From assembly GCF_030316895.1 (NCBI RefSeq), contig NZ_JASZYV010000002.1, forward strand, positions 620,001-684,000: a stretch of 64,000 nucleotides of DNA, given 5' to 3'. The notes below the pieces were generated by a model. It did not search any database, was not told the DNA's origin, and saw only the letters and a program-made list of their open reading frames with translations. This stretch comes from Variovorax dokdonensis (GTDB lineage Bacteria; Pseudomonadota; Gammaproteobacteria; Burkholderiales; Burkholderiaceae_C). The position numbers and the translations under genes were made by a program. Below are positions 1 through 64,000 of the stretch, one piece after another; the stretch's first letter is position 1; each line of letters starts with the position of its first letter.

Positions 1-187
1 GGGTCCATTTGAAGACGCGGACCTGGGCGTGCACCACGGCGTCGCCGGTGTTGCTGAGCCACAGGCCGTCCGCGTTCTGCGTGGCCGGCAGGGTGAGCGA
101 AGTGGGTGCTACCTGCAGGCCGCTGGCGTGCGCCAGCAGAGCAAGCGACCACCCCAGGCCGAGAGAAGCGAGCTTTTTCAACGACAT
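1..187 (-). CDS. Periplasmic pilus-assembly chaperone (PapD-like), partial
   Basis: This is the first 62 codons of a gene that runs off the left edge. The product starts MSLKKLASLGLGW and has a short basic, hydrophobic signal peptide ending near HAS. The mature start, LQVAPTSLTLPA, is typical of the first beta strand of PapD-fold chaperones of the archaic Csu/fimbrial type. It lies 43 bases downstream of the spore-coat-U pilin on the same strand, which is the usual pilin-then-chaperone order of Csu operons. The ATG at 187 was chosen because it directly precedes the signal peptide. The family call is an inference from the signal peptide, the N-terminal strand and the neighbour; the diagnostic Arg/Lys cleft is outside the window. 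Confidence 0.72.
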   Translation of the reverse strand, partial: MSLKKLASLGLGWSLALLAHASGLQVAPTSLTLPATQNADGLWLSNTGDAVVHAQVRVFKWT

Positions 188-230
188 GGGGCGATGGTGC
201 AACCGCTGGGGCTTGCGGACAAGCCGCAGA

Positions 231-737
231 TCAATATTCGACGGAAACGGTCACCGTGTCCTTGTAGGTGTCAGGCTGGACGTTCAGCGAGCCACCGGTG
301 ACGCGGCCGTAGACCGTCACGGTTTCGGTATTGCCGGCGGTGTTGGACGGCGTCCAGGAGTTCGTGCCCGTGCCCCAGACGGTCGCGCCAACGTTGCCGC
401 TGCCACGCGTCAGCTGGTAGGCCACGGTGTCGTTGTTGCCGGAAGTCTGGCCCTTCAGCACGCCGGCGCCGTTGATGTCGCCGGTCTTGTTCGTCGATTG
501 CAGGGCGACGGTGTAGGGGGTGCCCTTGGAGCACTTGACGCTGATCGTGCTGGTGCCGGTCAGGTCGGTCGTCGTGCCGGCGTCGGCGCTACCGAAGCTC
601 AGGGCGCTGGCGCTGACCGAGCAGGTCTTCACGACCGTCAGGTTGACTTCGAAAGTAGCGGATTTGGTAACAGCGTTGGCCAAACCGGCAAACGAGGTCA
701 GGCCAGCCAGGACGGAAACGACGAAGAGCTTGTTCAT
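231..737 (-). CDS. Spore coat protein U (SCPU) domain pilin
   Basis: A 168-residue secreted protein with a clear Sec signal peptide (MNKLFVVSVLAGLTSFAGLANA, cleavage after ANA). The mature part is rich in Thr, Ser, Gly and Asn, starts with a beta strand containing TCSVSASALSFG and has a second cysteine in VKCSKGT. These two cysteines form the disulfide expected in SCPU/CsuA-B subunits. The C-terminus (DTYKDTVTVSVEY) matches the usual SCPU ending. Known role of the family: subunit of thin archaic chaperone-usher pili for surface attachment and biofilm. It is the first gene of a minus-strand operon that continues with a chaperone. A perfect 14-base palindrome lies 64-77 bases upstream of the start. 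Confidence 0.88.
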   Translation of the reverse strand: MNKLFVVSVLAGLTSFAGLANAVTKSATFEVNLTVVKTCSVSASALSFGSADAGTTTDLTGTSTISVKCSKGTPYTVALQSTNKTGDINGAGVLKGQTSGNNDTVAYQLTRGSGNVGATVWGTGTNSWTPSNTAGNTETVTVYGRVTGGSLNVQPDTYKDTVTVSVEY

Positions 738-800
738 TTGTTGACTCGCAACGGTTAGGTCAGAAATTGAAACGAAAGTGTGTGTGCACGGGTTGAAGTG

Positions 801-814
801 TAGGAATCTTCCTA
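801..814. promoter_or_regulatory. Palindromic operator candidate TAGGAATCTTCCTA
   Basis: A perfect inverted repeat, TAGGAA-TC-TTCCTA, lies in the intergenic region between the SCPU pilin gene and htpG. It resembles binding sites of NarL/FixJ-type response regulators such as the RcsB box. Its position fits control of the divergent pilin promoter. The regulator is not in the window, so the assignment is inference from motif shape. Confidence 0.4.
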
Positions 815-939
815 GTCATTTGTGGGGACCTTCTGACGCAAACGAATACGAAACGTTAAAAACGGCACGTCCGGATTTCGAGACGTGTTGTTTGTTGTTG
901 TTAGCAAACGTTGTCAATGCGTCCCCTGGTTGCAGAAGT

Positions 940-967
940 GTTGAAAACCGCACACCCGCTACCATCT
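940..967 (+). promoter_or_regulatory. Sigma-32 (heat shock) type promoter for htpG
   Basis: The -35-like element GTTGAAA starts at 940. After about 13 bases it is followed by TACCATCT (960-967), which matches five of the seven fixed positions of the sigma-32 -10 consensus CCCCATNT. Transcription would start near 974, giving an 85-base leader before the htpG ATG at 1059. htpG is a classical sigma-32 gene, so location and motif agree. The assignment is by eye only. Confidence 0.5.
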
Positions 968-1058
968 GGCCCCTTGGTTCGGCCGCCATCTGCTTCCGAT
1001 GCAGCTTTCTTGGCGCCAAAAAAGCCGACCGTTTTCAAGGGATAAAGATCAACCAGCC

Positions 1059-2969
<1,911 letters not shown>

Positions 2970-2974
2970 AAGCG

Positions 2975-2993
2975 GCCGCCGCTATTCGGCGGC
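2975..2993. terminator. GC-rich hairpin between convergent htpG and thioesterase genes
   Basis: GCCGCCG and CGGCGGC form a 7-bp stem around the 5-base loop CTATT. The thioesterase stop codon lies inside the loop, and the hairpin starts five bases after the htpG stop. There is no clear T-run, so efficiency is uncertain. The position suits a shared terminator for convergent genes. Confidence 0.4.
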
Positions 2994-3413
2994 GTTCTTG
3001 CGCTCGACCAGCTTGAAGGTGCCGGTGGCCAGGGCGAGGAGTTCGCCCTGTTCGCTGCGCGCCTCGCCGCGCACGAAGCACAGCGATCGGCCGCGCCGCT
3101 CGCAATGGGTGGTGGCGATCACGTCGCCATCGCAGGGTGCGACGAAGTGCAAGGTCATGTCGACCGTGATCACGCCGAATTGCGTGGGCGCAGGCGAGCG
3201 TGCCGCCGAAGCCAGGGCGCAATCCATGAGCACGGCCAGCGCGCCGCCGTGAACGTCGCCGCGGCTGTTGCTGTGCGCGACGTTGCGCGGCATGCGCACC
3301 TGGGCGCGATCGTTGCCGATCGCCTCGCCCTTGAGCCCGAAGACCTGAACCATCGGCATCGGCAGGCCGAAGAGTTGGTCGGGGGCGTCGTCAAATCGAA
3401 GGTTGTTGTCCAT
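2982..3413 (-). CDS. PaaI-family acyl-CoA thioesterase (hotdog fold)
   Basis: A 143-residue single hotdog-fold protein. It contains the PaaI/4HBT-type signature HSNSRGDVHGGALAVLMD, in which the Asn and the HGG loop form the active site region, followed by the central strand VITVDMTLHFVAP and a C-terminal strand ALATGTFKLVER. The family hydrolyses acyl- or aryl-CoA thioesters in the cytosol, often to rescue CoA during aromatic or fatty acid catabolism. It is a stand-alone gene on the minus strand. The substrate cannot be told from the sequence. Confidence 0.85.
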   Translation of the reverse strand: MDNNLRFDDAPDQLFGLPMPMVQVFGLKGEAIGNDRAQVRMPRNVAHSNSRGDVHGGALAVLMDCALASAARSPAPTQFGVITVDMTLHFVAPCDGDVIATTHCERRGRSLCFVRGEARSEQGELLALATGTFKLVERKNAAE

Positions 3414-3480
3414 AGCCGCTCGAGCCTAGCAGGTCGCATGCTGCGCATGTTGCGCATACCGCGGCCCGGATCCAGGCCGT

Positions 3481-4509
3481 TCAGGCGTAGAGCGGCTCTT
3501 CTGCCATCGCCTCGCACTGGTCCTGCAGCATCTGGATCTGGCCCTTCCAGTAATCGCTGCTGCCGAACCAGGGGAAGTTGATCGGAAAGATCGGGTCTTC
3601 CCAGCGGCGCGCGAGCCAGGCGCTGTAGTGGATCAGGCGCAGGGTGCGCAACGGCTCGATCAATGCGAGCTCGCGGCGGTCGAATTCGCGGAACTGTTCG
3701 TAGCCGTCGAGCAGGCCGGACAGTTGCCCCGTGCGTTGGGCGCGGTCGCCCGATAGCAGCATCCACAAGTCCTGAACCGCAAAGCAGGTGCGCGCGTCGT
3801 CCAGATCGACGAAGTGCGGGCCGCCGCCGGGGCGGTCGGTCGGCGTCCAGAGGATGTTGCCGGGATGGCAGTCGCCATGGGTGCGCAGGCGGCGCATGCC
3901 GCTGGCATCGTCCTTGCCGTCGTCGCCAGCCAGCGCCGTGGCGGCGATCAGCTGCAGGGCCTCGTTGCAGGCGGCTTCCCACTCGCGCTGCACGTCCAGC
4001 GGGATCTTGTCGTTGCGCAGCAGCCAGTCGCGCGTGCTGGTGCCGAAGGCATGCAGGTCGAGCGCCGGCCGGTGCGCAAATGGCTTCGATGCGCCGACGG
4101 CGTGAATGCGGGCAAGGAAGCGCCCGATCCATTCGAGCACCTCGAAGTCGTCCAGCTCCGGCGAGCGTCCGCCGCGATACGGGCTCACGCAGAAGTCGAA
4201 ACCGCCATGCGCATGCAAGGTGGCACCGCCCAGCTCCAGCGGCGCCACGGCGGGCACTTCGGCCTGGACGAGTTCTTGGGCGAAGGCGTGCTCTTCCAGG
4301 ATCTGATCGCGGCTCCAGCGTCCCGGACGGTAGAACTTGGCCACCACGATCTGGCGGTCTTCGAGATGGATCTGGTAGACGCGATTCTCGTAGGAGCTCA
4401 GCGCCTGCAGCCGGCCATCGCCGAACAGGCCCAGCGTCGCCAAGGCATCGAGCACCACGTCGGGCGTGAGCGATTCATAAGGGTGCGCGGATACCGGCGA
4501 AGAGGTCAT
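3481..4509 (-). CDS. srkA: Stress response kinase A (YihE/SrkA family)
   Basis: A 342-residue Ser/Thr kinase of the aminoglycoside-phosphotransferase fold. Visible features are the ATP lysine K58 in VVAKFYRPG, the catalytic loop HGDCHPGN (residues 211-218, base D213) and the metal-binding DLDD (235-238). The N-terminal sequence YESLTPDVVLDAL and the SSYENRVYQ loop are typical of SrkA, which protects cells from stress-induced death in E. coli. An in-frame upstream start would add 16 residues, but MTSSPVSAHPYE at 4509 aligns with family starts. It lies downstream of, and is codirectional with, the DUF2855 gene. Confidence 0.93.
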   Translation of the reverse strand: MTSSPVSAHPYESLTPDVVLDALATLGLFGDGRLQALSSYENRVYQIHLEDRQIVVAKFYRPGRWSRDQILEEHAFAQELVQAEVPAVAPLELGGATLHAHGGFDFCVSPYRGGRSPELDDFEVLEWIGRFLARIHAVGASKPFAHRPALDLHAFGTSTRDWLLRNDKIPLDVQREWEAACNEALQLIAATALAGDDGKDDASGMRRLRTHGDCHPGNILWTPTDRPGGGPHFVDLDDARTCFAVQDLWMLLSGDRAQRTGQLSGLLDGYEQFREFDRRELALIEPLRTLRLIHYSAWLARRWEDPIFPINFPWFGSSDYWKGQIQMLQDQCEAMAEEPLYA

Positions 4510-4581
4510 GCCGACATTGTCGCCTCGGCGCAGATTTCGACGCGTTGCCGGCGCCATGGCGGCGCGGCGGTGCGTCGCGCT

Positions 4582-5694
4582 TCAGAGCTCGATCACGTGC
4601 CCCACGCGCGGATCGAGCCGGCCTGCGGCAAGGCTCGTCCACACCTGCGGCATGGACGCCATCCCCCGCGTGTGTTCCACCCTGAGCCAGGGCGATCCGG
4701 CATCGGTCACGCGCTCCGAGAATGCTCGCCAGGCATCGGCCATGCGCTCGCCGAATGCCTGCGCACCCCATTCCTGCGTGCGCTTCCTGATCTGGTCGGG
4801 TGCAAAGAAGAAGACCATGCGCGGGCCGGGAAGCTGCTTGCCGCTTCCGGGCAGAGCAACTTCGCTCAGATGTGTGCTGCCGATGGCCAGGCTGTGTGCC
4901 AGGCCGGCAAAGTGCGTGTGGACCGTGCGCCGCAACTGTCCATTGCCGGCGAAGTCCACGAACACGCAGGGTGTGTCCGCGGCGAGTTGTTCGACCGAGT
5001 CGTAGCTCAGCATGCGCTGATAGCAGCCCAGCTCGCGGCAGAAGGCTTCGTTGGCCGGCGAAGTCAGGCCCACCACCTCGACGCCCGGATGCCGCGACAG
5101 GGCCCACGCCGTGCCGTAGGCGGTCTTGCTGGATGCGCTCGACAGCAGCACCGTGGCGCGACCATTGGCATCGCGCGCGCCGAAGAAGTCGTTGTCCGCC
5201 AGGTGATCGGCGATTAGCCACGAGGTGATGAACAGCGGGCGCATCAACGCCTGCACGTCTTCGTCGTCGGCCCGATAGAGCGGATCGAGTGCGGTGCGGA
5301 AGTACTGGTTGTAGACCCCCGCCAGGCCCGACCGATGAGGGGCCGCATCGGCAAAGCGCTGCGGCGACAGCCGGTCCGGCGTGAGCACCGCATGCGTCGA
5401 AGAAGGCCAGAAGCCATACAGGCGCTCGCCGACCGCCACGCCCGGATGCAGCGACTGCACCACGTCGCCAAAGCCCCAGACGGGCACGATGCCCCATCCG
5501 TCTTCGCCGCTGGGATAGAAGTCCCAGTAGTGCATGGCCTGGCCGAAGCCGGCATAGGTGACGTTGTTGCTGGTGAGCGCGAGTCGGTCGACGCGCACGC
5601 GCACCTGGCCGGGCGCCAAGGGCGTGTCGTCTCTTGTGCGAAGTCGGGTCTGCGTGAGCTCGCCGTGGGCGATGAGAAGGTCGGTGGTGGCCAT
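4582..5694 (-). CDS. DUF2855 family protein
   Basis: A 370-residue protein matching the DUF2855 family, distantly related to quinone oxidoreductase/MDR enzymes. The N-terminal part (APGQVRVRVDRLALTSNNVTYAGFG) resembles the GroES-like half of such enzymes, and the central segment ATVLLSSASSKTAYGTAWAL resembles a nucleotide-binding strand-turn-helix in which the usual glycine motif is replaced by SSASSKT. No enzymatic activity is established for the family. It lies upstream of srkA on the same strand, 72 bases away. Confidence 0.82.
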   Translation of the reverse strand: MATTDLLIAHGELTQTRLRTRDDTPLAPGQVRVRVDRLALTSNNVTYAGFGQAMHYWDFYPSGEDGWGIVPVWGFGDVVQSLHPGVAVGERLYGFWPSSTHAVLTPDRLSPQRFADAAPHRSGLAGVYNQYFRTALDPLYRADDEDVQALMRPLFITSWLIADHLADNDFFGARDANGRATVLLSSASSKTAYGTAWALSRHPGVEVVGLTSPANEAFCRELGCYQRMLSYDSVEQLAADTPCVFVDFAGNGQLRRTVHTHFAGLAHSLAIGSTHLSEVALPGSGKQLPGPRMVFFFAPDQIRKRTQEWGAQAFGERMADAWRAFSERVTDAGSPWLRVEHTRGMASMPQVWTSLAAGRLDPRVGHVIEL

Positions 5695-5800
5695 GCTTGC
5701 GCTCCGGAGTGTCCGGCGCGCAAGTTAACCCAGAAGACCGGCCGGCGCGATGACGGCGCCGCGACCAGCGTCACGAAGGTGACGCCGGCACGGGCGCAGG

Positions 5801-6157
5801 TCAACCGGCGGCGAGCACCAGCGCCAACGCGACGGCGGCCGGCAGTGCCTGGATGAAGAGGATCTTGCGAGCGGACGTGAGTCCGCCGTAGATGCCCGCC
5901 ACCAGCACGCACACCAGGAAGAACAGCATGAATTCCCGGTTGTCCGTGGCCAGGCCCCACAAGAGGCCGGCCGCCAGGAAGCCGTTGTAGAGGCCCTGGT
6001 TGGCCGCCAGCACCTTGGTGGCGTCGGCCATCTGCTGCGACTGCCCGAATGCCTTCAGGCCGGCGGGCTTGTTCCACAGGAACATTTCGAGCACGAGGAT
6101 GTAGACGTGCTCGATCGCGATGACCAGCACCGCGATCTGCGCCAGAAGCTTTAGCAC
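5801..6157 (-). CDS. DUF1304 family membrane protein
   Basis: A 118-residue protein with four predicted membrane segments and the family hallmark near its N-terminus, IEHVYILVLEMFLW, followed by NQGLYNGFLAAGLLWG. DUF1304 proteins are small integral membrane proteins of unknown function. The gene lies 22 bases downstream of ohr on the same strand, so it may be read from the ohrR-ohr transcript. Confidence 0.88.
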   Translation of the reverse strand: MLKLLAQIAVLVIAIEHVYILVLEMFLWNKPAGLKAFGQSQQMADATKVLAANQGLYNGFLAAGLLWGLATDNREFMLFFLVCVLVAGIYGGLTSARKILFIQALPAAVALALVLAAG

Positions 6158-6179
6158 GGCAGGCGGCCGTTGGGTGCGA

Positions 6180-6605
6180 TCAGGCGATGCTCAGGTCGAC
6201 GTCGATGTTGCCGCGGGTGGCGTTCGAGTACGGGCACACCTGGTGGGCCGTGTCGACCAGCTTCTTCTTCTGTTCGTCATCGAGGCCAGGCAGGCTCACG
6301 GCCAGCTTGACGGCGATGCCGTAGGCGGCACCTTCGCGGATCGGGCCGAGCGAGACGCTGGAGTCGATGGACACGTCGTCCGGCACCTTCACACCGATCT
6401 TGGGGCCCACGGCCTTCATGGCGCCGATGAAGCAGGCGGCATAGCCGACCGCGAACAGCTGCTCGGGGTTGGTGCCGGCCTTGTTGCTGCCGGGCGAGAC
6501 GAGCTTGACGTCGAGGTTGCCGTCGCTGGTCTTGCCGGAGCCTTCGCGGCCGCCGATGACGTGGGCTTCGGCGGTGTAGAGCACTTTGTCCAGAGATGTG
6601 GTCAT
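6180..6605 (-). CDS. ohr: Organic hydroperoxide resistance protein Ohr
   Basis: A 141-residue OsmC/Ohr-family thiol peroxidase that reduces organic hydroperoxides using dihydrolipoyl-type reductants. The two catalytic cysteines are visible: the peroxidatic one is C58 in GYAACFIGAM and the resolving one is C124 in HQVCPYSNATRGN. The N-terminus KVLYTAEAHVIGGREG and NPEQLFAVGYAACF are diagnostic for Ohr rather than OsmC. The ATG at 6605 is preceded by an AAAGGA ribosome-binding site; upstream in-frame codons belong to the intergenic spacer. It is immediately downstream of its regulator gene ohrR. Confidence 0.97.
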   Translation of the reverse strand: MTTSLDKVLYTAEAHVIGGREGSGKTSDGNLDVKLVSPGSNKAGTNPEQLFAVGYAACFIGAMKAVGPKIGVKVPDDVSIDSSVSLGPIREGAAYGIAVKLAVSLPGLDDEQKKKLVDTAHQVCPYSNATRGNIDVDLSIA

Positions 6606-6666
6606 GGTGGATTCCTTTGAGCAGTTGGGTTGGAGGGAAGGGAGCGAACGAAAAGCGAGCGGCGTT

Positions 6667-7134
6667 CTATGCCGCTGCCTGGATGCGGTCGCGCAGCTGC
6701 TGCACCTCGCGGGTGAGCGCCACGATCTCGCCGGGGGAACACTGGCTGGCTGCCAACAGGCAGGCCGGCACGCGGGCGGCACGCGACTTCAGGCGCTTGC
6801 CGGCGGTGGTGAGGTGAATGTGCACGCGGCGCTCGTCCTGGTCGTTGCGAACGCGGCTGACATAGCCCGACGCTTCGAGCCGCTTGAGCAGCGGCGTGAG
6901 CGTGCCCGAATCCAACGACAGCCGCTGGCCGAGTTCGGAGACCATGGGGCCGTCGTGCTCCCACAGCGCGAGCATGACGAGGTATTGGGGGTAGGTGAGG
7001 CCGAGCTGGTCAAGCAGGGGCTTGTACAACCGCGTCATGGCCAGGGATGCCGAATACACCGCAAAGCACAGCTGGTTATCCAGGCGCAACATGGCATCGT
7101 TGGAGGCTTGGTCGGTGTGCAGCTGGCTGGGCAT
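6667..7134 (-). CDS. ohrR: OhrR, MarR-family organic peroxide sensor and repressor
   Basis: A 155-residue MarR-type winged-helix repressor. The peroxide-sensing cysteine C23 sits in the conserved LDNQLCFAVYSAS. A second cysteine at C125 (VPACLLAAS), near the position known in two-Cys OhrR of Xanthomonas, suggests sensing by an intersubunit disulfide. The winged helix spans about residues 60-105, with RVRNDQDERRVHIHLT as the wing. Expected role: repress ohr and itself until oxidised. A striking operator cluster overlaps its promoter. That promoter would leave almost no leader before ATG 7134, so translation may be leaderless or may begin at the in-frame Met15 (7092). Confidence 0.96.
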   Translation of the reverse strand: MPSQLHTDQASNDAMLRLDNQLCFAVYSASLAMTRLYKPLLDQLGLTYPQYLVMLALWEHDGPMVSELGQRLSLDSGTLTPLLKRLEASGYVSRVRNDQDERRVHIHLTTAGKRLKSRAARVPACLLAASQCSPGEIVALTREVQQLRDRIQAAA

Positions 7135-7140
7135 GGCTGA

Positions 7141-7169
7141 AGTCTAGCTGGCAATTGAATTGCGTGCAA
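7141..7169 (-). promoter_or_regulatory. Predicted sigma-70 promoter of ohrR-ohr
   Basis: On the minus strand, TTGCAC (7164-7169) and TAGACT (7141-7146) form a -35/-10 pair with an exact 17-base spacer. The spacer and the -35 box are covered by the OhrR half-sites. The predicted start point falls at about 7134, the annotated first base of ohrR. Confidence 0.55.
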
Positions 7170-7171
7170 TT
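7151..7171. promoter_or_regulatory. OhrR operator, three alternating half-sites
   Basis: GCAATT (7151-7156), AATTGC (7158-7163) and GCAATT (7166-7171) are exact complements in alternation. They create two overlapping palindromes that share the middle half-site. The AT-rich AATTG core resembles known OhrR boxes (ACAATT/AATTGT type). The site sits 17-37 bases upstream of ohrR and overlaps its promoter, as expected for autorepression. Confidence 0.7.
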
Positions 7172-7223
7172 TAAATGGCGAGAGCGACCCTGCGGCAAGC
7201 GGGGTCAAGCCCCGCCGGTTTCG

Positions 7224-8042
7224 CTATCGACCCGAGAAGCGTGCCGGGCGCCGCTCGACGAACGAGCGCACGCCTTCGGCCGCGTCTTCGCTGTTGGACA
7301 GGCGCTTTTGCGTCTCGATGAAATCTGCCATCGCCGCCAGCGGGCCTTGCTCGATGGCCTTGAGCACGTTCTGCCGCGTGGCGACCACGGCCAACGGTGC
7401 CTGCGCCGCGATGCGCTCGGCGATTCGCAGGGCTTCGTCCAGCACCTGCGCCGAAGGCACCACCTTCTGCACGAAGTTCAGGCGAAGCGCCTCTTCGCTG
7501 CCGAATTCATCGGCCGTGAGCAGGTGCAACATGGCATTGCCCAGGCCGGCGCGCTCGGCCATGCGCAGCGTGGCGCCGCCCGTGGCCATGATGCCGCGCT
7601 GCACTTCGAGTTGCGAGAAGCGGCAGTCGTCGCCCGCCACCACGATGTCGGCACCCAGCATGAGCTCGATGCCGACGGTGAAGCAGATGCCCTTGACGGC
7701 CGCCAGCATCGGCTTGGTGCGCCGACGGTAGCCCGGCATGCCCAGGTCGTGCGGCTCCACCAGCCCGTAGGGCACCGCCTTTTCGCCGCGCTTCATGTAT
7801 TCGGTGATGGCCGGCAGGTCCAGCCCGGCCGTGAAGTGGTCGCCGAAGGCATGCAGCACGCCCACGCGCAGTTCGGGGTCGTCGTCCAGCCGCGTATAGG
7901 CCTCGGCCAGTTGGCGGAACATCGGGGCCGTCCAGCCGTTGCGCTTGGCCGGCCGGTTGATGCCGATCAGCAGCACATGGCCGCGCACCTCGGTGTCGAT
8001 GCAACCTTCCGCGGGTGGCGTGGTGGGGGTGGCTTGGGTCAT
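7224..8042 (-). CDS. Enoyl-CoA hydratase/isomerase family protein (crotonase)
   Basis: A 272-residue crotonase-fold enzyme. The oxyanion-hole segments are visible as FGDHFTAGLDLP and as AAVKGICFTVGIELMLGAD, with the active-site region continuing in LEVQRGIMATGG. The C-terminal ERRPARFSGR is typical. Such enzymes hydrate or isomerise enoyl-CoA esters. The usual second catalytic Glu is not obvious, so a non-hydratase activity is possible. Its gene follows the 3-hydroxyacyl-CoA dehydrogenase gene by 26 bases on the same strand, suggesting a two-gene beta-oxidation unit. The start at ATG 8042 (MTQATPTTPP) was chosen because the open frame further upstream is a shadow of the neighbouring gene. Confidence 0.9.
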   Translation of the reverse strand: MTQATPTTPPAEGCIDTEVRGHVLLIGINRPAKRNGWTAPMFRQLAEAYTRLDDDPELRVGVLHAFGDHFTAGLDLPAITEYMKRGEKAVPYGLVEPHDLGMPGYRRRTKPMLAAVKGICFTVGIELMLGADIVVAGDDCRFSQLEVQRGIMATGGATLRMAERAGLGNAMLHLLTADEFGSEEALRLNFVQKVVPSAQVLDEALRIAERIAAQAPLAVVATRQNVLKAIEQGPLAAMADFIETQKRLSNSEDAAEGVRSFVERRPARFSGR

Positions 8043-8068
8043 TCGTCTTGTCTCCTCTTGCCGGGTTC

Positions 8069-8917
8069 TCAGTACGTGTAGACGCCTTGCTTGGTCTTGC
8101 GGCCCAGGCGGCCCGCCGCGACCATCTCGCGCAGCAGCGGGCAGGGGCGGTACTTGGAATCGCCGAATTCCTTCAGGTAGACCTCCATCACCGCCAGGCA
8201 CACGTCCAGCCCGATCATGTCGGCCAGTGCGAGCGGGCCGATGGGCTGGTTGCAGCCCAGCTTCATGCCGTTGTCGATGTCCTCGGCCGAAGCGATGCCG
8301 TCCGCGAGCACGAAGAAGGCCTCGTTGATCATCGGCACCAGGATGCGGTTGACCACGAAGCCCGGCGCGTTCTTCACCGTGATGGGCGACTTGCCCAGAC
8401 GCTTGGCCAGGTCCTTCACCGCGTCGTGGGTGGCGTCGCTGGTCTGCAGGCCACGGATGATCTCCACCAGCGCCATCATCGGCACCGGATTGAAGAAGTG
8501 CATGCCGACGAAGCGGTCCGCGCGCCCCGTGGCCGCGGCGAGCTTGGTGATGGAGATCGACGAGGTGTTGGTCGCGACGATGACTTCCGGCGCGAGCAGG
8601 CCGTCGACCTGTTTGAGGATCTTGACCTTGAGCTCTTCGTTCTCGGTGGCGGCCTCGATCACCAGCTGCGCGGCCTTCAGTTCGTCGTAGTTGGTCGAGC
8701 CCTTGATCAGCGCCAGGGCGGACGTCTTCTGCGCCTCGGTCAGCTTTTCCTTCTTGATGAGACGGTCGAGGCTGCCGGCGACGGTGGCCACGCCCTTGTC
8801 GACGGCGGCCTGCGCGATGTCGACCATGACGACGTTGATGCCGGATACCGCGCAGGCCTGCGCGATGCCGTTGCCCATGGTGCCTGCGCCGATGATGCCG
8901 ACGGTCTGGATGCTCAT
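8069..8917 (-). CDS. 3-hydroxybutyryl/3-hydroxyacyl-CoA dehydrogenase
   Basis: A 282-residue NAD-dependent dehydrogenase. The Rossmann motif GAGTMGNGIAQA is at residues 8-19, and the catalytic region contains FFNPVPMMALVEI with the His preceding it in VGMHFFNPV. The tail DMIGLDVCLAVMEV and GRKTKQGVYTY is typical of short HBDs. It oxidises 3-hydroxyacyl-CoA to 3-oxoacyl-CoA in beta-oxidation, polyhydroxybutyrate or phenylacetate pathways. ATG 8917 is preceded by an excellent AGGAGAGA ribosome-binding site. It is divergent from purT and upstream of a crotonase gene. Confidence 0.95.
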   Translation of the reverse strand: MSIQTVGIIGAGTMGNGIAQACAVSGINVVMVDIAQAAVDKGVATVAGSLDRLIKKEKLTEAQKTSALALIKGSTNYDELKAAQLVIEAATENEELKVKILKQVDGLLAPEVIVATNTSSISITKLAAATGRADRFVGMHFFNPVPMMALVEIIRGLQTSDATHDAVKDLAKRLGKSPITVKNAPGFVVNRILVPMINEAFFVLADGIASAEDIDNGMKLGCNQPIGPLALADMIGLDVCLAVMEVYLKEFGDSKYRPCPLLREMVAAGRLGRKTKQGVYTY

Positions 8918-9021
8918 GTTTTCTCTCCTGGTGATAAGCAAGGGAAGCAAGCGCCGCAACCGGGCGCGGCGCCTGCACGAATGGCATTGTCGCCAAGCCG
9001 CGCTGGATTACAGTCGCTTGC

Positions 9022-10239
9022 ATGACCACGCTCGGAACTCCCCTTTCCCCTTCTGCCACCCGCGTCATGCTCCTGGGCTCCGGAGAGCTGGGCAAGGAAG
9101 TGCTCATCGCGCTGCAGCGCCTGGGTGTCGAGACGATCGCGGTGGACCGCTACCCGAACGCCCCCGGGCAGCAGGTTGCGCACCATGCGCGCACCATCAC
9201 CATGAGCGATCCGGCGCAGCTCAAGGCGCTGATCGAAGCCGAAAAGCCCATGCTGGTCGTGCCCGAGATCGAAGCGATCGCCACGCCGATGCTCGAGGAA
9301 CTGGAAGCCGCTGGCGTCGTGCGCGTCATTCCCACGGCTCGGGCCGCGCGGCTCACGATGGACCGCGAAGGCATCCGCCGCCTGGCGGCCGAGACACTGG
9401 GCCTGCCGACCAGCCCCTACAAGTTCTGCGACTCGCTGGATGAGCTGCAAGCGGCCATCGACGGCAAGGACGGCCCGGCCATCGGCTACCCCTGCGTGGT
9501 CAAGCCCGTGATGAGCAGTTCCGGCAAGGGCCAGAGCAAGATCGACGGACCGCAGGACGTGCGCAAGGCCTGGGACTACGCCATGGCCGGCGGGCGCGTC
9601 AGCCACGGTCGCGTCATCGTCGAGGGCTTCATCGACTTCGACTACGAGATCACGCTGCTGACCGTGCGCGCAAAGGGCGAGCGCGGCGAGGTCGAATGCA
9701 CCTTCTGCGAACCGATCGGCCATCGCCAGGTGAGCGGCGACTATGTCGAAAGCTGGCAACCGCATCCGATGGCCCCGGCCGCACTGGCCAAGGCGCAGGA
9801 GATCGCGCGCGCCGTCACCGCCGACCTGGGCGGGCAGGGGCTGTTCGGCGTGGAACTGTTCGTCAAGGGCGAGCAGGTCTGGTTCAGCGAGGTGAGCCCG
9901 CGTCCGCACGACACGGGCATGGTCACCATGGCGACGCAGTGGCAGAACGAGTTCGAGCTGCATGCGCGGGCCATTCTGGGGCTGCCGGTGGACACGTCGC
10001 TCAAGAGCCCCGGCGCCAGCGCCGTGATCTACGGCGGCGTGGACGCGCAGGGCATCGTGTTCGACGGCGTGGCCGAAGCGCTGCGCATCGCGGGCTGCGA
10101 CATCCGCCTGTTCGGCAAGCCCGAAAGCTTCGAGCGCCGCCGCATGGGCGTCGCGCTGGTGCACGCCAAGGACATCGACACCGCCCGCCATCTGGCGCGC
10201 GAAGCCGCGGCGGCGGTCAAGCCGCGCGCGGCGAGCTGA
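9022..10239 (+). CDS. purT: Formate-dependent phosphoribosylglycinamide formyltransferase (GAR transformylase 2)
   Basis: A 405-residue ATP-grasp enzyme that makes formyl-GAR from formate, ATP and GAR in purine synthesis. Recognisable parts are the N-terminal [11 protein letters not shown], the lid region [15 protein letters not shown], the metal-binding [23 protein letters not shown] and the C-terminal RRMGVALV. Length and order match E. coli PurT (392 residues) with a short N-terminal addition. It is monocistronic and divergent from the dehydrogenase gene. Confidence 0.97.
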
Positions 10240-10350
10240 TCGCGCAGGCGCCTTCGTAGCCACTTAACGCAAGTTCGACCCGCGCCGCACCGAGTTGGCG
10301 CGCGGCGATGACTCGCGCGCACGCCACACATAGGGAAAGTCCCGCCGGGG

Positions 10351-10374
10351 GCAACGTGCAACAAACTGCGTTGC
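10351..10374. promoter_or_regulatory. GCAAC/GTTGC repeat cluster upstream of the AraC regulator
   Basis: GCAAC occurs at 10351-10355 and again at 10358-10362, followed by its complement GTTGC at 10370-10374, within about 100 bases of the AraC-type gene. The arrangement (direct plus inverted half-sites) could be an operator for autoregulation. No experimental or comparative support is available here, so this is a weak call. Confidence 0.25.
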
Positions 10375-10455
10375 GCCGCTACCATCGGCCGCGAAAGCAA
10401 AGCGACAGGTAGTACCGGGGACACGCGCCGCCCAGTGGCGAGAGGAGACGAGTTC

Positions 10456-11286
10456 ATGGACGACGACACTCTCGCGCGGAAGCAGCGCGGAGATCGCCTG
10501 ATGTGGTTGACCACGCATCGCGTGTTCTATGCAGGGCTGCTCGGGCCCGTGCGGGAGCGCGTTCTGGGTGGCTGGAGCATTTACGTTTCGGCGCGTGCGG
10601 GCGAGCCGCTTCGCGTGTGCATCGGCGGCGGTGCCTGGCAAGAGGGCGAACTGCTGGTTGTTCCCCCGCATGTGCCCTGCCGGGTCGCCAGCAGCGGCCC
10701 GCTGGTGCTCAACCTGCTCATCGAATCCGAATCCGTCGAGCCGGCACGGCTGCCGCTTTTCCTGCAAAGCTGCGGCTTCGTCCATGCGCCGGTCTTCGTC
10801 GAACAGGTGCGCGTAGCGCATCGGCGATTGCTGGCCGCATCGGGCCGCGAGTCGTTCGAGCAGTTCGATTTCGATGACGTGTTCTTCGGCCAGCGACTGG
10901 CCCCGAGGCCGCTCGATGCGCGCATCGCCACCGTCGTCGATCGCATCAATGCCGATCCGGCCGCTACGGCCTCGGCGGAAGAGTTCGCGCGATCGGTGAG
11001 CCTGTCGTTCTCGCGCTTCCTGCATCTGTTCAAGGATGAGACGGGCGTCACGTTCCGGGCCTTTCGGGCTTGGAAGCGGGCTCGCAGCCTGCTGCGCCAC
11101 GTGCGCCAACCGGCGCGGCTGACGGACATCGCGCTGGACACCGGCTACCCCGATTCGACGCACTTCAGCCATTCGATCCGCCAGGTCTACGGCCTGCGGC
11201 CGAGCGAGATCCTTGCCGGCTCGCGCCGACTGGCGCTGCATGACGACGTCAATCTTGCCCGCGCCGCGCGCGTCGCCATGCACTAG
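10456..11286 (+). CDS. AraC-family transcriptional regulator
   Basis: A 276-residue regulator. The N-terminal half looks like a cupin-type sensor domain (GEPLRVCIGGGAW, GELLVVPPHVPCRV). The C-terminal AraC/XylS double helix-turn-helix covers about residues 170-265, with FARSVSLSFSRFLHLFKDETG as the first HTH and LTDIALDTGYPDSTHFSHSIRQVYG as the second, highly conserved one. ATG 10456 has a GAGGAGA ribosome-binding site at suitable distance; an upstream in-frame start lacks one. It ends eight bases before livH, so it is probably the first gene or the regulator of the following transporter operon. Confidence 0.92.
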   Translation: MDDDTLARKQRGDRLMWLTTHRVFYAGLLGPVRERVLGGWSIYVSARAGEPLRVCIGGGAWQEGELLVVPPHVPCRVASSGPLVLNLLIESESVEPARLPLFLQSCGFVHAPVFVEQVRVAHRRLLAASGRESFEQFDFDDVFFGQRLAPRPLDARIATVVDRINADPAATASAEEFARSVSLSFSRFLHLFKDETGVTFRAFRAWKRARSLLRHVRQPARLTDIALDTGYPDSTHFSHSIRQVYGLRPSEILAGSRRLALHDDVNLARAARVAMH

Positions 11287-11294
11287 GTCGCGCG

Positions 11295-12170
11295 GTGCAG
11301 GTTCTCCAGCTTCTTCTCTCGGGCATCTCGCAAGGCTGCATCTACGGCCTGATCGCGCTGGGTTTCGTGCTGATCTACAAGGCCACCGAGACCGTCAGCT
11401 TCGCCCAGGGCGAGTTGATGATGCTCGGCGCGTTTTGCGCCTTCGCCGGCATGAGCGCATTCGGCCTGCCGTTCTGGATGGCGGCGCTGTTGGCGGTGTT
11501 GGCGATGGCAGCCTTCGGCGTGCTGCTCGAACTGGCGGTGATCCGGCCGGTGCTCGGCCAGCCGCAGTTCGCGATCGTGATGCTGACCATCGGCATCGGC
11601 TACGTCATGCGGGGGGTGATCACGATGGTGCCGGGCATCGGCACCGACACGCATGCGCTGGCCGTGCCCTACAAGGACCAGACCTGGAAGCTGGGCGGTC
11701 TGGTAATCAACGTCGAGCAGGCCGTGGTGGTGGCAGCCACGGCGGTTCTGTGTCTGCTGCTGTACCTGATGTTCCGCTACAGCAAGCTGGGCATCGCCAT
11801 GCAGGCTTCGTCGCAGAACCAGCTGGCCGCCTACTACATGGGCATCCCGGTCAAGCGGCTCAACAGCCTGGTGTGGGGGCTGGCGGCGGCCGTGGCCGCC
11901 ATTGCCGGCATGCTGCTGGCGCCCATCACCTTCGTGCACGCGAACATGGGCTTCATCGGGCTCAAGGCCTTTCCGGCGGCGGTGGTGGGCGGCTTCGGCA
12001 GCCTGCCTGGCGCCATCGTCGGTGGCTTGGTGATCGGCGTGGCGGAGTCCTTTGCGGGCTTCTACCTGCCTGACGGTTTCAAGGACACGGCCCCCTACAT
12101 CCTGGTGCTGCTGATGCTGATGATCAAGCCCAACGGCTTGTTCGGCGAAAAGCTGCGCAAAAAGGTCTGA
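11295..12170 (+). CDS. livH: Liv-type ABC transporter permease, LivH subunit
   Basis: A 291-residue polytopic permease of the HAAT (hydrophobic amino acid) ABC family. It begins with the family pattern LLSGISQGCIYGLIALGFVLIYKATE and has the conserved FAQGELMMLGA. The cytoplasmic coupling segment, which includes the EAA-like loop, runs through QNQLAAYYMGIPVKR. About eight membrane helices are expected. The start is GTG 11295, directly after the AraC stop. It pairs with livM nine bases downstream. The substrate could be branched amino acids, but the accompanying acyl-CoA ligase favours an organic acid. Confidence 0.93.
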   Translation: MQVLQLLLSGISQGCIYGLIALGFVLIYKATETVSFAQGELMMLGAFCAFAGMSAFGLPFWMAALLAVLAMAAFGVLLELAVIRPVLGQPQFAIVMLTIGIGYVMRGVITMVPGIGTDTHALAVPYKDQTWKLGGLVINVEQAVVVAATAVLCLLLYLMFRYSKLGIAMQASSQNQLAAYYMGIPVKRLNSLVWGLAAAVAAIAGMLLAPITFVHANMGFIGLKAFPAAVVGGFGSLPGAIVGGLVIGVAESFAGFYLPDGFKDTAPYILVLLMLMIKPNGLFGEKLRKKV

Positions 12171-12179
12171 GCTCCACGC

Positions 12180-13256
12180 ATGCGCTTCATCTTCAAGACC
12201 AGCTACGAGCAGGACATCCGCCTGGCCAAGCACGGCGGCCATGTCTTCTGGTATGGCCTGCTCGCCGTACTGCTGGCGGTGGCGCCCTGGATCATCGACG
12301 AGTACTGGCTGGCGCAACTCACCTTCGTGCTGATCTACGGTGTGGTGGGCCTGGGGCTCATGCTGCTGGCGGGCTTCACCGGGCAGTTCTCGATCGGCCA
12401 TGCCGCGTTCCTTGGAACCGGTGCCTACACGCAGGCGGTGCTGGGCAACATGGGCGTTCCCTTTCCCCTGGCGATGGCCGGCGCCGCCGCGTTGTCGGCA
12501 CTGGTGGGCGTGGTGGTGGGCCTGCCGGCCCTGCGGCTCAAGGGCATCTACCTGGGCATCGCGACCCTGGCGTTCGGGTTCATCGTCGAAGAGGTGTTCG
12601 CGCGCTGGGAGAGCGTGACGGGCGGCAATTCGGGCCTTCATGTGCAGCCACCGCAGTTCTTCGGCGCGCAGCTGGAGTCGGGCACGGGCTTCTATTTCCT
12701 GTGCCTGGTGGTGGCGGTCCTGAGCACGTTGGCCATTCTGAATCTGCTGCGGGCGCCCACAGGGCGGGCCTTCGTCGCCATTCGCGATTCGGAGATCTCC
12801 GCGCAGAGCATGGGCATCCACCTGGCGCGCTACAAGACGCTTTCGTTCGCCATCTCGGCGGCGCTGGCGGGCCTGGGCGGCGCGCTCTATGCGCACAAGC
12901 TGAGCTTCATTTCTCCGGACCAGTTCGGCATCTTGCAGTCCATCGATCTGTTGCTGCTGGTCGTGATCGGCGGGCTGGGCTCGGTGCACGGGGCCTTCCT
13001 GGGCGCGATCTTCCTCATCACCATGCCGCAGCTGATCGCGATGTCCAAGGACTGGCTGCCGCCGGTGATCGGCGAGGCCACGGGGCTGCAGGGCCTGGTG
13101 TACGGCCTGGTGCTGATTGCCTTCGTGCTGTTCGAGCCATTGGGCATCTATGGCCGCTGGCTCAAGATCCGCACCTGGCTGCAGCTCTTCCCCTTCTACC
13201 GGCGCGGCATGTTCAAGCGCCAGAAGTCCTTCACCAAGTCGGATCGACTCCGATGA
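12180..13256 (+). CDS. livM: Liv-type ABC transporter permease, LivM subunit
   Basis: A 358-residue membrane permease, partner of LivH. The conserved central region reads VGLGLMLLAGFTGQFSIGHAAF, followed by the coupling-loop sequence FVAIRDSEISAQSMGI with LARYKTLSFAISAALAG. About nine or ten helices are expected. It overlaps the downstream ATPase gene by four bases (ATGA), implying translational coupling. Confidence 0.94.
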   Translation: MRFIFKTSYEQDIRLAKHGGHVFWYGLLAVLLAVAPWIIDEYWLAQLTFVLIYGVVGLGLMLLAGFTGQFSIGHAAFLGTGAYTQAVLGNMGVPFPLAMAGAAALSALVGVVVGLPALRLKGIYLGIATLAFGFIVEEVFARWESVTGGNSGLHVQPPQFFGAQLESGTGFYFLCLVVAVLSTLAILNLLRAPTGRAFVAIRDSEISAQSMGIHLARYKTLSFAISAALAGLGGALYAHKLSFISPDQFGILQSIDLLLLVVIGGLGSVHGAFLGAIFLITMPQLIAMSKDWLPPVIGEATGLQGLVYGLVLIAFVLFEPLGIYGRWLKIRTWLQLFPFYRRGMFKRQKSFTKSDRLR

Positions 13257-14083
13257 GCGCGACGGTGCAAGCGCAGGGCGACCTGCTCCTTTCCGCGAGC
13301 AACCTGAGCGTGCGCTTTGGCGGTGTTCTGGCCGTCAACGGCGTGAGCTTCGACGTGCGGCGCGGCGAGGTGTTCACGCTGATCGGGCCCAACGGGGCCG
13401 GCAAGACGACGGTCTTCAACCTCATCAGCCGCATCTACACGCCGAGCACCGGCGAAATCACCTGGCATGGCGGCGATGCACCGCTGAAGCTTACGCAGCA
13501 GCCGCCGCACGCCATGGCCGCGCTGGGCATCGCGCGCACGTTCCAGAACATCGAGCTTTTCGAACATGCGACGGTGCTGCAGAACCTGCTGGTCGGTCGG
13601 CATGTGCATCGCCGCACGGGGTTCTGGCGCGAGATGCTCTTCACCGGCGCAACGCGCCGCGCCGAGGTGCATGCGCGCGAGACGGCGGAGCGGGTGATCG
13701 AGTTGCTCGATCTCCAGCATCACCGCGATTCGCTGGTGGCCGGACTGCCGTACGGCGTGCGCAAGGTGGTGGAGCTCGCCCGTGCGCTTTGCACGGAGCC
13801 GAAGCTGTTGCTGCTGGACGAGCCATCGTCCGGGTTGAATGTGGAAGAGACGGCGGACATGGCGTTCTGGATCCAGGACATCCAGAAGGAACTGGGCGTG
13901 TCCGTGCTGATGGTGGAGCACGACATGTCGCTGGTCTCCAAGGTGTCGGACCGCGTGCTGGCGATGAACCAGGGCGAGGTGCTGGCGACCGGGACGCCGC
14001 GCGAGGTGCAGACGGATGCGAAGGTGGTGGAGGCTTATCTCGGCTCCGTGGACGATGTGAGCAGCTTGCGGAGGGTGGCTTGA
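13253..14083 (+). CDS. livG: Liv-type ABC transporter ATPase, LivG subunit
   Basis: A 276-residue ATP-binding subunit. Walker A is GPNGAGKTT, the Q-loop region is GIARTFQNIELF and the degenerate signature GLPYGVRKVVELARAL is characteristic of LivG. Walker B is LLLLDEPSSGL and the H-switch lies in MVEHDM. It is coupled to livM by an ATGA overlap. Unusually, the partner ATPase gene livF does not follow directly but lies 643 bases downstream, behind a pair of structured repeats. Confidence 0.94.
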   Translation: MSATVQAQGDLLLSASNLSVRFGGVLAVNGVSFDVRRGEVFTLIGPNGAGKTTVFNLISRIYTPSTGEITWHGGDAPLKLTQQPPHAMAALGIARTFQNIELFEHATVLQNLLVGRHVHRRTGFWREMLFTGATRRAEVHARETAERVIELLDLQHHRDSLVAGLPYGVRKVVELARALCTEPKLLLLDEPSSGLNVEETADMAFWIQDIQKELGVSVLMVEHDMSLVSKVSDRVLAMNQGEVLATGTPREVQTDAKVVEAYLGSVDDVSSLRRVA

Positions 14084-14126
14084 TGTTTGGTGCTGTGGCT
14101 TGCTGCTTTGGCTTTGTCGGGGGGCG

Positions 14127-14365
14127 CCCGGGCTGCGCCGCCCGCCGCCGGCCGCCACTGCGCCGGTCGGCGCACAGCGCCGACTGCCCTGCGGTGCTCG
14201 TGCAACCGGCCACGCCGTGGAACTCGCTGCGTTCACTTCGTTCACTGCGCTCGAACATCCACGGCAAGCTGGAAGTTGACGCTCGCACACCCGTGCGAGC
14301 TTGGCCGGCTGCACTGCGCGCCTCGGCGGCACAGAGGCAGCCGGCGGCGGGCGGCGCAGCCCGGG
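14127..14365 (-). repeat. Structured intergenic repeat element, copy 1
   Basis: A 239-base element bounded by 26-base perfect terminal inverted repeats (14127-14152 and 14340-14365). Inside it are three hairpins: GTCGGCGC-ACA-GCGCCGAC (14166-14184); GCCGTGGA paired with TCCACGGC (14214-14221 and 14258-14265) around a 36-base loop; and GCTCGCAC paired with GTGCGAGC (14281-14300) with a 4-base loop. In reverse orientation it aligns with copy 2 over most of its length, and one 37-base block differs at a single base. Confidence 0.85.
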
Positions 14366-14445
14366 CTTGGGGGTCCATCGGAGGCGGTGTTGCCCCGGTG
14401 AGCGTAGTTGCGCGATGCGCACAGAAGCATGGCACGACGCATCCT

Positions 14446-14692
14446 CTGCGTGGGTGGGCGGTGTGTGTCGGGGGGCGCCTCTGGGTCGCCGAGGAGCGCA
14501 GTGGGGTGGGCCTGCGCGCACGGGTGTGCGCGCTTCAACATCTGGCTCGCGGCAGTTGTCTGAGCGCAGTGAACGGAGTGAACGCAGCGAGTTCTGCCGC
14601 GCGGGCCCGCCGCGCGAGCACCGCAGGGAAGTCGGCGCTGTGCGCCGACCGACCCAGTGGCGCCCTCCGGCACGCATCGCCCACCCACGCAG
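14446..14692 (+). repeat. Structured intergenic repeat element, copy 2
   Basis: A 247-base element bounded by 42-base terminal inverted repeats with 37 matching positions (14446-14487 and 14651-14692). Internal hairpins are GCGCGCAC paired with GTGCGCGC (14514-14533, loop GGGT), CGCGGCAG paired with CTGCCGCG (14548-14555 and 14594-14601) and GTCGGCGC-TGT-GCGCCGAC (14631-14649). Order and loops match copy 1 in inverted orientation. The terminal arms and two stems have different bases but keep pairing. Confidence 0.85.
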
Positions 14693-14726
14693 TGGCAGCC
14701 AAATTCGCTCCAGAGCCAGCAACAAG

Positions 14727-15506
14727 ATGAGCGCCGACACCCCCATCCTGCAACTGCAGAACGTCGAAAGCGCGTATGGCCCGATCAAGGCCATCCGCGG
14801 CGTCAGCCTGAAAGTCAGGCAAGGCGAGATTGCCACCGTGCTCGGCTCCAACGGCGCCGGCAAGACCACCATCCTCAAGACCATCTCCGGCATCATCGAC
14901 CCGCGCAAGGGCAGCATCGAATTCAAGGGCAGCGACATCACCGCCAAGGATCCTGCCTTCATCGTCCAGCAGGGCTTGAGCCATGTGCCCGAAGGCCGCG
15001 AGGTGTTTCCGCTGCTCTCGGTGCGCGACAACCTGCTCATGGGCGCCTACACCCGCAAGGACCGCGACGGCGTGGCACGCGACGTGGAGGCGGTGTTCGG
15101 CTACTTCCCCATTCTTCGCGAACGCGCGGGCCAGGAGGCAGGGCTGTTGTCAGGCGGCCAGCAGCAGATGCTCGCCATCTCACGTGCGCTCATGGCCGCA
15201 CCGCAACTCATCCTGCTCGACGAGCCCAGCCTGGGGCTCTCGCCCAAGCTCACGAAAGAGATCTTCGAGATCGTGGTGCGCATCAATCGCGAGCGGGGCA
15301 CCACCATCCTGCTCGTCGAGCAGAACGCCAACATGGCCCTCAATGCCGCCGACTACGGCTACGTTCTGGAAAACGGCCGCATCGTGCTGGAAGACACCTG
15401 CGAGCGCCTTCGCGAGAAGGAGGACATCAAGGAGTTCTACCTCGGCATGAAAGAGGAAGGCGTGCGCGGCGAGCGGCGCTGGAAGAAAAAGAAGAACTGG
15501 CGATGA
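14727..15506 (+). CDS. livF: Liv-type ABC transporter ATPase, LivF subunit
   Basis: A 259-residue ATP-binding subunit. Walker A is GSNGAGKTT, the LivF hallmark SHVPEGREVFPLLSVRDNL is present, the signature is LLSGGQQQMLAISRAL and Walker B is LILLDEPSLGLSP. It ends in a basic tail (WKKKKNWR). The frame stays open far upstream through the repeat, but ATG 14727 gives the standard N-terminus ILQLQNVESAYG. Its stop overlaps the acyl-CoA ligase start by four bases. Confidence 0.94.
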   Translation: MSADTPILQLQNVESAYGPIKAIRGVSLKVRQGEIATVLGSNGAGKTTILKTISGIIDPRKGSIEFKGSDITAKDPAFIVQQGLSHVPEGREVFPLLSVRDNLLMGAYTRKDRDGVARDVEAVFGYFPILRERAGQEAGLLSGGQQQMLAISRALMAAPQLILLDEPSLGLSPKLTKEIFEIVVRINRERGTTILLVEQNANMALNAADYGYVLENGRIVLEDTCERLREKEDIKEFYLGMKEEGVRGERRWKKKKNWR

Positions 15507-17398
15507 ACTCCCGGACCACTCCACAGCGCCCCTACCGCGCCGCCGGCCTCTGGGATACCGCTGGCATCCAGCCGCGCACCGACATCGCCGTGCCCGGCGA
15601 AACCATTCCCGAAGTGTTCTGGAATGCAGTGGACGCCCGCGCCGACCAGGTGTGGATGCGGCAGAAGGAACTGGGCATCTGGCGCACCTGGACCTGGCGC
15701 CAGACCGGCGATGCCGTTGCCGAAATATCCGCTGGACTCATCGCCCTGGGCCTGGCCGCGGGCGAGTGCGTGTCCATCCTCTCGAACACCGTCGTCGAAT
15801 GGGTGCTGGCAGACTTGGCCGTGCTCAGCTGCGGCGGCGTGTGCAGCGGCATCTATCCCACCGACGCGCCGGTGCAGGTCCACTACCTGTGCGAGGACTC
15901 GCGAACCCGCGTGCTGTTCGTCGAGGACGACGAGCAACTCGACAAGGCGCTGGAAGTGCGCGATCGCCTGCCCATGCTGGACAGGATCGTCGTCTTCGAC
16001 ATGGAGGGCCTGCGCGACTTCCAGGATCCTGGCGTCATGAGCCTCGACCAACTGCGCGCGCTGGGCCGCCAGCATCTGCAGGCATCGCCGGGCGCGGTGC
16101 GCGAACGCGCGGCGCTGTGCAAGCCCGACGACCTGGCCATCCTGGTCTACACCTCCGGCACCACCGGCAAGCCCAAGGGCGCCATGCACAGCCACCATGG
16201 GCTGGTCTATACGGTTCGTGGCTACAACACGCTCATCGCGCAGGACGAGCGCGACGAGCGCATGTGCTTCCTGCCGCTTTGCCACATCGCGGAGCGCATG
16301 GGCGGCGAATACTTCGCGCTCTACACCGGCTCGGTGCTCAACTTCGTCGAGAACCCGGAGACCGTGCCCGAGAACGTGCGCGAGATCGCGCCCACGGTGT
16401 TCACCGCCGTGCCGCGCGTGTGGGAGAAGTTCTATTCCGCGGTGATGATCGCCCTGAAAGAGGCCGGCCCCGTGCAGCAGGCCGCCTATGCATGGAGCAT
16501 CGGCGTGGGCGAGAAGATCGCCGCCCGCGTGATGGCCGGCGAGCCGGTCGGCGGCTGGCTCAGGCTGCAGTTCCGGATCGCCCGCGCGCTGGCGCTGGAC
16601 AACGTGCGCACGCTGATCGGCATCCATCGCGCGCGCTTCCTGGTCACTGGCGCGGCGCCCATCTCGCCCGACCTCGTGCGCTGGTACCTGGCGCTGGGCG
16701 TGCCCATGCTCGAGGTATGGGGCATGACCGAAACCTGCGGCGCCTCCACCGGCATGCCGGCCGCACGCATCAAGCCCGGCTCGATCGGACAGGCGGCCGG
16801 CTACAACGAAGTGCGCATCGACCCGGACACCGGAGAGATCCTGGTGCGCGGCCCCAACGTCTTCATGGGCTACCTGCATCTTCCCGAGAAGACCGCCGAG
16901 ACCATCGACGCCGATGGCTGGCTGCACACCGGCGACGTCGGTGGCGTGGACGATGAAGGGTTCTTCCGAATCACCGACCGGATGAAGGACATCATCATCA
17001 CCGCAGGCGGAAAGAACGTGACGCCCAGCGAGCTGGAGAACGAGCTCAAGTTCAGTCCCTACATCACCGATGCGGTCGTCATCGGCGATGCGCGGCCCTA
17101 CCTGACCGTGATCGTGATGATCGACCAGGAGAACGTCGAGAAGTACGCGCAGGACAACGACGTGCCTTTCTCCAGCTACGAAAGCCTGACGCGCGCGGCC
17201 GAGGTGCAGGCGCTGATCCAGGCCGAGATCGACCGGGTCAATGCCAAGTTCGCGCGGGTCGAGCAGATCAAGAAGTTTTTCCTGCTCGAGACGCAGTTGT
17301 CGGCCGAGGACGAGGAGCTCACGCCGACCATGAAGCTCAAGCGCAAGCTGGTGCAGACCAAGTATGCGCAGCGCATCGATGCCATGTACCGGGCCTGA
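15503..17398 (+). CDS. AMP-forming long-chain-type acyl-CoA synthetase
   Basis: A 631-residue adenylate-forming ligase (ANL family). Motifs in order are the P-loop YTSGTTGKPKG (residues 216-226), the substrate-pocket region VTGAAPISPDLVRWY, the adenine motif WGMTETCG, the hinge aspartate region WLHTGDVGGVD and the C-terminal lysine region ITAGGKNVTPSELEN. It activates a carboxylic acid to its CoA thioester via acyl-AMP. Being inside a Liv operon (ATGA overlap with livF, binding protein after it) suggests that the imported substrate is a carboxylate activated on entry. Length and the insertion after the P-loop resemble FadD15-type ligases. The substrate is unknown. Confidence 0.9.
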   Translation: MNSRTTPQRPYRAAGLWDTAGIQPRTDIAVPGETIPEVFWNAVDARADQVWMRQKELGIWRTWTWRQTGDAVAEISAGLIALGLAAGECVSILSNTVVEWVLADLAVLSCGGVCSGIYPTDAPVQVHYLCEDSRTRVLFVEDDEQLDKALEVRDRLPMLDRIVVFDMEGLRDFQDPGVMSLDQLRALGRQHLQASPGAVRERAALCKPDDLAILVYTSGTTGKPKGAMHSHHGLVYTVRGYNTLIAQDERDERMCFLPLCHIAERMGGEYFALYTGSVLNFVENPETVPENVREIAPTVFTAVPRVWEKFYSAVMIALKEAGPVQQAAYAWSIGVGEKIAARVMAGEPVGGWLRLQFRIARALALDNVRTLIGIHRARFLVTGAAPISPDLVRWYLALGVPMLEVWGMTETCGASTGMPAARIKPGSIGQAAGYNEVRIDPDTGEILVRGPNVFMGYLHLPEKTAETIDADGWLHTGDVGGVDDEGFFRITDRMKDIIITAGGKNVTPSELENELKFSPYITDAVVIGDARPYLTVIVMIDQENVEKYAQDNDVPFSSYESLTRAAEVQALIQAEIDRVNAKFARVEQIKKFFLLETQLSAEDEELTPTMKLKRKLVQTKYAQRIDAMYRA

Positions 17399-17437
17399 AC
17401 CCAGCCCGCATTCGAATTTCAACCGAAGGAGACGAGC

Positions 17438-18610
17438 ATGAAGGTCAAGCTAAACAGATTCTGGGCACCAGCCCTGGTCGCCGCACTGGCCGCCGGTGGC
17501 TCGGCCCATGCCCAGCAGGGCGTGGACAAGGACGAGATCCGCATCGGCACCATCCAGGACCTTTCCGGGCCGCTGGCGGGCTTCGGCAAGCAATCGCGCA
17601 ATGGCATGCAGCTGGCCGTGGACGAGATCAACGAGCAGGGGGGCATCAACGGCCGCAAGCTCAAGCTGCTGGTCGAGGACTCCGGCTACGACCCCAAGAA
17701 GGCGGTGCTGGCGGCGCAGAAGCTGGTCAACCAGGACAAGATCTTCATCATGGCCGGCCACATCGGCACTGCGCAGAACATGGCGGCGATGCCGGTGCAG
17801 TTCTCGAAGAACGTCGTCAACTTCATGCCGATCACTGCGGCGCGCGAGATGTACGAGCCCTTCCACAAGCTCAAGTATTCGTTCGCCGCCACCTACTACG
17901 ACCAGATCCGCCTGGCCCTGCCCAAGCTGGCGAAGGACAAGGGCGCGAAGAAGATATGCGCGATCTACCAGGACGACGAATTCGGCCTGGAGGTGATGCG
18001 CGGCGCCGAGGCGGGGCTCAAGACGATGAACATGGAACTGGTCGAAAAGACCTCGTTCAAGCGCGGCGCCACCGATTTCTCGTCGCAGGTGGCGCGCATG
18101 AAGGCCGCCGACTGCGACTTCGTGGTGTTGGGTACCATCATCCGCGAGACCATCGGCGCCGTCGGCGAGGCGCGCAAGACCGGCTTCAACCCGACCTTTC
18201 TGGGCTCGAGCGCGGCCTACACCGACCTCATCCACAAGCTCGGCGGCAAGGCCATGGATGGCGTCTACGCCACCATGACGGTGCAGAACCCCTATACCGA
18301 TGAGCAGTCGCAGCCCATCCGCTTCTGGGCCAACAAGTACAAGACCAAGTTCAACGAGGACCCGACCGTGTTCTCGGTGTATGGCTACACCATCATCCAG
18401 TCGTTCGCGAAGGCGGCGCAGAAGGCTGGCACCAACCTGAACACCGACAGCTTTATCAAGGTGATGGACAGCATGACCTACGAGCCGGACATGTTCGGCA
18501 GCGCCAAGGCCACCTACACGGCCACCAAGCGGCTGGGCAGCGACCTGTCGAGGCTGTCGCAGATCCAGGACGGCAAGTGGAAGGTGGTGTCGGACTACGT
18601 GGCGCCTTGA
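17438..18610 (+). CDS. Liv-type ABC transporter substrate-binding protein
   Basis: A 390-residue periplasmic binding protein with a Sec signal peptide cleaved after AHA (about residue 25). The mature N-terminus DEIRIGTIQDLSGPLAGFG is the standard type I periplasmic-binding fold start. It also has GYDPKKAVLAAQKLVNQDKIF and a YGYTIIQSFAKAAQKAGTN hinge region. A strong GAAGGAGA ribosome-binding site precedes ATG 17438. It is the last gene of the livHMGF and ligase operon and should define the substrate specificity. Confidence 0.92.
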   Translation: MKVKLNRFWAPALVAALAAGGSAHAQQGVDKDEIRIGTIQDLSGPLAGFGKQSRNGMQLAVDEINEQGGINGRKLKLLVEDSGYDPKKAVLAAQKLVNQDKIFIMAGHIGTAQNMAAMPVQFSKNVVNFMPITAAREMYEPFHKLKYSFAATYYDQIRLALPKLAKDKGAKKICAIYQDDEFGLEVMRGAEAGLKTMNMELVEKTSFKRGATDFSSQVARMKAADCDFVVLGTIIRETIGAVGEARKTGFNPTFLGSSAAYTDLIHKLGGKAMDGVYATMTVQNPYTDEQSQPIRFWANKYKTKFNEDPTVFSVYGYTIIQSFAKAAQKAGTNLNTDSFIKVMDSMTYEPDMFGSAKATYTATKRLGSDLSRLSQIQDGKWKVVSDYVAP

Positions 18611-18660
18611 GCCACATCGCTTTCAGGGAAATCCCCTGAGGCGGGCACGCCACTATTGCG

Positions 18661-18694
18661 GGTGAACCCGCGTCGTTCGCGGCGCGTGTTCACC
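18661..18694. terminator. Nested hairpin downstream of the Liv binding-protein gene
   Basis: GGTGAAC (18661-18667) pairs with GTTCACC (18688-18694). CCGCG and CGCGG pair inside it around a TCGTT loop. It starts 50 bases after the binding-protein stop and 51 bases before a small gene. There is no T-run, so it may be a weak or Rho-assisted terminator, or a leader structure for the small gene. Confidence 0.35.
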
Positions 18695-18745
18695 TAGTCT
18701 TGGAGACAACTGACACGTCGCCCCAACAAAAAGAAAGGCGCTCAG

Positions 18746-18883
18746 ATGCAAGTTGCAATCGGAATTGTGGCGGGGATGCTTGCCCTGCTGTGCGTGGTTT
18801 CGCTGGTCTACATCTACCGCCATCAGCGGCAAGCCGCCTCGGTCGATGCCGGTGAGCCGGCACCCGGGCGCCGGCTCGAATAG
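18746..18883 (+). CDS. Small single-span membrane protein (45 residues)
   Basis: A short gene starting MQVAIGIVAGMLALL, with one hydrophobic span (about residues 3-23), then basic residues YRHQRQ and a Pro/Gly/Arg tail ending in GRRLE. The ATG at 18746 is preceded by AAAGAAAGG at suitable distance. It stands alone between the Liv operon and a minus-strand lipoprotein gene. No family is recognised. The positive-inside rule suggests the tail is cytoplasmic. Confidence 0.55.
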   Translation: MQVAIGIVAGMLALLCVVSLVYIYRHQRQAASVDAGEPAPGRRLE

Positions 18884-18950
18884 TTGGCGCGAGCAGTGCA
18901 CCGGGCCGCATGAGCGGCGGCCTGCTCGTACCGCCAGAGGCGTCCTGGCC

Positions 18951-19112
18951 TCAGCCGGCGATCCGGTATCTCTCGATCTGGCACTCGTAGCTTCCGGGCT
19001 TCTCGGCGCAGACGCCGTAGCCGCCCGGCGGCGGGGTGGTGGCGGCGCAGCCGCCAAGACCCAGAAGAAGGCTCGAGAGACCAAGGGCGAGAACGAATTT
19101 GTGTTTGATCAT
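18951..19112 (-). CDS. Small lipoprotein (53 residues)
   Basis: The product starts MIKHKFVLALGLSSLLLGLG with the lipobox LGGC, followed by a short mature part (AATTPPPGGYGVCAEKPGSYECQ) that holds two further cysteines and could form one disulfide. It should be a lipid-anchored outer- or inner-membrane protein of unknown function. ATG 19112 is chosen because the lipoprotein signal follows immediately; the longer open frame upstream overlaps the start region of the divergent amidohydrolase gene. Confidence 0.65.
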   Translation of the reverse strand: MIKHKFVLALGLSSLLLGLGGCAATTPPPGGYGVCAEKPGSYECQIERYRIAG

Positions 19113-19223
19113 GGTGCGCGCAACATAGCAGAAACCTTGACGCTGCACGCCGACTTTGTAGAGGTCGACGCGCTTTGGAAACAGTCCGTGACGCGACTGC
19201 ACATACGTGGCTCCGATGACACA

Positions 19224-19241
19224 CTGGCGAGACCTCGCCAG
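19224..19241 (+). promoter_or_regulatory. Leader hairpin before the M20 amidohydrolase gene
   Basis: CTGGCGA and TCGCCAG form a 7-bp stem with the loop GACC. The hairpin ends 18 bases before ATG 19260 and just upstream of the AAGGAG ribosome-binding site. It could modulate translation or mark an upstream terminator. Only the symmetry itself is seen. Confidence 0.3.
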
Positions 19242-19259
19242 AACGCACAAGGAGCCATC

Positions 19260-20606
19260 ATGAGGATCGGGAAACCGCACACCCACCGCAAGACATTCGC
19301 CGCTGCCGCCGTCGCCTGCCTGCTTGCGGCAGCGACCACGCTGCCGGCCCAAGCCGCCGGCGAGCCGGCCGCCAAGGCCCAGCTCGCCCCGCTCGTCGAC
19401 GGCATGTATCCGTCACTCGAAAGCCTTTACAAGGACCTGCACTCGCACCCCGAGATCGCATTCCAGGAGGTCAAGACCTCGGCTCGCCTGGCCGATGAGA
19501 TGCGCAAGCTCGGCTTCGAAGTGACGGAGAAAGTCGGACGCACGGGCGTCGTCGCCATCTACAAGAATGGCGCAGGCCCCACGGTGCTGGTGCGCACCGA
19601 CATGGATGCGCTGCCGATGGAAGAAAAAACGGGCCTGCCCTACGCCAGCAAGGTCAAGACCGAATCGAACGGCCGCGAGACCTTCGTCGCGCACAGCTGC
19701 GGCCACGACATTCACATGGCCACCTGGGTCGGTACCGCACGCACGCTGCTGGGCATGAAGGATCAATGGAAGGGCACGCTGATGTTCGTCGCCCAGCCGG
19801 CCGAAGAGATCGTCTCCGGTGCCAAGGCGATGCTCGACGACGGCCTGTACACCCGGTTCGGCAAGCCCGACCTGGCCTTCGGCCTGCACACCTCGCCCGG
19901 CCCGTATGGCGTGGTCGGCTACCGGGCCGGCCCGGTCAGCTCCAACTCCGATGCGCTGGACATCACCTTCAAGGGCCGCGGCGGGCACGGCTCGGCGCCG
20001 GACAAGACCATCGATCCGATCGTCATTGCCGCGCACTTCATCACCAATGTGCAATCGGTGGTCAGCCGCGAGAAGGATCCGGCGCAGTTCGGCGTCGTCA
20101 CCGTCGGGGCCGTGCAGGCCGGCACCGTGGGCAACATCATTCCGGATCAGGCGGTGCTGCGCGGCACCATCCGCTCCTATACGCCAGAGGTGCGCGAGAA
20201 GCTGCTCGATGGCGTGCGCCGCACCGCCAACGCATCGGCCATGATGGCCGGCGCGCCCGAACCTTCGGTCGACCTGAAGGCCGGTGGCGCCGCCATCGTG
20301 AACGACGCCGCCCTGGTGTCGCGCACCGTGCCAGCGCTGAAAGCGGTGCTGGGCGACAAGAACGTGGTGGAAGTGCCGCCCATTTCAGCCAGCGAAGACT
20401 TCTCGGAGTTCGCCAACGCCGGCGTGCCGGCCATGTTCTTCTTCGTGGGCGTCTACTCGCCCGACGACATTGCAGCGTCGCGCAAGCCGGGCGGCAAGCC
20501 GCTGCCGTTCAATCACTCGCCCTTCTTCGCCCCCGTGCCCGAGCAGTCGATCAAGACGGGCGTGCAGGCCATGAGCGTGGCGGTGATGACGGCCATGGCC
20601 AAGTAG
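19260..20606 (+). CDS. Exported M20 family amidohydrolase
   Basis: A 448-residue metal-dependent amidohydrolase of the M20D (hippurate hydrolase/IAA-amino acid hydrolase) group with a signal peptide ending in AQA (about residue 31), so probably periplasmic. The metal-site region reads SCGHDIHMA, followed by FVAQPAEEIVSGAKAM with the catalytic Glu pair. The dimerisation lid carries FKGRGGHGSAPDKTIDP and the C-terminal metal ligand region is PISASEDFSEFA. ATG 19260 has an AAGGAG ribosome-binding site. It is the only M20 protein of the three in the window with an export signal. Confidence 0.92.
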   Translation: MRIGKPHTHRKTFAAAAVACLLAAATTLPAQAAGEPAAKAQLAPLVDGMYPSLESLYKDLHSHPEIAFQEVKTSARLADEMRKLGFEVTEKVGRTGVVAIYKNGAGPTVLVRTDMDALPMEEKTGLPYASKVKTESNGRETFVAHSCGHDIHMATWVGTARTLLGMKDQWKGTLMFVAQPAEEIVSGAKAMLDDGLYTRFGKPDLAFGLHTSPGPYGVVGYRAGPVSSNSDALDITFKGRGGHGSAPDKTIDPIVIAAHFITNVQSVVSREKDPAQFGVVTVGAVQAGTVGNIIPDQAVLRGTIRSYTPEVREKLLDGVRRTANASAMMAGAPEPSVDLKAGGAAIVNDAALVSRTVPALKAVLGDKNVVEVPPISASEDFSEFANAGVPAMFFFVGVYSPDDIAASRKPGGKPLPFNHSPFFAPVPEQSIKTGVQAMSVAVMTAMAK

Positions 20607-20636
20607 CCGGGCGCCGCAAAGCGCACCTCCATCAAC

Positions 20637-20677
20637 GAAAAAGGCCTCCCGCCCGCAAGGGGCGTGGAGGCCTTTTA
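20637..20677. terminator. Bidirectional Rho-independent terminator
   Basis: An A-run followed by AAGGCCTCC, paired with GGAGGCCTT and then a T-run, with an inner CGCCC/GGGCG-type extension and a GCAA loop. It lies exactly between the convergent amidohydrolase and gabD genes, and the A/T flanks make it functional in both directions. Confidence 0.85.
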
Positions 20678-20697
20678 GATTGGCGGCGGCTTGGGAA

Positions 20698-22158
20698 TCA
20701 GGCCGCGGTCATCATCACGGCCTTGGCCACCAGGTAGGCCTCCATGGCTTCTGGGCCGCCTTCCGAACCGTAGCCCGAATCCTTCACGCCGCCGAAGGGC
20801 GCTTCCGGCGTGGGTGTGGCAGGCTGGTTGATCCACAGCATGCCCACTTCCATGTTGTGCATCAGCGCATGGGAGTTCTTGATCGAACGGGTATAGGCAT
20901 AGCCGGACAGGCCGAATGGCAGGCGGTTGGCTTCGGCGATCGCTTCGTCCAGGCTGTCGAAGCCGCGGATCGCGGCGATCGGGCCAAAAGGTTCGTTGTT
21001 GAACACGTCCGCCTTGAGCGACACCTCGTCGAGCACCGTCGGCGCGAAGAAGTTGCCGCTGCTGCCGATGCGTTCGCCGCCGGTCAGGACCTTGGCACCG
21101 GTGGCTCGCGCGTCTTCCAGGATCTTGGCCATGGCGTCGAGGCGGCGCGAATTGGCCAAGGGGCCCATCTTGGTGGCGGCATCCAGGCCGTCGCCGACCT
21201 TCAGGCTTTCGGCGTGTGCAGCCAGCAGCTTGGCGAATTCGGCACGCACGCTGTTGTGGACCAGGAAGCGCGTCGGCGAGATGCAGACCTGCCCGGCATT
21301 GCGGAACTTGGCAGCGCCGGCAGCCTTGACGGCCAACTGCAGGTCGGCGTCGTCGCAGACGATGACCGGCGCGTGGCCGCCCAGCTCCATCGTGGCGCGC
21401 TTCATGTGCTGGCCGGCCAATGCCGCCAGCTGCTTGCCCACCGGGGTGGAGCCGGTGAAGGTCACCTTGCGGATGACGGGATGCGGGATCAGGTAGTTCG
21501 AGATCTCCGCCGGGTTGCCGTAGATCAGGCCCACCACGCCGGCCGGAATGCCCGCATCGACGAAGCACTGCAGCAGCGCGGCTGGCGAGGCAGGCGTTTC
21601 CTCGGGCGCCTTGACCAGGAAGGAGCAGCCGCTGGCCAGCGCGGCACCGAGCTTGCGCACGATCTGGTTGATGGGGAAGTTCCAGGGCGTGAAGGCGGCG
21701 ACCGGACCGACCGGCTCCTTGAGCACCATCGACTGCGCGGCCAGGTTGCGCGAGGGAATGATGCGGCCATAGGTGCGGCGACCCTCGTCGGCGAACCATT
21801 CGATGATGTCGGCGCCGGCCACCGCTTCGAGGCGGGCCTCGGGGAACGGCTTGCCCTGCTCCATCGTCAGGATGCGGCCGATGGCGTCGGCGCGGTCGCG
21901 CAGCAGGCCGGCGGCCTTGCGCATCACGGCGGCGCGCTCGTTGGCGGGCGTCTTGCGCCACTTCTGGAAGCCGTCCTGTGCGGCGGCCAGGGCGCGGTCC
22001 AGGTCCGCGATGCTGGCATGGGCCACCTTGCCGATGACCTTGCCGGTGGCCGGGTTGACCACATCCAGCGTCTTGCCGCCTTGGGCATCGCACCACTCGT
22101 TGTTGATGAGCAGGCGGGTATCGGGGTAGGAGGTGGTCGTTTCGGTGGTGCTTGTCAT
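20698..22158 (-). CDS. gabD: Succinate-semialdehyde dehydrogenase
   Basis: A 486-residue aldehyde dehydrogenase. Catalytic residues are visible: N160 in TPWNFP, E258 in MELGGHAP and C292 in GQVCISPTR. The NAD(P)-binding glycine motif is in FTGSTPVGK. Pattern and length match GabD/SSADH, which oxidises succinate semialdehyde to succinate in GABA and 4-hydroxybutyrate degradation. Related aldehydes cannot be excluded. It stands alone, with a shared terminator downstream. Confidence 0.88.
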
Positions 22159-22214
22159 GCCTTGAATCCTCGAGATGAAAGAGAAAGCGAAAGGTGGCGT
22201 CAGGCGCGGTCCGC

Positions 22215-22451
22215 TCAGCGCGGGACCGGCGGTATGCCTCGTCCGGCGCGCAGGGGCGCGAGCAGCGGTTTGAGCCCGTTGTGGTCGATCTCGTGCATCA
22301 GATGCAACAGCCGGCCGATCTCCCCTTCGGGAAAACCTTCGCGCGCAAACCAGTTCAGGTAGTTGCCGGGCAGATCGGCGATCAGGCAGCCCTTGTGCTT
22401 GCCGAAAGGCATGGGCAGGGTCACCAGGCGCTGGAGATCTTCCGGCTTCAT
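22215..22451 (-). CDS. DUF3820 family protein
   Basis: A 78-residue protein with the DUF3820 pattern [22 protein letters not shown] and a C-terminal helix [18 protein letters not shown]. The family is sometimes labelled putative quorum-sensing-regulated virulence factor, but its biochemical role is not established. ATG 22451 gives the standard family start; the frame is open upstream without homologous sequence. It lies 56 bases upstream of gabD on the same strand. Confidence 0.85.
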
Positions 22452-22656
22452 CGCGTGCGAAGGGGAACGAATGGGAGGTTGTGGGCTCGAGTCCGCCAGC
22501 AGGGCGTCGAGCCTCACATCATAGGGCGTGTGACAAATTCCCGCCCCGCGGCGGTCGCCAGCGCGCCAGCCCGATGTGGCCGCAAGCGCCGTCAGGCTGG
22601 CAACATCGCAAAGAACTGCGGCCCTGCCGCCAAACGCATTGCAAACAGGATCGCTT

Positions 22657-23082
22657 ATGCGCATCGAAATTCCCGAGAAGAAGAAGCTGGTGTTCGAGAT
22701 GAGCATCCCCATCCGCTGGGGCGACATGGACGCGATGGGGCATCTGAACAACACCAGCTACTTCCGCTACCTGGAGGTGGCCCGCATCGACTGGATGAAC
22801 TCGCTGAACACGCCGCCCTCGCCGGAAGGACACGGCATGGTCATCGTCAATGCCTTCTGCAACTTCTACCGCCAGCTCGAATACCCGGGAGACGTGCTGA
22901 TGAAGATGTACGTCAGCGACCCGGCGCGAACCACCTTCGAAACCTGGGCAACGATGGCGCGCGCCGACGCGCCGGACGTCATTTGCGCCGCCGGCGGCGC
23001 GACCACCATCTGGGTCGACTTTCCCAGGCAGAAGGCCCTGCCGCTGCCCGACTGGCTGCGCGCACTGGCCAGCGCGGACTGA
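22657..23082 (+). CDS. 4-hydroxybenzoyl-CoA-type acyl-CoA thioesterase
   Basis: A 141-residue hotdog-fold thioesterase. The active-site signature RWGDMDAMGHLNNTSYFRYLEVARIDWM contains the catalytic Asp in the DxxGHxNN pattern. It hydrolyses short or aromatic acyl-CoA esters in the cytosol. ATG 22657 follows an AGGA element, whereas an upstream in-frame start has none. It is divergent from the DUF3820 gene. Confidence 0.9.
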   Translation: MRIEIPEKKKLVFEMSIPIRWGDMDAMGHLNNTSYFRYLEVARIDWMNSLNTPPSPEGHGMVIVNAFCNFYRQLEYPGDVLMKMYVSDPARTTFETWATMARADAPDVICAAGGATTIWVDFPRQKALPLPDWLRALASAD

Positions 23083-23191
23083 CGCGACGCGGACTGATGC
23101 GGCCAGCCATGGCGTGGGCCGCTGGCCACACCCGACTTGCATGCGCTGCCGTCCTGCACCTGGAACGCCGGGGCCGGCGCAAAATGGCGCG

Positions 23192-23824
23192 ATGCACTCC
23201 TCTTGGATAAGTCCGGTCGTCGTGGTTGTTCTGGCGCTGCTCGGTAGCGCGCCTGTGGCCATGGCCGAGGTTTTGCGCTGCATCGATGGCGCCGGCAAGG
23301 TGGCCTATACCGATGGCAAATGTCCTGCGGGATCCCGCGTCGATCGACCGGTGACGACCCAGTCGGCGGTCGAGGTCCTGCCAGACCCGGCTGCCGACGC
23401 CGCAGCCAGGCGAGAGGCCGCCCGCTCTGTGGCGGAAGACGAGCGCCTGGCTGCCCGGCAGGCAGAGGCCGCGCGCGCTGCGCCGGCCGGCCCGGTGGTC
23501 ATCGACGGTCGCGGCAATCCTTCGGCCGCCGCCACCACGCGTGAGCAGGAGCGGGCCGAAGAGGCCGAGCGCTGGAGTCGGCAGACCGGCGATCCACTGG
23601 TGGTCGAGGAAAGCTGGGGCGGCGCTTACCCATATCCTTATGCCGGCGGCGGACGTCCGCCACCCCCGCCGCGAGACCAGCGTCCGCGCATTCGCGGTTG
23701 CGACGCCACCGGTTGCCACGACACCCGCGGCAATACCTACAACCGGCAGGGCCAGCTCGACCGCTACCAGAGCCTGGACAACAAGACCTGCAGGCCCGTG
23801 GGCACGACGGTGGTCTGCCGATAG
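23192..23824 (+). CDS. DUF4124 domain-containing exported protein
   Basis: A 210-residue protein with a signal peptide ending in AMA. It is followed by a DUF4124 module (EVLRCIDGAGKVAYTDGKCPAG), then an Ala/Arg/Glu-rich helical linker likely to form a coiled coil, a Pro/Gly-rich spacer, and a C-terminal cysteine-containing domain (GCDATGCHDTRG, NKTCRPVGTTVVC). The four C-terminal cysteines probably form disulfides in the periplasm. No function is established. Confidence 0.82.
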   Translation: MHSSWISPVVVVVLALLGSAPVAMAEVLRCIDGAGKVAYTDGKCPAGSRVDRPVTTQSAVEVLPDPAADAAARREAARSVAEDERLAARQAEAARAAPAGPVVIDGRGNPSAAATTREQERAEEAERWSRQTGDPLVVEESWGGAYPYPYAGGGRPPPPPRDQRPRIRGCDATGCHDTRGNTYNRQGQLDRYQSLDNKTCRPVGTTVVCR

Positions 23825-23994
23825 CGGCAGGGTTTTGCGCTGCGAGCCGGCCTGACGCCGCGCGCGTTGCCTTGGCGCTACGCCCGTTCCGTGTCGCAAT
23901 TCACAGACGGAAGCGTTCTTGAACGCGCCTTCAGTTTCTCTTAAGTGCGTGCCCGCAAACTTTTTTGCCTGTCCTTTTCCCAAACAGGTTTCTC

Positions 23995-24327
23995 ATGAAT
24001 GCGGTCACTGGCCGGTCCAATCTCTCGCTCGACGGCGCCCAGATGCGTCGCGTGATCGAGTTGCTCGAACTTCACGCCGAAAGCCCCACCCAGGCGCAAC
24101 AGCTCCTGAACCAGATGGTTCAAGGCGAGCGCCTCCCTGCATCCCAGCACACCGCCATCGCCGCGCTGTTCGCGCTCGGCAATGCGCAGGCCGACCGCGC
24201 ATTGAACGCCGCGTGCGCCGACGACGAAGCCGTCGAATGCCTGCTGCAACTGCGCACCCATGAAGCGCGCCTCGAGTACGTGGGCGGCGCCCGCCGGTCC
24301 GCAGCACGCACCCGCGCCGCGGCCTGA
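23995..24327 (+). CDS. Hypothetical protein (110 residues)
   Basis: A small soluble, largely alpha-helical protein (QMRRVIELLELHAESPTQAQQLLNQMV) with a basic C-terminus (RRSAARTRAAA). No family is recognised. ATG 23995 is preceded by ACAGG. An earlier in-frame start at 23965 would add ten residues without a ribosome-binding site. Good G/C-ending codon usage supports it being a real gene. It converges with the acyl-CoA dehydrogenase gene across a perfect palindrome. Confidence 0.65.
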   Translation: MNAVTGRSNLSLDGAQMRRVIELLELHAESPTQAQQLLNQMVQGERLPASQHTAIAALFALGNAQADRALNAACADDEAVECLLQLRTHEARLEYVGGARRSAARTRAAA

Positions 24328-24343
24328 GCGCCCGATCGGGCGC
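24328..24343. terminator. Perfect palindrome GCGCCCGATCGGGCGC between convergent genes
   Basis: A 16-base perfect palindrome starting directly after the stop codon of the 110-residue gene and 18 bases from the end of the acyl-CoA dehydrogenase gene. It can fold as a 6-bp stem with a GATC loop. No T-run follows, so a strong intrinsic terminator is not proven. Confidence 0.4.
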
Positions 24344-24360
24344 GCGCACCTTGCGCCTGC

Positions 24361-25521
24361 CTACGGCCTCGGCGGCCGCTTGGCAATGCCCATGGTCTTG
24401 GCCAGGATGCCTAGCATGACTTCGTCGGCGCCGCCGCCGATCGAGGCCAGGCGCCCGTCGCGATACAAGCGCGAGACGCGGTTCTCGAGCGTGTATCCCA
24501 TCCCCCCCCAGAACTGGAGACAGGTGTCGGCCACCTCGCGGGTGAGCCGCCCGGCCTTGAGCTTGGCCATCGAGGCGAGTTCCGTGACGTCCTGCCCTTC
24601 CAGGTACAGGTCGCACGCGCGGTAGGTGAGGGCGCGCAGGGCCTCGACCTCGGTCTTGAGTTCGGCCAGCTTGAATTGCACCCACTGCTGGTCCGCCAGC
24701 GTGCCGCCGAACATCTGCCGCTGCTGCGCCCATTCGATCGTCTGGGCGATGCAATCTTCGAGCGGCACCAGCGAACTGGCGGCGCACCACAGCCGTTCTT
24801 CCTGGAACTGCTGCATCTGGTAGACGAAGCCCTGGCCTTCCTCGCCGACGCGGTAGCGCTGTGGCACGCGCACGTTGTCGAAGTAAATGAGGCCGGTGTC
24901 GCTCGAATGCATGCCGATCTTGCGGATCTTCCTGGCCTTCTCGATGCCGGGCAGGTTCATCGGCACGATCACCAGCGACTTGTTGCGGTGCACCGGGCCG
25001 TCGCCGGTGTTGACCAGCATGCACATCCAGTCGGCCTGCAGGCTGTTGGTGATCCACATCTTCTGTCCGGAGATGAGGTAGTCGTCGCCATCCTTGCGCG
25101 CGTGGCTCTTCAGGCCGGCCACGTCGCTGCCGGCACCGGGCTCGCTCACGCCGATGCAGCCAACCACGTCTCCGGCGATGGCCGGTGCCAGGAATTCGCG
25201 CTTGAGCTCGTCGCTGCCAAAGCGTGCGAGAGCGGGGGTGCACATGTCGGTCTGGACGCCGATGGCCATGGGCACGCCGCCGCAGCTGACGTGGCCCAGC
25301 GCCTCGGCCATCGCCATGGCATAGGAGTAGTCGAGCCCCGCGCCACCGTACGCCTCAGGCTTGTTCAGGCCCAGGAGGCCCAGTCCGCCCAGCTTCTTGA
25401 AGACCTCGTGCGCCGGGAAGATTTCGGCCGCTTCCCATTCGTCCACGCGCGGGTTGATCTCGGCATCGATGAAGCGCCGCAGGGTCTTCTGGATCTCGAG
25501 ATGTTCGTGGGTGTAGTGCAT
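24361..25521 (-). CDS. Acyl-CoA dehydrogenase
   Basis: A 386-residue FAD-dependent dehydrogenase that introduces a double bond into acyl-CoA. Visible signatures are GCIGVSEPGAGSDVAGLKSHA (first family signature), KMWITNSLQADW and, at the C-terminus, QFWGGMGYTLENRVSRLYRD, with the catalytic Glu expected in GYTLEN. The electron acceptor would be ETF, which is not encoded here. It stands alone on the minus strand. Chain-length preference cannot be read from the sequence. Confidence 0.95.
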   Translation of the reverse strand: MHYTHEHLEIQKTLRRFIDAEINPRVDEWEAAEIFPAHEVFKKLGGLGLLGLNKPEAYGGAGLDYSYAMAMAEALGHVSCGGVPMAIGVQTDMCTPALARFGSDELKREFLAPAIAGDVVGCIGVSEPGAGSDVAGLKSHARKDGDDYLISGQKMWITNSLQADWMCMLVNTGDGPVHRNKSLVIVPMNLPGIEKARKIRKIGMHSSDTGLIYFDNVRVPQRYRVGEEGQGFVYQMQQFQEERLWCAASSLVPLEDCIAQTIEWAQQRQMFGGTLADQQWVQFKLAELKTEVEALRALTYRACDLYLEGQDVTELASMAKLKAGRLTREVADTCLQFWGGMGYTLENRVSRLYRDGRLASIGGGADEVMLGILAKTMGIAKRPPRP

Positions 25522-25603
25522 GAGGCTTGTCTCCAGCGGGCACTGTAGGCATGAGGCAGCGCGAACGCTTGCGGGAACTGGCTGGGGCGGCGGCCCCGCT
25601 CAT

Positions 25604-26068
25604 TCAGAGCACGCGCGCGAGCAGCACCACCAGAAACACCGCGACGCCCAGCAAGAGGTTGACGAACACCAGTTGCCGGATGCCGCTCATCGCCGCGCCG
25701 GCATCTGGCCATTGCCTGGCAGCGACGGCCGAGGCCAGTCGTGGATAAAGGCCCAGGCGAATGCGCCCGAAGATCAGCATCATCACCACGCCGATGCCCA
25801 GCATCGCATGCACCGGCCAGCCCACGGCGGCCATGCCGCCCATGCCCATGATCATCGCGAAGCCGGTGACGAGCAGGACCACGATCGCGACCGTGACGCC
25901 CCGGAAAAAGCGGGCCAGCACGCCAGCCAGCAGCGGCAGCCGCAGCGGCGGCTCCAGCAACTGCACGGCGGCTGGACGCACGCAGAAATGCATGGTCGCC
26001 ATCCCGCCCACCCAGAAGGCGGCGGCAAGCAGGTGCAGAACAAGCAGGAGCAGATGAACGAGGAGCAT
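25604..26068 (-). CDS. CopD-like four-helix membrane protein
   Basis: A 154-residue integral membrane protein with four long hydrophobic segments. The N-terminal helix HLLLLVLHLLAAAFWVGGMATMHF carries His residues and the FWVGG motif seen in CopD/DUF-type haem or copper membrane proteins. A second conserved-looking His lies in GWPVHAMLGIGVVM. It may bind copper or haem. ATG 26068 begins directly before the first helix. The family call is moderate. Confidence 0.7.
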   Translation of the reverse strand: MLLVHLLLLVLHLLAAAFWVGGMATMHFCVRPAAVQLLEPPLRLPLLAGVLARFFRGVTVAIVVLLVTGFAMIMGMGGMAAVGWPVHAMLGIGVVMMLIFGRIRLGLYPRLASAVAARQWPDAGAAMSGIRQLVFVNLLLGVAVFLVVLLARVL

Positions 26069-26228
26069 GGGCGTGGGGCGTGGGGAATGGCCGAGGCCGG
26101 CCGGGCAGGGCGCGTCGAAGAGCGGGCCCATCATCAGTGCCCGGTCGGTCTTGTCAAGCAAGGTGGCACCGAGGCGTTCCGACGTGCTTGGCTTTAAGCT
26201 GCCTTCTTCGCACCAGGAGACATCGCCC

Positions 26229-27170
26229 ATGCTTCATCCCCAGGCCCGTGCCCTGATCGACCTGATGGCCGCGCGCGGCGTGCCGCCCACGCACACCCTC
26301 AGTCCGGAGGAGGCGCGCCGCCTGTACCGCGAGCGCCGAAGCTTCACCCAGCCCGATCCGCCAGACCTGGCTCGGGTCGAGGAACTCGTGGCGCCCGGAC
26401 CGCATGGCGACATTGCATTGCGGCTGTATGCGCCCCAACCCGCGAGTGCGGGCGCGTTGCCGGTCCTGGTCTATTACCACGGCGGTGGCTGGGTGATCGG
26501 CGATCTGGACACGCACGACGTACTGTGCCGCCAGCTGGCGTTGGGCGCGGGTTGCGCCGTCGTGTCGGTCGATTACCGACTGGCGCCTGAGCACCGGTTC
26601 CCGGTGGCGGTCGATGACTGCGTCGCGGCGACGGCCTGGGTCTGCGAGCAGGCCGACAGGCTGGGGCTGGATCCCGCGCGCGTCGCGGTGGGCGGCGACA
26701 GCGCCGGCGGCAACCTGGCCGCCGTGGTGGCACTGCATGCGCGCGACCAGGGCGGACTGCCGCCGATCGCCCTGCAATTGCTGATCTACCCGGCCACCGA
26801 CCAACGGCGCGGCGCTCCTTCCCACGCCGCCAATGGGGAAGGCTATTTGCTGACCCGACAGTCGATGGACTACTACCACGACCACTATCTGGTCGATGCG
26901 CGCAGCGACACCGACTGGAGGGCATCGCCGCTGTTGCACCAAGACCTGTCGAGGCTGCCGCCAGCGCTCGTCATCACGGCGGGCTATGACCCGCTGCGCG
27001 ACGAGGGCCTGCAATACGCGCAGCGATTGACCGAATCAGGCAACCACGCCGTGCTGGTCAACTTCGAGCGCATGGTGCACGGCTTCATCCTCATGGGCAG
27101 GGCGCTCGACGAGGCCGATGCGGCCATCGCACTGTGCGTCCACGAACTGCGAAGAGTCTTCGCCAGGTAG
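26229..27170 (+). CDS. Alpha/beta-hydrolase of the hormone-sensitive-lipase (acetyl-hydrolase) family
   Basis: A 313-residue esterase. The oxyanion motif HGGG is at residues 84-87 (VYYHGGGWV), the nucleophile S158 is in GGDSAGG, the acid D254 in TAGYDPLRDEG and the catalytic H284 in RMVHGF, so the triad is complete. It should hydrolyse short acyl esters. ATG 26229 follows CAGGAGA. No export signal is seen, so it is probably cytosolic. Confidence 0.92.
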   Translation: MLHPQARALIDLMAARGVPPTHTLSPEEARRLYRERRSFTQPDPPDLARVEELVAPGPHGDIALRLYAPQPASAGALPVLVYYHGGGWVIGDLDTHDVLCRQLALGAGCAVVSVDYRLAPEHRFPVAVDDCVAATAWVCEQADRLGLDPARVAVGGDSAGGNLAAVVALHARDQGGLPPIALQLLIYPATDQRRGAPSHAANGEGYLLTRQSMDYYHDHYLVDARSDTDWRASPLLHQDLSRLPPALVITAGYDPLRDEGLQYAQRLTESGNHAVLVNFERMVHGFILMGRALDEADAAIALCVHELRRVFAR

Positions 27171-27448
27171 CCACAGGAACGCGGCCTCGCCCGCGCCCCG
27201 TCTCGCCAAATGCCAACCCAGGGAGTGGGTCGGCCAGATTGTTGCGCCCATGCGACATACTGACCCAAAAGTGTGAACGGAACTTGCGTGTCAACTGACC
27301 TTTCAGCCTAGGCGCACAAGGTAGTGGCAGTTCCGGGAGCGATCGATACACTGCGACCCGTAAGCTGAAATTCTTACCTTTTTTCACCCTGGTACTTGAA
27401 TTGTTGCGATGGGCGCGTTCTCCTTTCCAGCGTTCTCGGTGGTGAGCC
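27171..27448. other. Promoter region of the glycan-modification operon
   Basis: A 278-base gap with an AT-richer patch near 27360-27400. An inverted repeat GTAAG-N8-CTTAC occurs at 27360-27377 and could be an operator. No gene is evident. It should contain the promoter for the five coupled genes that follow. Confidence 0.4.
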
Positions 27449-29002
27449 ATGTCGGCTAGGGTGGATTCGCGCGCCTTTTTTGGCTCGACGGGGGGCTTGT
27501 TCGCAACGCTGTGGGCGCTTGGCCGCCTACCGCTCGCTCTTTTCCTGCTGTTCCTCGCCCGCCGCCCGTTGCTGGACCTGACCGAGCAATACCTGGGCAT
27601 CGAGCGAATCACGCATTTCGCCATTTCGCTGATGAGCACGCCCCTGGTGCGCGCCATCCTGTGGGTGGGGCTCGTGCTGGCGCTTGGGGCAGTCTGCGCC
27701 TGGTCGGGGCGCAAGCTGAACCCTTGGCGCGCGTATTTCGTGCGGATGGCCGCCGGCGCATTGCTCATCCTCGCGCTCTTCCACCACAGTGGCACCGCCC
27801 TGTGGAAAGCCGTGCTGCCGTTGCTGTGCCTGGCGGGCAACCTGCTGCCCGTGACGCCCGCCCAGCGTGTCGATCGACGCTGGTCGGCCTTCATGGCCAT
27901 CGGGGTCGGCGTGGCCGAGACATTCTTCTTTCGCCGCTACGTCGATTGGTTCCGAGGCCTTCGTGACCACAACCTGCGCGAGGTGCGGCCTGGCACGCAG
28001 GCCGCTCGCTGGCCGGATCTCGTCGGGATTGCGTTTGCCGCAGGGTTGGCCGTGGCGCTGTTGTCCGCATCCGGACTGCTCGGTCTCGAGCGCGCCATCC
28101 GCATGCCGTCGAAGGTCGAGATCCTGCTGCAGGAGAACATCAACGGGCTTGCCCTCGATCCTTCGGGCCGCCACCTCTACGTGACCGGCCATGGCCTCGC
28201 GCAACTTCGGCGCATCGATGTGCTCGATCCCAAGCACCCCTTCATCGAATCGGACGCATCGACCGGTGGCGCCCAAGGCGTGAACTTCGACCCGGCCGCG
28301 GGGGAGCTCTACCTGTTCAATGTGAAGACGCGTTCGTTGCAGGTGTTCGATGCCGGTACGTTGGCGCTGCGCCGCGAGATGCCCTTGCCGGATCTGGCGC
28401 CGGGCGACCCGTGGGTGGCCACCGATCCGGTCACCGACACCTTGATGGTGGCCTCCGAGGCGGACGAACGCACGGGCTCCGCACTGCTGGTGGTCGACCG
28501 GCGAACCGGCAAGGTGCTTGACCGCCGCGACGAGGATGCCGGCAATGTCCTGATGCATCCCCAGGGGGGACGGGTCTATCTGAGCTTCTTCCGCAACATC
28601 AACCGGCTCATGCTCTACGACTTTCGCAAGCGTGATTTCGTTGCCGAGGTGGTGACGGATGCACGTGTCGACCGAATGGCCTTCGATGCCTCGCGCTCCG
28701 AGGTTCTGCTGGCTTCGCCGCTGCGCTCGGCGGTGCTGCGCTTCGATGCCGACACGCTCAAGCCGCGCGGGCAGATTCCCGGCATGTTCGGCGTGCGCGT
28801 CATGGCGATCGACGATGCGCGGGGTTGGATGGTCTCGGGCAGCCTGACGACCGGGCAGATCGAGGTCCGCAGCCTCAAGACCGGTGAGCACCTCAGGAGC
28901 ATCTACCTCGGCCCCTGGCTGAGAAGCATCGTGCTCGACCCGCAGCGCGCGCTGGCGTACGTGTCAGCGAACGGTGCCTTGTACAAGGTGGCGTATGACT
29001 GA
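27449..29002 (+). CDS. Membrane-anchored beta-propeller (YncE/NHL-like) protein
   Basis: A 517-residue protein. The first 215 residues hold about six hydrophobic spans, the last being LVGIAFAAGLAVALLSASGL. The remaining 290 residues show repeated blades of the beta-propeller type, for example LALDPSGRHLYVTGHGLAQLRRIDV, GELYLFNVKTRSLQVFDAG and GRVYLSFFRNINRLMLYDF. Such propellers bind ligands or scaffold complexes. The fusion of a polytopic domain to a propeller is uncommon, and no family name is recognised. Its stop overlaps the acyltransferase start by eight bases, placing it at the head of a glycan-modification operon. Confidence 0.75.
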   Translation: MSARVDSRAFFGSTGGLFATLWALGRLPLALFLLFLARRPLLDLTEQYLGIERITHFAISLMSTPLVRAILWVGLVLALGAVCAWSGRKLNPWRAYFVRMAAGALLILALFHHSGTALWKAVLPLLCLAGNLLPVTPAQRVDRRWSAFMAIGVGVAETFFFRRYVDWFRGLRDHNLREVRPGTQAARWPDLVGIAFAAGLAVALLSASGLLGLERAIRMPSKVEILLQENINGLALDPSGRHLYVTGHGLAQLRRIDVLDPKHPFIESDASTGGAQGVNFDPAAGELYLFNVKTRSLQVFDAGTLALRREMPLPDLAPGDPWVATDPVTDTLMVASEADERTGSALLVVDRRTGKVLDRRDEDAGNVLMHPQGGRVYLSFFRNINRLMLYDFRKRDFVAEVVTDARVDRMAFDASRSEVLLASPLRSAVLRFDADTLKPRGQIPGMFGVRVMAIDDARGWMVSGSLTTGQIEVRSLKTGEHLRSIYLGPWLRSIVLDPQRALAYVSANGALYKVAYD

Positions 29003-30155
29003 ACTGAGCAGCGGCGGCCGGCAGGTCTCGATCCCGCGCATTCCGGCGCACGAGGCGGTGGTGCACGGAAGCTCGCATGTGCGCGCGCTCGACGGCATCC
29101 GTGGCGTGGCCATCCTGCTGGTGCTGATCTATCACCTGGGCAACAGCGTGGGCGGCGAGTTCGGGTTGCCGCGCATCTTCAGGCTGGCGGCGTTCGGATG
29201 GGTGGGGGTCGACCTGTTCTTCGTGCTGTCGGGCTTTCTGATCACCGGCATCCTCTACGACAGCAAGAGCCATTCGCACTTCTTCAAGAACTTCTACATG
29301 CGCCGCGCGCTGCGGATATTCCCTTTGTATTTCAGCGCGCTGATCTTCCTTTTGCTGTTGCGCACCGCTTGGCCGAGCCTGGGCCTGTACGGGCAGGCCA
29401 GCGACGGCTGGTTGTGGGTGTACCTGGCAAATGTCGTGATTGCGGTGCAGGGATTCGGCGCCTTCGGGCTGATGGATCACTTCTGGTCGCTTGCGATCGA
29501 AGAGCAGTTCTACCTGATGTGGCCGTTCGTGGTCTACGCGCTGGACCGCCGTGGGGCCATGCGTGTCGCATTGGCCATGTGCCTGGCAGCGCCGTTGCTC
29601 AGAACGATGCTGGCCGTGACCACCGACAACTCGCCTGCCATCTACGTGCTCAGCCCGATGCGCATGGATTCGCTGGCCATGGGCGCGCTGTTGTCGTTGG
29701 CCATTCGCGGGCCCGACGCGGTGGATCCGGGCCGGCTCGTGCGGCCGGCACTGTGGACGGTGGTCAGCGCAACGGTGGTGGTGGCGGCGATCGTGCTGGC
29801 AACGCGCGACCTCTCGGCGCACTCGTGGGCGATGGAGACCTTCGGGCTGTCGGCCGTGTCGATGATCGGCGTGTCGCTGATCGTTCTGTCGCTCGCGTCG
29901 CCCGTCAAGCGATTCTTTGAGCATGGGGTGCTGCGCTGGTTCGGAAAGTACAGCTATGGCCTCTATGTCTGGCACCCGATTCTCTGGATGATCATCTTCC
30001 ATTCGAACTGGGCGCGATCGCTCCGCGGCAGCAACGAGACCGAGGCGATGCTGATCTCGCTGGCGGCGGCCATCGGCCTGCTCCTGGTCTTCGTCATGGG
30101 AAGCTGGCACCTGATGGAAAGCCAGTTCCTCAAGCTCAAGGTTCGATTTCAGTAA
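28995..30155 (+). CDS. OafA/YrhL-type acyltransferase 3
   Basis: A 386-residue polytopic membrane acyltransferase (Acyl_transf_3). The first membrane helix carries the essential motif RALDGIRGVAILLVLIYHLG with the catalytic His. The conserved FFVLSGFLITGIL follows, then the second charged motif YMRRALRIFPLY and FWSLAIEEQFYLMWP. These enzymes O-acylate glycans such as O-antigen. Start ATG 28995 lies inside the end of the propeller gene. It is followed after 12 bases by gtrA, suggesting modification of the same lipid-linked or surface glycan. Confidence 0.92.
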   Translation: MTELSSGGRQVSIPRIPAHEAVVHGSSHVRALDGIRGVAILLVLIYHLGNSVGGEFGLPRIFRLAAFGWVGVDLFFVLSGFLITGILYDSKSHSHFFKNFYMRRALRIFPLYFSALIFLLLLRTAWPSLGLYGQASDGWLWVYLANVVIAVQGFGAFGLMDHFWSLAIEEQFYLMWPFVVYALDRRGAMRVALAMCLAAPLLRTMLAVTTDNSPAIYVLSPMRMDSLAMGALLSLAIRGPDAVDPGRLVRPALWTVVSATVVVAAIVLATRDLSAHSWAMETFGLSAVSMIGVSLIVLSLASPVKRFFEHGVLRWFGKYSYGLYVWHPILWMIIFHSNWARSLRGSNETEAMLISLAAAIGLLLVFVMGSWHLMESQFLKLKVRFQ

Positions 30156-30167
30156 GGGGCGACAGCA

Positions 30168-30596
30168 ATGCCGATGACCAAGACGTTGCAAGTCGCCGCG
30201 GTGGAGGAAAGTCCGAACGTGTGGCGAGTGTTCCTGCGTTTCGCAAGTGCCGGTGCCGTGGGCACGACAGCGCATTACCTGCTGCTCGTGACGCTGGTGT
30301 CGGGCCTGGGGGCATCGGCTTTTGGCGCATCGGTGGCCGGCTCTTTGCTGGGCGCGCTGGTGAACTACCTCATCAACTACTTCTGGGTGTTTGCCACCCG
30401 CCCGGGCCACCGGCATGCGTTGCCGCGCTTCTTCGCGGTGGCGGCCGTCGGGCTCGGCGTGAATGCCTTGGCCATGTACCTGCTGGTGTCCGTGGCGGCC
30501 TTGCACTACCTGCTTGCGCAGGTGCTCGCAACGCTGCTCGTGCTTGGCATGGGATTCCTGCTCAACGCGAATTGGACCTTCAGGGGAAAGCCATGA
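30168..30596 (+). CDS. gtrA: GtrA-family flippase-like membrane protein
   Basis: A 142-residue protein with four membrane helices and the GtrA hallmarks FLRFASAGAVGTTAHYLLL, LVNYLINYFWVF and NANWTF near the C-terminus. In O-antigen glucosylation, GtrA is thought to translocate polyprenyl-phosphate glucose across the inner membrane. It overlaps gtrB by four bases (ATGA), the classical gtrA-gtrB arrangement. Confidence 0.93.
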   Translation: MPMTKTLQVAAVEESPNVWRVFLRFASAGAVGTTAHYLLLVTLVSGLGASAFGASVAGSLLGALVNYLINYFWVFATRPGHRHALPRFFAVAAVGLGVNALAMYLLVSVAALHYLLAQVLATLLVLGMGFLLNANWTFRGKP

Positions 30597-31687
30597 ACAG
30601 CCGTACCAGCCTCGAGCACACCGCGCTCATGCAATCGTCTTCCGAAGACAAGCGCGCGCCCCTCATCTCGGTGGTGGTGCCGGTGTTCAACGAGGAAGAG
30701 GTTGTCGAAGCCTTCCACGCCCGGATGAGCCAGGTGCTCGACGAGATCGGTTTGCCGTCGGAGATCGTGTTCATCGACGACGGCAGCACCGACGCCACGC
30801 TGCCGGCATTGCAGGCCTTGCGCGAGCGTGATGCGCGCATCGCAGTGCTCAGCCTCAGCCGCAACTTCGGCAAGGAGATCGCGCTCTCGGCCGGCCTGGA
30901 CCATGCCGCGGGCGACGCGATCGTGGTGATCGACGTCGACCTGCAGGACCCGCCCGAGCTGGTCAAGCAGTTCGTGGAGAAGTGGCGGGAGGGCTACGAC
31001 GTCGTCTACGGCCAGCGCATGCAGCGCGATGGCGAGTCGGCGGCCAAGAAGCTGACCGCCTACCTCTTCTACCGCGTGATGCGAAAGCTGACCCGCGTGA
31101 ACATTCCCGAAGACACCGGCGATTTCCGGCTGATGAGCCGGCGGGTCGTCGATGCGCTCAAGAAATGCCGTGAACATCACCGGTTCATGAAGGGCCTTTT
31201 CGCCTGGGTGGGCTACAAGCAGTTCGCCTTGCGCTATCGGCGTGATGCCCGTGCCGCCGGAACCACCAAGTTCAACTACTGGAAGCTGTGGAACTTCGCG
31301 CTGGAAGGCATCACATCCTTCACGACCGCGCCGCTCAAGGTGGCGACCTATGTGGGCTTTCTGACGGCGGCTGCCGCATTCGCCTATCTGATCTGGATCG
31401 TCGGCAAGACGCTGCTCTGGGGTGAGCCGGTACAAGGCTACCCCTCGCTGATGGCCGTCATGCTGTTCCTGGGCGGCATCCAGCTCGTGACCATCGGCGT
31501 GCTCGGCGAGTATGTGGGACGCATGTTCGACGAGACCAAGGGCCGGCCTTTGTACATGCTCAAGGAAGCCTGGCCTTCGGACCGCGGCGCCGACAACGTG
31601 CCCGACGTGTTCGGCGGCATCGCCGGTTCGGCGTTTTCGCATCCGGCGCTGGTCGGCGCATTGCGCGGCGAGGAACGCCTGCCATGA
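30593..31687 (+). CDS. gtrB: GtrB-like polyprenyl-phosphate glycosyltransferase (GT2)
   Basis: A 364-residue GT2 enzyme. Nucleotide-sugar motifs are DDGS (62-65) and DVDLQDPP (114-121). The C-terminal part has two membrane helices (APLKVATYVGFLTAAAAFAYL and SLMAVMLFLGGIQLVTIGVLG) and the typical EYVGRMFDETKGRPLY, as in GtrB/DPM-like transferases that make polyprenyl-P-hexose on the cytosolic face. About 45 extra residues follow that family ending. It is coupled to gtrA upstream and to the GT87 gene downstream by ATGA overlaps. Confidence 0.93.
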   Translation: MNSRTSLEHTALMQSSSEDKRAPLISVVVPVFNEEEVVEAFHARMSQVLDEIGLPSEIVFIDDGSTDATLPALQALRERDARIAVLSLSRNFGKEIALSAGLDHAAGDAIVVIDVDLQDPPELVKQFVEKWREGYDVVYGQRMQRDGESAAKKLTAYLFYRVMRKLTRVNIPEDTGDFRLMSRRVVDALKKCREHHRFMKGLFAWVGYKQFALRYRRDARAAGTTKFNYWKLWNFALEGITSFTTAPLKVATYVGFLTAAAAFAYLIWIVGKTLLWGEPVQGYPSLMAVMLFLGGIQLVTIGVLGEYVGRMFDETKGRPLYMLKEAWPSDRGADNVPDVFGGIAGSAFSHPALVGALRGEERLP

Positions 31688-33057
31688 AGGCATTGCTGGC
31701 GCAGGTGCTGCCGCTGATCGGGCTGTTGATCGGCCTGGCCGTGTTCCTGCGCTGGCGAGCGACGGGGCGCACCGTGCCGATCCTGCCGGTTCTCGGCGCG
31801 TGCGCGCTGATGGGTGTCGGCCTGTTCGCCGTCTCCGATCCGCCGGGCCTTTTCGAGGACTTCCGCGACGCCTATTTCGGCGCTGGCGTCGCCCTGCAGC
31901 AGGGGCCGGCGGCGCTGGGCCCCATGATCGACAAGGGCACCGACGGCTTCGTCAATCTGCCGATCATCGCGTATGCGTTCTGGCCCCTGGGCGCGCTGTC
32001 GCTGCACGCGGCGATGGTGATCTTCTCGTTGGCCGGCGTGGTGTGCGTCCTGGCGGCGTGGCTGGCGCTGGTGCGCGGGTTGAGCCTCGACCGCACTTCG
32101 TCGCTTGCGCTGCTGTTCGTGTTCGCATGCTGGGGGCCGCTGGCCTACAGCGTCAGGGAAGCCAACCTGACCCACTTCCTGCTTTGGCCATTGGCTGCGT
32201 CAATGCTGATGCTTCGCCGGGGCGAGGACTTCCGTGCCGGTGTGCTTCTGGGCCTGGCAGCGCTGGTCAAGCTGCCACTGCTGCTGTTCGGCGTGTATTA
32301 CCTCTTCTTCGGACGCTGGCGCGTGGCGCTGGGCGGGGCCTTGACTTGCGTCGCGGCTGTGCTGGCTTCGCTTGCCGTGTTCGGCTGGGACATGCACGTG
32401 CGTTGGTACGAGGCCTGCATCCAGCCCTATGCGAATGACCCGATGCCGGCCTTCAACGTCCAGTCGGTGCAGGCTTACATCAGCCGCTTGCAGTTGGGCG
32501 CGTCGGGGCTGTTCCAGTGGAAGGTGGTGCCGTTGCACGGATGGGCGCCCATGCTGTCCAAGCTTCTGGTGGCGCTGACCTATGCAGGTGTGCTGGTGTT
32601 TCTCTGGCATGCGCGGCGCCTGAGTGGCGCGACAGCGGCTGGGGCGCCCGGCCAGAACGGTATGCTGGCCAGCGATGCCGAATTCATGCTCGTCATGGCC
32701 CTGGCCTGCGTGACGAGCCCACTGTCCTGGTCGCACTACTACTGCTGGTTCCTGCTGCCCGCTGCCTTCTTCCTGCGGTCGTTGCAGCAGCCTGCCGCGC
32801 CGTCGCGTCCATGGCGCGGACTGGGCTGGCTGGCGCTCGTGGCCTGCGCGGCGCCGGTCGTGACGCTGCGGATCGATCCATGGTGGCTGGCCGAGATCCA
32901 CGCGCGCTCGACCACGTCCGTGCTGTTGTTCGCCGGTCTGCTCTGGATGCTCTGGCTCGGCTTGAGCCTGCGCGCCATGCAAAAGCACAGCCCGAGTCAA
33001 CGCAGCAGCGCCGAGCGAAACGGGCCTCAAACCGGCTATTTCAGCCCAGAGGGTTGA
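31684..33057 (+). CDS. GT87 (DUF2029) membrane glycosyltransferase
   Basis: A 457-residue polytopic protein with about ten hydrophobic helices. An acidic site early in the first periplasmic loop (GLFEDFRDAYFG) fits the GT-C catalytic Asp. DUF2029/GT87 enzymes transfer sugars from polyprenyl phosphates on the outer face of the inner membrane. Together with gtrA and gtrB it completes a three-component periplasmic glycosylation set. Sugar and acceptor are unknown. Confidence 0.85.
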   Translation: MKALLAQVLPLIGLLIGLAVFLRWRATGRTVPILPVLGACALMGVGLFAVSDPPGLFEDFRDAYFGAGVALQQGPAALGPMIDKGTDGFVNLPIIAYAFWPLGALSLHAAMVIFSLAGVVCVLAAWLALVRGLSLDRTSSLALLFVFACWGPLAYSVREANLTHFLLWPLAASMLMLRRGEDFRAGVLLGLAALVKLPLLLFGVYYLFFGRWRVALGGALTCVAAVLASLAVFGWDMHVRWYEACIQPYANDPMPAFNVQSVQAYISRLQLGASGLFQWKVVPLHGWAPMLSKLLVALTYAGVLVFLWHARRLSGATAAGAPGQNGMLASDAEFMLVMALACVTSPLSWSHYYCWFLLPAAFFLRSLQQPAAPSRPWRGLGWLALVACAAPVVTLRIDPWWLAEIHARSTTSVLLFAGLLWMLWLGLSLRAMQKHSPSQRSSAERNGPQTGYFSPEG

Positions 33058-33058
33058 A

Positions 33059-33385
33059 CTGCCGCGCAAGCCGCACTATTTCGTCTACGTGGTCGAACTG
33101 GACGACCGCGTGTGGAACAGCGCGCGGTTCCGGCGCGCCAATCCGCTCTGGCAATTGGGCAAGCCCTTTGTCTACGTCGGCATGACGGGACTGGACCCGG
33201 ATGTCCGCTTCGACAAGCACAAGGCGGGCATTCAGGCCAACAGCTATGTGCGGGACTACGGCCTGCATTTGCTGCCGGCGCTGTACGAGCGCTACAACCC
33301 CATGCGCTACGACGAGGCGCGAGACATGGAAGTTGAGCTTGGCATCGCGCTTCGCGCCAAAGGCTACGGCGTGTGGCAGGGCTGA
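33059..33385 (+). CDS. GIY-YIG-like nuclease-domain protein, unusual start
   Basis: A small protein (108 residues from 33059) with KPHYFVYVVELDD and KPFVYVGMTGLDPDVRFDKH, resembling the GIY and YIG strands of GIY-YIG nucleases, followed by YEARDMEVELGIALRAKG-like helix sequence with a candidate catalytic Glu (exact text DEARDMEVELGIALRAKG). The first conventional start is GTG 33089, which lacks a ribosome-binding site and would delete the first motif. CTG 33059 has AGAGG six bases upstream and keeps the motif, so it is preferred here with caution. It begins one base after the GT87 stop. Confidence 0.6.
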   Translation: MPRKPHYFVYVVELDDRVWNSARFRRANPLWQLGKPFVYVGMTGLDPDVRFDKHKAGIQANSYVRDYGLHLLPALYERYNPMRYDEARDMEVELGIALRAKGYGVWQG

Positions 33386-33403
33386 CCCTGCAGTCTCAAT
33401 CGC

Positions 33404-33688
33404 TCAGCGCGTTGGCGCGGGGCCGAAAACGAACTGGCAGTCGGCAGGCAGGGGCCAGATCCGCACCATCTCGCATCGCAGGGAGTCGGTGACCGGCCCT
33501 GCGGCCAGAATGCCCGCCGCGTCCGGAAGGAGCGTGCCGGACTGCGCATCGGCCTGGTCCGCCCAAAGCAGCGCGAGCGCGGCGCCACCTGCGACGAGGA
33601 CGGCCAACAGCACGGTCATCCAGCGCACGGGCCGGCTTGCCGTCGGCTGTCCAGTGGCGAGCGTTTTGCGGTGTGGATGTTCAGTCAT
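33404..33688 (-). CDS. Small membrane-anchored hypothetical protein (94 residues)
   Basis: The N-terminal 25 residues are basic, then comes one hydrophobic span (WMTVLLAVLVAGGAALALLWA) and a short periplasmic-side tail with two cysteines (LRCEMVRIW, ADCQFVFG) that could form a disulfide. ATG 33688 has a GAGGAG ribosome-binding site at ideal spacing. No family is recognised. It is divergent from the TetR gene. Confidence 0.65.
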   Translation of the reverse strand: MTEHPHRKTLATGQPTASRPVRWMTVLLAVLVAGGAALALLWADQADAQSGTLLPDAAGILAAGPVTDSLRCEMVRIWPLPADCQFVFGPAPTR

Positions 33689-33826
33689 GGCGGGCTCCTC
33701 GATCGGAGCCTTGAAGGTAAGGCTGCGGGCAAGTCCGAAGTGGAGGAAGATCGCGCGGGCGCTTGTCGGACGCTGCCTTGTCGCGCGGCCGAGGGGCGTC
33801 GTCGGCAGCGTCGACAATGGCAGACA

Positions 33827-34651
33827 ATGCCTGCCGACTCATCCAAACCGACTCGCCGCTTGTCCGACCGATCGCCACCCCCCGCCCGTCGCGCCTCGGG
33901 CAGCCTCGAGCGCACGGCCCCTCCACCCAGCGAGGGAGGCCCGACGCGTCGCGGTGCGCCGCGCGAGCGCTCGGAGCAGATGGAGGCACGCATCCTGGCC
34001 TCCGCCATCGAGGAGTTCTCGGAGTACGGCTTTGCAGGCGCGCGCATCGAGCGCATCAGCCAGCGCGCCGGCACGGTGGACCGGATGCTTTACTACTACT
34101 ACGGCAACAAGGAACGCCTCTACCAGGCCGTGCTGGAGAAGATCTACGCCGACATGATCGGCGAGCAGCGGGCCTTCGTCACGCCCGACGATCCTGTGGA
34201 AGGCATGCGCCGCCTGGTGCAGCACTCCTGGGACCACTACGAGTCGCACCCCCACCTGGTGCGGGTGCTGATGAACGAGAACCTGCTGCGCGGCAAGCAC
34301 ATTCGCCAATCCAGCCAGGTGACGCGGACGTCCTTCCCGCTGGTCGAAACGGTGACGAGCCTGCTCGATGCCGGGCAGGCGCAAGGCCTGTTCCGGCGCG
34401 ATGTATCGGCAGAGCACGTGCTGATGACCATCATGTCGCTGGGCTTTTTCTACATCTCCAACCAGCACACCTGCTCCACCTGGATGGGCGGCGACCTCAT
34501 GTCGCCTGCGCGCCGGAAGGCATGGCGCGAGCACATCTGCGACGTGGTGCTCAGCGCCCTGGCGCCGACCGCATCGACTGCGCCGACTGCACCGAAGAAG
34601 GCCACGGCTGCAGCGCCGCGCAAGGCTGCGGGGCGTCGCCGGCCGGCTTAG
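33827..34651 (+). CDS. TetR-family transcriptional regulator
   Basis: A 274-residue regulator. An unusual Arg/Pro/Ser-rich extension of about 50 residues precedes the TetR N-terminal DNA-binding domain (EARILASAIEEFSEYGF, then IERISQRAGTVDRMLYYYYGNKERLYQAV). The C-terminal ligand domain ends in an Ala/Lys-rich basic tail (APRKAAGRRRPA). It lies next to, and convergent with, the Rieske/binding-protein operon and is the natural candidate for its regulator, perhaps through the palindrome at 38137-38170. Confidence 0.9.
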   Translation: MPADSSKPTRRLSDRSPPPARRASGSLERTAPPPSEGGPTRRGAPRERSEQMEARILASAIEEFSEYGFAGARIERISQRAGTVDRMLYYYYGNKERLYQAVLEKIYADMIGEQRAFVTPDDPVEGMRRLVQHSWDHYESHPHLVRVLMNENLLRGKHIRQSSQVTRTSFPLVETVTSLLDAGQAQGLFRRDVSAEHVLMTIMSLGFFYISNQHTCSTWMGGDLMSPARRKAWREHICDVVLSALAPTASTAPTAPKKATAAAPRKAAGRRRPA

Positions 34652-34660
34652 CCCGCTGGC

Positions 34661-35752
34661 CTAGCGCGCCGGGGCGGTGGCGCTTTCTTCCGCCCAGACC
34701 TGGCGCACATGCCGTGCGATCGCGGCGTTCTGCCCGATGAGCGAGAAGCGCGCGTTGTGCGCATAGTCGGGCAGGTTGATCATCTCGGTGGTGATGGCCG
34801 CCAGGCGCGAATCGGCTCGGCGCGCATGGTGCGCGAGAACCTTTCTCACGACTGCGCGCGTGCAGTCGAGCGCCGAATCGTCCCAGCTTGAATGCCACTC
34901 GCCGGGCATCGGCTTCTCGAAGGGATAGAGGATGCCGCGGCCCGGCTCACCGGCCCGGTACTCGAAGATCGAATGCGTGGGCACGGCCGCCACGGGTTGA
35001 GTGGGGTCGAGCACCGACCAGCGGTTGCGTGGCCCGTTGGGCGCCACGGAACGCACCTGCAGCCAGCGCACGATGCCCATGTCCAGCCATTGATCCACCA
35101 GACTGCCAGGGCGGCGCGGATCGAGTTCGACCTTGCCGGACGCGACGTCATCGGTCAGGCCGCAGATGCGCAACTCCTCTTCGTTGCCCATCTTGAAGAT
35201 CACGTGGCTGTAGTCCAGCGTGAAGTTGAACGGCACGCCGCGACGGCGGACCGCTTCGGCCACGGGTGCCACCCGGCGCGGGTCTTCGCTCCACATGTTG
35301 ACGTGCAACTCCAGCGTCGGCTCCACGCCCAGCGGCATGCCCAGGTCGTAGGCGCGCAGGTAGAAGTCGACCACTTCCTCGTCGTCGATCGGCCGCCCCT
35401 TCGCATCGTGCCAATGCACCATGATGTTGTGCAGCGTTGCACCCACCTTCGCCGCCAATTGCAGCTTCTGGGACAGCAGGGGTTCGTCACGACCGAGGGC
35501 ATAGAACCAACTGGCCGTGCCGACCGGCAGCTTCCAGCGTTCGATGCAGGCGAGGTAGGTGTCGACCTGGTCGGGCATCGGCAGCCGGTCGAAGCTGTCG
35601 AAGACGCCGGCCTCGCTCACCAGACGAAACTGCTCCTCGATCGACGGCTCGACAAGCGAAACGGGTGCTGCGGGCGACGAGGCCTGCGCCCCGCGCCCGT
35701 TGCAGCCGATCGGCGGGAGCGCCGCCGCTTTGGGCGATGGCATGCCGCTCAC
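34661..35752 (-). CDS. Sugar isomerase/epimerase-like TIM-barrel protein
   Basis: A 363-residue protein resembling xylose isomerase-like/AP endonuclease family 2 TIM barrels. Candidate metal ligands appear in HNIMVHWHDAKG, GVEPTLELHVNMW and FNFTLDYSHVIFKMG. The first 30 residues are Ala/Pro-rich and probably disordered. It overlaps the binding-protein gene by four bases, and the reaction probably belongs to the same catabolic pathway as the upstream Rieske oxygenase. The precise activity cannot be named. Confidence 0.72.
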   Translation of the reverse strand: MSGMPSPKAAALPPIGCNGRGAQASSPAAPVSLVEPSIEEQFRLVSEAGVFDSFDRLPMPDQVDTYLACIERWKLPVGTASWFYALGRDEPLLSQKLQLAAKVGATLHNIMVHWHDAKGRPIDDEEVVDFYLRAYDLGMPLGVEPTLELHVNMWSEDPRRVAPVAEAVRRRGVPFNFTLDYSHVIFKMGNEEELRICGLTDDVASGKVELDPRRPGSLVDQWLDMGIVRWLQVRSVAPNGPRNRWSVLDPTQPVAAVPTHSIFEYRAGEPGRGILYPFEKPMPGEWHSSWDDSALDCTRAVVRKVLAHHARRADSRLAAITTEMINLPDYAHNARFSLIGQNAAIARHVRQVWAEESATAPAR

Positions 35753-36957
35753 GAGGCGTTGGCGCGCAGCTTGCGGATCTGCTCGTCGGAAGGCTGCAGC
35801 TTGCTGCCGTCCACGTAGGTGCCCGATGGCATGACGCCCTTGCCGTCTTTCACCGCCGTGCGGCCGACGTAGATGCCCAGCGTGGACTGGTTGTCCTGCG
35901 GACGGAAGGTCACCGGGCCGAATGGCGAGCCGAACTGAAGCCCCTTGAAGGCAGCGATGAGCTTCTCGGTGTCGGTCGATCCGGCCTTCTGGATGCCGGC
36001 CGCAAGCGCCTTGGCCGCCGAGTACCCGACCACCGAGTTCAGACGCGGATAGTCGCTGTACTTCTTCTCGTAGGCAGCGAGGAAGGCCTTGTGCTCGGGC
36101 GTGTCGATGTTCGCGTAGGGGTAGCCGGTCACGATCCAGCCGGCGGGCGCGTCATCCTTGAGTGGGTCGAGGTACTCGGGCTCTCCGGTCAGCAGGCTGA
36201 CCACTTCGCGACCCTCGAACAGGCCGCGCGTCTTGCCCTCCCGCGCCAGCTTGGTCAAGTCGCTGCCGAACAGGACGTTGAAGATGGCGTCCGGCTTGGC
36301 ATCGGCGATGGCTTGCACCACCGCGCCGGCGTCGAGTTTGCCGAGCGGCGGCGCCTGCTCTGCCACGAATTCCACATCGGGCTGGGCCTTCTTGAGGTTT
36401 TCCTTGAAGGCGGCGATGGCGGCCTGGCCGTACTCGTAGTTGGGGTAGATGAGCGCCCAGCGCTTCTTGTTGAGCTTGGCCGCTTCCGGAACGACGGAGG
36501 CCGCGAGCGCGTAGGTGCCGGACCGCAGCCGGTAGGTGTAGCGGTTGCCGTTGTCCCACACGACCTTGTCGCTCAAGGGGCCCGATGCCAGGAAGAAGAC
36601 CTTGCGCTGGCGGGCGAAGTCGGTCAGCGCCAGGCCGACGTGCGACAGCGTCACGCCGCTGATGACCTCGACCTTCTCGCGGGTGATGAGTTCGTCCGCC
36701 ACGCGCACCGCATCGCCCGGGTTGGCGTTGTCGTCGCGGAAGACGGTTTCCATCTTGCGGCCGAGCAGTCCGCCGGCAGCATTGATTTCGTCCTGGGCCA
36801 GCAGCCAGCCCTGCTTGTAGGGCACCAGGTTCTGCGGCAGCGCCTTGTAGCTGTTGATCTCGCCGATCTTGAGGGTGTCCTGCGCGCCGGCAGAGCCGGC
36901 CGCAAGGGCGAGGGTGGCCGCCGCCAGGCGTGCGGCAGCGAAGGTTCGAGCGGTCAT
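35749..36957 (-). CDS. ABC-type substrate-binding protein (Liv/HAAT family)
   Basis: A 402-residue periplasmic binding protein with a signal peptide cleaved after AGA. The mature start DTLKIGEINSYKALPQNLVPYKQG departs from the usual Liv pattern (the segment after GEIN lacks the SGP motif). The type I fold continues with GGLLGRKMETVFRDDNANP and VVGYSAAKALAAGIQKAG. ATG 36957 is preceded by GGAG; a TTG two codons earlier is in frame. No permease or ATPase genes accompany it, so it must share transport components encoded elsewhere or act as a sensor. Confidence 0.9.
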   Translation of the reverse strand: MTARTFAAARLAAATLALAAGSAGAQDTLKIGEINSYKALPQNLVPYKQGWLLAQDEINAAGGLLGRKMETVFRDDNANPGDAVRVADELITREKVEVISGVTLSHVGLALTDFARQRKVFFLASGPLSDKVVWDNGNRYTYRLRSGTYALAASVVPEAAKLNKKRWALIYPNYEYGQAAIAAFKENLKKAQPDVEFVAEQAPPLGKLDAGAVVQAIADAKPDAIFNVLFGSDLTKLAREGKTRGLFEGREVVSLLTGEPEYLDPLKDDAPAGWIVTGYPYANIDTPEHKAFLAAYEKKYSDYPRLNSVVGYSAAKALAAGIQKAGSTDTEKLIAAFKGLQFGSPFGPVTFRPQDNQSTLGIYVGRTAVKDGKGVMPSGTYVDGSKLQPSDEQIRKLRANAS

Positions 36958-37014
36958 GGGCAAGCTCCAGTGGGGTGTGCGGGGGGAGGGGCGAAATGCG
37001 GGCGCTGCGGGCGA

Positions 37015-38043
37015 TCAGGCGCTGGAAGAGGCGGCCATCTCTTCGACGATGCGGCGCATCTTGATGGACGAGCCGTCGAGCGCGAGATGCACACGCTTCC
37101 ATTCGCGCGGCTTGTCTTCGTTGCGCTGGATGGCCTCCAGCACGCGCTTGTCCTCGTTGAAGGCCAGGCGCAGGCTGTCGCGCAAACGCGCATCCACGGC
37201 GGGGTCCGCCGGCGAGTTCTTCAGCACCAGCCAGTGCTGCATGCAGCTGCGCTGGTCGATCGGCGTGATGAAGTGGCACGCGTACATCTGGATGCAGTCG
37301 TCGCGATTGCCTTCGGGCGCGCCGGTGCCGGTGCGGGCCGAGCCGAAATCGATGACGGCGATGCAGGGCGCGTGATAGTGGTAGTAGTGCCAACGGTCCA
37401 CGTTCGCCCCCCCGAAGTCCTTCAGGCCCTGGAACACCGGGATGAGCGGGCCATCGATCACCCACCGCCACGTCACGACCTTGTTGCCCTGGCGTTCGTG
37501 CTGGACGCGCGTTTCTTCGCGCCCGGCGCTGGCCAGGGTGGTCTTGTGGACGTACACCACATGCGTCGGGTCGCAGAGGTTGTCGGCCAGGCTGAGGTAA
37601 TTGGCCTGCACCGGCAGCGCGTCGCCCTCGACGACGCTGTAGGTGGGGTCGTCGTATTGCGGAAGCCGAAAGACCTGTGCCGGGTCGGCGCGCCGCGGGT
37701 CGCCCATCCACACCCACACCATGCCCATGCTTTCGCTGGTCGGATAGCTGCGCACCTGTGCGCTCAGCGGCGGGCGTGGCATGCCGGGCGCCGATACGCA
37801 GCTGCCGCTGCAATCGAAAGTCAGGCCGTGATAGCCGCATTCGACCGCGTCGCCTCGCAGCGTGCCCAGGGACAGCGGCGCGAGTCGGTGAGGGCAGGCA
37901 TCGTCCAGCGCGGCCACGCTGCCGCCTTCGGTGCGGTAGACCACGAGATCTTCTTCCAGCACGCGGCGGGTGGTCAGTTCGCGGCCAACGTCCCGCGACC
38001 AGGCCAGGGGGTACCACGCGTCGTACGCAAAGGCGGCATTCAT
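37015..38043 (-). CDS. Rieske non-haem iron oxygenase (VanA-like alpha subunit)
   Basis: A 342-residue oxygenase. The Rieske cluster ligands are C50, H52, C69 and H72 (CPHR...CGYHG). The mononuclear iron site shows D158, H161 and H166 in NLCDPTHVVYVH. Length and layout match the vanillate O-demethylase/aromatic ring-hydroxylating group, which oxidises or O-/N-dealkylates aromatic or other substrates. A ferredoxin-reductase partner (VanB type) is not encoded next to it. It is the first gene of a minus-strand operon that also encodes a periplasmic binding protein and a TIM-barrel protein. Confidence 0.92.
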   Translation of the reverse strand: MNAAFAYDAWYPLAWSRDVGRELTTRRVLEEDLVVYRTEGGSVAALDDACPHRLAPLSLGTLRGDAVECGYHGLTFDCSGSCVSAPGMPRPPLSAQVRSYPTSESMGMVWVWMGDPRRADPAQVFRLPQYDDPTYSVVEGDALPVQANYLSLADNLCDPTHVVYVHKTTLASAGREETRVQHERQGNKVVTWRWVIDGPLIPVFQGLKDFGGANVDRWHYYHYHAPCIAVIDFGSARTGTGAPEGNRDDCIQMYACHFITPIDQRSCMQHWLVLKNSPADPAVDARLRDSLRLAFNEDKRVLEAIQRNEDKPREWKRVHLALDGSSIKMRRIVEEMAASSSA

Positions 38044-38136
38044 CGTGCAGGCTCCATATCCAGGTTGCGGCGCCGCTTTCGTTCGTGAAGGGAGGCCGCG
38101 GAGACGTTCTTGCAGAACTCGTGCCAGATGTTAAGT

Positions 38137-38170
38137 AAGTATTTTCTCCATTAAATTGGAGTAAACACTT
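38137..38170. promoter_or_regulatory. Large palindromic operator with embedded promoter, upstream of the Rieske operon
   Basis: AAGTATTTTCTCCA (38137-38150) and TGGAGTAAACACTT (38157-38170) are inverted repeats matching at 12 of 14 positions around TTAAAT. An outer GTTAAGT/ACTTAAC pair flanks them. This is an AT-rich island in GC-rich DNA. On the minus strand TTTACT and AATACT with a 16-base spacer could be the -35 and -10 boxes, covered by the palindrome. It lies about 94 bases upstream of the Rieske start and is likely a repressor site, possibly of the nearby TetR protein. Confidence 0.6.
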
Positions 38171-38282
38171 AACTTTGGTGCGAAGCGCGTGCGACGCACC
38201 CCGTTTCGGTGCCGCTGGAGGTGCGCAGGTTGGAAAAGGCGCGGGAAATCAGGCGGGGTGGTCCGCCTGGGCGCCGAGAGGC

Positions 38283-38690
38283 CTAGAGCCAGGTGCCGCC
38301 GTCGGTCGGCATGTGGATCTGCATCTCCGGCGAGCCGCCGAAGACGAAGCCGCCGATGATGATGCTGACGATGGAGATGAACAGGCTGGCAAACACGGCC
38401 ATCCAGAAGCCCGACACCCGGAAGCCCTTGACCAGCGCCGACACCAGCAGCAGCACCAGCGCATTGACCACCAGCAGGAACAGGCCGAATGTCAGCACCG
38501 TGAGCGGCAGCGTCAGCACGATGAGCAGCGGCTTGACCAGCGCGTTGGCCAGGCCCAGCAGCAACGCGGAACCGATCAGGGCCCCGGTGCTGTCGAAGCG
38601 GATGCTCTTGGTGAAGACCAGGCTCGCGATCCAGAGCGAGACGCCGGTGACGGCCCATTGGGCCAGGAAGGAGGTGAGGTTCTGGAACAT
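38283..38690 (-). CDS. Phage-holin-like four-helix membrane protein (superfamily IV)
   Basis: A 135-residue protein with four hydrophobic helices and the sequence pattern GALIGSALLLGLANALVKPL and LTVLTFGLFLLVVNALVLL, typical of the Phage_holin_4_2/DUF family widespread in bacterial chromosomes outside prophages. No lysin or phage genes are nearby. A GTG ten codons earlier is an alternative start, but neither start has a clear ribosome-binding site. It is 33 bases downstream of the transporter permease gene. Confidence 0.82.
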   Translation of the reverse strand: MFQNLTSFLAQWAVTGVSLWIASLVFTKSIRFDSTGALIGSALLLGLANALVKPLLIVLTLPLTVLTFGLFLLVVNALVLLLVSALVKGFRVSGFWMAVFASLFISIVSIIIGGFVFGGSPEMQIHMPTDGGTWL

Positions 38691-38723
38691 GTGCGTGTTG
38701 TGTTTGATGTTTTGCTGCACATG

Positions 38724-39538
38724 CTACTTGGCGAATCGCTTGCGCGTCAGGGCGAGCGCGACCCAGAAGGCCACCGCCGTGTAGGCCACCAGCACGCCCA
38801 GGTGCAACAGCCAGTCGCTCGGCCACTGGTCCATGAAAAGAGGCCGCACCAGCGCCACCGCATTGGCCAGCGGCAGCCAGCGCGCCACCGCCTGCACCAC
38901 GCCGGGCAATTGTTCCAGCGGGAAGAACACGCCCGACAGGAACATCATCGGTGTCATGAACAGCGTGAAGTAGTAGGTGAAGAAGTCGTAGCCCTTGGCC
39001 AGCGCGTTGAAGATCAGCGCGATGCACGAGAAGGTGATGCCCACGCCCACCAGCACGAACCACGCGACGATCAGCTTGGGGCTGTGGCTGATGTTCAGCG
39101 CCAGCATGACGAACAGGATGGCGGTGGTGGTGAAGATGGCCTTGAAGCCGGCCCACAGCATCTCGGCCAGCACCACGTCGTCCAGACCCACCGGCGCGTT
39201 CATGATGCCGTCCCAGGTCTTTTGCACATGCATGCGCGAGAAGGCGGAATAGAGCGCCTCGAACGACGCCGCATTCATCGCGCTCATGCAGATCGACCCC
39301 GAGGCCAGGAACAGGATGTAGGGCACCTGCCTGCCGTCCACGGCCACCTGGCCCACCAGCGCGCCCATGCCGTAGCCGAAGGCCACCAGCCAGATCAGCG
39401 GCTCGGCGATGTTGCCGATCAGGCTTGGAATGGCGAGCTTGCGCCACACCAGCAGGTTGCGCAGGAACACGGGCCACCAGCGCGCCGTCAGTTGCGGCGG
39501 GCGCCAATGCGATGGGGCGGCTTGCGCGGCGAGGGTGT

Positions 39539-39542
<4 letters not shown>
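38724..39542 (-). CDS. ABC-2 type transporter permease (NodJ-like)
   Basis: A 272-residue integral membrane protein with about six helices. It has the ABC-2 sequence [19 protein letters not shown] and the C-terminal pattern [39 protein letters not shown] of NodJ/DrrB-type exporters. ATG 39542 overlaps the ATPase stop (ATGA). With the NodI-like ATPase it forms an exporter. The substrate (lipid-linked molecule, drug or oligosaccharide) is unknown; nod-type function is not implied. Confidence 0.9.
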
Positions 39543-40489
<947 letters not shown>

Positions 40490-40532
40490 GATGCGCGTGC
40501 CATTGTTGGCCCCTGGGAAACTCAGAACGCCG

Positions 40533-40901
40533 TCAGCCGCCGCTTCGCTTGACGGTCATGCCGAGCTTTTCGAGGGCGGCGATCACCGTCGATCGGTGGT
40601 CGCCCTGGATCTCGATGACACCGTCCTTGGTGGTGCCGCCGCTGCCGCAGGTTGCTTTGAGCTGCTTGCCCAGCTGGACCAGTGCGTCGTCATCCAGGGG
40701 CACGCCCTGGATCAGCGTGACGCCCTTGCCCTTGCGTCCCTTGGTGTCGAGCGAAACGCGGACAATGCCGTCTCCCGCGGGGCGCCTGCTGGCCAGGGCC
40801 TTGCAGGCGCATTGCGCCATGGGCTGCCCGCAATCGGGGCAGACGCGCCCGGTTTCGGTCGAATAGACCAGTCGGCTTGCGCCGCCGTCGTTGCGCTTCA
40901 C
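40533..40901 (-). CDS. yciH: SUI1/YciH-family translation initiation factor-like protein
   Basis: A 122-residue protein. An N-terminal [13 protein letters not shown] cluster could bind zinc. The SUI1/eIF1 domain contains [15 protein letters not shown] and [22 protein letters not shown]. In bacteria YciH is suggested to influence start-site fidelity or act under stress. It is divergent from the helicase gene. Confidence 0.95.
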
Positions 40902-40966
40902 CTGGGCGTCCTTTCCGTCACTGCTCGTTTCCCTGCTGGCTGTTTCACAGCGTACCCTTCGCCTTC

Positions 40967-42247
40967 ATGTCGTCATTCCAATCTCTCGGCCTTGCCGCCG
41001 ATCTTCTGCCCGCCGTCGAGGCGCGCGGCTACACCGAGCCCACGGCGATCCAGCGCGACGCGATTCCGGCCATTCTGGAAGGACAGGACGTGCTGGGCAT
41101 GGCGCAGACCGGCTCGGGCAAGACGGCCGCATTTTCGCTGCCGCTGCTCCAGCGTTGGGCCACCGCCCCGCGAACGGCGCCGCGCCAGCTGTTCGCGCTG
41201 GTGCTGGTGCCCACGCGCGAACTGGCGCAGCAGGTGGCCGGCGTGCTGCAGGCGTTGGGCGAGGGGCTGGTGCCGTCGCCCAAGGTGGTCGTGCTGACGG
41301 GGGGTGTCTCCATCAATCCGCAGCTGATGCGCCTTCGCGGCGGCGCCGACATCGTGGTGGCCACGCCGGGCCGTCTGATCGACGTGATCGAGCACAACGG
41401 CCTGCGCATCGGGCAGGTGTCGATGCTGGTGCTTGACGAGGCCGACCGCCTGCTCGACCTCGGCTTTTCGCAGGAACTGGCGCGCATCCTCAAGCTGTTG
41501 CCGGCGCGTCGGCAGAACCTGCTCTTTTCCGCCACCTTTCCGGCCGACGTCCAGGCGCTGGCCGAGCAATGGCTGCATGCGCCGCTGCGGGTCGAGGCCG
41601 CGCCGACGCAAGGCGTGGCCCTGATCACCCAGCGTGCCCTGCGCGTGGACGAGGCGCGGCGCACGCACCTGCTGCGCCACCTGGTCGACACCTTGGGCTG
41701 GCCGCGCACGCTGGTTTTCGTCGCGACCAAGCACCGCGCGGAGACCGTGGCCGACAAGCTGCGCAAGGCCGGCATCACGGCCGAGCCTTTCCATGGCCTG
41801 CTGGGGCAGGGCAAGCGCTCGCAGGTGCTGCTCGACTTCAAGGCAGGGCGCCTGCAGGTGGTGATCGCGACCGACCTGGCCGCGCGCGGCATCGACATTG
41901 CCCGGCTGCCGGTGGTGGTGAACTACGACCTTCCCAGGTCGGCCGACGACTACGTGCACCGCATCGGCCGTACCGGCCGCGCGGGCGAGGCGGGATTGGC
42001 AGTGAGCTTCGTTCCCGCCACGAGCGAAGCGCATTTCCGCCTCATCGAGAAGCGCCAGGGCATCGCCGTACCGCGCGAGACGATGGCCGGCTTCGAGCCG
42101 CAGGACACTGCGCCGATCGATCCTGTCCGCCCGGCGGCCGGAGATCCGAACGGCGGCATCAAGGGCAAGCGCCCGAGCAAGAAGGACAAGCTGCGCGCCG
42201 CCGCTGCGGCGGCCCTGGCCGGGCAAGGCGGGGGCGAGGCCGCATGA
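40967..42247 (+). CDS. rhlE: DEAD-box RNA helicase (RhlE-like)
   Basis: A 426-residue ATP-dependent RNA helicase. Motifs are the Q-motif (GYTEPTAIQRDAIP), Walker A AQTGSGKT (46-53), PTRELAQQ, TPGRLID, DEAD in LVLDEADRLLDLGF, SAT in LLFSATFP and the C-terminal ARGIDI and HRIGRTGRAG. A Lys/Ala-rich tail follows. ATG 40967 gives the standard MSSFQSLGL start. It would unwind structured RNA in ribosome assembly or RNA decay. It overlaps the next small gene by four bases. Confidence 0.95.
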   Translation: MSSFQSLGLAADLLPAVEARGYTEPTAIQRDAIPAILEGQDVLGMAQTGSGKTAAFSLPLLQRWATAPRTAPRQLFALVLVPTRELAQQVAGVLQALGEGLVPSPKVVVLTGGVSINPQLMRLRGGADIVVATPGRLIDVIEHNGLRIGQVSMLVLDEADRLLDLGFSQELARILKLLPARRQNLLFSATFPADVQALAEQWLHAPLRVEAAPTQGVALITQRALRVDEARRTHLLRHLVDTLGWPRTLVFVATKHRAETVADKLRKAGITAEPFHGLLGQGKRSQVLLDFKAGRLQVVIATDLAARGIDIARLPVVVNYDLPRSADDYVHRIGRTGRAGEAGLAVSFVPATSEAHFRLIEKRQGIAVPRETMAGFEPQDTAPIDPVRPAAGDPNGGIKGKRPSKKDKLRAAAAAALAGQGGGEAA

Positions 42248-42549
42248 GCCTGGACTTTCTTCTTTTCGACGACAGCGAGGGTGATGACGAGACCGCCCTG
42301 TTCGATGCCATGGCCTGCGTCGTGCCCGAGCACGAAGCCCGGGTCGAGGCCGAGATAGCGACCGTCATTGCATGGGCCGAGCGCAGCTTCCCGGGGCGGC
42401 GTGGGCCCATCGAGGAAGGCGGGGAATGGGATGCTGACCTGCAGGTATCGCGCGAGCAGGACGGCCGCCGCACCTACGCCCTGTCGATCACCGGCACCCG
42501 CACGTTTGCCGAGGCCTTCCGCGAGCATTTCGCCCAGGCCCTGGGCTGA
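42244..42549 (+). CDS. Hypothetical acidic protein (101 residues)
   Basis: A small acidic soluble protein starting MSLDFLLFDDSEGDDETALFD and containing ERSFPGRRGPIEEGGEWD. No family is recognised. ATGA overlap with the helicase stop shows translational coupling, so it probably acts with, or is co-expressed with, the helicase. Confidence 0.75.
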   Translation: MSLDFLLFDDSEGDDETALFDAMACVVPEHEARVEAEIATVIAWAERSFPGRRGPIEEGGEWDADLQVSREQDGRRTYALSITGTRTFAEAFREHFAQALG

Positions 42550-42555
42550 AGGGCT

Positions 42556-44076
42556 TTACTGGAAGGCGACTTCGGCGAAGCTGCGCAGCTTGCGGCTGTG
42601 CAGACGGCTCGACCCCTCGCGCCGAAGAATGTCGATGGCGGCCATGCCGATGCGAAGGTGCTGCTCCACCCGTTGGCGATAGAAGTGATCGGCCATGCCC
42701 GGCAGCTTGATCTCGCCGTGCAGCGGCTTGTCGCTCACGCACAGCAAGGTGCCGTAGGGCACGCGGAAGCGGAAGCCGTTGGCGGCGATGGTGGCGCTTT
42801 CCATGTCCAGCGCGATGGCGCGGCTCTGGCTGAAGCGACGCTGCGGCTGGTTGCCCGGCAGCAGTTCCCAGTTGCGGTTGTCGGTGCTGGCCACGGTGCC
42901 GGTACGCATCACGCGCTTGAGGTCCGGGCCGCTCACCTGCGTGACCTGCGCCACCGCTTCTTCCAGCGCGAGCTGGATCTCGGCCAGCGCCGGAATCGGC
43001 ACCCAAAGCGGCAGCTCCTCGTCCAGCACATGGTCTTCGCGAACATAGGCGTGGGCCAGCACATAGTCGCCCAGGTGCTGCCCCTGGCGTAGTCCGGCGC
43101 AGTGGCCCAGCATCAGCCAGGCATGCGGGCGCAGCACGGCGATGTGGTCGGTGATGGTCTTGGCATTGGCCGGGCCGACGCCGATGTTGACCATGGTGAT
43201 GCCGCTGTGGTCCTCGCGCGCGAGGTGGTAGGCCGGCATCTGCGGCAGGCGTGGCGGCGGCGTGCCCTGGCTGCCGTCCAGCAGCGTGCCCAGACTGCCA
43301 CTGCAGGCGCCGGGCGCCAGGCCGCGCCGACGCGTCACGACATTGCCCGGCTCCACGAATGCCACGTAGTCGCTGTTCTCGTCGGCCATCGCCTCGCGGC
43401 CCAGGCGCACGAATTCGTCGATGTAGAACTGGTAGTTGGTGAACAGCACGAAGTTCTGGCACCAGTCCGGCGCGGTGCCGGTGTAGTGGCGCAGCCGGTG
43501 CAGGGAGTAATCCACCCGCGCGGCGGTGAACAGCGACAGCGGCTGCGCTTCGCCGGAACGGGCCTCGTGCGTGCCGTTGGCGATGCCGTCGTCCATCGCG
43601 CCGAGGTCGGGCAGGTCGAACACGTCGCGCATCAGCGCGCGGCGTTCGGGGCTGAGCGTGCCCTCGATGTGATCGTTTTCGGCAAAGGAAAAGTGAACCG
43701 GGATCGGCTGCGTGCTGGTGCCCACCTCCAGGTCGACGCCGTGGTTCTCGAGCAGCAGGCGGAACTGGTCGGCGTAGTAGTGGGCGAACAGGTCTGGCCG
43801 GGTGAGGGTGGTTTCGTAGCGGCCGGGGCCGGCGACGAAGCCGTAGCTCAGGCCGGCGTTGAGCGGCGGCGTCAGGCGCGAGGTGGTGTGCGTGTGAACC
43901 CGCACGAACGGATAGCAGGCACGAACCCGGCCGGAGAACGGCTCGCCGGCCACGAACCGCGCCATGGCGCCGCGCAGGTGCGCCAAGCCGCTCTTGTAGA
44001 TGAGTTCAACCTGTGCGAGAGCCGCCGCGGCATCGTTGAACCGGGCGGGGGCGATGAATTCGGGCATGTGCGACAT
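42556..44076 (-). CDS. amn: AMP nucleosidase
   Basis: A 506-residue enzyme that hydrolyses AMP to adenine and ribose 5-phosphate. The N-terminal AMN-specific domain (about residues 1-190) precedes the nucleoside-phosphorylase-like catalytic domain, with ITMVNIGVGPANAKTITDHI, LMLGHCAGLRQGQHLGDYV and SRAIALDMESATIAANGFRF. It is slightly longer than E. coli Amn (484). It helps adjust adenylate pools. Confidence 0.96.
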   Translation of the reverse strand: MSHMPEFIAPARFNDAAAALAQVELIYKSGLAHLRGAMARFVAGEPFSGRVRACYPFVRVHTHTTSRLTPPLNAGLSYGFVAGPGRYETTLTRPDLFAHYYADQFRLLLENHGVDLEVGTSTQPIPVHFSFAENDHIEGTLSPERRALMRDVFDLPDLGAMDDGIANGTHEARSGEAQPLSLFTAARVDYSLHRLRHYTGTAPDWCQNFVLFTNYQFYIDEFVRLGREAMADENSDYVAFVEPGNVVTRRRGLAPGACSGSLGTLLDGSQGTPPPRLPQMPAYHLAREDHSGITMVNIGVGPANAKTITDHIAVLRPHAWLMLGHCAGLRQGQHLGDYVLAHAYVREDHVLDEELPLWVPIPALAEIQLALEEAVAQVTQVSGPDLKRVMRTGTVASTDNRNWELLPGNQPQRRFSQSRAIALDMESATIAANGFRFRVPYGTLLCVSDKPLHGEIKLPGMADHFYRQRVEQHLRIGMAAIDILRREGSSRLHSRKLRSFAEVAFQ

Positions 44077-44107
44077 GGCTCATTGTGCAATGCCCAGCGG
44101 CCGCGAT

Positions 44108-45496
44108 TCAGCCCATGTTGGGCACGCGCATCGTCACGAACTCCTCGGCCGTCGTGGGATGGATGCCAATCGTGCGGTCGAAATGCGCCTTGGTGGCGCC
44201 CGCCTGCATGGCCACCGCGAAGCCCTGGACGATCTCGCCCGCCTCGGCGCCGACCATGTGCAGCCCGACCACGCGGTCGGTGTCCTTGGCCACCAGCAGC
44301 TTCATGAAGCAGCGCTCGCCACGTCCCGAAAGCGTGTGCCGCAGGGGCTTGAACTCGGTGCAGAACACGGTGATGTTGTCCGCGCCGAACCGGGCGCGGG
44401 CCTGCGCTTCGGTAAAGCCGCAGGTCCCGATGGACGGATGGGTGAAAACGGCGGTCGGCACGAAGTCGTAGTCCGGCGCCTCGCGCGGTGCGCGGCCTGG
44501 CTCCGGAAACAGCGCATCCACCACCACCATGGCCTCGGCCAGCGCCACCGGCGTGAGTTGCAGACGGGTCGATACGTCGCCGACCGCGAAGATGTGCGGC
44601 ACCGAGGTGCGGAACTGCGCGTCGACCACCACGGCGCCCTTGTCGTCCTGCTTCACGCCGGCAAGCTCCAGGCCCAGGTCTTCCGAGTTCGGGGCGCGTC
44701 CGGTGGCCATCAGCACGGCATCGGCGCGAAGGTCCTGGCCGCGGTCGAGCATCAGGCGGCATTCGCCGCCATCGCGCCGGATCGCGGAAATCTGGGTGTT
44801 GAGCCGGATGTCGATGCCCGCCTTGCCCATCTCGGCCGCCACGAAGCTGCGGATGTCCTCGTCGAAGGCATTGAGCAGATGCGCGCCGCGCTGCAGCAGC
44901 GTCACCTGGCTGCCCAGGCCGTTGAAGATGGAGGCCATCTCGCAAGCGATGTAGCCGCCGCCCACGATCACCAGCCGCTTGGGCAGCGGATCGATGTCGA
45001 ACATGTCGTCCGAGACCACGGCGTGCTCCTGGCCCGGCATCTTCGGCACGAAGGGCCGCCCGCCGGTGGCGATGAGGATGTTCTTGGCGCGCCAGTGGCG
45101 GCCGCCTGCCTGCACCGTGTGCGCGTCGAGCAGGCACGCGCGTTCGCGCAGGATGGTGACGCCCGGGCCTTCCAGCAGTTGCTGGTAGATGCTGTTCAGG
45201 CGGTGGATTTCGCCGGCGCGTGCCGCCTTGAGCTTGCCCCAGTCGAGCCTGGGGGGCGAATCCAGCTGCCAGCCGAAGCCGGTGGCTTCCTCGAAAGCCT
45301 CGCCATAGCCGGCCGCGTAGCTGTAGAGCTTCTTGGGAATGCAACCCACGTTGACGCAGGTGCCACCGAACTCCGCCATTTCGGCGAGCGCCACTCGTGC
45401 ACCGCGCGCCGCCGCCATCCGTGCAGCGCGAACGCCGCCGCTGCCGCCGCCGATGACGAAAAGATCCACCTGCTCGCCTGCTCTGTTGCCGTCCAT
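44108..45496 (-). CDS. gor: Glutathione-disulfide reductase
   Basis: A 462-residue FAD-dependent disulfide reductase. The FAD motif is GGGSGGVRAAR, and the redox pair C47 and C52 is in GGTCVNVGCIPKK. The NADPH-binding motif is VGGGYIACEMA and the C-terminal active-site region is GIHPTTAEEFVTM with the catalytic His. The Val-Asn-Val-Gly between the cysteines is typical of glutathione reductase. It maintains reduced glutathione in the cytosol and complements the Ohr system in redox defence. Confidence 0.96.
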   Translation of the reverse strand: MDGNRAGEQVDLFVIGGGSGGVRAARMAAARGARVALAEMAEFGGTCVNVGCIPKKLYSYAAGYGEAFEEATGFGWQLDSPPRLDWGKLKAARAGEIHRLNSIYQQLLEGPGVTILRERACLLDAHTVQAGGRHWRAKNILIATGGRPFVPKMPGQEHAVVSDDMFDIDPLPKRLVIVGGGYIACEMASIFNGLGSQVTLLQRGAHLLNAFDEDIRSFVAAEMGKAGIDIRLNTQISAIRRDGGECRLMLDRGQDLRADAVLMATGRAPNSEDLGLELAGVKQDDKGAVVVDAQFRTSVPHIFAVGDVSTRLQLTPVALAEAMVVVDALFPEPGRAPREAPDYDFVPTAVFTHPSIGTCGFTEAQARARFGADNITVFCTEFKPLRHTLSGRGERCFMKLLVAKDTDRVVGLHMVGAEAGEIVQGFAVAMQAGATKAHFDRTIGIHPTTAEEFVTMRVPNMG

Positions 45497-45581
45497 GCCG
45501 TCGCTCCTTGTGCGGGCACTTTAGCGGCAAGTGCGTCTCGATGCAGGCCGGACCCCGGACCGGTTCCGACCTGCGACGAGC

Positions 45582-45599
45582 CGCCTGCTCAAGCAGGCG
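45582..45599 (-). terminator. Hairpin downstream of dctM
   Basis: CGCCTGCT and AGCAGGCG form an 8-bp stem with a two-base centre, directly adjoining the dctM stop codon. It lacks a T-run. It probably ends or stabilises the TRAP operon transcript. Confidence 0.4.
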
Positions 45600-47615
45600 T
45601 CAGCGGTAGAGCAATGCCGGCAGCCAGAGTCCGATCTGCGGCCACATGTAGAGCATCAGGATCGCCAGAATCTGGATGCCCATGAACGGCAGCATGCCCA
45701 GGAAGATCTGGTTGAGCGTCACGTGCGGCGGGCTCACGCCCTTGAGGTAGAACGCCGCCATCGCCACCGGCGGCGACAGGAAGGCGGTCTGCAGGTTCAG
45801 TGCCACCAGCAGCCCGAAGAACAGCGGGTCCACGCCGAAGTTGTCCAGCAAGGGAATGAAGATCGGCATGAAGATCACGATGATCTCGGTCCACTCCAGC
45901 GGCCAGCCCAGTATGAAGATGATCACCTGGCTGAGCACCAGGAACTGGATCTTCGTCAGGTTCATGCTGAGCACCCACTCCTCGACCAGCGCCTGTCCGC
46001 CCAGGAGGGCGAAGGCGGCCGAGAAGATGGCCGAGCCGACGAACAGCCAGCAGACCATGGCCGACGTCTTGGCTGTCAGGAACACCGATTCCTTGAGCAC
46101 GCCCAGCGTCAGCCGGCGATAGGCCGCGGCCAGCAGGAAGCCGCCCAGCGCGCCCATCGCCGCCGCCTCCGTCGGCGTGGCCAGCCCCAGCACGATGGAG
46201 CCGAGCACCGACACGATCAGCAGCATGAGCGGGAAGAACGAGGCCAGCAGCATCTTGAAGATCTCAAGCCGCGCGAAGCTCAGGAAGAGATAGAACAGCG
46301 TGACCATGGCGCCGAAGATGGCGAACACCACCCACCACCAGGTCGGCGCGGGCTGGGTGGTGGGGCTTTGGGCCGCGCTTGCAGCGCCGGCCTTGGCGGG
46401 TGCCTGCGAACCTGCGGAAGGCGTCGACGAGCTGCCGGACGCCGTGCCCGGCGGTTCCTGCAGGCCGCCGGACCCAGGCGGTTCGGCCAGCCCGCCGGAA
46501 GACGGGGGCTCGGCCAGGCCGCCCGACGATGGCGGCTCGGACAAACCGCCCGGAGAGGAGGGCGGCTCGGCCAGCCCGCCGGCGGAGGGCGGCTCCTGCA
46601 GACTGCCGCCACCGCCTGAACCCGCGCCGCGCGAGGCGCCGATCTCCTGGATCTCGTAGCGTTCCTGCACCGGCACGGTGGTGACGGCTTCCCAGCTGAT
46701 CAGTGCCAGTACCGCGAAGATCACGCCCGGCATCAGCACGATGGCCAGTTGGCCGAGCAGGTAGCGCGTGGGCACCTTCGCATTGCGCGGCCCCTTGAGC
46801 GCGCCCACCAGGCGGCTCAGCGCATGGCCTCGGCCGTCGGGCGTCACTTCGCGCAGCGGCGCGGGCAGCGGCACCGCCCGCTCGGCCGCGGACAGCGGCG
46901 GCGCCCATGCCGGCTTGAGGTTGGCGACGATGATGACGTAGACCACGTACATCGACGCCAGCATCACGCCGGGGAAGAACGCTCCGGCATAGAGTTGCAC
47001 CACCGAGACGCCGGCCGTGGCGCCATAGACGATCAGCAGCACCGAAGGCGGGATCAGGATGCCGAGGCAGCCCCCTGCGGTGATCGAGCCGGCCGCCAGC
47101 GGCACGCTGTAGCCGGCGCGCAGCATGGCCGGCAGTGCAAGCAGGCCCATCAGCGTGACCACCGCGCCAACGATGCCGGTGGCCGTGGCAAAGATGGTGC
47201 AGGTGACGAGCGTGGCCACCGCCAATGCGCCGGGCAGCCGCGCCAGCGCCAGGTGCAGGCTCTTGAAGAGCGTCTCGATGAGGTTGGCGCGTTCCACCAG
47301 GTAGCCCATGAAGACGAACAACGGAACGGCGATCAGCACGTCGTTGGCCATCGTCTTGTAGGCGGCCTGGACCATCAGGTCGAGCGTGTGGGTGGTGTTC
47401 CGGTCGTAGGCGAACCAGGTGAAGATCATCCCCATGCCCATCAGCGTGAACGCTGTCGGGAAGCCCAGCATGATCGCCACCACGACCAGGCACAGCATGA
47501 GCAAGCCAAGGTGGCCATTGGTGATGGTCTCGGCGCTGAGCATGAGTGCGGACGCACCCGTGACCAGCAAGGCCATGAACGTCAGGCCGAACCAGAGTTC
47601 CTTGCGGATCTTCAT
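45600..47615 (-). CDS. dctM: TRAP transporter large permease (DctM-type) with a repeat-rich central loop
   Basis: A 671-residue membrane protein, much longer than the common 425-450 residues of DctM. The transporter halves lie at about residues 1-315 and 425-671, with SITAGGCLGILIPPSVLLIVYGATAG and ALNLQTAFLSPPVAMAAFYLKG as family signatures. Between them is a long hydrophilic insert, residues 318-424, containing six imperfect Gly-Leu-x-Glu-Pro-Pro repeats (residues 338-390) and a Ser/Ala/Pro-rich stretch. Some members of the large-DctM group carry extra loops, but this repeat array is notable. It imports organic acids, driven by an ion gradient. It overlaps dctQ by four bases. Confidence 0.93.
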   Translation of the reverse strand: MKIRKELWFGLTFMALLVTGASALMLSAETITNGHLGLLMLCLVVVAIMLGFPTAFTLMGMGMIFTWFAYDRNTTHTLDLMVQAAYKTMANDVLIAVPLFVFMGYLVERANLIETLFKSLHLALARLPGALAVATLVTCTIFATATGIVGAVVTLMGLLALPAMLRAGYSVPLAAGSITAGGCLGILIPPSVLLIVYGATAGVSVVQLYAGAFFPGVMLASMYVVYVIIVANLKPAWAPPLSAAERAVPLPAPLREVTPDGRGHALSRLVGALKGPRNAKVPTRYLLGQLAIVLMPGVIFAVLALISWEAVTTVPVQERYEIQEIGASRGAGSGGGGSLQEPPSAGGLAEPPSSPGGLSEPPSSGGLAEPPSSGGLAEPPGSGGLQEPPGTASGSSSTPSAGSQAPAKAGAASAAQSPTTQPAPTWWWVVFAIFGAMVTLFYLFLSFARLEIFKMLLASFFPLMLLIVSVLGSIVLGLATPTEAAAMGALGGFLLAAAYRRLTLGVLKESVFLTAKTSAMVCWLFVGSAIFSAAFALLGGQALVEEWVLSMNLTKIQFLVLSQVIIFILGWPLEWTEIIVIFMPIFIPLLDNFGVDPLFFGLLVALNLQTAFLSPPVAMAAFYLKGVSPPHVTLNQIFLGMLPFMGIQILAILMLYMWPQIGLWLPALLYR
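46446..46604 (-). repeat. Tandem repeat encoding Gly-Leu-x-Glu-Pro-Pro units within dctM
   Basis: Six degenerate copies of an 8-9 codon unit encode LQEPPSAGG, LAEPPSSPGG, LSEPPSSGG, LAEPPSSGG, LAEPPGSGG and LQEPPG. The repeats are in frame and keep the reading frame. Their number may vary between strains, as for other short-unit coding repeats. Confidence 0.85.
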
Positions 47616-48232
47616 GAGCGGCCTCCCTTGGCCGTCACGACCTTGTCCAGTTCGGCGATGTCGGCGTCATGCACGTTGACCATGTCCTTGAGCTTGTCGA
47701 CGTCGACTTCCTCCACATCCTCCTCGCGCTTGGGCCATTGGCCGTCGCGGATGCACAGGATGCAGCGGACGATTTCCACCAGGCCCTGCAGCAGCAGCAC
47801 GAAGCCCGACAGCGGAATGATGTACTTGAAGGGGTACAGCGGTAGTGGCTCCGCCGAGAAGGTCTGCTCGCGAATCGCCAGCGACTCGTTGGCGTAGTTC
47901 CAGCCGGCCCAGGTGAGCGCCACGATGCCCGGAAGGAAGAACAGGAGGTAGAGAACCAGATCGAAGATGGCCTGCGTACGCGGACGGAAGAAGCCGTAGA
48001 GCACATCCCCTCGCACATGGCCGTTCTTGCTCAGCGTGTAGGCGCCTGCGGTCATGAACAGTGCGCCGTAGAGCATGATCTGCGCGTCCAGCACCCAGGC
48101 GTGCGGACGGTTGAGGACATAGCGGCAGAACACCTCCCAGCTGATGAGCAGGGTCAGTGCAACGGAGGACCAGGCGAAGGTCTTGCCGATCCAGGTCGAC
48201 AGGCGGTCGACCGACAGGAGAAGGGATTGCAT
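47612..48232 (-). CDS. dctQ: TRAP transporter small permease (DctQ-type)
   Basis: A 206-residue membrane protein with four helices. The family signature is WEVFCRYVLNRPHAWVLDAQIMLYGALFMTAGAYTLSKNGHVRGDV in broad pattern, and the C-terminal 40 residues are acidic and probably cytoplasmic. ATG 48232 starts MQSLLLSVDRLS; upstream in-frame codons overlap a terminator hairpin. It works with DctM as the membrane part. Confidence 0.92.
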   Translation of the reverse strand: MQSLLLSVDRLSTWIGKTFAWSSVALTLLISWEVFCRYVLNRPHAWVLDAQIMLYGALFMTAGAYTLSKNGHVRGDVLYGFFRPRTQAIFDLVLYLLFFLPGIVALTWAGWNYANESLAIREQTFSAEPLPLYPFKYIIPLSGFVLLLQGLVEIVRCILCIRDGQWPKREEDVEEVDVDKLKDMVNVHDADIAELDKVVTAKGGRS

Positions 48233-48269
48233 GGCGGAGAAACGCGAAAAGATGCGGCCGGAGGCAATG

Positions 48270-48297
48270 AAAAGGGGCACCTTTCGGTGCCCCGGCG
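48270..48297 (-). terminator. Rho-independent terminator between dctP and dctQ
   Basis: On the minus strand GGGGCACC-GAAA-GGTGCCCC forms a perfect 8-bp stem with a GAAA tetraloop and is followed by TTTT. It lies 23 bases after the dctP stop and before dctQ. It should terminate part of the transcripts and give more binding protein than permease. Confidence 0.85.
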
Positions 48298-48319
48298 ATT
48301 CAGGCGGTTCGGGCTGCCA

Positions 48320-49426
48320 TCAGGTCTTCTTGCCGAAGTAGTGGCCGGCAGCCATCTTGAAGTCGACCGTGTAGTCGTTCTGCCATTGCGTGGCGCGCTC
48401 GGCAAAGGCCTTCTGCGAGTCCATCACCTTCTTGAACATCGCGTTCTCGCCGGCCTTCTTGGCGGTGGTCTTGTCCCACGATGCCAGCTGTGCCTTCAGG
48501 ATGGCATCGGGCGTCTTGTAGAACTTGATGCCGGCCTTTTTCAGTTCCTGATAGTCCTGCGAGTTGCGCGCGATGGCCTTCCAGCTCATGTCGGCGCTGG
48601 CAGCCTGCACGCCATAGTCGATGATGGCCCGAAGCTCAGGCGGCAGCGCATCGAGCTTGGCCTTGTTGAACAGGATCTCGAACTGCTCGCCCGACTGGTG
48701 GAAGCTTTGCAGCATGCAGTTCTTGGCCACATCGGGAAAACCCAGCACGCGGTCGCTCGATGCGTTGTTGAACTCTGCCGCATCGATCAGGCCACGGTCC
48801 AGCGCCGGCACGATCTCGCCGCCGGGCAGCGGGTTCACCGCGGCGCCCATGTCGGTGAACACATCCACCGCCAGGCCCACGGTGCGGAACTTCAGTCCCT
48901 TGATTTCCTCGGCGCGCGCCACCGGCTTCTTGAACCAGCCCAGCGGCTGCGTGGGCATGGGGCCGTAGAGGTACGAGACCACGTCGAGGTTCAGGCTTTT
49001 GTAGATCTCTTCCAGCATGGCCTTGCCGCCACCGTAGTAATGCCAGGCCAGGACCATGTTCGCGTCCATGCCGTAGCCCGGGCCCGAGCCCCAAAGTGCC
49101 AGGGCGGAGTTCTTGCCGTACCAGTAGGCGACCACGCCGTGACCGCCATCGAGCGTGCCCTTGGCCACCGCATCGAGCAACTGGAAGGCCGGCACCACCG
49201 AGCCCGCGGGCAGCACCTCGATCTTCAGCCGGTTGCCGGCCATGTCATTGACCTTCTTGGCGAAGTCCTGCGCGTACTCATGGAAGATGTCCTTGGCCGG
49301 CCAGGTGCTCTGGAAGCGCAGCGTCGCCGTCTGCGCCATGCTCACCATGGGAGCCGACATCGCCCCCGCCGCGACGGCCGCGCCCTTGAGAAGATTGCGG
49401 CGGCGGGTTGACTTGCTCACTGTCAT
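48320..49426 (-). CDS. dctP: TRAP transporter substrate-binding protein (DctP-type)
   Basis: A 368-residue periplasmic binding protein. The N-terminus STRRRNLLKGAAVAAGAM is a likely twin-arginine signal peptide ending near SMAQ. The mature start TLRFQSTWPAKDIFHEYAQDFAKKV and the region GLKFRTVGLAVDVFTDMGAAVNPLPGGEI, with the conserved Arg, are typical of DctP/TakP proteins that bind carboxylates such as alpha-keto acids. ATG 49426 follows GGAGA. First gene of the dctPQM operon, divergent from the rhodanese gene. Confidence 0.93.
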   Translation of the reverse strand: MTVSKSTRRRNLLKGAAVAAGAMSAPMVSMAQTATLRFQSTWPAKDIFHEYAQDFAKKVNDMAGNRLKIEVLPAGSVVPAFQLLDAVAKGTLDGGHGVVAYWYGKNSALALWGSGPGYGMDANMVLAWHYYGGGKAMLEEIYKSLNLDVVSYLYGPMPTQPLGWFKKPVARAEEIKGLKFRTVGLAVDVFTDMGAAVNPLPGGEIVPALDRGLIDAAEFNNASSDRVLGFPDVAKNCMLQSFHQSGEQFEILFNKAKLDALPPELRAIIDYGVQAASADMSWKAIARNSQDYQELKKAGIKFYKTPDAILKAQLASWDKTTAKKAGENAMFKKVMDSQKAFAERATQWQNDYTVDFKMAAGHYFGKKT

Positions 49427-49594
49427 TGCTTGTCTCCGAATTTGGAAGCCGATTGGAAGGTAATCCAGGGCGCAATGTTTGACAGTTGGCCCTCGGTGAC
49501 AAGCGGGGTTTACGAGAGGAAACGAAAATTGGACCCCGTTGGTGCAGCCTCCGCGCGCTGCGCTCCGTGCGAATCTCATTTTCTGGAAGGACGA

Positions 49595-50038
49595 ATGGAC
49601 ATGCAAAAGCCCGAAGACAACAACCCCCGCATGGGCGTTCGACCGGCACAGGGCTATGCCGGCGACGTCACGCCCGAGCAGGCGGCCGCCTGGGTCGAAG
49701 CCGGCGAGGCCGTGCTGGTGGACGTTCGCTCGGACGCCGAGCGCGAATGGGTGGGCTACGTGCCCGGTGCGCTGCCACTGGCCTGGAAGCAATGGCCGGG
49801 CATGGTCATGAATCCTGGCTTCGACGATGCGGTGCGCAGTGCCGTGCCTGCCGGCACCAAGGCCGTGCTGCTCTGCCGCAGCGGCGTACGTTCCATCGCG
49901 GCGGCCCGGCGTGCCACGGAGCTGGGTGTCGAGGCCTACAACATCCTGGAGGGCTTCGAGGGTGACGCCGACGAGGCCGGGCACCGCGGACACAAGGGCG
50001 GCTGGCGCCTGCGCGGGCTGCCCTGGCGGCAGAACTGA
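49595..50038 (+). CDS. Rhodanese-like sulfurtransferase domain protein
   Basis: A 147-residue single rhodanese domain. The CH2-like start AVLVDVRSDAEREWVGYVPGALPLAW and the active-site loop VLLCRSGVRS, with the persulfide-forming cysteine, are visible. It transfers sulfane sulfur to thiols or other acceptors in the cytosol. ATG 49595 follows GGAAGG; an ATG two codons later is possible. It lies just upstream of coaX on the same strand. Confidence 0.92.
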   Translation: MDMQKPEDNNPRMGVRPAQGYAGDVTPEQAAAWVEAGEAVLVDVRSDAEREWVGYVPGALPLAWKQWPGMVMNPGFDDAVRSAVPAGTKAVLLCRSGVRSIAAARRATELGVEAYNILEGFEGDADEAGHRGHKGGWRLRGLPWRQN

Positions 50039-50071
50039 AGAGGAGCAGGGCCTTCACCCATAATGCCGCGC

Positions 50072-50845
50072 ATGGCTTTCCTAGCAATCGACATCGGCAA
50101 CACGCGGCTGAAGTGGGCGATGTATGAGGCACCTCGGCCCGGTGCCCGCGTGCTGGCACATGGCGCGGAGTTCCTCGATCACATCGAGCGTCTGGCCGAA
50201 GGTCCCTGGAGCGAATTGCCCGACGCCACCTCCATGCTCGGGTGCGTGGTGGCTGGCGATGCATTGCGGCGCCGCGCCGAAGAGCAAGTGCGCGAACGCT
50301 TCGATTGCGCCACGCGCTGGGTGGTCCCTTCGCTGGGCGAGGCCGGCATCGTCAATGGCTACGACCATCCCACCCGTCTGGGCGCGGACCGCTTTGTCGC
50401 GATGATCGGTGCGCGCCACCGCATGCTTGCGGCCGGCGAGCCGCGGCCGATGGTGGTCGTGCTGGTTGGCACGGCAGTCACTGTGGAGGCCGTGGACCAG
50501 CACGGCAAGTTCCTGGGCGGGCTGATCCTGCCTGGCCACGGGATCATGCTGCGGGCATTGGAGTCCGGCACCGCCGGCCTGCATGTGCCCACGGGCGAGG
50601 TGGTTGAATTTCCCACCAACACGAGCGACGCGCTCACCAGCGGCGGCACCTACGCGATTGCCGGGGCCGTCGAGCGCATGGTGCAGCACGTGCGCCAGCA
50701 TTGCGGGGCGGAGCCGGCCCGCTACATGACCGGCGGGGCGGGCTGGAAGATGGCGCCGTCGATGTCCAGCGAATTCGAGCTGGTCGATAGCCTGATCATG
50801 GATGGCCTGCTCGTCATTGCGCAATTGCGCGAGCAGGCCGCCTGA
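50072..50845 (+). CDS. coaX: Type III pantothenate kinase
   Basis: A 257-residue CoaX enzyme, the first step of CoA synthesis. The ASKHA-fold motifs are [11 protein letters not shown] (phosphate 1), [13 protein letters not shown] with the catalytic Asp, [13 protein letters not shown] (phosphate 2) and [20 protein letters not shown] at this site is slightly different from the common GTA(T/I)T pattern but acceptable. An ATG three codons upstream (50063) is an alternative start. In many betaproteobacteria coaX follows birA; here it follows a rhodanese gene. Confidence 0.95.
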
Positions 50846-50851
50846 GCCGCG

Positions 50852-51955
50852 CTACGACTTCGCTCCGGCCAGGCCGTCGACTGCCTGGAACATCGCCTGG
50901 CGTGCCTGGCTGATGATCTGACCCTTCCAGGCATCGGTGTCGGTGTAGAAGGCGTCGAGCATGCCCTGGCGGATTGCCGCTGCCTGTTGCGCGCTGGCCT
51001 GCTGGCCCTTGCTGTGCAGCCAATGGTCGGCGCGCAACGCGCCCGTCACCTCCAGCATGGGCAGGGTGCCGTATTCGAGCGCGATGCCGGTGTACTGGGC
51101 CTGCGGGCATTCTTCATAGACCGCGTTGCACATCAGCCCGTTGAGCCTGGCGGACGTTGAACTGCCGTCGTAGACCGAGGTGACGGCGTGCTCGCGGCCC
51201 CACCAGTCGTTGGCGCGGGCGTAGGCAGGCTTGTCGTCGCGCGCCGCAAAGATGCGTTCGCCGTGCCCGTTGGGCCCAAGCCCCGTGTGGATGTCGATCC
51301 AGGCGATGCTGGCTGCCTTGGCGCCATGCGTTCGCAGCACTTCGCGCAGCGTGCGGTTGCTCCAGGTGGGCGCCTGGCCGCCGAAGAACATGCCGTCCGC
51401 AAATTGGTACTGGCCTGCCGTCACGGCCGCCTGGTAGGCCTTGATGCCATGCGTCTCGATCCAGTTCTGGATGGCTGCATTGTTCTCGGGCGTGGGCGGC
51501 CATTGCTCGGGCAGCAGCAGTTCGTGCAACTGCGCATAGCCTTCGTTGACCGGCAAGGGCGCATTGAAATCCGCGAAGTTGCGGTTGATGTCGACGTTCT
51601 CGTGCGTGACGCGTCGGCCCCACGAGTAGCCGTGCGGATTGAGCGCATGCACGTAGAGCACCGAAACGCCGGCGGCGCGCGCCTTCTCGCGCCATTCGGC
51701 ATCGTGCAGGGCGAACACCTGCACACCGCTGCCGCAGTGGCCTTCGACGCCGTGGCAGGCGCTGGTGACGAGCAGCAACTCGCGGGCATCCGCCGGGCCG
51801 TCCAGGGCCACGTCCATGGCCAGCGCTTCGCCATCGCGGCCAGGCAGCGGATGCGCATGCGACTTCACGGCAAGCCCCGCCGCCGCGCAGGCCTGCAGGA
51901 ACTTGTCCCGCGCCTGGGCATAGCTGTGGGAAAAAGCTTCGACCACGCCGATCAT
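50852..51955 (-). CDS. DUF2817/M14-like zinc carboxypeptidase
   Basis: A 367-residue protein of the DUF2817 group within the M14 metallopeptidase/succinylglutamate desuccinylase-like fold. Candidate zinc ligands are His and Glu in ACHGVEGHCGSG and His in WIDIHTGLGPNG. NVDINRNFADF matches the substrate-binding Asn-Arg pair of carboxypeptidases. No signal peptide is seen, so it is cytosolic. Its gene overlaps the upstream M20 amidohydrolase by four bases, suggesting consecutive steps on an N-acylated amino acid or peptide. Confidence 0.85.
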   Translation of the reverse strand: MIGVVEAFSHSYAQARDKFLQACAAAGLAVKSHAHPLPGRDGEALAMDVALDGPADARELLLVTSACHGVEGHCGSGVQVFALHDAEWREKARAAGVSVLYVHALNPHGYSWGRRVTHENVDINRNFADFNAPLPVNEGYAQLHELLLPEQWPPTPENNAAIQNWIETHGIKAYQAAVTAGQYQFADGMFFGGQAPTWSNRTLREVLRTHGAKAASIAWIDIHTGLGPNGHGERIFAARDDKPAYARANDWWGREHAVTSVYDGSSTSARLNGLMCNAVYEECPQAQYTGIALEYGTLPMLEVTGALRADHWLHSKGQQASAQQAAAIRQGMLDAFYTDTDAWKGQIISQARQAMFQAVDGLAGAKS

Positions 51956-53157
51956 GCTGCTGCCTTTCGCGGGGAGGCCAGGAAGCGCTCGGCCAATTGC
52001 ACCCACATCGATCCGCCCAGCGGGATGAGGTCGTCGTTGAAGTCGTAGCTGGCGTTGTGCAGCGTGCAGGGGCCGGCGCCATGGTGCATGTCGCGGTGCG
52101 CGCCGTCGCCATTGCCGATAAAGGCGTAGGCGCCAGGCTTGGCCTGCAGCATGAACGAGAAGTCTTCGGCGGTCATGGCGGGTTCCTGCTTGAGCACGTT
52201 GTCGGCGCCGACCACGCTGGCCATCACCTCGCGGGCGAAGTTCGCCTCGGCCTCGGTGTTGATGGTGGGCGGGTAGGTGCGCATGAACTCGAAGTCGCAC
52301 TTCGCGCCGTGCATGGCGCATACGCCGTGGGCGATCTCGCGCATGCGCTCCTCGATCAGGTCCAGCACCTCCAGCGTGAAGGTGCGCACCGTGCCGCGCA
52401 GCTCGCAGTTGTCGGGCGTGACGGTCGGTGCTTCTCCCGCGTGGAACATGGTGACCGAGATCACGCCGGCGTCGATCGGCTTCATGTTGCGGGTGAGGAT
52501 GGTCTGGAAGGCCTGCACCATCTCAGCGCCGATCGGCACGGGATCGATGCTGGTATGCGGCAGCGCGGCATGGCCGCCCTTGCCGCGAATGACGATGTGA
52601 AACTGGTTGGAAGATGCCATCACCGGCCCCGGGCTGACGGCGAACTGCCCGGCCTTCAGGCCCGGCCAGTTGTGCATGCCGAACACGGCCTCCATGGGGA
52701 ACTGCTCGAACAGCCCTTCCTTGATCATCTCGCGCGCGCCGCCGCCGCCTTCCTCGGCCGGCTGGAAGATCAGGTAGACCGTGCCGTCGAAGTTGCGATG
52801 CTTGGACAGGTGCTGCGCTGCCGCCAGCAGCATGGCGGTATGGCCGTCGTGGCCGCAGGCGTGCATCTTTCCGCGGATCTTGCTTGCATGGGCGAAGGTA
52901 TTGAGCTCGGTGACGGGCAGGGCGTCCATGTCGGCCCGCAGCCCGACGGCGCGGTCGCTGGTGCCGTTCTTGACGATGCCCACCACGCCGGTCGTGCCCA
53001 GGCCGCGATGGATGGGAATGCCCCATTCGGTGAGCTTGCGCGCCACCAGGTCGGCGGTGCGCACCTCCTCGAAGCACAGTTCGGGATGGGAATGGATTTC
53101 ACGTCGCAGCGCGGCGATGCCCGGCGCCTGCTGGACGAGGGAGTCAATGAGCTTCAT
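51952..53157 (-). CDS. M20 family amidohydrolase (hippurate hydrolase-like)
   Basis: A 401-residue cytosolic metal amidohydrolase. The metal-site region is HACGHDGHTAMLLAAA, the catalytic Glu pair is in FQPAEEGGGGAREMI, the lid is IRGKGGHAALPHTSIDP and the C-terminal ligand region is PAMTAEDFSFML. These hydrolyse N-acyl amino acids such as hippurate or N-acetyl-diaminopimelate. It is coupled to the DUF2817 peptidase and divergent from argE. Confidence 0.94.
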   Translation of the reverse strand: MKLIDSLVQQAPGIAALRREIHSHPELCFEEVRTADLVARKLTEWGIPIHRGLGTTGVVGIVKNGTSDRAVGLRADMDALPVTELNTFAHASKIRGKMHACGHDGHTAMLLAAAQHLSKHRNFDGTVYLIFQPAEEGGGGAREMIKEGLFEQFPMEAVFGMHNWPGLKAGQFAVSPGPVMASSNQFHIVIRGKGGHAALPHTSIDPVPIGAEMVQAFQTILTRNMKPIDAGVISVTMFHAGEAPTVTPDNCELRGTVRTFTLEVLDLIEERMREIAHGVCAMHGAKCDFEFMRTYPPTINTEAEANFAREVMASVVGADNVLKQEPAMTAEDFSFMLQAKPGAYAFIGNGDGAHRDMHHGAGPCTLHNASYDFNDDLIPLGGSMWVQLAERFLASPRKAAA

Positions 53158-53273
53158 CCCCGCAGTCTACGCAGTCGGACACTTTTGCGTCGAGGCCGGT
53201 CGCGCAACGACCGACGACGGGGCGCGAGGACTACCGACACGCCGGCTGGCAGGTTTGACCGACAATCGTTGCC

Positions 53274-54470
53274 ATGCCTCACGCCCTCTCTAGCCGCGCC
53301 CTGGAAATGGCCCAGAGCCTTGTCCGGATGAACACCGTCAGTGCGAACAGCAATCTGGAACTGATCGAGTTCGCCCGCGACCATCTTCGCAGCCTGGGCG
53401 TTCGCAGCCGGCTGACCTGGAACGCCGACAAGACCAAGGCCAACCTCTTCGCCACGCTGGGCGAGCACAAGCCTGCCGGCGTCATCCTGTCCGGCCACAC
53501 CGACACGGTGCCGTGGGACAACCAGGACTGGAGCGTCGACCCGCTTTCGGGCAGCGTGCAGGACTGGCCCAGCGGCTCCGACGACGGCATCGGCCCCCGG
53601 CTGTACGGCCGCGGCAGTGCCGACATGAAGGCCTTCATTGCCATCGCGCTGGCCAATGCGCAGCATTTCCTGGACAGCGAGTCGCCCTTCGCGGTGCACC
53701 TAGCCCTCAGTTTTGATGAGGAAACCGGCTGCATCGGCGTGCGCGAACTCATCGCCGACATGAAGGATGCCGGCATCACCCCCATGGCCTGCATCATCGG
53801 CGAGCCCACCAACATGGTGCCGGCCATCGCGCACAAGGGCGTTTACCGCTGGCGCTGCTGCGTGCGCGGCAAGGAGGCGCATTCTTCGCTCACGCCGCAG
53901 TCGGTCAATGCCATCGAGATGGCGGCGCGGCTGGTCGGCAAGGTGCGCGACATGGCCGAGGACTTCGAGGCCAAGGAAAAGCGCTTCGACGGCTTCGATG
54001 TGCCTTTCAGCACCGCCAGCGTGGGCCAGTTCCACGGCGGCATTGCCGACAACGTGGTGCCGCGCGACGCGGAGTTCCGCTACGAATTCCGCAACCTGCC
54101 CACCGCCGACGCCATGGCCATGCAGGATGAGGTGATCGCCTACGCCCGCAAACTCGAGACCGGCATGCAGAAGGTGGCGCCCGATACGGGCGTGAGCTTC
54201 GAGACCATCTGCGAGGTGCCCAGCTTCCTGGGCTCGGAGCGCGACCCGGTCACGCGCCTGGCCCAGCGGCTGGCCGGCCATTCCGAAACGACGCTGGTGG
54301 CCTTCGGCACGGAGGCGGGCCTTTTCAAGAACGCCGGCATTCCCACCGTGGTGTGCGGGCCGGGCAGCATCACGCAGGCGCACCAGCCGGATGAATACGT
54401 GACCCTCGACCAACTGGCCCGCTGCGAACTGTTCATGCGCGGCCTGGCCCTGGCGCGAACGGTGGGCTGA
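53274..54470 (+). CDS. argE: Acetylornithine deacetylase
   Basis: A 398-residue M20A enzyme that converts N-acetylornithine to ornithine in arginine synthesis. Metal motifs are SGHTDTVPW, YGRGSADMKAF and SFDEETGCIG (catalytic Glu), and the C-terminal His is in GPGSITQAHQPDEYV. Features VIGEPTNM and KGVYRWRCCVRGKEAHSS are ArgE-type. No other arg gene is adjacent. Confidence 0.95.
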   Translation: MPHALSSRALEMAQSLVRMNTVSANSNLELIEFARDHLRSLGVRSRLTWNADKTKANLFATLGEHKPAGVILSGHTDTVPWDNQDWSVDPLSGSVQDWPSGSDDGIGPRLYGRGSADMKAFIAIALANAQHFLDSESPFAVHLALSFDEETGCIGVRELIADMKDAGITPMACIIGEPTNMVPAIAHKGVYRWRCCVRGKEAHSSLTPQSVNAIEMAARLVGKVRDMAEDFEAKEKRFDGFDVPFSTASVGQFHGGIADNVVPRDAEFRYEFRNLPTADAMAMQDEVIAYARKLETGMQKVAPDTGVSFETICEVPSFLGSERDPVTRLAQRLAGHSETTLVAFGTEAGLFKNAGIPTVVCGPGSITQAHQPDEYVTLDQLARCELFMRGLALARTVG

Positions 54471-54496
54471 GCCCGCCTTGACGCCTACCCCGCGCG

Positions 54497-55762
54497 ATGG
54501 CGGCGCCGGCTGACCTGCAGGAGCGCCGGCTGGCGCACATGAAGCGGCTGGCGCTGGCGCTGCTCGGCGCCGCGGCGCTCACCTACGCGCTGGCCACGGT
54601 CATGGAGCCGCGGCATCCCGCCTGGGGCTATCTGGCCGCTTTTGCCGAGGCGGCCATGGTCGGCGCGATGGCCGACTGGTTTGCGGTGGTGGCGCTGTTT
54701 CGGCATCCGCTGGGTCTGCCCATTCCGCACACGGCCATCATTCCGGAGAACAAGTCGCGCATCGGCGCCAACCTGGCCGGCTTCATCTGCAACAACTTCC
54801 TGTCGACGCCGCAGGTGCTGGCCAAGCTCGCGCAGTTCGACCCGGCGGGCCGGCTGGCCGACTGGTTGGCGCGGCCCGAACAGGGGCAGCAACTGGGGCG
54901 GCTTGGCGTGATGCTGGTGCGCTACGGCCTCTCGGCCTTCGACGATGCGCGGGTGCGGGCCTTTCTGGGCCAGGCGGCGGCGTCCGGGCTGGCGCGGCTG
55001 GACGTGTCGCGCGCCGCCGGCCAGGTGCTCCATGCGCTGACCGAAGGCAATCGGCACCAGGCCCTGCTGGACGAGGTGCTGGGCCAGGTGTCTTCGCTGG
55101 TGGAGGGCGATTCGGTGCAGGAGCACATCACGGACGCGATCGCCCGCGAGATCAAGGCCCTGCGCTATGTGGGCCTGGACCAGATGGCGGCCCGCCTGGC
55201 CACGCGCAAGGTGGTGGCCGTGGTGGCCCGCACGCTGGCCGACCTGGCGGCGCAGCCGGATCACCCGCTGCGGCTGCGCTTCGACATCCACACGCGCGAA
55301 TTCATCGAGCGCCTGCAGCACGACCCGGCCTTCCAGGCGCGGGGCGAGCAGTTGCGCGCCGACTTGCTGGCCCACCCGTCGCTGGGCGAATACCTGCATG
55401 GCCTGTGGGACGAAGTGCTGGCCTGGCTGCACGCCGACCTGGAGCGGCCCGAATCGTCCATCGGCCAGCGCATCGCGCAACTGGCCGGCAAGCTCGGCGA
55501 GCGCCTGCGCGCCGACGAGGACATGCGCCGCTGGATCAACGAGCAGATCACCGCCGCCGCGCCGCTGGCCATCGACCGCTACCGCGAGGACATCCGCCGC
55601 TACATCGTCGAACGGGTGGACGCCTGGAACACGGACGAAATGACTCGCGAGCTGGAGCGCAACGTGGGGCGCGACCTGCAGTTCATCCGCATCAACGGGA
55701 CCTTGGTGGGCGGACTGGTGGGCCTGGGGATCCACGCGCTGACGGCCTGGCTGAAGGGCTGA
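54497..55762 (+). CDS. DUF445 family membrane protein
   Basis: A 421-residue protein with N-terminal membrane helices (LALALLGAAALTYALA, then GYLAAFAEAAMVGAMADWFAVVALFRHPLG) and a C-terminal span (NGTLVGGLVGLGIHALTAWL). The HTAIIPENKSRIGANLAGFI segment is diagnostic of DUF445. The long middle part is amphipathic helix, probably a coiled coil in the periplasm or cytosol. The function is unknown. It follows argE by 26 bases. Confidence 0.9.
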   Translation: MAAPADLQERRLAHMKRLALALLGAAALTYALATVMEPRHPAWGYLAAFAEAAMVGAMADWFAVVALFRHPLGLPIPHTAIIPENKSRIGANLAGFICNNFLSTPQVLAKLAQFDPAGRLADWLARPEQGQQLGRLGVMLVRYGLSAFDDARVRAFLGQAAASGLARLDVSRAAGQVLHALTEGNRHQALLDEVLGQVSSLVEGDSVQEHITDAIAREIKALRYVGLDQMAARLATRKVVAVVARTLADLAAQPDHPLRLRFDIHTREFIERLQHDPAFQARGEQLRADLLAHPSLGEYLHGLWDEVLAWLHADLERPESSIGQRIAQLAGKLGERLRADEDMRRWINEQITAAAPLAIDRYREDIRRYIVERVDAWNTDEMTRELERNVGRDLQFIRINGTLVGGLVGLGIHALTAWLKG

Positions 55763-55834
55763 GGGGCCGAAGGGCCGGCGCGCTGCACGCGGCCGCGGCG
55801 CGGAGGACAATGACGCGCTAACTGTTTTCCCACG

Positions 55835-57937
55835 ATGGACGAACTGCGAACCACCATGGACACCGCTTCGCTCGCGCCTGAGGCGACCACCGAGACCCAC
55901 ACCGTGCGCGGCGCCTGCCCGCACGACTGCCCCGACACCTGCGCGTTGGTCACCACCGTGAAGGACGGCGTGGCCGTCAAGCTGCAGGGCAACCCCGATC
56001 ACAAGCACACCGCCGGGGTGCTGTGCACCAAGGTGTCGCGCTACATCGAGCGCAACGACCATGCCGGGCGCATCGTGCAGCCAATGAAGCGCGTGGGCGC
56101 CAAGGGCAGCGGGCAGTTCGAGCCGGTGAGCTGGGATGCTGCGCTGGACGACATCGCCCGCCGCCTGGGCGAGTTGGCAGCCAGCGATGCCGAATCCATC
56201 CTTCCTTACAGCTATGCCGGCACGATGGGCCTGGTGCAGGGTGAATCGATGGACCGGCGCTTCTTCCACAAGCTGGGCGCCTCGCTGCTCGATCGCACCA
56301 TCTGCTCGACCGCCGGCGGCGAAGCCTTCGGCTACACGCTGGGCGGCAAGGTCGGCATGCGGGTGGAGTTCTTCAGCGAGGCCAAGCTGATCCTCATCTG
56401 GGGCAGCAATTCGATCGCCAGCAACCTGCACTTCTGGCGCCACGCACAGGCCGCCAAGCGCGCGGGCGCCAGGCTGGTGTGCATCGATCCGCGCAAGACC
56501 GAGACGGCCGACAAGTGCGATGAGCACGTCGCGCTGCTGCCTGGTACCGATGCGGCGCTGGCCCTGTCGCTGATGCATGAGCTGATCGTCAACGACTGGC
56601 TGGACCACGACTACATCGACCGCCACACGGTCGGTTGGCCGCAACTGCGCGAACGGGCGATGCAATGGCCCCCGTCGCGCGCGGCCGCGGTGTGCGGCGT
56701 GCCTGAGGCGCAGATCGTGGAACTCGCTCGTGCCTACGGGACCACCCAGCCGGCCGCGATCCGCCTGAACTACGGCATGCAGCGCGTGCGTGGCGGCGGC
56801 AATGCCGCCCGGGCCGTGGCCTGCCTGCCGGCGCTGACCGGCGCGTGGCGCCATCGGGCCGGTGGCGTGCTGCTCAGCAGCTCGGGCCTGTATCCGGTCG
56901 ACCGCGCTGCGCTGCAACGGCCCGACCTGCTGGCCGGCCGCCAGCCGCGGACCATCAACATGAGCACGGTTGGCGACGCCTTGCTCGACCAAGCCAGGCC
57001 CGTGCGCGCCGTGGTGGTCTACAACAGCAACCCGGTGGCCGTCGCGCCCGAATCGGGCAAGGTGGTGGCCGGCTTCGCGCGCAAAGACCTCTTCACCGTG
57101 GTGATGGAGCAGTTCCAGACCGACACCGCCGACTACGCCGACTACCTGCTGCCCGCCACCACGCAGCTGGAGCACTGGGACATCCATTTCAGCTACGGCC
57201 ACACCGACGTGCTGTTGAACACGCCAGCGTTGGCGCCGCGCGGGCAGGCACGGTCCAACGCTTGGGTATTCCGCGAGCTTGCGCGGCGCATGGGCTTCGA
57301 TGAACCTTGCTTTGCTGATGACGACGAGGCGCTGTGCGCACAGGCCTTTGCGCCCGAAGCCGTGGACTACGCCGCCTTGCGCGAGCAAGGCTTTGCCACG
57401 CTGCGCCTGCCGGATGCGCCCTTTGCCGAAGGTGGCTTTCCCACGCCGTCGGGCAAGTGCGAATTCTTCAGCCAGCGCCTGGCCGATCAGGGTCAGGACG
57501 GCCTGCCGGACCATGTGCCCAACTACGAGGCGGCTGGCACGTCGGCCGACTATCCGCTGGCGATGATCTCGCCGCCGGCGCGCAACTTCCTCAATTCCAG
57601 TTTCGTCAACGTGACCAGCCTGCGCGCCATCGAGGGCGAGCCCCTGTTGGAGATCCACGCCGACGACGCCAACGCACGCGGCATCGAAAGCGGACAGGTG
57701 GTGCGCGTGTTCAACGGACGGGGCGAGCACCGCTGCCGCGCCGAGGTCTCGCGCCGGGCCAGGCCGGGGGTGGTGCATGGCCTGGGCATCTGGTGGCGCA
57801 AGCTGGGGCTGGACGGCACCAACGTCAATCAATTGACCAGCCAGCGGCTGACCGACATCGGCCGCGGCCCCACCTTCTACGACTGCCTGGTGCAGGTGGA
57901 GGCGCTGCCGCAACCCGAGGCGGCGGCTGGGGCGTGA
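55835..57937 (+). CDS. Molybdopterin-dependent oxidoreductase (DMSO reductase family)
   Basis: A 700-residue enzyme with an N-terminal [4Fe-4S] motif, C28-x3-C32-x3-C36 and C64 (CPHDCPDTCALV, GVLCTK). Later parts are typical of the bis-MGD family: LIWGSNSIASNLHF, CIDPRKTETADKCD, VYNSNPVAVAPES and LPATTQLEHWD. The C-terminal beta-barrel domain (MISPPARNFLNSSF, LEIHADDANARGIESGQVVRVFN) completes it. No Tat signal or electron-transfer subunit is nearby, so a soluble cytosolic oxidoreductase of unknown substrate is likely. The next gene overlaps it by four bases. Confidence 0.9.
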   Translation: MDELRTTMDTASLAPEATTETHTVRGACPHDCPDTCALVTTVKDGVAVKLQGNPDHKHTAGVLCTKVSRYIERNDHAGRIVQPMKRVGAKGSGQFEPVSWDAALDDIARRLGELAASDAESILPYSYAGTMGLVQGESMDRRFFHKLGASLLDRTICSTAGGEAFGYTLGGKVGMRVEFFSEAKLILIWGSNSIASNLHFWRHAQAAKRAGARLVCIDPRKTETADKCDEHVALLPGTDAALALSLMHELIVNDWLDHDYIDRHTVGWPQLRERAMQWPPSRAAAVCGVPEAQIVELARAYGTTQPAAIRLNYGMQRVRGGGNAARAVACLPALTGAWRHRAGGVLLSSSGLYPVDRAALQRPDLLAGRQPRTINMSTVGDALLDQARPVRAVVVYNSNPVAVAPESGKVVAGFARKDLFTVVMEQFQTDTADYADYLLPATTQLEHWDIHFSYGHTDVLLNTPALAPRGQARSNAWVFRELARRMGFDEPCFADDDEALCAQAFAPEAVDYAALREQGFATLRLPDAPFAEGGFPTPSGKCEFFSQRLADQGQDGLPDHVPNYEAAGTSADYPLAMISPPARNFLNSSFVNVTSLRAIEGEPLLEIHADDANARGIESGQVVRVFNGRGEHRCRAEVSRRARPGVVHGLGIWWRKLGLDGTNVNQLTSQRLTDIGRGPTFYDCLVQVEALPQPEAAAGA

Positions 57938-59070
57938 CGCGCGGCGCGATCCGGCTGGCGTTGGCCGCCGTCGTGGGCGCGGCATTGCTCGCGGGCTGCA
58001 GCGGCTGCACCACGCTGGGCTACTACTGGCAGGCGGCCGACGGCCATGTGCAGATCATGCGCGCCGCACGTCCGGTGTCGGAGGTGGTGGCAGACCCTGC
58101 AACGCCGGACGCGATCAGGCAGAAGCTGGCGCTGGCACAGCGCATCCGCCGCTATGCCAGCGACGAACTCGATCTGCCCGACAACGCCAGCTACACCCGC
58201 TATGCCGACCTGAAGCGCCCCGCCGCGTTGTGGAACGTGGTGGCGGCACCGGCGTATTCGCTCACCCTCAATACCTGGTGCTTTCCGGTGGCGGGGTGCG
58301 TGGGCTATCGCGGCTACTACGCGCTGGCGGATGCTCAGGCCGAGGCCAAGCGGCTGAAGGAGCAGGGCCTGGAAGTCGCGGTGTACCCCGTGCCGGCCTA
58401 TTCCACCCTGGGCTGGCTGAACTGGGCCGGCGGCGATCCGCTGCTGTCGTCCTTCATCGGCTATCCGGAAGGCGAACTGGCGCGTTTGCTGTTCCACGAA
58501 CTGGCGCACCAGGTGCTCTACGTGCAGGGCGACACGATGTTCAACGAGTCGTTTGCGACCAGCGTGGAGCGTCTGGGCGGCGAGCGTTGGTTGAAGACAC
58601 ACGCTGACGCCGCCGCACGCGAAACCTATGCGCAGTTCGATGCCCAGCGTCAGCAGTTTCGTGCGCTGGCGCTCGAGACGCGAAAGCGGCTGGAGGCGAT
58701 CTACGCGCAGAAGAGCGATGCCGGTGACGGCCGGATGGCGGAGCAGAAGCAGGCGGCCATGGCCGACTTTCGCGCCCGCTACGCGCAGCTGCGGGCCGGC
58801 TGGGCGGGCCCCCGTCAGCATGCCTACGACGGATGGGTGGAGCGCGCCAACAACGCCCTGTTCGCCACCCAGGCCGCTTACGACGCGCAGGTGCCCGGAT
58901 TCGAGGCGCTGTTCGAGCAAGCACGCCGCGAGGGTGGCGATCCGTGGCCGCGCTTTTTCGAGCGGATCAAGCGGCTCGCAGACCAGCCCAAGGCCGAGCG
59001 CGACCGGGTCTTGAGCGAGGCTGCTGCTGCCGCGACCACGCTGCAGGCTGCACGCACCCGCTCGCCGTGA
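57934..59070 (+). CDS. Lipoprotein aminopeptidase (DUF2265/Aminopep family)
   Basis: A 378-residue putative zinc aminopeptidase. The lipoprotein signal ends in LLAGC (C22). The metalloprotease motif HELAH is at residues 188-192 and a third ligand candidate is E205 in FNESFATSVE. The PAYSTLGWLNWAGGDPLLS segment is typical of the family. It starts at GTG 57934, whose GTGA overlaps the stop of the oxidoreductase gene, implying coupling. Confidence 0.9.
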   Translation: MTRGAIRLALAAVVGAALLAGCSGCTTLGYYWQAADGHVQIMRAARPVSEVVADPATPDAIRQKLALAQRIRRYASDELDLPDNASYTRYADLKRPAALWNVVAAPAYSLTLNTWCFPVAGCVGYRGYYALADAQAEAKRLKEQGLEVAVYPVPAYSTLGWLNWAGGDPLLSSFIGYPEGELARLLFHELAHQVLYVQGDTMFNESFATSVERLGGERWLKTHADAAARETYAQFDAQRQQFRALALETRKRLEAIYAQKSDAGDGRMAEQKQAAMADFRARYAQLRAGWAGPRQHAYDGWVERANNALFATQAAYDAQVPGFEALFEQARREGGDPWPRFFERIKRLADQPKAERDRVLSEAAAAATTLQAARTRSP

Positions 59071-59114
59071 ACCCGGAACCACGCCTGCCGAGTTGATCAA
59101 CCAGATTCAAGACG

Positions 59115-60380
59115 ATGAACGCACCCACCGGACAAGACCGACCTGCTGACAACCACAATCCTGCAACCGCTGCAGGCCCGCTGTCGGGCCTGAAAGTGCT
59201 GGAGATGGGTCAGCTCATTGCCGGCCCGTTCGCGGCGCGCACGTTGGCGGACTTTGGCGCCGACGTCATCAAGATCGAGCCACCGGCTGGCGGCGACCCC
59301 TTGCGCAAGTGGCGACTGCTCGATGCCGAGGGTACGTCGGTGTGGTGGCAGGCGCAGTCGCGCAACAAGCGATCGCTGGCGCTGGATCTGCGCGAGCCCG
59401 AAGCGCAGGACATCGTGCGCCGACTGGCAGACGAGGCGGACGTCCTCATCGAGAACTTCCGCCCGGGCGCGATGGAGGGCTGGGGCCTGGGGCCCGATGG
59501 GCTGCGCGGGCGCAACCCGGGCTTGATCGTGCTGCGCATCAGCGGCTACGGCCAGACCGGACCGTACAAGGACCGCCCCGGCTTCGGCGTGGTGGCCGAA
59601 GCGATGGGCGGCCTGCGCCACCTGACGGCGGAGCCTGGTCGTGTGCCTGTGCGGGTGGGCGTCTCGATCGGCGACACGCTGGCGTCTTTGCATGGCGTGA
59701 TCGGCATATTGATGGCGCTGCACCATCGCCACGCCACCGTGAGCGCCGATGCGCCCAAGGGGCGCGGCCAGGTCATCGACGTGGCGCTGTACGAAGCCGT
59801 GTTCAACTGCATGGAAAGCCTGCTGCCGGAATACAGCGCGTTTGGCGCAGTGCGGGAGGCGGCCGGCAGCGCGCTGCCTGGCATCGCGCCGAGCAATGCG
59901 TACCGTTGCGCCGACGGCTACGCCATCGTCGCGGGCAACGGCGACAGCATCTTCAAGCGGTTGATGCAGTGCGTCGGTCGGCCTGATCTGGCGGGCGACC
60001 CGGCGCTGGCGGATAACGCGGGGCGGGTGAAGCAGGTGGAGAAGATCGACGGCGCGATTGGCGAATGGACGGCAACGCGCACCGTGGCCGATGTGCTGGC
60101 TGCCTTGGCAGCGGCGGATGTGCCGGCGGGGCGTATCTACACCGTGGCCGACATCGCCGCCGACCCGCACTTTGCGGCGCGCGGCATGCTGCAGAAACTG
60201 ATGCGGCCCGACGGGAGCGAGTTGCTGCTGCCTGGCTTTGTGCCCAAGCTGTCGGAAACGCCCGGCGGGCATCGCTTGGATGCACCCGCGCTGGGGCGGG
60301 ACAGCGAGTCGGTGCTGCGCGAAGTGGGGGTGAGTGACGAGCAGATCGCCGCCCTCAGGGCGCGGGGCGTGGTGCGCTGA
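59115..60380 (+). CDS. CaiB/BaiF family CoA transferase (class III)
   Basis: A 421-residue enzyme that moves CoA between organic acids. The N-terminus GLKVLEMGQLIAGPFAARTLADFGADVIKIE is diagnostic. The catalytic Asp is D187 in VSIGDTLASLHG, and IENFRPGAMEGWGLG also fits. The donor and acceptor acids are unknown. It converges with an acyl-CoA-binding protein gene 33 bases away. Confidence 0.95.
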   Translation: MNAPTGQDRPADNHNPATAAGPLSGLKVLEMGQLIAGPFAARTLADFGADVIKIEPPAGGDPLRKWRLLDAEGTSVWWQAQSRNKRSLALDLREPEAQDIVRRLADEADVLIENFRPGAMEGWGLGPDGLRGRNPGLIVLRISGYGQTGPYKDRPGFGVVAEAMGGLRHLTAEPGRVPVRVGVSIGDTLASLHGVIGILMALHHRHATVSADAPKGRGQVIDVALYEAVFNCMESLLPEYSAFGAVREAAGSALPGIAPSNAYRCADGYAIVAGNGDSIFKRLMQCVGRPDLAGDPALADNAGRVKQVEKIDGAIGEWTATRTVADVLAALAAADVPAGRIYTVADIAADPHFAARGMLQKLMRPDGSELLLPGFVPKLSETPGGHRLDAPALGRDSESVLREVGVSDEQIAALRARGVVR

Positions 60381-60381
60381 A

Positions 60382-60400
60382 CCTGCCTTGCGGAGGCAGG
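60382..60400. terminator. Hairpin between convergent CoA transferase and ACBP genes
   Basis: CCTGCCT and AGGCAGG form a 7-bp stem with the loop TGCGG, starting one base after the CoA-transferase stop. There is no T-run. Its place between convergent genes suggests a shared terminator. Confidence 0.45.
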
Positions 60401-60413
60401 CGGCGCTACAGGA

Positions 60414-60674
60414 TCAGCCGTTGCGCAGTTGCTCGATCAGGTCGATGTACTGCTGCTTGGCCTGATCGGTAGACAGGCCCTTGCGGGAGGTCCAGGCGTC
60501 CCACTTGGCACGGGCGACGATGTCGCTGAAGGAGGGCTTCTTCTCGGTGTTGTCGCCTTGCGTGGCCTGCTTGTAGAGGCCGTAGATCTTCAGCAGGGTG
60601 GGGTTGTCGGGCTTCTCGCTCAGCAGCTTGGAGTTGGCTTCGGCGGATTCGAATTGGGATTGGAGGGTGGACAT
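60414..60674 (-). CDS. Acyl-CoA-binding protein (ACBP)
   Basis: An 86-residue four-helix ACBP. Ligand-binding motifs are YGLYKQATQGDN and RAKWDAWTSRKG, with the conserved Tyr and Lys residues that hold the CoA phosphate. ACBP is common in eukaryotes but found only in some bacteria. It would buffer or carry long-chain acyl-CoA. ATG 60674 gives the standard length; an in-frame upstream start adds 15 unrelated residues. Confidence 0.95.
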   Translation of the reverse strand: MSTLQSQFESAEANSKLLSEKPDNPTLLKIYGLYKQATQGDNTEKKPSFSDIVARAKWDAWTSRKGLSTDQAKQQYIDLIEQLRNG

Positions 60675-60789
60675 GGGTGTTTCAGCGCTCCCGCGCTGGG
60701 GCAGATGCAAAAGTCCCACAGCCTAACCGCTCCTACGCAGGTGTCGTCGGATTTGCAGTGTCAACTCGGCATCAGCGACAATCGCCACA

Positions 60790-61737
60790 ATGCAAACAAA
60801 TCTATCCGAACTTCGCTGTGTAGTAATGGGCGGAGGCGGCTTTGTGGGTACCAACTTGTGTCAATCGCTGGCGCCTAAAGTAGCAGAATTGCGTGGCTTC
60901 GGCCGGCGTCAAGGTTTTCCCGGCGCCATTCCTGCGAGTACGACTTGGATTCCTGGTGACTTTTCCGATTCCAGTTCTGTGGCTGCAGCCGTCGCTGGAA
61001 TGGATGTTGTATTTCATTTAATCAGCGCAACTACACCAGCAAGCAGTAATGTTGACAAAGTTGCCGACATTGAGGCGAATCTCATCGGAACTTTGCGCAT
61101 GCTCGAGGCGTGTCGTATGCAATCGGTAAAGCGAGTGGTTTTCGTCTCTTCAGGAGGTGCTATTTATGGCGCCTCGCAAATGATTCCAACGCCCGAGGAT
61201 GCGCCGACAAACCCCCTTAATTCCTACGGTATTTCAAAACTTGCCATTGAAAAGTATCTGAATCTTTACAACCATCTTTATGGATTGGACTACCGAATCC
61301 TAAGGGTATCGAACCCCTACGGCCCCTATCAAACAGCGCTGCGAAACCAAGGCGCTATCGCGGCATTTTTGACGCGTGCCCTCATGGGGAAGAGTATTGA
61401 GGTTTGGGGAGATGGTTCCGTTGCGCGGGACTATGTCTATGTAAGTGACGTTGTCGCAGCACTTGAGATGGCCGCAATTGATCAGGGAGAGGAAAGGATA
61501 TTCAACATAGGAAGTGCCACTAGTCGCACCCTCTTGGAAGTCATCGAGCTCATAGAAAACTTACTTGGTGAAAAAATCAGCATCCAGTTTGGCCATGGAC
61601 GAAAGCTTGATACTCCTGTAAGTCGGTTGAACACTGATAGAGCTCGGCTTAATTTGGGTTGGGAGCCTAAAGTCGATTTGGAGCAAGGCTTGAAACTCAC
61701 TTTGAGTTGGATGAAGGCTCAGACCTGTTTTCGATGA
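60790..61737 (+). CDS. NAD-dependent sugar epimerase/dehydratase (GalE-like SDR)
   Basis: A 315-residue extended short-chain dehydrogenase. The Rossmann motif is GGGGFVG (14-20) and the catalytic pair is Y146 and K150 (SYGISKLAIEKY), with Ser120/121 in VFVSSGGAIYG. It probably acts on an NDP-sugar (4-epimerase or dehydratase/reductase). Base composition drops sharply from here to the right edge, with many A/T-ending codons, which indicates transfer from another source. It converges with two glycosyltransferase genes. Confidence 0.9.
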   Translation: MQTNLSELRCVVMGGGGFVGTNLCQSLAPKVAELRGFGRRQGFPGAIPASTTWIPGDFSDSSSVAAAVAGMDVVFHLISATTPASSNVDKVADIEANLIGTLRMLEACRMQSVKRVVFVSSGGAIYGASQMIPTPEDAPTNPLNSYGISKLAIEKYLNLYNHLYGLDYRILRVSNPYGPYQTALRNQGAIAAFLTRALMGKSIEVWGDGSVARDYVYVSDVVAALEMAAIDQGEERIFNIGSATSRTLLEVIELIENLLGEKISIQFGHGRKLDTPVSRLNTDRARLNLGWEPKVDLEQGLKLTLSWMKAQTCFR

Positions 61738-61765
61738 ACAGACTCTCATGGACTGCTTGCGAGAT

Positions 61766-62539
61766 TCACGTACCGACAATTCGCAACCGACTCAGTGGGC
61801 GTCGCGACATGTTCTGCAAAGTCTTGACAAAAAAATCGCTCGAACGAGGCATGCATCCTGCCGAGGATGTTTCGCTTAGGAGGGATGCATTGCGCTTCAT
61901 GCGTATCGCGTGGCCAGTACCAGGCACCACCTTGTGAATAACTCCAGCAGATAAGACGGAAAGATTCCAGCCCCAGTCTTCAAACCCAATCTGCTGTTTA
62001 AGGTTTGAAGCGGGATAAGGGCACTGAACGAGCAGCTTCTTTGGCGCAAAGCAAAGCGATGTCCAGTAATTGGTTATCGCCAAGCCTGCAATATTGAAGT
62101 GATTGGCTTCCATGTCTACATGCAAGAAGACGTGATTATGGCGGCCAAAGTAGACGTTAACCTCCGGATGAAGTACTAAGGCTCGCCTTTCAGTTTCTGC
62201 AGTCGTAAATGCAGTAGACAGCCAATTCCCTCCCCAAAGATCGTCTCCATCGAGAAACGCCACGTAGTTTCCGGCGGCTGCCTCGACGGCAACGTTTCGG
62301 GAGATCCCTAGATCTCCTGCGTCAGGAAATATTATGCTTACGTTTGAGTGGCTATTGCAATAGCGCTCAGCGATGCTGCATGTCAATTCATTTGGTCTAT
62401 CAAGTGAGATCACCGTTTGTACGCTGATTCCCTTGCATTCAGCATCCTTAACGCAAAGTTCAACGCTGTCTAGCGCAGGTTTTAGCAGCAAACCTTCGCG
62501 GTGAGCAGTCACGACCGCAGTAACGTCAAATCTTTTCAT
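61766..62539 (-). CDS. Family 2 glycosyltransferase
   Basis: A 257-residue GT-A-fold transferase. The N-terminal strand FDVTAVVTAHREGLLLKPAL, the SxN-type region GISRNVAVEAAAGNYVAFLDGDD and the metal-binding DGDD motif are visible. It lacks membrane helices and would act on the cytosolic face in polysaccharide assembly. It is low in G+C like its neighbours and is coupled by a four-base overlap to the larger glycosyltransferase gene upstream. Confidence 0.88.
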   Translation of the reverse strand: MKRFDVTAVVTAHREGLLLKPALDSVELCVKDAECKGISVQTVISLDRPNELTCSIAERYCNSHSNVSIIFPDAGDLGISRNVAVEAAAGNYVAFLDGDDLWGGNWLSTAFTTAETERRALVLHPEVNVYFGRHNHVFLHVDMEANHFNIAGLAITNYWTSLCFAPKKLLVQCPYPASNLKQQIGFEDWGWNLSVLSAGVIHKVVPGTGHAIRMKRNASLLSETSSAGCMPRSSDFFVKTLQNMSRRPLSRLRIVGT

Positions 62540-64000
62540 GTCAAATTTCTTCGCTCAAGGAAGCCGCCAGGCAACGTAAGGGCGCTGACAAATGAATCCC
62601 AAGATCTCTGTGTCTGAATCAATTTCCGCATGTGGAAAAGGCGTGTTGCAACAAGATTTGAATTTTCAAGTACTTCATTCAATGCATTGCAATATTGAGC
62701 CTCATTTTCGATCTCTTCTATCGGCCAGCCAGTTTCATTTGTAACTAACTCGGAAACCCCCCCGACGCTGCTCGCCACAATTGGTAGATTTGCGGCTGCG
62801 GCATTTATCAGAACCGTCGGCATCCCCTCAAACCTGGACGTAAACAAGAATGCCGAATAAGTGGACAATGGCAGGTCAGAAAAAGACCTGAATGTGCCGC
62901 ACAGCCTAACGGAAGGAACCTCTTTCGCGAGGTTACGCATTAGATCTTCCAATTCGCTGTCTCCACTTCCCCATACATCGAACGAAACACCGGGCAACCG
63001 CCGCGCAATACGCGCGAGGAGTTCTGGATTCTTCTGATGACAGAATCGCCCAGCCCAAAGCACCCTTGGCATGTGTGGAACAGATCGCCCATCGACAGAT
63101 TCACTTACGTTGATTGCTTGCAAGACCGGTTGGGCTAAAAAGGCAAGCTTAGCTTGAAGCCCAGCGGTGAGACCGTACCTTTCATTCATCTCGGCTATGA
63201 ACGAATGGGTATCAAAATAGATGGCTTCAATGTTTTCCACGCAAGCCCGGAAATGCGTATCTGAGTAGCCTGCTCCTCGACCGTCGAGGGTGAAGTCGCG
63301 GCAGAACAATGCGGCAAAGATTCTCGTAACAGACCTAAGCGCGAGCCCCTTCTTGGCTATGGCGTCCCACATGGCCAGGCTGTTGACATTGCAGACAGAA
63401 ACGGGGCGAAGTGCAAATATCAATGATTCAACAATCTGCGTTCTTTCGTCGTTGTTAAGTGTGGCGTCATAGTCCGAGAAAACTAATAGCCGTGTCCCAT
63501 TTGGCAGCCACTCAAGTGCATCTAGCCTCTCGTGGTCGGTAACGACCAGGAGTACTTTATCTTCACTGCTAACTTCTTGAGCCGCTCGAACTATGTTTGC
63601 GCAGGCCAAATCCGCTCCGCCGCGCACGAGCCAGGGTGCGAAAACTATATGTTCAATTTGCGGAGGCAAATCAGCAAACATCGCTTGCCATGCAATTGCC
63701 GCTCTAGTAACTGGAATGCTGGTATTTAGCGGAAGCCCAGAAACATCTTGGGCAAAAAAGTCATGGGCTGCCTCAAATTCAGGATCTAGTGACTTCGCAT
63801 CAAGGATAGTCTGCTTTATAGACCATCGTTGTCCGGCCGAAAGGCCCGGGTTCCTGCCTTCTTGTATCCCATATCGCAGATAGTGAATAAGAGGGTTCAT
63901 GCCCGATGCCGCGACGTCTGGATAGGTGCGAAGATACGATTCACAATCGAAATCGACGCTCGCTTTCAGACCGAGGGGGCCGCCATTTAGAAGAAAGTGT
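62536..64000 (-). CDS. Large GT4-like glycosyltransferase, 5' end outside the window
   Basis: At least 487 residues. The C-terminal GT-B domain shows RVLWAGRFCHQKNPELLARI, VSFDVWGSGDSELEDLM and FTSRFEGMPTVLINAAAANLPIVAS, typical of GT4-type enzymes. The reading frame stays open through 64000, and the extra sequence encodes FDCESYLRTYPDVAASGMNP, joining directly to LIHYLRYGIQEGRNP. This Tyr-Pro-Asp-Val module is common in large polysaccharide glycosyltransferases. ATG 63900 is thus internal and the true start lies beyond the edge. Codon use is AT-rich. Confidence 0.85.
   Translation of the reverse strand, partial: HFLLNGGPLGLKASVDFDCESYLRTYPDVAASGMNPLIHYLRYGIQEGRNPGLSAGQRWSIKQTILDAKSLDPEFEAAHDFFAQDVSGLPLNTSIPVTRAAIAWQAMFADLPPQIEHIVFAPWLVRGGADLACANIVRAAQEVSSEDKVLLVVTDHERLDALEWLPNGTRLLVFSDYDATLNNDERTQIVESLIFALRPVSVCNVNSLAMWDAIAKKGLALRSVTRIFAALFCRDFTLDGRGAGYSDTHFRACVENIEAIYFDTHSFIAEMNERYGLTAGLQAKLAFLAQPVLQAINVSESVDGRSVPHMPRVLWAGRFCHQKNPELLARIARRLPGVSFDVWGSGDSELEDLMRNLAKEVPSVRLCGTFRSFSDLPLSTYSAFLFTSRFEGMPTVLINAAAANLPIVASSVGGVSELVTNETGWPIEEIENEAQYCNALNEVLENSNLVATRLFHMRKLIQTQRSWDSFVSALTLPGGFLERRNLT

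Follow-up and report, generated by a model that had tools for sequence, protein, structure and literature searches.

A composite structured element lies between two genes in Variovorax dokdonensis and consists of two inverted halves, each with several predicted hairpins, that belong to a family with members across its bacterial class. The family is apparently undescribed and belongs among the structured extragenic repeats. We tentatively favour, at slightly less than even confidence, the reading that it is a non-autonomous composite element, an outsized REPIN/MITE-like unit recognised as a folded single strand and spread by an enzyme acting in trans. The window, the whole 64,000-nucleotide stretch that was analysed, carries one such composite element, and the genes on either side are read from their translations as livG and livF, ATPases of a branched-chain amino acid transporter.

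The first-pass annotation had described two inverted multi-hairpin copies on opposite strands at 14127-14692, and every detail of that description was found in the sequence, with the true bounds lying 1 and 3 bases further out (Table 1). The 37-base block that the copies share with one mismatch is CGGTCGGCGCACAGCGCCGACT[G/T]CCCTGCGGTGCTCG; hairpin B has the stems quoted earlier, with its GGGT loop on the matching strand, and the terminal arms are indeed self-complementary within each copy. The count of two copies stands as well, with the qualification from relatives that both are halves of a single composite unit. We refer throughout to strand F, the reverse complement of the strand of copy 1; in each pair the two F strands run outward and their 3' ends lie at the outer termini. 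An exact 14-base direct repeat, TGTCGGGGGGCGCC, occurs at 14115-14128, just outside copy 1, and at 14466-14479 in the inner arm of copy 2.

Table 1. Positions of the composite element and its parts within the window
Feature	Positions	F strand	Details
Composite element	14126-14695	.	Pair of inverted structured halves, 76-nt spacer; flanked by the genes read as livG (end ~14083) and livF (start ~14727)
Copy 1, left half	14126-14366	minus	241 nt; covariance-model core 14186-14326; E 5.1e-26
Copy 1 outer terminal arm	14126-14165	.	Partner 14327-14366; 37/40 aligned positions paired, 3 mismatches
Copy 1 hairpin A	14166-14184	minus	Stem 8 bp, loop 3 nt
Copy 1 hairpin C	14214-14265	minus	Inner part 14231-14245, on F GTGAACGAAGTGAAC: GNA loop, two G.A mismatch steps
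Copy 1 hairpin B	14281-14300	minus	GCTCGCAC/GTGCGAGC
Copy 1 inner terminal arm	14327-14366	.	Partner is the outer arm, 14126-14165
Spacer separating the halves	14367-14442	.	76 nt
Copy 2, right half	14443-14695	plus	253 nt; covariance-model core 14489-14629; E 5.3e-27
Copy 2 inner terminal arm	14443-14488	.	Partner 14650-14695; 40/46 aligned positions paired, 6 mismatches
Copy 2 hairpin B	14514-14533	plus	GCGCGCAC GGGT GTGCGCGC
Copy 2 hairpin C	14548-14601	plus	CGCGGCAG/CTGCCGCG; inner part 14569-14583, GTGAACGGAGTGAAC
Copy 2 hairpin A	14631-14649	plus	Seen in the fold of copy 2
Copy 2 outer terminal arm	14650-14695	.	Partner is the inner arm, 14443-14488

Both halves are predicted to fold with unusual stability as single-stranded DNA on F. 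Copy 1 reaches -112.8 kcal/mol against -74.3 in shuffled sequences (z -10.8) and copy 2 reaches -104.1 kcal/mol against -69.9 (z -8.6), and none of 200 shuffles was as low in either case; the minimum-energy DNA fold of copy 2 pairs the hairpin C region differently from Table 1. A 33-base loop pattern, allowing up to three mismatches, matches the window twice, against a mean of 0.00 over 100 shuffles. The stems covary in the alignment of relatives, as the first-pass annotation expected of a selected fold. Among 79 halves picked for diversity, with kinship left in and the structure derived from the same alignment, the 37 predicted pairs are 96.4% paired versus 74.2 in shuffles, 33 of the 37 have changed on both sides versus 22.3, and the covariation score is 0.581 versus 0.166 when shuffled and 0.044-0.110 for slid structures.

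The hairpin C stems were described correctly, but its supposed conserved loop is itself paired and covaries. On F this segment reads GYGARCGNAGYGARC, a strict form present in 104 of the 165 distinct full halves that we collected. A relaxed form occurs in 109 halves; there, positions 2 and 14 are T-A in 54, C-G in 49 and other combinations in 6, positions 5 and 11 are A-T in 78 and G-C in 31, and complementarity holds in 103 halves for the first of these variable pairs and in 109 for the second, with pairs 2-5 and 11-14 mixed. GNA triloops and tandem G.A mismatches in a 5'-YGAR context are unusually stable DNA motifs, and the combination TGTYTGAGC/GCGAGTT may be a candidate kink-turn.

Strong as it is, this covariation does not bear the weight that the first-pass annotation placed on it as an argument for selection. 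Covariation alone is no proof, because template switching during replication also keeps hairpin arms complementary; PMC8794818 documents it as a maker of compensatory changes that can create and fix complementary stems without selection. The covariation is therefore evidence common to the favoured mobile-element reading and to a rival that we consider unlikely, namely that the halves are inert, a passive palindromic repeat whose arms are kept complementary by template switching and whose copies are kept alike by inter-copy recombination. Better evidence for a functional fold comes from conserved non-Watson-Crick loop motifs and from a wobble bias that falls mostly on one strand. Unpaired segments and G.A motifs are conserved across genera while the stems drift, which speaks against inert halves.

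The bias to one strand is likewise unexpected for a passive palindrome. The outer arm pair was found in 163 of the 165 full halves, and its mismatches, read on copy 1's strand with kinship left in, are A.C in 134 cases and G.T in 28; an excess of A.C on that strand means wobble on F. Every one of the six transition mismatches in the arms of the window's two copies is a wobble on F. The core behaves alike overall, with 156 A.C and 49 G.T on copy 1's strand (39 pairs in 165 halves, kinship again left in), most sharply at four inner-stem pairs, where A.C stands to G.T as 80 to 1, again wobble on F. Two other stem pairs lean the opposite way (A.C 10, G.T 21), and the inner part of hairpin A is biased against F, with 1 A.C to 26 G.T on copy 1's strand. 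The consensus fold comes to -61.4 on F versus -32.6 on the other strand. GNA triloops on F close hairpin A in 89 of 159 cases and hairpin B in 83 of 163, GNRA loops numbering 2; as an exception, copy 1's strand shows C(UUCG)G in 27 of 163 hairpin B loops. F is the strand mostly singled out by wobble mismatches and loop types. These signals fit DNA and RNA alike, since RNA too would favour G.U and G.A, and that the strand in question is DNA rather than RNA is something we infer. In the genome G568, GC skew (20 samples) was too irregular for placing origin and terminus.

That the pair is the unit emerges from neighbouring copies and their remnants. In a tally of 219 records from a profile search, each left copy entering a single time, 94 of 113 neighbouring-copy relations converge when read in copy-1 orientation; their gaps span 89-366 nt, and many lie near 104. 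Three single-contig genomes hold 10-16 found copies each. The single-contig genome G151 yielded 14 copies from 150 scored candidates, as six pairs and two singles. All six pairs measure 261 nt from start to start; two of them lie in the opposite orientation, and the ends that they have in common are sharp (near GCGTCGCGGCAGGCGC and near GCGCGCCTTTGCCGCGC). Their flanks differ, except for another palindromic repeat beside three pairs and one single. At these loci (L430, L431, L432, L437) that repeat, CGGCCCTTTGCTGAAGTTC or its complement, stands on one or both sides, as if the composite had inserted in it.

Deletion derivatives point the same way. Both G151 singles retain the outer terminus of the lost half, and in G236 one site has been fused by internal deletion. 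Nine halves stand alone in the genus g72. For six of these, at three sites, only the arms of a partner remain, 177-195 nt further on; for the other three the motif used reveals no reduced partner. The arms of a half fit each other specifically: own-arm scores average 44.3, random crossing of arms from different halves gives a mean of 16.7, with three crossed scores reaching 44.3, and Watson-Crick pairs make up 4011 of the 4254 aligned arm positions. Arms are common to different sites within a genus and therefore belong to the element, which discards the possibility that they were pre-existing target hairpins into whose loops insertion took place. Within the spacers of g72 (L289-L305) lie further REP-like palindromes, and certain spacer types turn up again elsewhere in the same genome; spacer identities over all pairs show no clear separation. 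Cargo genes between the halves were considered for the 1875-nt gap of L076 and dropped, as it holds small ORFs that look ordinary by eye.

The family extends well beyond this genome. The first-pass annotation had proposed that a covariance model be built and searched in related genomes; this was done, and many further copies were found. Neither of the outcomes it had named as refuting, an absence of additional copies or stems that fail to covary, was seen. The model has 133 positions, and matches were taken at E <= 0.001, its E-values being rough. Within the window it gives two good matches (E 5e-27 and 5e-26), the next best having E 0.13, and elsewhere in the same genome it finds a third, lone half at G000:C3:459163-459300 (L356, 2664-2801; E 5.7e-17), which adjoins a short tandem repeat of GTGGCGCGTGC. 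With copy 1 as a DNA query, matches occur by tally in 34 of 61 genomes of the genus, own genome included, many of them to the arms only. Copy 2 as a query matches at least 121 of 299 genomes and at least 69 of 141 genera of the GTDB family, with two candidates scored per genome. A loop-pattern scan of named genomes returned at least 120 stretches, and Rubrivivax, Methylibium, Ideonella, Variovorax, Xenophilus, Pseudorhodoferax, Rhodoferax, Inhella and Paucibacter are among the matches listed.

At higher ranks the model matches at least 67 of 300 genomes and at least 36 of 135 genera across the order (at most 11 candidates scored per genome), and at least 32 of 321 genomes and at least 27 of 243 genera across the class (at most 10 scored); the own genome, G174 and G187 give matches in both samples. 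Families f10 and f20 have full-length matches with E down to 1e-26, and matches elsewhere outside f1 are mostly 90-120 nt long, with best E of about 1e-11 to 8e-4. The paired layout recurs in G403, G573, G811, G921, G931, G818, G886, G739 and G829. In other families (L357, L358, L365, L369, L373, L374) a T-rich type of hairpin, CTTTCTTTGGCGAAGCAAAGAAAG, stands on the 3' outer side of the half. Searches of plasmids with copy 2, of phages with one relative's pair and of viral contigs with one exact pattern gave no match.

Position relative to genes bears on a further rival, which we regard as improbable: that the element is an RNA structure at 3' ends, acting on F as an mRNA stabiliser, an attenuator or a processed small RNA. 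Neighbouring genes of 43 pairs were taken from a home-made ORF caller that is wrong in places (livG was missed in the window), and their orientations are -- in 16, +- in 14, ++ in 12 and -+ in 1; for the 23 pairs with both gaps between -35 and 300 nt the counts are 8, 9, 6 and 0 for --, +-, ++ and -+. In 42 of 43 pairs, then, one or both neighbouring genes are directed towards the element, as a 3'-end structure would have it, and the very stable fold and the G.U bias on F would suit an RNA equally. The orientation of F to neighbouring genes is, however, mixed in other families, which removes F as a fixed 3'-UTR strand, and a pair has F on both strands. Nor does the window favour an RNA: no promoter-like site was found in the element, the sole terminator-like site (14729-14742) lies outside it, and the element splits two genes that look like one operon. 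That only 1 of the 43 pairs lies between divergent genes counts in turn against inert halves, though selection against disrupted promoters would have the same effect.

Occupancy varies between relatives, a further point against an RNA element. Of 20 relatives read at the livG-livF site, 18 have both anchors. Among these 18, two halves are present in four (G028, G047, G041, G020), one half in three (G033, G038, G009), a remnant in one (G052) and no element in ten. At six of the ten empty sites the extrapolated distance between the genes is negative, with stop and start overlapping as ATGA. The model confirms 11 halves in the seven occupied genomes and none in the empty ones, and finds one more at a contig end in G057, which lacks the full set of anchors. 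Occupancy states are interleaved on the livG/livF tree, and gain or loss has therefore been repeated. Six compared sites in g72 are common to several species, so that they give no sign of recent movement. No target-site duplication was recognised by eye at the livG-livF site, the g72 sites or the G151 loci, where empty sites are placed more coarsely than to the nucleotide.

Copies also exchange sequence, which speaks for the passive reading. At the six g72 sites the cores of half B are no more alike at orthologous sites (identity 0.940, n 17) than when two sites within the same genome are compared (0.934, n 24) or when site and genome both differ (0.929, n 95), unlike their flanks, for which the same three classes give 0.832, 0.378 and 0.384. 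Spacers and halves vary between genomes at one site. In orthologous copies from close relatives, two arm pairs have changed at both members and, judged by eye, four or more at one member only, and at one orthologous site of close relatives two strongly divergent versions of the right half occur, a wholesale block difference; such double changes and block differences are what template switching and recombination among inert copies would leave.

REPs and REPINs are among the closest known systems. REPINs, as described in PMC3116915, are extragenic pairs of inverted palindromes predicted to form hairpins in single-stranded DNA or RNA, and our element shares with them the inverted palindromic pair that forms one unit with a spacer, the extragenic position and the predicted single-strand folding. 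This common plan would also favour a true REP/BIME array moved by a RAYT (TnpA-REP), an explanation already disfavoured and in our judgement very improbable. REP palindromes span 20-40 nt, whereas the halves here are multi-branched and about 240 nt long; the 10-16 copies found in each of three single-contig genomes are a further difference. No GTAG or CGTC tag is conserved beside the arms: by strand, CGTC occurs in 11 and 14 and GTAG in 2 and 3 of 162 halves. Y1_Tnp (PF01797, E <= 0.001) was found in 19 of 30 carriers, two of the 19 with matches below the family cut-off, versus 15 of 20 genomes chosen as non-carriers in that no scored candidate matched; it is absent from 11 of the 30 carriers, some of them copy-rich. 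A RAYT as mobiliser is set aside on this lack of association, and no mobiliser was found with PF01797, the one family tried.

Other comparisons are partial in different ways. Like MITEs, the element is short and carries no recognised gene, unit-length copies at the six G151 loci match at their ends, and internal-deletion derivatives exist; unlike them, it ends in hairpins, and no parent transposon was found (PF01797 was tried). The attC sites of integrons, like other recombination sites recognised as folded single strands, are meaningful on one strand, and structure matters there over sequence. Our element resembles attC in both respects, but no integrase or cassette array was noticed. With Rfam structured RNAs it has in common a multi-hairpin covarying fold, and the earlier view that it lies outside the named classes agrees with our search, in which no Rfam family reached its cut-off anywhere in the window and a lax search of the element and ten related loci gave sub-threshold matches only, none of them near. 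We recognised no description of this element in the open-access literature, to which the search was confined. None of six betaproteobacterial terms occurs in PMC3733652. New structured families in bordetellae are reported in PMC2267715, and the element may be kin to one of these.

The favoured reading remains the non-autonomous composite element. A mobile element of this non-autonomous kind is consistent with three observations: a composite whose outer ends match from locus to locus, derivatives that arose by deletion, and occupancy that changes between relatives. The strand bias and loop motifs fit recognition of a folded single strand, much as TnpA-REP (PMC8266576) processes single-stranded REPs and needs the REP structure. 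In this model, (i) the unit would consist of two inverted, separately folding halves, each with a terminal stem and hairpins A, B and C, joined by a short spacer; (ii) its past spread would have been driven by a trans-acting enzyme recognising the halves as a folded single strand, presumably F, whose 3' end would point out of the element in both halves; and (iii) insertion would be tolerated mainly downstream of genes. Once inserted, copies would for the most part remain where they are, with internal deletions removing halves and recombination passing sequence from copy to copy, and the stems would be held complementary by template switching together with selection. A stronger form of the proposal, which we think doubtful, is that an enzyme reads the class-wide family specifically as single-stranded DNA in its folded form; GNA triloops and tandem G.A (5'-YGAR) would be selected in the loop and the stems free to covary, so that the family would represent an evolving natural single-stranded DNA fold of a complexity like that of structured RNAs.

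If the one-strand reading is true, the 165 distinct full halves supply a natural set of considerably more than a hundred variants of one complex fold of a single strand, and a direct route to the protein that reads it. Even if the repeat is passive, the occurrence of strong covariation beside heavy copy mixing is a warning for structure-discovery pipelines. The repeats also give rise to spurious arginine/serine-rich ORFs: long reading frames with SERSERSE-like peptides arise from the element (14242-14688 and other frames) and could be mis-annotated as proteins.
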